Source: a virus
DNA length: 22,070 nucleotides
Reading direction: 5' to 3' (one strand)
Virus record (IMG/VR): IMGVR_UViG_3300027759_000468
Span: 1 to 22,070 of that record
Numbering within the stretch: position 1 is the stretch's first letter; every line of letters begins with the position of its first letter. The translations under genes were made by a program, and so were the position numbers. The notes under the pieces were generated by a model that saw nothing but the letters and a program-made list of their open reading frames with translations, was not told the origin of the DNA and ran no database searches. Below are positions 1 through 22,070 of this stretch, piece by piece.

Positions 1-2
1 CG

Positions 3-725
3 GTCAAAATGGACTCGGCCAACGAGAACGTCGCCATGGCAATCGGTCAAGGTGCCTACGCCTACCCCGAGCAGGACCATCTTGGCCATATTCAGGCCCA
101 CTTGGACTTTGCCAAGAGTCCAATCTTTGGCGGCAACCCTATTATTGCGCCAACATACCTGCCTAAGGCGGTTGAGCACATCAAACAACACATCGTGCTC
201 TGGTATTTAAACCGCATGACGGGCTACGTTCAGAAGGCCATGGGCCAGAAACTGCAAGACTATGACTTGCAAAAAGATCCCAAGGCGGTGGACAAGCTGT
301 TTGCCTTGGCCTCGCAGCACGTTGAGATGGACGCCGACGAGACGCTCAAGGGCATCATGCCAATCATCCAGCAGTTGGTGCAGAACCTGCAAAAGTTCAA
401 ACCGCAGCCACAGATGACACCGGACACCAAGGTCCTGCTGGACACCAGCATGGCCGAGACCGAGCGCCGGGCCAAGCGCGACGAGGCAGAGATGGGCCTC
501 AAGGACAAGGCTTTGGCGGCCAAGATTGAAATTGACATGGCCAAGCTGCAGCAAGACCAAAAGGAAGCCATGGAGGACCTGCAACTCAAGCTGGCCATTG
601 CTATTGGCGACCGAGACATGAAAGAACGCATCGAAACAGCCCGCTTAACACGCGATGCGGCAAAGCTCAATTTTGAGCAAGTCAAGGCTGAACCAACCCA
701 AGGAGTTAACTATGGCAACCAGTGA
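3..725 (+). CDS. Portal protein, C-terminal part (5' truncated)
   Basis: The reading frame is open from the first bases of the window (codons at 3-8 precede the first ATG at 9), so this is the end of a gene that begins upstream. The visible 238 residues start with a mixed region, followed from about residue 140 by a long charged, Ala/Lys/Glu-rich segment with heptad-like spacing, which should form a helical coiled coil. Large podovirus portals often end in such a helical barrel or tail. The position just upstream of the scaffolding and capsid genes also fits a portal. No catalytic motif is expected. The call rests on context and C-terminal character rather than a diagnostic motif, because the portal core is outside the window. 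The 3' end overlaps the next gene by 14 nt. Confidence 0.6.
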   Translation, partial: VKMDSANENVAMAIGQGAYAYPEQDHLGHIQAHLDFAKSPIFGGNPIIAPTYLPKAVEHIKQHIVLWYLNRMTGYVQKAMGQKLQDYDLQKDPKAVDKLFALASQHVEMDADETLKGIMPIIQQLVQNLQKFKPQPQMTPDTKVLLDTSMAETERRAKRDEAEMGLKDKALAAKIEIDMAKLQQDQKEAMEDLQLKLAIAIGDRDMKERIETARLTRDAAKLNFEQVKAEPTQGVNYGNQ

Positions 726-858
726 TCAGGAACAAAAGAGTGTGCAGGTCCCCCAGCACAAACGCATGGCTATGGGCGAAAAGCTTGATGGCCAGAGCAT
801 GAAGGGGTCTACCCCAACCAAACAGTCAGGAGGCCTGTCACAAGCTAAGAAAAAATGA
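712..858 (+). CDS. Small basic hypothetical protein (48 aa)
   Basis: A 48-residue protein starting MATSDQEQ and ending QAKKK. The start at 712 is chosen because an AAGGAG ribosome-binding site lies at 700-705; longer in-frame starts would run further into the portal gene without one. It overlaps the portal end by 14 nt and the next start by 4 nt (ATGA at 855-858), which suggests translational coupling. It is rich in Lys, Gln, Ser and Gly, with no membrane segment or recognisable domain. Its function is unknown; a small virion or assembly accessory is possible from position only. Confidence 0.65.
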   Translation: MATSDQEQKSVQVPQHKRMAMGEKLDGQSMKGSTPTKQSGGLSQAKKK

Positions 859-1037
859 GAACCCTATCCGACTTGATCGGCGGAATTAAGGCTCGTCAGG
901 CTGAAATAGCCTCGTCCCTCGTTGCTGGTAATGCGACGAACTGGGAGTCTTACACCCGACTGGTCGGCCACAACGCGGGCCTGCAAGAGGCCCTCGAAAT
1001 TCTAAATAATCTGATGAAAGAAGATGAAAATGAGTAA
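855..1037 (+). CDS. Small conserved-type phage protein (60 aa)
   Basis: A 60-residue, mostly helical-looking protein that begins MRTLSDLIGGIKARQ and ends in an acidic tail (KEDENE). The start codon overlaps the previous stop (ATGA), and the end overlaps the beginning of the GroES-like gene, so it sits in a tightly coupled run of small genes between portal and scaffold. Compact composition, good start context and tiling with its neighbours argue that it is real. No domain is recognised, and no function is assigned. Confidence 0.65.
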   Translation: MRTLSDLIGGIKARQAEIASSLVAGNATNWESYTRLVGHNAGLQEALEILNNLMKEDENE

Positions 1038-1461
1038 CCCGGTAGCTTCTAACGAAGCTGAGATGGCTTGGGCATTTCCGAGCGTAGATCCCGGTGCAAA
1101 ACCTCTTGGCGGACGTATTTTGGTACAACTCCGTCGTTCAAAAAAGGCAACAACTGCATCCGGAATTATTTTGGTCGAAGAAACCAAGGAAACCGAAAAA
1201 TGGCAAAACATGGTGGCAAAAGTCATCGCAATTGGACCATTGGCATTCAAACATCGTGACACGATGGCATCTTGGCCAGAGGGATCTTGGTGCTCAGTGG
1301 GTGACTACATCCGCGTACCCAAGTGGGGCGGAGATCGTTGGGAGGTTAAGGTCCCCGGCGAGGACTCGCAAGAAGACGCCTCCCTGTTCATGGTCCTCAA
1401 CGACCACGAAGTTATCGCCCAGCTCACGGGTGACCCTCTTAAAGTGAGGGCTTTCCTATGA
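1030..1461 (+). CDS. GroES-like co-chaperonin
   Basis: The protein (143 aa from 1030) matches the Cpn10 layout. An early strand reads LGGRILVQL, followed by a mobile-loop-like segment (TTASGIILVEE) whose Ile-Ile-Leu tripeptide corresponds to the Ile-Val-Leu that contacts GroEL. Then come a strand resembling the GroES KVxAxGxG region (MVAKVIAIGP), a VGDYIRVP segment matching VGDxVxF, and a closing strand (FMVLNDHEVIAQL) like the GroES end that carries the DILA motif. Phage co-chaperonins such as T4 gp31 replace host GroES and enlarge the folding cage for capsid protein. Here the gene is three genes upstream of the capsid gene, a fitting place. It is longer than bacterial GroES (about 97 aa), with an N-terminal extension of roughly 25 residues and an insert before the last strand. 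A start at 1024 is also possible; 1030 has better spacing from GAAAGAAG (1016-1023). Confidence 0.85.
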   Translation: MSNPVASNEAEMAWAFPSVDPGAKPLGGRILVQLRRSKKATTASGIILVEETKETEKWQNMVAKVIAIGPLAFKHRDTMASWPEGSWCSVGDYIRVPKWGGDRWEVKVPGEDSQEDASLFMVLNDHEVIAQLTGDPLKVRAFL

Positions 1462-2387
1462 CTACCGAAGAAAAAACTGAAGATCTCAATGTCGTTGAGG
1501 AACAAGACGGCTCAGTCACCGTTGATTTGCCTGACCATTTAGCTGATCAAATTGACAACAGGTCCGACAGCAATGCTGATGACGCCGGTGACGTTGACCA
1601 TCCTGACGACTCTGACGCAGTCCGTGAGGCCCGCCGTAACCGCCGCCGAGCCAAAAAGGACTACATCAAGCGCACCAACGAGGAGAAGGACCAGCGCCTT
1701 GGCCTGCTGCAGCGCCAGAATCAGGAGCTGATGGAACGTCTGTCCGTTGTGGAGCGCAAAACCCACGGCGCGGACATGGCACGCTACGACAAGGCCATAG
1801 AGGACGAGCAGTACCGCCTGCGGTACGCCCAAGGGAAGATGAAGGAGGCCACGGACAACTCCGATGGGGATGCGTTTACCAAGGCTCAGGAACTCTGGTA
1901 CGACACCCGTCGAAAGCTGGAGGCGATGAACAACTACAAGGAGCAGGTTGCCAGAGCCGGCTCAACGGAATCAGCCCCGGCCAACCCCAAACTGGTGCGT
2001 TTGGCCAACGACTGGATGGAACGAAACTCTTGGTACGACCCGGATGCCGGGGACGAGGACACCCAGATCGCCAAAGTTATTGACAATCGCCTTGTTGCCG
2101 AGGGTTGGGACCCGGCCAACAAAGATTATTGGGATGAACTTGACAACCGCTTGCAAAAGCGCTTGCCTCACCGTTATACTAGAGATACTGGCGAGAATTC
2201 CAGAAGGAGTCCCCGAAGTGTGGTCACAGGTTCAAGTCGTGAGTCTAGTCGCGTTAATGGCAGCCAATTTGTTTTGGAACCTGAACAGGTTCGAGCAATG
2301 AAAGATGCCGGTTTTTGGGATGACCCCGAAAAGCGTAACAAGATGATTAAGCGATATGCAATCGAAGCCCGCAACAGAAGGAACTAA
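1458..2387 (+). CDS. Scaffolding-type protein
   Basis: A 309-residue protein, translationally coupled to the GroES-like gene by an ATGA overlap at 1458. Residues 1-53 are very acidic (many Asp and Glu), residues 55-72 are an Arg/Lys-rich patch (REARRNRRRAKKDY), and residues 73-170 have a coiled-coil character. The C-terminal 45 residues form a probable basic helical pair ending EARNRRN. An acidic N-terminus, a coiled-coil middle and a basic helical C-terminus that binds capsid protein are typical of internal scaffolding proteins of podoviruses such as P22. Position between portal and capsid supports the call. No protease motif is visible, so removal of the scaffold by cleavage is not indicated here. 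The assignment is by architecture and context, not by a conserved motif. Confidence 0.7.
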   Translation: MTTEEKTEDLNVVEEQDGSVTVDLPDHLADQIDNRSDSNADDAGDVDHPDDSDAVREARRNRRRAKKDYIKRTNEEKDQRLGLLQRQNQELMERLSVVERKTHGADMARYDKAIEDEQYRLRYAQGKMKEATDNSDGDAFTKAQELWYDTRRKLEAMNNYKEQVARAGSTESAPANPKLVRLANDWMERNSWYDPDAGDEDTQIAKVIDNRLVAEGWDPANKDYWDELDNRLQKRLPHRYTRDTGENSRRSPRSVVTGSSRESSRVNGSQFVLEPEQVRAMKDAGFWDDPEKRNKMIKRYAIEARNRRN

Positions 2388-2392
2388 ACATT

Positions 2393-2935
2393 ATGGATGC
2401 TCGTCTCAAAAAAACCCTCAACGCAGGTGGCCGTGAAAGCCGATCTTCACAAGATTTATCACGAGCCGCTCCCGAAGAGGAGTTCATTTCAAAGCAGGAA
2501 CGTCGCAAGATGTGGAGCGATGAATGGACACAAAGTGCGCTGCCGAAGGTTCCGGATATTCCGGGATGGCATCTTTGCTGGTTATCAACCACCAATGGCT
2601 ACGACAGTATCGATAAGCGGATGCGACTGGGTTATGTTCCCGTGAGAGCGGAAGAATTACCCGGATTTGACAATTACCGCGTAAAGGCTGGCGAAGACAT
2701 AGGTTTTATCGCGTGCAATGAGATGCGCCTGTATAAACTTCCAATGGACGTTTATCAGGAGGTCATGCTTCAAATGCACCATGAGGCACCCAAGGAGGAG
2801 GCGGACAAAGTCCAAGTCCAAGTTGATCAGCTTCAGGGCAACCGCGATAGCTCAGGCAAGAGTCTGGGAAGTGTTGAAGGTGAAGGCTTTGGCAATTTGA
2901 ACCGAAACGTCCAAACGCCCGTGTTTTACGGGTGA
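2393..2935 (+). CDS. Hypothetical protein between scaffold and capsid genes (180 aa)
   Basis: A 180-residue protein with start at 2393 preceded by AAGGA at 2378-2382. Residues 45-125 look like a compact mixed alpha/beta domain with many aromatics (IPGWHLCWLSTTNGYDS, then GYVPVRAEELPGFDNY). The C-terminal 55 residues are polar, Gln/Gly/Ser-rich and probably disordered, ending in TPVFYG. It lies between scaffolding and virion protein genes and is likely a head-assembly or minor virion component, but no family can be named with confidence. The gene is in step with its neighbours (5-nt gap upstream, 22 nt downstream) and uses similar codons. Confidence 0.7.
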   Translation: MDARLKKTLNAGGRESRSSQDLSRAAPEEEFISKQERRKMWSDEWTQSALPKVPDIPGWHLCWLSTTNGYDSIDKRMRLGYVPVRAEELPGFDNYRVKAGEDIGFIACNEMRLYKLPMDVYQEVMLQMHHEAPKEEADKVQVQVDQLQGNRDSSGKSLGSVEGEGFGNLNRNVQTPVFYG

Positions 2936-2957
2936 GGACTTAACAAAGGAGTTAGAT

Positions 2958-3530
2958 ATGAGTGCAACCTCTGCTCCGTTCGGCCTGCGTCCTTCGTTCC
3001 ACCCATCGGGTCTGGATCGCGCTGTGGCGCTTGCTGGCGGTATTGCCTCCGGTTATTCAACCGGAATTCTGAAAGGCCAACCTGTGGCCCTTAACACGTC
3101 TGGAAACATCATTGCTGCTACTGCCGGCAGCGCCTACCAAGGCGCTTTTGCTGGTCATGAGTACACTGATACAACCGGCCGTCGTATTGTCAGCAACCAA
3201 TGGACCGCAAACACTGCGTACCAAACTGGTTCTGAAGTGACCTACTACTACTCTGACCCGAATATCGTTTACGACATTCAAGCAGACGGTAGCTTGGCTC
3301 AAACCTCGATTGGCGATCAAGCAAACTTTACGAACATCTCCGCTGGTTCTACGACCATTGGACTGTCGCAATGCACGATCTCCACCACCCTTGCGGGGTC
3401 AAGCGCGGTCGGTGATATGCGTATCATCGGTCTTTCTAACGGCGTTGACAACGCTTGGGGCGATGCTTACACGGTTGTGCAAGTACAAGTCTCGCGCAGT
3501 CAGTTCGTTGCAACCATTAACGCCATCTAA
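2958..3530 (+). CDS. Small virion protein, candidate capsid decoration protein
   Basis: A 190-residue protein with a good ribosome-binding site (AAAGGAG just upstream). It begins SATSAPFGLRPSFHPSGLDR and continues as an almost cysteine-free, Gly/Ala/Thr/Ser-rich, beta-strand-rich chain with no membrane segment. It lies directly before the major capsid gene, where many phages place a decoration or head-stabilising protein. A segment near residues 120-165 (ISAGSTTIGLSQCTISTT...) has the simple Thr/Ser/Gly strand character seen in virion surface proteins. Function as decoration protein is inferred from size, composition and position; another minor head role is possible. Confidence 0.6.
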   Translation: MSATSAPFGLRPSFHPSGLDRAVALAGGIASGYSTGILKGQPVALNTSGNIIAATAGSAYQGAFAGHEYTDTTGRRIVSNQWTANTAYQTGSEVTYYYSDPNIVYDIQADGSLAQTSIGDQANFTNISAGSTTIGLSQCTISTTLAGSSAVGDMRIIGLSNGVDNAWGDAYTVVQVQVSRSQFVATINAI

Positions 3531-3541
3531 GGAGTCCAATC

Positions 3542-4456
3542 ATGGCAGCACCAATGCGCAGTACGGACTTTAGAAGCATCGTTGAACCAATAATGAACGA
3601 GTGCTTCGATGGAGTCTATGACCAACGTACCGATGAATGGTCACGGGTTTTCCGTGAGCAGGACGGTATTCCCCGCAACTACCACGAAGAACCCGTCCTG
3701 TACGGTTTTGGCGCGGCTCCCCAGTTGCCTGACGGTACTCCCGTCAGCTACCAACAGGGCGGCGTGCTCTTCTTGCAGCGCTATATTTACAACGTGTATG
3801 GCTTGGCCTTCGCGTTGACTAAAGTGCTGGTTGAAGACGGCGACCACATCCGTATCGGGCAGGTTTATGCTCGTCACTTGGCTCAGTCTCTGATCGAGAC
3901 GAAAGAGACTCTGTGCGCGAACATCCTGAACCGTGCGTTCAACTCCAGCTACCCCGGTGGCGACGGCGTGTCTTTAATTAGCACGGCCCACCCCATCGTG
4001 AACGGGACGTTCAGCAACCAGTTGGCCACGGCCGCTAACCTGAGCCAGACTTCTCTGGAACAGATGCTGATCCAAGTCCGTCAAGCTGTTGACAACAACG
4101 GCAAGAAGATCCGTCTGGTGCCCCGCCAACTGGTGGTCGCCCCGGGCAACGTCTTCCAAGCCGAAGTTCTGTTGAAGAGCGTCCTGCGCTCTGGTACAGC
4201 AAACAACGACCTGAACCCTGTCAAGTCTATCGGCTTGCTGGATGAGGGCGCTGCTGTTATCAGTCGTTTGACCAGCGCTACCGCGTTCTGGGTCCAGACC
4301 GACGCTCCAGAGGGCATGAAGCTCATGATGCGTCGTAAACTGGAGAAGACTATGGAGGGCGACTTCGAGACCGACTCCATGCGCTACAAGGCCACCGAGC
4401 GTTACATCCCCGGGTTCACCGACCCGCGTGCAATGTACGGTACACCCGGCGTGTAA
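3542..4456 (+). CDS. Major capsid protein
   Basis: A 304-residue protein with a strong ribosome-binding site (AAGGAG ending just before the start) and a strong terminator immediately after the stop. Both fit a highly expressed major virion protein. Features seen in HK97-fold capsid proteins of the Mu gpT-like type include a helical region about residues 90-130 (the long spine helix area; AQSLIETKETLCANIL), a loop with STAHP near residue 142, the strand RLVPRQLVVAPGN and the following LLKSVLRS helix, and a late strand pattern (TAFWVQTDAPEGMKLMMRRKLE) leading to a short C-terminus. Homology to this fold is judged by eye. Scaffold and GroES-like genes upstream agree with the role. No maturation protease or N-terminal delta domain is evident. 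Confidence 0.8.
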   Translation: MAAPMRSTDFRSIVEPIMNECFDGVYDQRTDEWSRVFREQDGIPRNYHEEPVLYGFGAAPQLPDGTPVSYQQGGVLFLQRYIYNVYGLAFALTKVLVEDGDHIRIGQVYARHLAQSLIETKETLCANILNRAFNSSYPGGDGVSLISTAHPIVNGTFSNQLATAANLSQTSLEQMLIQVRQAVDNNGKKIRLVPRQLVVAPGNVFQAEVLLKSVLRSGTANNDLNPVKSIGLLDEGAAVISRLTSATAFWVQTDAPEGMKLMMRRKLEKTMEGDFETDSMRYKATERYIPGFTDPRAMYGTPGV

Positions 4457-4462
4457 AGTGAC

Positions 4463-4493
4463 AAGGGCTGGTCTAAAAAGCCAGCCCTTTTTT
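4463..4493 (+). terminator. Strong intrinsic terminator after the capsid gene
   Basis: A perfect 9-bp inverted repeat, AAGGGCTGG (4463-4471) and CCAGCCCTT (4481-4489), with a 9-nt loop, is followed by a run of T (4488-4493). It begins 7 nt after the capsid stop codon. Such a placement lets the capsid transcript end (or be protected at its 3' end) and lowers expression of the genes downstream. Confidence 0.9.
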
Positions 4494-4530
4494 GTTAAAC
4501 CTGATCAAGCTTTTCAAGGAGAAGATCAAA

Positions 4531-5493
4531 ATGCCTCAATTTTCTGATGACCTATTCTTAGGCCCAGCCCAAACTTACATGGGCACGGGTATTCGCCCGT
4601 ATACGACCATATTCACTGGTTCAATGGCGACCACGGTACTGACCGTGACTGCGCTATTGCAGGGCGCACCAATTGTCGTGGGTATGTATGTTGACGGCTC
4701 CAGCGTGACCGACGGCACCTACATCACTGGCTACGGGACCGGAACTGGTGGGACTGGTACATACACCATCAACCAATCAGTTACCGCCTCCAGCACCACA
4801 ATGTATGCTCATGGCAACATTGCATTTGATGATCCATCTCCAATGGAGTTAGGTATTGGACCACTTGGTCGCGTGTACGTTTGGGACGTCATGCCTCAAG
4901 CCGCTGTTACCAACAACATTGCCGCATCTCAAACCGCTGCTGCCGCAGGCGCTGTAACTTTGACTGCTGGTACTTCGGCCAAGTCTGTTGTTCTCAACAC
5001 TGGCGCGACCGTGATCCAATTGGATTGCCCCCGCGCTGTAAAGGTAAACTGCTCTACCACCGCCCGTGCATTTACCGTTAGTGGCTATGACTACTACGGG
5101 CAAGCAATGACTGAAACCATCACGGTTTCTGTTGCGGGCACTGCTGTTACTGGCAAAAAGGCGTTCTTCCAAATTTCTGGTGCGACGATTGCTGGCTCCG
5201 CAACTGCGGTGTTGATCGGTACAAGCGATGTTCTGGGCCTCCCGGTTCGCGTGTTCAACGTGGCTTATGTAAGCAGCGTCAAGAGCAACAACACACTTGC
5301 ACAAGATGCAGGTACGTTTGTCGCCGCCGATATGGCTACTGCTACGGCAACCACTGGTGACGTTCGCGGTACTTATGTACCCGCAACGGCATCGGACGGT
5401 ATTGTTCGCACCGTGATGACCATCACCCTGCCCGGTATCGCCGTCGGCCCTAACGCTACTCGCGTTGGCGCACTCGGCGTAACTCAAGCCTAA
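4531..5493 (+). CDS. Beta-rich virion protein with an inserted repeat module
   Basis: A 320-residue protein; the ATG at 4531 is chosen because AAGGAG lies at 4516-4521, rather than the TTG at 4492, which lies inside the terminator. The N-terminal region (PQFSDDLFLGPAQTYMGTG) leads to residues 30-94, a Gly/Thr-rich module whose core is TYITGYGTGTGGTGTYTINQ. It then resumes with PSPMELGIGPLGRVYVWDV and a long beta-rich domain (residues 125-320) of simple Ala/Thr/Val strands. It has the look of a virion surface or head-associated protein and lies directly after the capsid terminator. The inserted module is of a kind also seen in tail proteins of this window (see the findings). No enzymatic motif is present, and the exact role is unknown. 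Confidence 0.65.
   Translation: MPQFSDDLFLGPAQTYMGTGIRPYTTIFTGSMATTVLTVTALLQGAPIVVGMYVDGSSVTDGTYITGYGTGTGGTGTYTINQSVTASSTTMYAHGNIAFDDPSPMELGIGPLGRVYVWDVMPQAAVTNNIAASQTAAAAGAVTLTAGTSAKSVVLNTGATVIQLDCPRAVKVNCSTTARAFTVSGYDYYGQAMTETITVSVAGTAVTGKKAFFQISGATIAGSATAVLIGTSDVLGLPVRVFNVAYVSSVKSNNTLAQDAGTFVAADMATATATTGDVRGTYVPATASDGIVRTVMTITLPGIAVGPNATRVGALGVTQA
4618..4812 (+). repeat. Inserted Gly/Thr-rich beta module in virion protein
   Basis: Codes for residues 30-94 of the protein above: a hydrophobic strand (TVLTVTALL), then the pattern V-G-M-x-V-x-G-S-x-V-x-D-G-T-x-I, then GTGTGGTGTYT and a final strand ending TASSTTM. The pattern G-x-x-V-x-G-(T/S)-x-(I/V) resembles the GQxVTGTNIP modules at 17760 and 19920. 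It interrupts two segments that look like parts of one domain. The exact edges are approximate. Confidence 0.5.
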
Positions 5494-5504
5494 AGGAGAA
5501 CGAC

Positions 5505-6635
5505 ATGGGTCAATTTAAACCAATGGTCAAGATGGAGACCACCGAGCCCTCAGTTGAGCTGAAACTCAAAAAGGGTGGCAAGGTAGTCAAGAAGGCTGAC
5601 GGAGGCATGATGGGCTCGCCCATGAGCGCCGCTGGCCCTATGCCCCCTGCAATGCCTGCTCGTGGCGGCATGATAGGTGCCAACGCGCCCATGCGTCCGC
5701 CTCTGGCCATGCGTCGGCGTGCCATGCGCGGCCTACCGTCCGGTGCCGGTCCGGCCGGTCCGATTGGTGGCGCTGCTCAAATGCAACCCTCAATGCCGTC
5801 GTCAATGCCAACTCCTCCTGTCACGTCCGCCCCGATGAAAAAAGGTGGCAAAGCTGAAGGCGGCATGGAATCAAAATCCGATCAGCGCAAAGAAGAGAAA
5901 ATGGACACGGCTCAAGATAAAGCCATGCTCAAGAAAGCTTTTAAACAGCACGACATGCAAGAGCACAAGGGCGGCAAAGGCACTTCACTCAAGCTGAAGC
6001 ACGGCGGCAAGATGGCCACTGGTGGCGTAGTCAACGGCCAAGGCGGTTTTGCTACCGGCGGTGTGGTCAATGGCCAAGGCGGTTTTGCCACTGGTGGCGT
6101 TGCCAAGTCCAATGCGGGCGGTTACAAACGCGGCGGCAAAATTAAAGGCATGATGGGTGGCGGCATGGCCGGCGATGGCATGATGGGCGGCGGGATGATG
6201 GATGATGGCATGATGAATAACAGCATGTCTGCCGCTTACAAAAAAGGTGGTGCCACAAAAAAAGCCTACGCGGCGGGCGGGACTGTTAACTCAGGCCGTC
6301 CCGTCGCGATGCCTCAAGGCAACAAACGGCCTTCGCCGCCCGTGAGAATTGACCAATTGTCCGGGACTTTTAAACGTGGTGGCACGGTAAAAATGAATGG
6401 CGGCGGCTCTTCCTCTGAAAAGTTGGAAGACATGTCCAAAGGCGCTTATGACAAAGCGCCAAAGTACAGCCGTGACGTTGAGGATGCGCTGAACCCGTTG
6501 GGCATGGTGAAAGAACTTGCTAGTAAAGCAAAAAACTTTTTCATTCCCAAAAAGACTGCTGACAGCGTGACTAAGACAAAAGAGTCAGTCACCGTCACTC
6601 CCGCTAAAAAGCGTGGTGGTATGGTGAATTGCTGA
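5505..6635 (+). CDS. Lys/Gly/Met-rich low-complexity protein
   Basis: A 376-residue basic protein with a clear ribosome-binding site (AAAGGAG before 5505). It is made of recurring KKGGK, RGGK, GGMMG and Pro/Met-rich stretches: residues 28-60 and 100-125 carry KKGGK-type motifs, residues 60-110 are Pro/Met/Ala-rich, residues 170-200 hold a tandem ATGGVVNGQGGF repeat, and residues 210-240 are Met/Gly/Asp-rich. The last 90 residues are more ordinary, with SSEKLEDMSKGAYDKAPKYS and a helical stretch near DALNPLGMVKELASKAKNFF. Most of the chain is probably disordered. Abundant Lys and Gly suggest a nucleic-acid or capsid-interior contact, but this is inference. It is followed by a terminator, so it ends a transcription unit. 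Confidence 0.65.
   Translation: MGQFKPMVKMETTEPSVELKLKKGGKVVKKADGGMMGSPMSAAGPMPPAMPARGGMIGANAPMRPPLAMRRRAMRGLPSGAGPAGPIGGAAQMQPSMPSSMPTPPVTSAPMKKGGKAEGGMESKSDQRKEEKMDTAQDKAMLKKAFKQHDMQEHKGGKGTSLKLKHGGKMATGGVVNGQGGFATGGVVNGQGGFATGGVAKSNAGGYKRGGKIKGMMGGGMAGDGMMGGGMMDDGMMNNSMSAAYKKGGATKKAYAAGGTVNSGRPVAMPQGNKRPSPPVRIDQLSGTFKRGGTVKMNGGGSSSEKLEDMSKGAYDKAPKYSRDVEDALNPLGMVKELASKAKNFFIPKKTADSVTKTKESVTVTPAKKRGGMVNC
6015..6104 (+). repeat. 36-nt in-frame tandem repeat (about 2.5 copies)
   Basis: Two full 36-nt units (6015-6050 and 6051-6086), each coding ATGGVVNGQGGF, are followed by a partial third (ATGGVAK). The first two differ only at third codon positions, so the amino-acid unit is kept exactly while the DNA has begun to diverge. 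The repeat is in the reading frame of the Lys/Gly-rich gene. Confidence 0.9.
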
Positions 6636-6639
6636 GTCT

Positions 6640-6665
6640 AAGTGGGGGCTACGGCCCCTGCTTTT
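6640..6665 (+). terminator. Intrinsic terminator with UACG tetraloop
   Basis: The arms 6640-6649 and 6654-6663 can form a 10-bp stem that includes two G-U pairs, closed by a C(UACG)G tetraloop, one of the most stable RNA loops. A short T run follows (6662-6665). It begins 5 nt after the stop of the Lys/Gly-rich gene, and the next ribosome-binding site (GGAGA) comes right behind it. Confidence 0.75.
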
Positions 6666-6679
6666 AATTGGAGAAATTT

Positions 6680-7099
6680 ATGGCTATTACGGCTACATCC
6701 CAAACATTGTTTGATGGCGAACGAATTGCCATTATGAAGTTTTATGCATCAATGAGTACGACTGAAAATGAGTCTGCGGTTGCAAAAGTGACTCCTTCGG
6801 CTCTTGCTGCTTCAGCGGCTGGTGGTGCCTGTGATGCTGTGACTATTTTGAAATGCACGGCCATGACGCACGGGCTAGAGGTGCAGATGAACTGGAAAGC
6901 GACTGCGCCAGTAGTTATTGAAATAATCCCGCCCAATACGAATTACACCCAAGATTACTCAAGTTTTGGTGGGTTGTGGAACAACGCCGGGGCTGGCAAA
7001 GACGGTGTGATTACCTTCACAACTCTTGATGGTTCTGCTGGAGATGCATACACCGTGATTCTTGAAATGCAAAAGCATTACGTCAATCCTCTGGGTTAA
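6680..7099 (+). CDS. Small beta-rich phage protein of unknown function (139 aa)
   Basis: The start at 6680 is chosen over the TTG at 6668 because GGAGA stands at 6670-6674 with suitable spacing. The 139 residues begin AITATSQTLFDGERIAIMKF and continue as alternating beta-strand-like segments with few charges (CDAVTILKCTAMTHGLEVQMNW, then VVIEIIPPNTNYTQDYSSFG) and end GDAYTVILEMQKHYVNPLG. Nothing suggests an enzyme or a membrane protein; a minor virion protein is the most natural reading. It opens the transcription unit after the UACG terminator and is followed after 2 nt by the next gene. Confidence 0.65.
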   Translation: MAITATSQTLFDGERIAIMKFYASMSTTENESAVAKVTPSALAASAAGGACDAVTILKCTAMTHGLEVQMNWKATAPVVIEIIPPNTNYTQDYSSFGGLWNNAGAGKDGVITFTTLDGSAGDAYTVILEMQKHYVNPLG

Positions 7100-7101
7100 T
7101 C

Positions 7102-7407
7102 ATGCCAAGCAAGTCACCCTCACAACATCGTTTGATGACGGCGGTCGCACACAACCCGGCGTTCGCCAAGAAGGTGGGCATCCCTCAAAAGGTTGGCAAA
7201 GAGTTTGCCCGCGCTGATAAACGAATGGCTGATGGTGGTGGCGTAAACGCTGCTGGCAATTACACTAAGCCAGAGCTTAGAAAGCGTATTGTGTCAGCAG
7301 TCAAGTCTGAAGCCACGCAAGGCACGGGCGCAGGACAATGGAGCGCCAGAAAAGCGCAGCTTGTGGCCAAGCGGTATAAGGCCGCAGGTGGCGGTTATCG
7401 TGATTAA
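7102..7407 (+). CDS. Small basic phage protein (101 aa)
   Basis: A 101-residue, strongly basic protein. The N-terminal half reads KSPSQHRLMTAVAHNPAFAK followed by VGIPQKVGKEFARADK, a helical segment. The C-terminal half reads YTKPELRKRIVSAVKSEA, then GQWSARKAQLVAKRYKAAGG. Both blocks look like small conserved helical modules joined by a Gly-rich linker (ADGGGVNAAG). The gene overlaps the next one by 8 nt. High Lys/Arg content suggests binding to DNA or to an acidic partner inside the head, but no function is established from the sequence. Confidence 0.65.
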   Translation: MPSKSPSQHRLMTAVAHNPAFAKKVGIPQKVGKEFARADKRMADGGGVNAAGNYTKPELRKRIVSAVKSEATQGTGAGQWSARKAQLVAKRYKAAGGGYRD

Positions 7408-7639
7408 AGCGCCACAGAAATCCCTAAGCGATTGGGGCAAACAAGACTGGGGAACCAAAAGTGGTAAAAAATCTTCTGAGACTGGTGAGCGATACCTTCC
7501 AAAAGCTGCAATTAAAAGCCTCAGCCCTGCTGAGTACGCTGCGACGACCAAAGCCAAGCGAGCAGGAAAAGCCGCAGGCAAACAGTTCGTAGCGCAGCCA
7601 AAAAAGATTGTGCAGAAAACAGCTAAGTACAGGTTCTGA
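7400..7639 (+). CDS. Small basic conserved phage protein (79 aa), GTG start
   Basis: The likely start is the GTG at 7400, which overlaps the previous gene by 8 nt and has AGGTGG about 10 nt upstream; the longer open frame upstream of it is out-of-frame coding of the preceding gene. The 79 residues carry LSDWGKQDWGTKSGK, then TGERYLPKAAIKSLSPAEYA and an Ala/Lys/Arg-rich C-terminal helix ending KTAKYRF. The block from the Trp pair to the Lys-rich end looks like a conserved small domain found in phage and algal-virus proteins; I believe it has a DUF number (possibly DUF5872) but cannot confirm it. Strongly basic; function unknown. Confidence 0.65.
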   Translation: MIKAPQKSLSDWGKQDWGTKSGKKSSETGERYLPKAAIKSLSPAEYAATTKAKRAGKAAGKQFVAQPKKIVQKTAKYRF

Positions 7640-7641
7640 CC

Positions 7642-8052
7642 ATGTCAAAAAACAACTTATCCGTAGCCAAATCTTTGAAGAAGGCTGGGTTTTACGAGCC
7701 GTCCAAAAGCAAGCCTGAGAGGGTCAAGATCATCAACGATGTGACGACCAAACCTCAACGGCTGAACATGGTTGAAAAGCTGTTTTCAGATAAAAAATTG
7801 AAGGCTGGCGGCCCGTCTCTTGCGGTCGGCCGTGGCGAGAAGCTGCCAGTCAGCAAGGGCGCTGGGTTGACCGCTAAAGGTAGGGCAAAATACAATGCGG
7901 CAACCGGCAGCAACTTGAAGGCACCACAGCCCCAAGGTGGCGCACGCAAAGATTCATTTTGCGCACGCATGTCGGGCATGCCGGGGCCGATGAAAGATGA
8001 AAAAGGCAAGCCAACACGCAAAGCGGCAGCCTTAAACAGATGGAAGTGCTGA
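7642..8052 (+). CDS. Basic conserved phage protein (136 aa), possibly DUF6321-like
   Basis: A 136-residue basic protein starting 2 nt after the previous stop. The C-terminal 60 residues hold a distinctive block: GLTAKGRAKYNAATGSNLKA, a short linker, then SFCARMSGMPGPMKDEKGKP and a final TRKAAALNRWKC. This pattern (LTxxGRxxYNxxTGSNLxxP, SFxxRMSGM.GPMKDxxGxPT, RW.C) recurs in small phage proteins; I associate it with DUF6321, unverified. The N-terminal 75 residues are Lys-rich. Two Cys remain in the C-terminal block. It closes a run of three small basic genes (7102-8052) just before the first adaptor gene. Role unknown; a head-interior or head-completion accessory is plausible. Confidence 0.65.
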   Translation: MSKNNLSVAKSLKKAGFYEPSKSKPERVKIINDVTTKPQRLNMVEKLFSDKKLKAGGPSLAVGRGEKLPVSKGAGLTAKGRAKYNAATGSNLKAPQPQGGARKDSFCARMSGMPGPMKDEKGKPTRKAAALNRWKC

Positions 8053-8053
8053 T

Positions 8054-9115
8054 ATGGCGTACTCAGGATCTGTAGGTACAACCGTCATAACGGTCCAAAC
8101 GCTGATTGATCACGGCGCACGTCGCTGCGGCAAGCTGGCCGAAGAGCTGACATCCGAGCAGGTCTTAAGCTCCCGCGAGTCGTTGTTTTTCCTATTGTCC
8201 AATCTGATCAACATTGGCATCCAGTATTGGGCCATCAGCAAAAAGGTCTACGGCTTCTCGCCTGACCGCGCAACCTACCTGCTTCCTTTGGGGGGTAATG
8301 ACGTTCTCAATGCCCTGTACCGCTGGATGAACCGTCCTGACGGCAGCTACACAACTTCGGCCGGCGGAACAGTTGGCAACGTCTATGACGGTGACGTGGA
8401 CACGGTCTGCACCCAGACCTCGGCTAACGGCAACATCGCTGTCAACTTTGGCCCGTCCAACCCAATTTTTATTGGCTCCATTGGGTTCCTGCCGGCCTCC
8501 AGCGGCACAAAATCATTCATCCTTGAATACTCGCTTGACAACGTGACTTGGGCAACCTTGGTTGATCTTGGGTCCATTACCGTGGTTGACAACGAGTGGA
8601 TCTGGACCGACATTGTCAATGGCCAGACCGTGCCGTACTACCGCATCCGGGCCTACAGCGGGACCATTTTGAGCCTGCGTGAGTTGTATTTTGGCAACAA
8701 CAGCACCGAGATCACCATGTCGCGTTTGAACCGAGACGACTACACCAACCTGCCCAACAAGAACTTTACAGCTAACCAGCCGTTTCAGTTTTGGTTCAAC
8801 CGAACCATTCCGCAGAGCGAGATCGTGCTTTGGCCAACGCCCCAGAACGCCTTCTACCAGATGGTTGTTTGGTACTCGCGCCAGATAATGGACGTGGGCG
8901 ACCTGTACGGCGAGCTAGAGGTCCCACAGCGCTGGTACGAGGCCGTGGTGATGATGCTGGCTCACCGGATGAGCCTTGAGCTTCCCGGCGTGGACATGGG
9001 CCGCATTCAGTACCTAGAGGGTCAGGCGGCAAAGTACCTTGCCATGGCCGAGGAAGAGGAGCGGGATCGGTCGCCGATTTACTTTGCTCCGAATATTTCC
9101 CCGTATACAAGGTGA
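8054..9115 (+). CDS. Head-tail adaptor-like protein with inserted discoidin-like domain
   Basis: A 353-residue protein whose core is split. Residues 1-96 form a helical region (TLIDHGARRCGKLAEELTSE then LFFLLSNLINIGIQYWAI) typical of head-tail adaptor (connector) proteins of podoviruses. Residues 217-353 resume with RLNRDDYTNLPNKNF, the strands around IVLWPTPQNAFYQMVVWYS and a helical end (PQRWYEAVVMMLAHRM). Between them, residues 97-216 form a jelly-roll-like domain with an F5/8 type C (discoidin) pattern: a VYDGDVDTVCTQ motif, the FILEYSLDNVTWATL strand pair and a closing YYRIRAY...LSLRELYFG strand. Such domains usually bind carbohydrate or other surface ligands. The second half resembles the protein at 15086, suggesting the two are paralogues. 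Family assignment is by pattern, not by search. Confidence 0.65.
   Translation: MAYSGSVGTTVITVQTLIDHGARRCGKLAEELTSEQVLSSRESLFFLLSNLINIGIQYWAISKKVYGFSPDRATYLLPLGGNDVLNALYRWMNRPDGSYTTSAGGTVGNVYDGDVDTVCTQTSANGNIAVNFGPSNPIFIGSIGFLPASSGTKSFILEYSLDNVTWATLVDLGSITVVDNEWIWTDIVNGQTVPYYRIRAYSGTILSLRELYFGNNSTEITMSRLNRDDYTNLPNKNFTANQPFQFWFNRTIPQSEIVLWPTPQNAFYQMVVWYSRQIMDVGDLYGELEVPQRWYEAVVMMLAHRMSLELPGVDMGRIQYLEGQAAKYLAMAEEEERDRSPIYFAPNISPYTR
8342..8701 (+). other. Discoidin (F5/8 type C)-like domain insertion
   Basis: Codes for residues 97-216 of the adaptor-like protein. The order VYDGDxDT, a hydrophobic I-x-V-N-F-G strand, SIGFLP, L-E-Y-S-x-D-N-V-x-W and Y-x-R-I-R...L-R-E-L-Y-F follows the usual discoidin strand order, in which a sample of the type N-A-x-D-G-D-x-x-T opens and an R-E-I/L-x strand closes. 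The flanking sequence on each side reads as the two halves of one adaptor domain. Confidence 0.55.
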
Positions 9116-9118
9116 CCT

Positions 9119-9481
9119 GTGGCCATCTTTCTTGACACCCTCGGATACTCTGACATTGCAATTGCAATATGCGATCGCTGCAAGATGAAGCGCCCGCATG
9201 CTGTGATGCGCAACGACCCCAACTTACCGGGTCTCAGAGTGTGCAACGAAGGCTGTGCAGATGAGCTTGACCCCTACCGCCTGCCGGCTCGCAAAACCGA
9301 AAGAATAACAATTCGGTTTCCACGCCCTGATCTACCAATTGGTGCCGGCGACAACTATTTGATCACGGGCGGAGAAACTAGCGTGTATCAGATCTCGACT
9401 GAGGGTAATACCCAGACTCCAACATCTACCGGGAACAGGGACACTATTGCACCAAACCCGCCAGACAACACGAGCACATAA
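9119..9481 (+). CDS. Small zinc-ribbon-like phage protein
   Basis: A 120-residue protein that starts with GTG at 9119, preceded by AAGGTG and only 3 nt after the adaptor stop. Cys18-x2-Cys21 (ICDRCKMKRPH) and Cys42-x3-Cys46 (VCNEGCADELDPYRLP) form a four-Cys pattern that could bind one zinc ion. Between them is RNDPNLPGLR. Residues 58-72 (KTERITIRFPRPDLP) look like a short conserved strand, and the last 40 residues are Thr/Pro/Asn-rich and likely disordered. The stop overlaps the next start (TAATG at 9479-9483). Function unknown; the position between adaptor and fibres suggests a tail-assembly or virion role. Confidence 0.65.
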   Translation: MAIFLDTLGYSDIAIAICDRCKMKRPHAVMRNDPNLPGLRVCNEGCADELDPYRLPARKTERITIRFPRPDLPIGAGDNYLITGGETSVYQISTEGNTQTPTSTGNRDTIAPNPPDNTST

Positions 9482-11271
9482 TGTCCGCACAAGTAACCAT
9501 CCTCCAATTGCCATCGGCCGGTGCCATTACGGGTACGGAAGCGGTTCCTATTGTCCAAAATGGGGTGACAGTCCAGACGACGACTGCGGCACTTGCTGGC
9601 TCACCCGTTCAGACATACACCTATTTGACGGTCAACCAAACACCTCAGTTGGCAAACAGTCGATATGTAGGGGCAACCAATGGCTTGACGGTGACTGACG
9701 GCGGGGCGCAAGGGGTCTTCAATATAACGACCACAGGCGCTTTGTTGTCCTTAGTGAACTCCAGCACTGGGTTCCAAGTAAAAACGTCTTCTACGGCCAT
9801 TACAAACCGTTCTATAGCCGTTAGCGGCAATGGGCTGTCAATTTCCAACGGTTCTGGCGTATCTGGTGACCCGACCGTTGCTTTAAGCGGTCAAGTTTTG
9901 AATTTTGCCAACGCTAGTTTTAACGGCCTTGTTGCTCTTTCAACTGGTGGCGCTATCACCTCCGCAACCATCACAGGCACCGCCAACCAAATTGGCGTTG
10001 CAAACGGCACTGGGGTAAGCGGCAACCCAACGGTTTCTTTGGCCACTGACCCCGTAATTCCCGGCACCGGGGGTGTTGTTGTGCCAGCCGGAACAACGGG
10101 TCAACGTGGGACATCTACGCTAGGGAACTTCCGCTACAACTCTTCGACGGGCTTGTTTGAGGGCTACAACGGCGCTTGGACTGCATTTGCCTCCGGTTCC
10201 GGAGTCACTTCTATTGCCACAGGAACTGGCCTCACGGGTGGCCCAATCACCTCTACAGGAACTATTTCTCTTGCGGATACGGCTGTTACGCCGGGTGCTT
10301 ATACAAACGCAAACATCACAGTTGACCAGCAAGGTCGGATTACTCTGGCTTCAAGTGGTGCGGCTGGGGGTGTCACAACATTCAGCGCAGGCACAACCGG
10401 GCTTACGCCAAGCACTGGGACAGCAGGCGCAATCACCCTAGCTGGTACTTTGAACGTTGCCAATGGTGGTACGGGAGTCACGACATCTACAGGAACGACA
10501 AATGTTGTGCTTTCTAATAGCCCCACCCTAGTCACACCGGTACTAGGCACGCCGACAAGCGTGACGCTGACCAACGCGACTGGTCTACCCTTAACCACAG
10601 GTGTCACAGGAAACCTTCCGGTCACCAATTTGAACGGCGGGACTGGTGCAACTTCTTCCACGTTTTGGCGTGGTGATGGCTCTTGGTCGGCAGCAGGTAC
10701 GGGTACGGTAACCAGCGTTGCCCAGTCATTCACGGGCGGCTTGATTTCGGTCGCTGGCTCACCAATTACGACCAGCGGAACCTTGGCGTTGACGGTTGCC
10801 GGGACAAGCGGTGGTGTACCCTACTTCACAAGCACAAGCACTTGGGCCACATCTGCGCTATTGGCGTCCAACGCTTTAATGGTCGGTGGAGGCGCTGGAG
10901 TTGCTCCAAGCACCGTGACTACTGGCACTGGCGTTGTGACGGCTCTAGGGGTCAATACAGGCACGGCAGGGGCATTCGTAGTCAATGGTGGCGCACTGGG
11001 TACACCATCAAGCGGTACTTTGACAAACACAACAGGTTTGCCAATCAGTACGGGTGTATCAGGTTTAGGCACAGGCATAGCAACGGCCCTTGCGATTGCT
11101 GTCGGTTCTGCTGGTGCGCCCGTGGTTTTTAACGGCGCTCTGGGTACGCCAAGCAGCGGCACGCTGACAAACGCAACAGGACTGCCCCTGACAACCGGGG
11201 TGACGGGTATCCTTCCAATAGCAAACGGCGGAACTGGCACAATTTACGGTGTTGCTGGTGGAACTTTCTAA
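9481..11271 (+). CDS. Tail fibre protein 1 (repetitive, no C-terminal chaperone)
   Basis: A 596-residue Gly/Thr/Ser/Ala-rich, almost charge-free protein starting at the TAATG overlap with the previous gene. The N-terminus (VTILQLPSAGAITGTEAVPI) resembles the short virion-attachment segment of phage fibres. The rest is a beta-helix-like chain with repeated NGTGVSGNPTVSL, NGGTG and LGTPSSGTLTNATGLPLTTG blocks. It ends abruptly in NGGTGTIYGVAGGTF without a recognisable S74 chaperone or receptor-binding tip. It may be a proximal fibre segment that pairs with the next protein, which carries the chaperone; this is inference. Part of its length is out-of-frame-open on the reverse strand, which is a composition effect. 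Confidence 0.75.
   Translation: MSAQVTILQLPSAGAITGTEAVPIVQNGVTVQTTTAALAGSPVQTYTYLTVNQTPQLANSRYVGATNGLTVTDGGAQGVFNITTTGALLSLVNSSTGFQVKTSSTAITNRSIAVSGNGLSISNGSGVSGDPTVALSGQVLNFANASFNGLVALSTGGAITSATITGTANQIGVANGTGVSGNPTVSLATDPVIPGTGGVVVPAGTTGQRGTSTLGNFRYNSSTGLFEGYNGAWTAFASGSGVTSIATGTGLTGGPITSTGTISLADTAVTPGAYTNANITVDQQGRITLASSGAAGGVTTFSAGTTGLTPSTGTAGAITLAGTLNVANGGTGVTTSTGTTNVVLSNSPTLVTPVLGTPTSVTLTNATGLPLTTGVTGNLPVTNLNGGTGATSSTFWRGDGSWSAAGTGTVTSVAQSFTGGLISVAGSPITTSGTLALTVAGTSGGVPYFTSTSTWATSALLASNALMVGGGAGVAPSTVTTGTGVVTALGVNTGTAGAFVVNGGALGTPSSGTLTNTTGLPISTGVSGLGTGIATALAIAVGSAGAPVVFNGALGTPSSGTLTNATGLPLTTGVTGILPIANGGTGTIYGVAGGTF
10539..11240 (+). repeat. Three LGTPSSGTLTN-type repeats in tail fibre 1
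   Basis: Copies begin at about 10539, 10993 and 11136. The protein core is LGTP(T/S)SxTLTN(A/T)TGLP(L/I)(T/S)TGV(T/S)G; the first and third continue to a NGGTG turn. Spacing is irregular, and codons differ among copies, so this is old protein-level repetition rather than a recent DNA duplication. Confidence 0.8.
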
Positions 11272-11280
11272 GGAAAATTT

Positions 11281-13242
11281 ATGGCTCAGACAAACTACAC
11301 ACCCATATCGCTTTACTACAGCCCAACTGCGGCGGCAGCGCCGTCTGCTGGCAATCTTGTTGCTGGCGAGTTGGCGCTCAATACCCTTGACGAAAAACTG
11401 TACTTCAAGAATAGCGCAGGCACGGTCAAGTTGTTGGCATCCAACGCCTCATCTTCTGGAACTGTTTCAAGCGTAGCCGCTTCTGTTCCTGCTTTCTTGT
11501 CAGTTGCAGGTTCGCCTATCACCACAAGCGGTACGCTTGCCATTACCTACTCTGGCACGGCACTTCCCGTCGCAAACGGCGGCACAGGGCTGACCACAAC
11601 CCCTGCAAACGGCGCTTTAAATATTGGTAACGGCACAGGCTTTACCCGTACCACATTGACCGCTGGAACAGGCATATCTATTACCAACGGTGCTGGTTCT
11701 ATTTCGATTGCTTCAACAGCATCAGTATCTGCCGCCACTCCGACTGCGCTGGGTACTGTTTATGCGAATACTAGCGGTAGTTCTCCTTATATTGCATTTT
11801 TAGGTTATCAGGCAGGTAATTCCAATACAGGACAATACAATTCATTTGTTGGTGTTCAAGCAGGCTATTCAAATACTAGTGGCGGTAATAATTCCTATAT
11901 AGGTGCTAATGCCGGAAATAATTCTACAACTGCAATTAGAAATACTGCAATTGGCTCGCAATCTTTTTATGGCAATACTACCGGCAGTGGTAATACCACT
12001 TTGGGCTATAGTGCTGGTCTTAACGTCACAACTGGAGATAATAATATCTTGGTTGGGAATCAAGCGGGTAATAGTGCTATTATTACCGGATCAAATAATA
12101 TTTGTATTGGATATGGTTCTAGTTTATCTTCGGGTTCTGTTAGCAACGAATTCACGCACGGCAACTCATCCATTACCAGCAACAGGTTCTGGGGTGATAT
12201 GCAGATGGGCGGCTCGTCCGCTGGTACATCTGGTCAGGTGCTGACATCGGCTGGTGCTGGGGTTGCACCTACATGGGCAGCGGTGTCCGCATCTGCCGCT
12301 ACCCCGACTACTTTGGGTACTGTGTATGGAAAAACATCTAATGGGCTTAGTATCGTAGCATTAGGACAAAATGCTGGAGCAAACGCTACTAACTATAATG
12401 GAGCCACAGCCATTGGAGAAAATGCGTATACGAATGGCACTGGCGCAAGAAATACCGCTGTTGGTTACACTGCATTAAATGGCGCGGGTAGTTATGCCCA
12501 ATGTACCGCACTTGGAGAAACGTGTTTACAAGTAAATACGGGGTCAGTTAATACTGGTCTTGGGGCACAAGTTCTTGGTTACAACAGTACAGCAACTAAC
12601 AACTCTGCTGGCGGCGCTAGAGCAATGTTTTTTAATACAACGGGTTCGTATAATACCGCATTTGGAGATAATTCTTTATTTACAAATACTGTGGGCGGTA
12701 GCATTACTGCAATTGGTTCGTATGCTCTATACAACAGTACAGGAAATAACAATACCGCACTAGGCTCTAGTACTGCGTCTACTTTAACAACAGGAACTAA
12801 CAATTCTATTATCGGATGTAACGCAGACGTATCATCTGCCTCCGTAAATAATGAAATTACTCTTGGAAATTCAAGTATTGCTACTTTGCGTTGCCAAGTT
12901 ACATCCATCACATCCTTGTCGGATGCGCGGGATAAAACAAACGTACTCCCTATTGCCGCAGGTTTAGATTTTACCAATCGGCTTAATCCCGTGTCGTTTG
13001 ATTGGAATATGCGGGACGGAGCTAAAGTTGGCGTACCAGACACAGGTTTTATTGCTCAAGATTTAAAGCAAGTGCAAGAGCAAACGGGCATTGAAATACC
13101 CGGACTTGTGTACGAATCAAACCCAGAAAAACTTGAGGCTAGTTACGGCAAATTACTACCCGTAATGGTCAAAGCCATTCAAGAACTGTCTGCAAAGATT
13201 GATGCTTTGCAGGCTGAAATTACTCAACTTAAAGGAGCCTAA
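11281..13242 (+). CDS. Tail fibre protein 2 with C-terminal S74-type chaperone
   Basis: A 653-residue fibre with AAGGA just upstream. The N-terminus holds NLVAGELALNTLDEKLYFKN, an attachment-type segment common in aquatic phage fibres. The middle (about 165-540) is made of G-Y/G-x-A-G-x-x-x-x-x-G-x-x-N-x-x-(I/V)-G beta-helix turns in two related halves. The C-terminal 115 residues are a peptidase S74 / intramolecular chaperone domain: LSDARDKTNVLPI with the Ser547-Lys552 dyad expected for self-cleavage, GLDFTNRLNPVSFDWN, TGFIAQDLKQVQEQ, and a final YGKLLPVMVKAIQELSAKID helix. Such domains trimerise the fibre and then cut themselves off. DNA of the middle is clearly AT-richer than the neighbouring genes, suggesting exchange with other phages. 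Confidence 0.88.
   Translation: MAQTNYTPISLYYSPTAAAAPSAGNLVAGELALNTLDEKLYFKNSAGTVKLLASNASSSGTVSSVAASVPAFLSVAGSPITTSGTLAITYSGTALPVANGGTGLTTTPANGALNIGNGTGFTRTTLTAGTGISITNGAGSISIASTASVSAATPTALGTVYANTSGSSPYIAFLGYQAGNSNTGQYNSFVGVQAGYSNTSGGNNSYIGANAGNNSTTAIRNTAIGSQSFYGNTTGSGNTTLGYSAGLNVTTGDNNILVGNQAGNSAIITGSNNICIGYGSSLSSGSVSNEFTHGNSSITSNRFWGDMQMGGSSAGTSGQVLTSAGAGVAPTWAAVSASAATPTTLGTVYGKTSNGLSIVALGQNAGANATNYNGATAIGENAYTNGTGARNTAVGYTALNGAGSYAQCTALGETCLQVNTGSVNTGLGAQVLGYNSTATNNSAGGARAMFFNTTGSYNTAFGDNSLFTNTVGGSITAIGSYALYNSTGNNNTALGSSTASTLTTGTNNSIIGCNADVSSASVNNEITLGNSSIATLRCQVTSITSLSDARDKTNVLPIAAGLDFTNRLNPVSFDWNMRDGAKVGVPDTGFIAQDLKQVQEQTGIEIPGLVYESNPEKLEASYGKLLPVMVKAIQELSAKIDALQAEITQLKGA
11724..12900 (+). 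repeat. Duplicated, AT-rich beta-helix module within tail fibre 2
   Basis: Two related modules lie at about 11724-12190 and 12285-12900. Each opens with SAATPT(A/T)LGTVY and closes with a SVxNE(F/I)TxGNSSI block. Between are turns of the type GNxNTxxGxxAG. By hand count the line at 11881-11940 is 22/60 GC and 12721-12780 is 25/60, against 37/60 for 8881-8940 in the adaptor gene. Confidence 0.7.
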
Positions 13243-13245
13243 CCC

Positions 13246-13455
13246 ATGATTGAACAAACCCCAGAGCAAATCGCTCAACACTACAAAGCCGCGATGGACA
13301 GCGTGAACCTCATCAACGGCGGCAAGCCAGCGTACATGAACGACGCCGAATGGACAGATTGCTTGAGCCGCAACAAAGAGCATCTGAACATCATGCTTGC
13401 CAAAGACTTCTGGACAACTGAAGACTTAACCCCACTACGGAACGCCGCTGTATAA
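13246..13455 (+). CDS. Small hypothetical protein after the tail fibre (69 aa)
   Basis: A 69-residue, soluble, helical-looking protein with a good ribosome-binding site (AAAGGAG before 13246). It begins IEQTPEQIAQHYKAAMDSVN and contains NDAEWTDCLSRNKEHLNIML. No membrane segment and no known domain are visible. It follows the chaperone-bearing fibre gene by 3 nt, a position where fibre-assembly or lysis accessory genes are often found. Function unknown. Confidence 0.65.
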   Translation: MIEQTPEQIAQHYKAAMDSVNLINGGKPAYMNDAEWTDCLSRNKEHLNIMLAKDFWTTEDLTPLRNAAV

Positions 13456-13463
13456 GGAACACC

Positions 13464-13601
13464 ATGAATTTGCAACTCCCAATTGAAACCGTCAACCAAA
13501 TTCTTGGTTACCTTGGAACCCGCCCATACCAAGAAGTTTTTCCGCTGATTCAAGCGATTCAAGAAGCCGCGAAGCCTAAAGAAGAGCCGAAAGACGAGTG
13601 A
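13464..13601 (+). CDS. Very small hypothetical protein (45 aa)
   Basis: An ATG at 13464 with AAGGA at 13454-13458 opens a 45-residue frame: a hydrophobic/aromatic first part (MNLQLPIETVNQILGYLGTR, then PYQEVFPLIQAIQEA) and a charged KPKEEPKDE end. It tiles exactly between its neighbours (8 nt after the previous stop, 1 nt before the next start). The good start site and tiling argue for a real gene. The predicted pattern is a pair of short amphipathic helices. Function unknown. Confidence 0.65.
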   Translation: MNLQLPIETVNQILGYLGTRPYQEVFPLIQAIQEAAKPKEEPKDE

Positions 13602-13602
13602 A

Positions 13603-13818
13603 ATGTCAGACGTTAACGAACTTGCCAATGACACCGACAAGCGACTGAGCGTCCACGAGGCGGTTTGCGTACAAAGGCACGAAAGCATTCAAAAGCGTTT
13701 TGATGAAGGTTCAAAGCGCATGAACAAGATTGAGTACCTCTTGTACGGGGTGATTGTTTGCGTTTTGTTTGGCCCCGGTGTTGCTGCTGAGTTTGTCAAA
13801 AAGTTTTTGGGGCTGTAG
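13603..13818 (+). CDS. XhlA-like small membrane protein
   Basis: A 71-residue protein with a charged, coiled-coil-like N-terminal part (residues 3-43, with regularly spaced hydrophobics and VHEAVCVQRHESIQKRF) and one C-terminal membrane helix (about residues 45-65: YLLYGVIVCVLFGPGVAAEF), ending KKFLGL. This layout is that of the XhlA (hemolysin) family, which acts with holins in phage lysis. It heads a group of three membrane proteins and a lysozyme. The assignment rests on architecture and context. Confidence 0.65.
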   Translation: MSDVNELANDTDKRLSVHEAVCVQRHESIQKRFDEGSKRMNKIEYLLYGVIVCVLFGPGVAAEFVKKFLGL

Positions 13819-13877
13819 TGTGGACTTATTTGAAGTCCTGTCCAAAATTTGAAATGTGGAATAGGCGGGACAAATGA
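13818..13877 (+). CDS. Possible 19-aa micro-gene (GTG start)
   Basis: The gap between the two neighbouring membrane-protein genes is exactly filled by a 19-codon frame that starts with GTG at 13818 (sharing one base with the previous TAG) and stops at TGA 13875-13877, inside the next gene's ATGA. The peptide reads WTYLKSCPKFEMWNRRDK after the start. A double overlap of this kind is a common sign of a translated coupling gene, but so short a frame can also occur by chance. No clear ribosome-binding site is seen. Confidence 0.35.
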   Translation: MWTYLKSCPKFEMWNRRDK

Positions 13878-14101
13878 AAGCCAAACTCACTTTTGCAGTA
13901 ACTTTGATGGTCAGCTTTACCCTGTGCATAGTTGTGATGGGCATGGTAGCGGTGCTGATGATTGGGTTGTTTGACGAGAAGGTGGACAACTTTGAAATAT
14001 TTAAATTAATTAGCCCTGCATTTCAAACCATTGTTGGCGGCTTTATTGGGCTGTTAGCAGGCGTCAAGTTATCGCATGATGATGAGGAAGAACCAAAATG
14101 A
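13874..14101 (+). CDS. Small two-helix membrane protein, lysis-region candidate
   Basis: A 75-residue protein with a long hydrophobic helix at residues 8-32 (FAVTLMVSFTLCIVVMGMVA...), a short polar loop containing DEKVDNFEIFK, a second hydrophobic helix at about 47-64 and an acidic, soluble C-terminus (DDEEEPK). It could be a holin, antiholin or other inner-membrane lysis regulator. It overlaps the three-helix holin-like gene by 4 nt (ATGA at 14098) and is close to the lysozyme gene. No family is identified. Confidence 0.65.
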   Translation: MKAKLTFAVTLMVSFTLCIVVMGMVAVLMIGLFDEKVDNFEIFKLISPAFQTIVGGFIGLLAGVKLSHDDEEEPK

Positions 14102-14583
14102 TTACTCTGTTTACTACACTGGTCAGCTTCCTTGCCGGTGGTTTGCCAAAGTTGCTTGGGTTTTTCCAAGACCGCGCTGACAAGAGCCACGAGATGGCAA
14201 TGGCTCGCCTCCAGACAGAGCGTGAACTGGAACTCCGCAAGGCAGGTTTTGAGGCTCAACAGCGGGTGGAGGAGATCAGGGTAGAGGGCCAGATGATTGA
14301 GGCAGCATCCGCAGAGCGCAGCGCACTGTACGCACACGACATAGCCATTGGGCAAGGTGCAAGTCAGTGGATGATCAATCTCCGTGCTGGTGTTCGGCCC
14401 CTTATCACCTACGGCCTGTTCCTGCTGCTGGTGTTTGTAGACGTAGCCGGGTTTGTTTACGCTTGGAACCACGGTGTAGATTTCCAGATCATGCTGGACA
14501 ACATCTGGGATGACGAAACTCAAATCATTTGGGCAAGTGTCATTTCTTTCTGGTTTGGAAGCCAAGCGTTTAGCAAGAAATGA
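14098..14583 (+). CDS. Three-helix holin-like protein (GTA holin type)
   Basis: A 161-residue protein with an N-terminal hydrophobic helix (residues 3-22), a long charged coiled coil (about 25-75, RLQTERELELRKAGFEAQQR), then RAGVRPLITYGLFLLLVFVD beginning the second helix (about 101-123) and a third helix (about 143-154) leading to WFGSQAFSKK. The order hydrophobic helix, coiled coil, R-P-hydrophobic helix and terminal W-F-G-(S/D) helix matches the three-transmembrane holin family known from gene transfer agents (PF11351 type). The ATGA overlap with the lysozyme gene (14580-14583) makes a holin-endolysin pair the natural reading. It would form the membrane lesion that releases the lysozyme. 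Confidence 0.75.
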   Translation: MITLFTTLVSFLAGGLPKLLGFFQDRADKSHEMAMARLQTERELELRKAGFEAQQRVEEIRVEGQMIEAASAERSALYAHDIAIGQGASQWMINLRAGVRPLITYGLFLLLVFVDVAGFVYAWNHGVDFQIMLDNIWDDETQIIWASVISFWFGSQAFSKK

Positions 14584-15056
14584 AAGTCTCTGCGCGATGC
14601 AAAGAGATGATCAAGCACCACGAGGGTGTGAGATTTAAACCGTACCGCTGCCCAGCGCGGCTCTGGACTGTAGGAGTTGGTCATGTTCTTTACCCCGATC
14701 AAGGTCGTTTACCTCTGGATCAAAGAGACGCTTACCCGCTTAAAACGGAAGATAACCGCGTATTTTCAGGAGCCGAAGTAGATGGAATCCTTGGTGCTGA
14801 TCTCCGCCGATTTGAGGTTGGGGTCGCCAAACTTTTTCCTGTGGTTCTTACCCAAGGCCAAAACGACGCTCTTGTCAGCTTTGCTTTTAATCTCGGTCTG
14901 GGCGGCGTACAGCGATCAACCCTCCGTCAGAAGGTTCTTCGGGGAGAGATTGAAGCGGCGGCAGACGAGTTCTTGAAGTTTACACGGGGCGGGGGTAAAA
15001 TCCTTCCGGGGCTAGTCAAACGCAGAAATGACGAACGCGCCCTGTTTCTGTCTTAA
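14580..15056 (+). CDS. Endolysin, GH24 lysozyme family
   Basis: A 158-residue muramidase. The catalytic motif is Glu15 (IKHHEGVRFKPYRCPA), Cys24 in the place of the T4 Asp20, and Thr30 (LWTVGVGH), giving the E-8x-(D/C)-5x-T spacing of T4- and P22-type lysozymes. A Cys in the middle position is seen in other members of the family. It continues with TQGQNDALVSFAFNLG, RSTLRQKVLRGEIEAAADEF and GLVKRRNDERALFLS, all usual for the family. It cleaves the bond between N-acetylmuramic acid and N-acetylglucosamine. No signal peptide or signal-anchor is present, so release to the periplasm should depend on the holin encoded directly upstream. Confidence 0.93.
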   Translation: MKVSARCKEMIKHHEGVRFKPYRCPARLWTVGVGHVLYPDQGRLPLDQRDAYPLKTEDNRVFSGAEVDGILGADLRRFEVGVAKLFPVVLTQGQNDALVSFAFNLGLGGVQRSTLRQKVLRGEIEAAADEFLKFTRGGGKILPGLVKRRNDERALFLS

Positions 15057-15085
15057 CAATTTAACGTCGGATAACGGAGAACAAA

Positions 15086-15721
15086 ATGACAGTCGCAGCC
15101 GTAATGACGTACGACAGTTTGGTCAATGACATCCAGACCTATCTGGAGCGCACAGATACCCAGACTTTAGACAAAATTCCGCAGTTCATCATGCTGGCAG
15201 AGCAGATTATTGCGGCTGAAATCAAATTTCTTGGCAACTTGACTGTGGCCACAAGCAACATGGTTGCGTCCGAGAACGTAATTCCCAAGCCTGCACGCTG
15301 GCGCAAGACTGTTTCAATGAACGTCACCGTGGCAGGCAAGCGCCAGCCTGTTCTGCTTCGGACCTACGAGTACATCCGCGAGTATTGGCCAGAGGCGGCC
15401 AGCACAGACGTGCCGCTTTATTTTTGCGACTACGACTACCAGCACTGGTTGGTAGGCCCCACCCCCACACTGGCCTACTCTTACGAGGTTCTGTACTACG
15501 AGCGCGTGCAGCCCTTGGACTCATCAAATCAATCGAGCTGGTTCACCCAATACGCCCCACAGGCGCTGCTATATGGCACTTTGCTGCAAGCCATGCCGTT
15601 CCTCAAGAATGACGAGCGCATGCCTATGTGGCAGAGCAATTACGACAAAATCATTGAAGTCCTGAAGACAGAGAACGTCATTCGTGCTGCTGATCGTCAG
15701 GCGATTGTGAGGGATTCATGA
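15086..15721 (+). CDS. Head-tail adaptor-like protein 2
   Basis: A 211-residue protein with GGAG at 15076-15079. It begins with a helical region (TYDSLVNDIQTYLERTDTQT then PQFIMLAEQIIAAEI), has PARWRKTVSMNVTVAGK, YEYIREYWPEA, the strand pair HWLVGPTPTLAYSYEVLYYE and a helical APQALLYGTLLQAMPFL end. This is the pattern of the adaptor proteins of short-tailed phages (for example the SU10-type adaptor and the T7 gp11 fold), which form a ring between portal and nozzle. It is coupled by ATGA to the next tail gene. It shares layout with the second half of the protein at 8054. Which of the two occupies the usual adaptor position cannot be told from the sequence. Confidence 0.75.
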   Translation: MTVAAVMTYDSLVNDIQTYLERTDTQTLDKIPQFIMLAEQIIAAEIKFLGNLTVATSNMVASENVIPKPARWRKTVSMNVTVAGKRQPVLLRTYEYIREYWPEAASTDVPLYFCDYDYQHWLVGPTPTLAYSYEVLYYERVQPLDSSNQSSWFTQYAPQALLYGTLLQAMPFLKNDERMPMWQSNYDKIIEVLKTENVIRAADRQAIVRDS

Positions 15722-17214
15722 GTTTCAATAGCCCATTCACCGGTCAGGTAATCCAGCCGACCGACGTCTCTTACCGAGAGATTACGCTTTCCGCTGACAG
15801 CACCCTGTCGTGGCCAATCAACGGTAGCGTGACGGACAACGCTGCAGCGCGGATCATGAACGTCACGTCGCTCTCTAGCGGCTTGGCGCTTGCCGGGGTC
15901 CTTGTCACAGGCACGGCAGGCCAATGCACTTGCACCACAACTCCCAGCTTGTTTGTTGGTCAAGCGGTTGTTGTTGCCGGGACTCTAACTGGCACGTCAA
16001 CGGGCCTTGTCAGCGGCACCACCTACTACATCATTCTCACCAACGGCTCGACGACTTTCACGCTGTCGGCTACTTTAGGCGGCACGGCGGTGGCCACCAC
16101 CGCTGGATCTACTACCGGGCTGACTTTCACGCTTGACTCGTTCACCTTAGACATGCCGCCTGCAAATCAGGCGTCTGTGGGTATTGATGCCTTGTTCCGC
16201 AACGTCGGGTCTTACAGTTTTGAGGTTAGGGACTATGCTGGCGGCTCAATTGTTACGATCGCGGCCGGCGAGGCCAAGTACATTTACCTGACCACCAACG
16301 CCACCACGGCGGGCACATGGGGCCTCATAGCCTTTGGCGTGGGCACGTCCAACGTTGACGCGGCTACCCTTGCTGGATTTGGCCTCAAGGCTATCTCCAA
16401 CACCTTGAACGCCGCCAATGAGGTCAACACCTTTGCATCAAACTACACCGCGTTGGCCGCAGACCGTGCATCAACCTATGTCTGGACCGGCGGTGCTGGC
16501 ACCTTAACGCTGACATCGGCCGTCACACTGGGCAACGACTGGTACATGATGGTCCGCAACGGCGGGACTGGCACGCTGACCGTTGCGCCATCTGGCGGTG
16601 ACCTGATTAATGGCGCTGCAAATATTTCATTGCAGCCTGCCGATTCTTGTGTGCTTTGCTGCTCCGGCTCTGCCTTCTTTACCGTTGGCTTAGGCCGTAG
16701 CACCCAGTTCAACTTTACTCAGCTCACCAAGGCTGTGGTGACTGGCAGCTACACCCTAACCGCCGCCGAGGCCTCCAATGTAATTCAAAAGTACACCGGG
16801 ACCTTGACGGGCAACGTGACCGTAGTGCTGCCCCAGACGGTGCAGGTGTACTACATCACAAACCAGACCAATGGTGGAGGCCCCGGCTACCAGATCACCT
16901 TTACCACGAGCGGTGGGGGGGCTACGGCAACCGTACCTGCGAGCCAACAGGTGATCCTGCTGTGCGACTCGGTCAACTTGCTCAACGCCTCAACGATCGC
17001 TGCTGGTGCGTCGAATGTGTCTTTGGTGGACGGCACGGTGGGAGCCCCGTCGCTGAACTTTGCAACGGAGACGTCAACAGGCATCTACCGACCCGGCTCT
17101 GGTGAGTTTGGTATTGCAATCTTGGGCGTCAAACTGTTTGGTTTAACGGCTACAGGGCTGAATATTCCCGGCACCGGCAACTTTACTGGGGGTGTTAAGG
17201 GCGGGGTTTTTTGA
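15718..17214 (+). CDS. Beta-rich tail protein with one inserted A-B module
   Basis: A 498-residue protein starting at the ATGA overlap with the adaptor gene and ending in a TGATG overlap with the nozzle-like gene. It begins SFNSPFTGQVIQPTDVSY, continues with beta-rich segments (IDALFRNVGSYSFEVRDYAG, LAADRASTYVWTGGAGTLTL, GSYTLTAAEASNVIQKYTG) and ends in a fibre-like LNIPGTGNFTGGVKGGVF. Residues 60-141 are a repeat module that also occurs in the next gene. Removing them brings together ARIMNVTSLSSG and FTLDMPPANQASVG, which would read as one strand pair. It is probably a tail-tip or nozzle-associated virion protein; no family name can be given with confidence. Confidence 0.7.
   Translation: MSFNSPFTGQVIQPTDVSYREITLSADSTLSWPINGSVTDNAAARIMNVTSLSSGLALAGVLVTGTAGQCTCTTTPSLFVGQAVVVAGTLTGTSTGLVSGTTYYIILTNGSTTFTLSATLGGTAVATTAGSTTGLTFTLDSFTLDMPPANQASVGIDALFRNVGSYSFEVRDYAGGSIVTIAAGEAKYIYLTTNATTAGTWGLIAFGVGTSNVDAATLAGFGLKAISNTLNAANEVNTFASNYTALAADRASTYVWTGGAGTLTLTSAVTLGNDWYMMVRNGGTGTLTVAPSGGDLINGAANISLQPADSCVLCCSGSAFFTVGLGRSTQFNFTQLTKAVVTGSYTLTAAEASNVIQKYTGTLTGNVTVVLPQTVQVYYITNQTNGGGPGYQITFTTSGGGATATVPASQQVILLCDSVNLLNASTIAAGASNVSLVDGTVGAPSLNFATETSTGIYRPGSGEFGIAILGVKLFGLTATGLNIPGTGNFTGGVKGGVF
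15895..16140 (+). repeat. Single A-B composite module
   Basis: An A unit (15895-16020, VTGTAGQCTCTT...GLFVGQ-type, 42 codons with linker) is followed by a B unit (16021-16140, TYYIILTNGSTTFTLSATLG). By hand alignment 53 of 79 residues are identical, without gaps, to the A5-B1 junction at 18285-18530 in the neighbouring gene, and the A-to-B distance (126 nt) is the same. Codons differ widely, so this is not a very recent copy. Confidence 0.9.
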
Positions 17215-20200
17215 TGTCAATTAAAGTCTTTACTCTTGACACAAAGCCGGGCATCCAGCGCGACGGCACGGTGTTTGACATGAGTTTTTACACCGACGGC
17301 GAGTGGGTGCGTTTTCAACGTGGCCGCCCCCGCAAGATTGGTGGCTATCGTGTCATCTCTGACCAGCTTACGGGCCCCTCTCGTGGGATCTGGGTCAACA
17401 CTCAGAACGCCTTCACTTCAATTTTTAGCGGTTACAACGACGGTCTGCAAGTTCTGACCATTGACAACAATGGCGTTGGAGCTGGTGTTGATAACTTTAC
17501 GCTGACCAATTTCACAGCATCTGACTTAAACCTGTGGCAATTTGATGGGTTTTATGACGTTGGTGGTAATGGCATTCAGTCTCTCGTAGCCCACCCCGGT
17601 CTGAACCTTGACTCAATCAGCAATAACATTGATACGCCTGTGCTGATTGGCGATATCAATAACACGACCATGTCCCGAATTGGAGTTTTTACAGATGCCA
17701 ACGCCTACATAAACAGCACAACATCTGTCACCATATCTGAAACAAATACCTTGATTGGCGCTGGCCAGACCGTTACCGGCACAAATATACCGTCTGCGAC
17801 AACAGTTGTTTCCAGCAATCTTGAGTCTCCGAATTTAAGCACGGTTGCAGTAACGGGAACAAGCGGAACCTTTTCTTGTGCGTCAACTTCAGGCCTTTAC
17901 ATCAACCAAACAGTTACCGTTACAGGATCTCTGCCGACAGAAATTTTGTCCACGGTTGCGGTAACTGGGACGGGCGGTACATTTTCTTGCACCGCAACCA
18001 ATGGCTTGTACAGCGGGCAGAAAGTTGTTGTGTCTGGTTCATTGCTCAACACCACCTTAGCGAGTGTTGCAATTACAAGCTCAAGTGGTGCTTTTTCTTG
18101 TACAGCAACAACCGGACTTGCTGTAGGACAGCCTGTAGTTGTTTCTGGATCAATAAGCACAAACACACTTGCAGGTGTTGCAGTTACAAGCGTCAATGGT
18201 GCTTTTTCTTGCACGGCAACAACAGGACTTTACGTAGGTCAGCCAATTACCGTGGGCGGTACACCTACCCCATCAACAGTTGCTGGCGTGGCTGTTACTG
18301 GAACTGCGGGTCAGTGCTCCTGCACAGCTACAACTGGCCTGTACATTGGCCAGCCAGTTTTTGTTTCTGGAACGCTTACTGGAACGGAAACTGGTGTTAA
18401 TGGCAATAGAACTTATTACATCATTGCTACGGATGGGACGTCAACATTTACGCTCTCTTCGGCATTTGGTGGAACAGCCTTAACCACAACAGCGGGAACA
18501 ACCACTGGGCTGACGTTCACGGCAATATTGTCAAGCGGCGTCGCCGCAGGTATCACTTACTACATTATTGCCACCAACGGAACGTCAACATTTACGTTGG
18601 CATCTTCAATAGATGGGGCGGCAATAACAACAAATATTGTTACCTTGGCTGGCTTGACGTTCTCTGGGCCAAATGGAACAGGGCTTGTTTCTGGGGCAAC
18701 TTATTACATTTCCGCCACCAACGGAACATCAACCTTTTCTTTGTCTGCCACCTCTGGTGGATCTTCAATAACAAACACCTTTGGTGCAACCACTGGTTTG
18801 TCATTTGTATTCACGCCATTTCCGGGCGTTATCACCGGAACAACGTATTACATCATTGCAACCAACGGCACGTCAACATTTACGTTGTCTGCCACATCTG
18901 GTGGATCAGCAATTACAACAATAGTCACCAGCACCAACAATTTGGTGTTTACGGTACAAAAATATATTGGTCTTTCTGCTGGAAGCACTTACTACATCAT
19001 TGCCACCAACTACGCGACAACATTTACCTTGTCAGCAACGTCTGGTGGAGGCGCAATATCCACAATCGTTGCGGCAACAACTGGGTTTGTTTTTACGCTT
19101 GGCTCTTATCAAAAAGTGGTGTTGTCCGCTGCGGCAACAGCAAGCGGCCCGGTGACGCTGACTTTTGACAACAACATATCAGTCTCTGGCGGACTTGTTG
19201 CGCTGCACCCTTACCTATTCGTGTACGGCAACAATGGTCTGATTCAGAACTGTTCGGCCGGCAACCCCAGCGACTGGGTCTCTGCCGACGCCAATGCGAC
19301 CAACGTGGCCTCCGGCAAGATTGTCCAAGGACTACCCGTCAGGGGCGGCTCAAACGCGCCTTCTGGGCTGTTCTGGAGCCTTGACAGCCTAATCCGCGTG
19401 TCATTCATTGGCGGCACGGGGACGCCGGCTCAATACTGGCGCTACGACATCATCAGCAGCCAGTCCTCAATCCTGTCTTCTCAGTCGGCAATTGAGTACG
19501 ACGGCGTCTATTACTGGTGCGGCGTGGACCGCTTCCTGCTGTACAACGGTGTGGTCAAGGAGATCCCCAACAGCATGAACCAGAACTACTTCTTTGACAA
19601 CCTGAACTACGACCAGCGTCAGAAGGTTTGGGTGACAAAAGTTCCGCGCTACGGCGAGGTCTGGTGGTTCTACCCTCGTGGCGATGCAACCGAATGCACT
19701 GACGCCATCATCTACAACGTGCGAGAGAACATTTGGTACGACGCGGGCGAGGCTCGCGGTGCCCAGCGCTCTGCCGGGTACTTCTCGCAGGTGTTTGCCT
19801 TCCCCGTGGCTGCTGACTGGCACGCCAGTGAAGCTAAAACCGTGTTTACTGATACTTTTAACACGGTGTCTGGCAGCGTTTTCCTCTATAGCGACACCTA
19901 CAACACGCAAGTTGCGATTGGCCAAGTTATCACCGGCACCAACATCCCGGCAAACACGACCGTGGTCGCAATTACGACCAGCAACATCAAGACGCTTGGA
20001 GCAATCACCGGAGGCTCAGGCTACGTCAATGCGACTTACACCAATGTAACCCTCACAGGAGGGTCAGGACTGGGCGCTAAGGCCACGATTGTTGTTTCTG
20101 GGGGGGCAGTGACCACCGTGACCGTTACGGCCCGTGGAGCGGGTTATTTGGTAGGCAATGCCCTGAGCGCCACGGCAGCCAGTTTGGGCGGCGCGGGGGC

Positions 20201-20714
20201 TGGGTTTTCCATTCCTGTGTCGGCCATCTACCTTCAGGCTATTGAAATGTCGGCGGCGGCTACGGGCACGGGTGCGGTGTCATTGACCTTTTCAATCCCG
20301 GCTGACCGCATTGCCATATACCAACATGAAATTGGCACAGACGAGATTGATGGCCAGAACGTGTTGGCCATCCCCAGCTCGTTTGAGACCAATGACCTTG
20401 GCTGGGTCTCTGGCGGCCCGTCCCTACCGGCCACAGAAGGCCAAAACCGCTGGATCCGACTTGATCGGGTTGAACCTGATTTCATCCAATCCGGTGAAAT
20501 GTCGGTCATTGTGACCGGACGCCCATTTGCTCAGAGCGAGGACAAGGAGTCCGACCCTTACGTTTTTGGTCCCAACAACGGCAAAATTGACATGCGCGAG
20601 CAGCGCCGGGAACTGCGACTTAGGTTTACCTCTGACGTAGCCGGGGGGAATTACCAGCTTGGCAAGATCTTGCTTAGTGCCGAGATCGGCGACTCGAGGC
20701 CATATGGCTCTTAA
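17214..20714 (+). CDS. Large tail nozzle / stabilisation-like protein with nested repeat insertions
   Basis: A 1166-residue protein with ATG at 17214 (TGATG overlap). Residues 1-163 are a conserved-looking core (TKPGIQRDGTVFDMSFYTDG, EWVRFQRGRPRKIGGY) and residues 653-884 carry propeller-like strands (SAIEYDGVYYWCGVDRFLLY, KVWVTKVPRYGEVWWFYPRG, IIYNVRENIWYDAGEARGAQ). This resembles the P22 gp10 / T7 gp12-like nozzle proteins that close the tail and hold the DNA in. Inserted are five 37-residue A units (210-399, with the last linker), five 48-residue B units (400-631) and, near residues 884-1029, a second insertion. The C-terminal part resumes with SSFETNDLGWVSGGPSLP and ends with REQRRELRLRFTSD...GDSRPYGS. 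The insertions make it about twice the length of a simple nozzle protein. The core assignment is by pattern and position. Confidence 0.65.
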   Translation: MSIKVFTLDTKPGIQRDGTVFDMSFYTDGEWVRFQRGRPRKIGGYRVISDQLTGPSRGIWVNTQNAFTSIFSGYNDGLQVLTIDNNGVGAGVDNFTLTNFTASDLNLWQFDGFYDVGGNGIQSLVAHPGLNLDSISNNIDTPVLIGDINNTTMSRIGVFTDANAYINSTTSVTISETNTLIGAGQTVTGTNIPSATTVVSSNLESPNLSTVAVTGTSGTFSCASTSGLYINQTVTVTGSLPTEILSTVAVTGTGGTFSCTATNGLYSGQKVVVSGSLLNTTLASVAITSSSGAFSCTATTGLAVGQPVVVSGSISTNTLAGVAVTSVNGAFSCTATTGLYVGQPITVGGTPTPSTVAGVAVTGTAGQCSCTATTGLYIGQPVFVSGTLTGTETGVNGNRTYYIIATDGTSTFTLSSAFGGTALTTTAGTTTGLTFTAILSSGVAAGITYYIIATNGTSTFTLASSIDGAAITTNIVTLAGLTFSGPNGTGLVSGATYYISATNGTSTFSLSATSGGSSITNTFGATTGLSFVFTPFPGVITGTTYYIIATNGTSTFTLSATSGGSAITTIVTSTNNLVFTVQKYIGLSAGSTYYIIATNYATTFTLSATSGGGAISTIVAATTGFVFTLGSYQKVVLSAAATASGPVTLTFDNNISVSGGLVALHPYLFVYGNNGLIQNCSAGNPSDWVSADANATNVASGKIVQGLPVRGGSNAPSGLFWSLDSLIRVSFIGGTGTPAQYWRYDIISSQSSILSSQSAIEYDGVYYWCGVDRFLLYNGVVKEIPNSMNQNYFFDNLNYDQRQKVWVTKVPRYGEVWWFYPRGDATECTDAIIYNVRENIWYDAGEARGAQRSAGYFSQVFAFPVAADWHASEAKTVFTDTFNTVSGSVFLYSDTYNTQVAIGQVITGTNIPANTTVVAITTSNIKTLGAITGGSGYVNATYTNVTLTGGSGLGAKATIVVSGGAVTTVTVTARGAGYLVGNALSATAASLGGAGAGFSIPVSAIYLQAIEMSAAATGTGAVSLTFSIPADRIAIYQHEIGTDEIDGQNVLAIPSSFETNDLGWVSGGPSLPATEGQNRWIRLDRVEPDFIQSGEMSVIVTGRPFAQSEDKESDPYVFGPNNGKIDMREQRRELRLRFTSDVAGGNYQLGKILLSAEIGDSRPYGS
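17706..17819 (+). repeat. First half of split module C1 in the nozzle-like gene
   Basis: Codes for STTSVTISETN...GAGQTVTGTNIPSATTVVSS. The same pattern (GQVITGTNIPANTTVV) occurs at 19920. The expected completing strand is not adjacent; it appears at 19107, after the A and B arrays. Confidence 0.6.
17841..18410 (+). repeat. Five tandem A units, exact 111-nt period
   Basis: Units start at 17841, 17952, 18063, 18174 and 18285, each exactly 111 nt (37 codons) apart; the fifth runs on for five more codons to the first B unit at 18411. Consensus: V-A-(V/I)-T-(G/S)-x-x-G-x-F/C-S-C-(T/A)-A/S-T-x-G-L-Y-x-(G)-Q-x-V-x-V-x-G-(S/T). The Ser-Cys pair, the Gly-Leu turn and the G-Q-x-V strand are kept, while synonymous sites differ greatly among copies. 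Confidence 0.93.
18411..19106 (+). repeat. Five tandem B units, exact 144-nt period
   Basis: Units start at 18411, 18555, 18699, 18843 and 18987, each exactly 144 nt (48 codons) apart. The fifth is 40 codons, then the C1 completing strand begins. Consensus: T-Y-Y-I-I-A-T-N-G-T-S-T-F-T-L-S-A-T-S-G-G, then a Thr-rich strand and T-T-G-L-x-F-T, with a linker of the type GxxxG before the next unit. Confidence 0.93.
19107..19170 (+). repeat. Second half of split module C1
   Basis: Codes for YQKVVLSAAATASGPVTLTFDN. The same strand pattern (IEMSAAATGTGAVSLTFS) closes the second split module at 20238-20295. The first half of C1 is at 17706-17819, so about 1.29 kb of repeat units lie inside the module. 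Confidence 0.6.
19869..19985 (+). repeat. First half of split module C2
   Basis: Codes for SGSVFLYSDTYNTQVAIGQV...ITGTNIPANTTVVAITTSN, equivalent to the C1 first half. The same point after T-T-V-V is where an unrelated-looking insert begins. Confidence 0.6.
19986..20228 (+). repeat. Module D inserted inside C2 (Gly-rich beta)
   Basis: Codes for IKTLGAITGGSGYVNATYTN, then VTLTGGSGLGAKATIVVSGG, AVTTVTVTARGAGYLVGNAL and an Ala/Gly-rich close (GAGAGFSIPVSAI). The pattern GGSGY-TLTGGSGxGAxATIxVxGG-VTxVTVTxxGxGYxxGxxL is internally regular and different from units A and B. Confidence 0.6.
20238..20295 (+). repeat. Second half of split module C2
   Basis: Codes for AIEMSAAATGTGAVSLTFS, matching the C1 second half at 19107. 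The distance from the C2 first half is only the length of module D. Confidence 0.6.
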
Positions 20715-20964
20715 TCCCGCACAGATCTACGACCCCCGCTACAGCACGTTTGAGTCATGGGCAAGCCTCATGTGCGAGCTGTACGGAGCCCAAAACCTCC
20801 AGATCCCCGATGCCCAGACGGACTGGAAGTTGTGGGGCAATGGCCTGAATGCAATTGACGTTTTTGCAAACGAGGCCACGCCCCGCACGGATCAGTACGA
20901 CAATTGGTTTGATTGGGCCGAGGCCATGGTGGCGGCGGTTAACCCGGCAACTCAAACAACATAA
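20704..20964 (+). CDS. Small acidic conserved-type protein after nozzle gene (86 aa)
   Basis: The start at 20704 overlaps the nozzle-like gene by 11 nt and has GAGG at 20696-20699; a longer in-frame start further up lacks this. The 86 residues (ALNPAQIYDPRYSTFESWAS, LCEL-type segment, then DWKLWGNGLNAIDVFANEAT, DQYDNWFDWAEAMVAAVN) are rich in Trp, Tyr, Asp and Asn with no membrane helix. Aromatic-rich compact character and position suggest a small virion or tail-assembly protein. No family is recognised. Confidence 0.65.
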   Translation: MALNPAQIYDPRYSTFESWASLMCELYGAQNLQIPDAQTDWKLWGNGLNAIDVFANEATPRTDQYDNWFDWAEAMVAAVNPATQTT

Positions 20965-20979
20965 CTGGTTTGACAACTT

Positions 20980-22070
20980 ATGAATATTTTGGAGTACCGT
21001 CGCAAAGCAGCAGGCCACACCTTTCGTGAAGGTGGTGCCGGGGGTGATTACAGGGACAGTTCCGATGAACTTAGATATGCGCCTCAAGGTCCGACAGCAG
21101 CGCAAATTGCAAAATTAGCAGCACAAGTTGCCGCTAGAAAAAAGGTTGCTGATTTTCTAGGCATTTCTGTTTCAAACGTTTATCCGCAGTTTGGAACAAT
21201 GACTGTTGATGGCCGGGATAGCTCGGTTGAAGTCCCCGACCCCAACAACATCACTGGCTACGCTGTTAAGCATAGCGATACCGTTGGGTTGTTTTTTAAT
21301 GCCGCAGGTGACATAACTGGTACATATCTACCTAAAAAACAATTAAGTGGTTGGGAAGATTTTGGCAATTCTTTGGAAGATATGGCAAAGGCAGGCTTGC
21401 TTGTTCTCGGTGTTGTCAATGGTTTGGGTTGGCTAGCAAACGCTGCGGGCGTTGGCGCTGCGGGGGCTGCGGGGACTGCGGGCGCTGCGGGGACTGCTGG
21501 TTTAGATGCAATAGCAGAGACAATTGCAAACCTCAACACTGGGATAAATACCGCTTCTGCTGTTGCATCGGGACTGACTTTTACGGAAGCGCTGAACAAT
21601 CCCGGTGGAACGCTGGGTAAAGCACTGGGCATTACAAACCCAACATTAGCTAAATTAGCTGGAAATACCATCATTGAAGCCGCAAGAAATGGTGGCGATG
21701 TTGAAACAACAATTAAAAACGTAGCTACAACTTATGGGTTAGACCTTGTCGGATCACAAGTATCTTCTACGGTAAACCAATCTTTACAGGGTGTTGATCT
21801 TCCAGATTTTGTTAAATCAGGAATAACGCAAGGCGTTACTAGTCTTGTAAACGCAGCGTTTACTGATCAAAATCCCCTAAATGCATTGGCTGGCGCTGCA
21901 ATCGGAACAGCAGTAAATGGCATTGCTAATTCCATGCCGGGGTTTAATCAACTACCGCTAGCAGCCCAAAACGTAGCCAGAGCATCTATTGCAGCAGCGT
22001 TAGCCGGCAGAGACGTTACCAACGCAGCTCTGAATGCCGCGCTTGCAGAAGGCAAAAAAGCTGCCGCCAA
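20980..22070 (+). CDS. Ala-rich probable internal virion protein, N-terminal part (3' truncated)
   Basis: An ATG at 20980 opens a frame that remains open to the window end (over 360 codons). It begins MNILEYRRKAAGHTFREGGA, has a charged helical stretch (AAQIAKLAAQVAARKKVADF), a hydrophobic segment near residues 137-155 (GLLVLGVVNGLGWLANAAGV), a collagen-like Gly/Ala run (GAAGAAGTAGAAGTAG) and then a long, repetitive, mostly helical Ala/Asn/Thr-rich chain (NAALNAALAEGKKAAA at the edge). Large Ala-rich proteins after the tail nozzle gene are often ejected internal virion proteins of podoviruses; that reading is inference. No lytic transglycosylase motif is visible in the part shown. No strong ribosome-binding site is seen before the start. 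Confidence 0.6.
   Translation, partial: MNILEYRRKAAGHTFREGGAGGDYRDSSDELRYAPQGPTAAQIAKLAAQVAARKKVADFLGISVSNVYPQFGTMTVDGRDSSVEVPDPNNITGYAVKHSDTVGLFFNAAGDITGTYLPKKQLSGWEDFGNSLEDMAKAGLLVLGVVNGLGWLANAAGVGAAGAAGTAGAAGTAGLDAIAETIANLNTGINTASAVASGLTFTEALNNPGGTLGKALGITNPTLAKLAGNTIIEAARNGGDVETTIKNVATTYGLDLVGSQVSSTVNQSLQGVDLPDFVKSGITQGVTSLVNAAFTDQNPLNALAGAAIGTAVNGIANSMPGFNQLPLAAQNVARASIAAALAGRDVTNAALNAALAEGKKAAA

Follow-up and report, generated by a model that had tools for sequence, protein, structure and literature searches.

How a single phage tail gene comes to carry five repeats of one kind followed by exactly five of another is the question raised by this window, the 22,070-nucleotide stretch of viral DNA analyzed here. 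The answer that we consider very probable is that the two repeat types, A and B, are the halves of one FCCH-like domain nested five deep, in an exchangeable nest that would be a distal extension of the tail nozzle.

A Nozzle-Family Gene With Phased A and B Units

The gene spans positions 17211–20714 on the plus strand and encodes 1167 residues, with ATG at 17214 a likelier start codon than TTG at 17211. Its assignment to the nozzle family draws on the open reading frame and its translation, on its relatives, and on profile matches of its core. A core profile built from relatives without the array (n = 0) matches a solved nozzle, gp16 of Vibrio phage VP1 (8zkk_O; E 2e-10 over 117 profile positions), and also PDB entry 9nwi_Y (E 6.5e-13). 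Two genes upstream lies an SU10-type adaptor gene (15086–15721; Pfam 6.4e-22). The initial annotation, which had described about 420 beta-rich residues in a nozzle-like gene, is right on these points. Elsewhere in the window, positions 8054–9115 encode another protein resembling the SU10 adaptor (E 1.8e-5, narrowly missing the Pfam cut-off), in which a weak F5/8 type C match precedes the adaptor match, possibly another inserted domain. A tail spike or fiber gene at 11281–13242 ends in a C-terminal Peptidase_S74 chaperone domain (1.3e-12), and two further genes contain short in-frame repeats, of 15/30 nt and GGCATGATGGGC type at 6147–6215 and of 9/18 nt and GCTGCGGGG type at 21457–21497.

The array itself consists of five A units of 37 residues (111 nt) followed by five B units of 48 residues (144 nt), all on the plus strand. 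A repeat search placed A-type copies exactly 111 nt apart over 17985–18371, with a 54-nt core in four copies at 61–72% identity and the first A unit evident from the translated sequence, and five B copies exactly 144 nt apart over 18393–19065, at 64–73% identity to the reference copy. Tandem Repeats Finder reported neither array in the window because the copies are too diverged. Profile HMMs recovered the same five A units (scores 62–68) and five B units (69–76), in agreement with the phased arrangement originally noticed. By these two approaches the A units lie at 17835–17945 (A1), 17946–18056 (A2), 18057–18167 (A3), 18168–18278 (A4), and 18279–18389 (A5). The last of these, of AGQCSC type, is the unit most like the A of relatives that have a single AB.

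Divergence of this order, 61–73% DNA identity to the reference copy, indicates that the array is old. Furthermore, when the units are compared with those of diverged five-plus-five relatives, the best match is the unit at the same position in 101 of 150 comparisons for A and 118 of 150 for B, where about 30 would be expected by chance, and the 545-residue block has an identical length in most such relatives. This position-specific identity and constant block length indicate that the register has been held by constraint on the protein rather than by recent duplication, just as had been supposed from the window alone. The units are Thr/Ser/Gly/Ala-rich beta sequences in which no binding site or enzyme motif was identified. 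Congruent with the initial impression of an unnamed repeat, the array had no Pfam match, whether in the window protein or in 95 AB and D sequences searched up to E 1; neither Pfam nor PHROGs supplied a family for AB, and a tblastn search with one AB found no match among annotated phages. Weak matches to DUF5818 and DUF5666 were set aside as chance or as small-barrel resemblance.

The Arrays Obey a Bracket Rule

The key to the arrangement comes from relatives. A scan of viral contigs with the whole protein gave 80 of them, and seven further scans, with other parts of the protein or with relatives as queries, added several hundred loci. The A and B profile HMMs, taken from the window, were rebuilt from all matches without reference to any bracket rule, and every open frame was searched. 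The 83 nozzle proteins gathered first all have n A units followed by n B units, with n = 0, 1, 3, or 5. No relative replaces the array with an unrelated domain of equal length, the case that would have argued against conserved repeats. A restriction to odd depths holds for the main nozzle clade sampled but is not general, since other genes contain A2B2 and A4B4.

The final set comprises 225 distinct intact arrays from contigs of related phages, and 211 of them were read by machine as a balanced string of brackets in which A opens and B closes. Inspected by eye, each of the other 14 proves to have a half that was overlooked, split, or interrupted: a short insertion splits one B (L357–L359); one half of an AB or FCCH-like domain had diverged and escaped the search (L157, L382, L551, L564, L536, L563, and L554); or an AB sits in a second hairpin inside a host B or FCCH-like half, with the host halves flanking the guest (L381, L385, L533, and L534). 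The module therefore has at least two acceptor sites. No confirmed unequal array was found among the 225, whereas low-scoring singleton A or B matches were judged to be chance or D-like (D being the host domain described below). Twelve bracket strings are spread over different genes, with architectures that include AB, A2B2, A3B3, A4B4, A5B5, A6B5ABB, A7B6ABB, and A(AB)(AB)B. The branched strings that appeared as loci were added, namely A6B5ABB, A7B6ABB, AABABB, and AABABABBAB, are each balanced, and within branched arrays the pair of leaf A units are alike, as are the pair of leaf B units. If equal counts are taken as given, nine nested architectures would all be bracket strings by chance with a probability of about 3e-7, the product of 1/(n+1); this figure assumes independent architectures and serves only as a guide because the loci are related.

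Counts that are equal in every intact case, once diverged halves are recognized, and an order that follows the bracket rule imply that A and B are not the two adjacent arrays of separate repeats first described, but two halves of a single domain nested n deep: five in the window and up to seven in relatives, with eight domains in one nozzle clade. By sequence, then, a domain is recursively inserted into its own homolog at more than one level, exemplified by L381, where an AB lies inside an AB with the host halves on either side; structure was predicted for one such level, a single AB in its host domain.

One Domain in Two Halves, and the Hairpins That Receive It

AlphaFold2 modeled the single AB of one relative (L058) within its host domain D from 88 aligned sequences, with a mean pLDDT of 91.5 and a pTM of 0.78; the AB region scores 87–98 by ten-residue block. 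Two long strands, residues 44–60 and 132–144, run from D directly into AB. In this predicted fold, A would supply the first half and B the second half of one small beta domain, about 82 residues long. Its two ends would lie together, making insertion into the hairpin of another domain possible, while its own A/B joint would accept a further copy of AB.

The best PDB fold group for AB (residues 52–138) is the first catalytic cysteine half-domain (FCCH) of E1, with Z 5.6–6.8 over ~75 residues at an rmsd of about 2.6; these scores fall below 8, a range in which a match may reflect only a common arrangement. EF-Tu-like barrels reach Z 5.7. Neither the window protein nor the 95 AB and D sequences matched Pfam E1_FCCH up to E 1, and AB has no E1 context. 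Single matches at Z 5.5–6.6 show a similar fold on phage structural proteins, namely the tail-tube proteins of T1 (9l0f) and FCWL1 (9jlf) and the phi92 endosialidase.

Host domain D flanks the nest in the window. Its first half (IGVFTDANAYINSTTSVTISETNTLIGAGQTVTGTNIPSATTVVS...) occupies 17679–17834 and its second (GSYQKVVLSAAATASGPVTLTFDNN) 19095–19175, both on the plus strand; the latter boundary follows from the n = 0 relatives, the model, and the fold match. D is uninterrupted in nozzle relatives at n = 0. Taken across the insertion, it resembles the Bridgette decoration protein, from an Arthrobacter phage (8eci_1), both by fold, over a discontinuous range (Z 9.5, 30% identity), and by profile (E 0.0028), and is accordingly a Bridgette-type decoration domain. 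Farther along the nozzle gene (19893–20305), a second D-like domain has a similar hairpin interrupted by a different domain rich in GGSGY/GSGYVNGTYTNVTLTGG motifs; this insert is present in all 43 sequences that fit the search pattern, none being empty.

A second acceptor is found in the upstream tail-fiber gene (15718–17214, plus strand), where a single AB module at 15886–16131 sits in a hairpin of the N-terminal domain, ARIMNVT-[AB]-LDMPPANQ, as it does in relatives including L016, L034, and L090. The hairpin is empty in 66 distinct relatives, which have a turn of 8 to about 14 residues, and filled in 36 distinct relatives including the window type, in which ~90 residues hold the AB. The AB-bearing fiber gene co-occurs with nozzle depths 0, 1, and 5.

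Exchange of Depth and the Likely Role at the Tail Tip

Nesting depth differs between close relatives. The nearest core relative of the window (L015; 98% core identity) has one AB where the window has five. By blastn, the two DNAs share 93–94% identity as far as window position 17656 and again from 19134 on; between these flanks, the 1477 nt of the window (17657–19133, plus strand) are replaced by a 463-nt single-AB version with no detectable similarity. Parsimony on the conserved-core tree counts 27 changes of depth, with fewer forced by well-supported branches alone, and arrays of the A3B3 and A5B5 types each descend as a block. From the replacement between the window and L015, depth seems to change mostly through swaps of whole blocks, such that cassettes of depth 0, 1, 3, or 5 would pass intact between phages by recombination.

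What would such a cassette do? In the nozzles of podophages (T7 gp12, P22 gp10, SU10 gp17, and VP1 gp16), distal domains are inserted in a propeller (PMC9509320, PMC6702177). In T7, a loop carries the nozzle tip out of the propeller (PMC6702177); in SU10, the inserted distal domains straighten on infection and extend the tail by ~28 nm (PMC9509320). The SU10 nozzle has four Ig-like domains, whereas this phage family has D with 0 to 7 levels of nested FCCH-like domains. By analogy, D with its nest would be the distal extension of the nozzle, its reach set by depth. D is itself an insertion in the nozzle protein, probably near the site of the distal extension of other podophage nozzles, so that the six copies expected in a virion would build an extension at the tail tip, its length depending on depth. 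Of the two forms originally suggested for the array, a projection fits nesting better than an outer shell does.

A close alternative grants the same architecture but makes the array an adhesion or receptor-binding spike, or an arm on which fibers dock, rather than an element of nozzle length. Exchange of whole cassettes between near-identical phages is usual for modules that contact the host, the adjacent fiber gene has the AB module too, and in SU10 domain 4 of the nozzle contacts the short-fiber dock (PMC9509320); the units, on the other hand, lack a recognizable binding site or enzyme motif and belong to no known ligand family. We regard host contact of this kind as a serious contender, at somewhat below even odds, and keep the nested distal extension as the preferred account.

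Proposed Pairing of the Outer Halves

In the nested order D(A1(A2(A3(A4(A5 B1)B2)B3)B4)B5)D, the innermost A5 pairs with B1, the innermost closing half (TTAGTTTG type; 18390–18518), as A and B do within the one domain of a single-AB relative. The bracket rule would then pair B2 (18519–18662) with A4, B3 (18663–18806) with A3, B4 (18807–18950) with A2, and the outermost B5 (18951–19094) with A1, all on the plus strand. The chain would travel outward along the A halves as far as the innermost domain and come back along the B halves, producing a rod of stacked domains. Suggestive of the A2–B4 pair, both of these units are unusual in the same two relatives (L010 and L100). This case, the bracket grammar, and the single-AB structure are the grounds on which we infer the pairing of A1–A4 with B5–B2.

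Folding the complete A5B5 block with AlphaFold2, on the basis of 15 homologs, gave a poor model (pLDDT 47, pTM 0.34) that was not used for contacts; consequently, no contact between non-adjacent halves was seen. Residual mirror-tree coevolution ranks the bracket pairing first of 6 possibilities for A3B3 and fourth of 120 for A5B5, with no signal in branched arrays of 5–6 sequences. A pairwise coupling model trained on single AB favors the bracket pairing in all nested classes, but once the adjacent leaf pairs are fixed, no significance is left in the combined signal. Because the signal comes from these leaf pairs, coevolution is left out of the support.

It is here that a reading without A+B domains finds its footing: an A stack and a B stack, two independent solenoids set end to end or zipped side by side. 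A units are indeed contiguous with A units and B units with B units, and an A1–B5 contact appears in no model. Such stacks, however, are at odds with counts that are equal at every depth, with branched arrays such as A6B5ABB and A(AB)(AB)B, and with a single AB that folds as one domain in the model and enters the fiber hairpin as a unit, all of which leaves this arrangement improbable. Still more remote, and largely refuted already, is amplification of tandem repeats by unequal crossing-over with equal numbers arising by coincidence or shared descent from few arrays, for although many relatives are close and the A3B3 and A5B5 blocks are inherited whole, crossing-over would alter A and B numbers separately and 0 of the 225 arrays is confirmed unequal. 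A nest of FCCH-like domains is therefore the reading carried forward.

Precedents, Hosts, and Implications

The closest precedent is Si3 of the cyanobacterial RNA polymerase beta′ subunit, in which small beta domains of one family, the HABAS/sandwich-barrel hybrid motif domains, are recursively inserted within each other over six levels, with branch points (PMC13114784; PMC11515920). It is a different protein and probably a different fold. The top matches in the AB fold search are E1 FCCH domains, with no RNAP/HABAS structure among the matches listed, an absence that carries no weight against a shared fold. Si3 types mark deep lineages, whereas the depth of the phage arrays differs between near-identical relatives. 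Compared with Si3, the phage nesting is at least as deep and is branched, its units are regular in length, and the module enters other genes as well. In the open-access literature, no description of nested repeats in phage nozzles was found.

The nested AB arrays belong to a freshwater phage family. The contig of one relative falls in a Limnohabitans bin. The contigs L272, L273, and L274, which carry AB, come from bins assigned to Limnohabitans, a Crenarchaeota-group archaeon, and Chitinophaga; these may be phage contigs, and their bins are weak evidence of host.

A domain nested in its own kind is rare, and the deepest published case found, in the cyanobacterial polymerase, is a fixed feature. 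In these phages, nesting reaches five to seven levels, is branched in some lineages, occurs in several structural genes, and varies between near-identical phages. The natural series of depths 0, 1, 3, and 5 is a resource for studying how such chains fold and how nested domains originate in DNA, and bears equally on whether tail length or host range depends on depth. For annotation there is a caution as well, since neighboring arrays with matching copy numbers, A^nB^n, may represent a nest of domains rather than two repeat arrays. A broader proposal, which we advance tentatively and rate as rather less than an even chance, is that AB is a self-inserting module: from one FCCH-like domain that follows a bracket grammar, phage genes would build branched, tree-like nested proteins whose depth and branching are exchangeable alleles that set the length or shape of the tail tip. 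If true, self-insertion would offer a general route, separate from tandem repeats, by which a rigid rod can be extended from within a fold.
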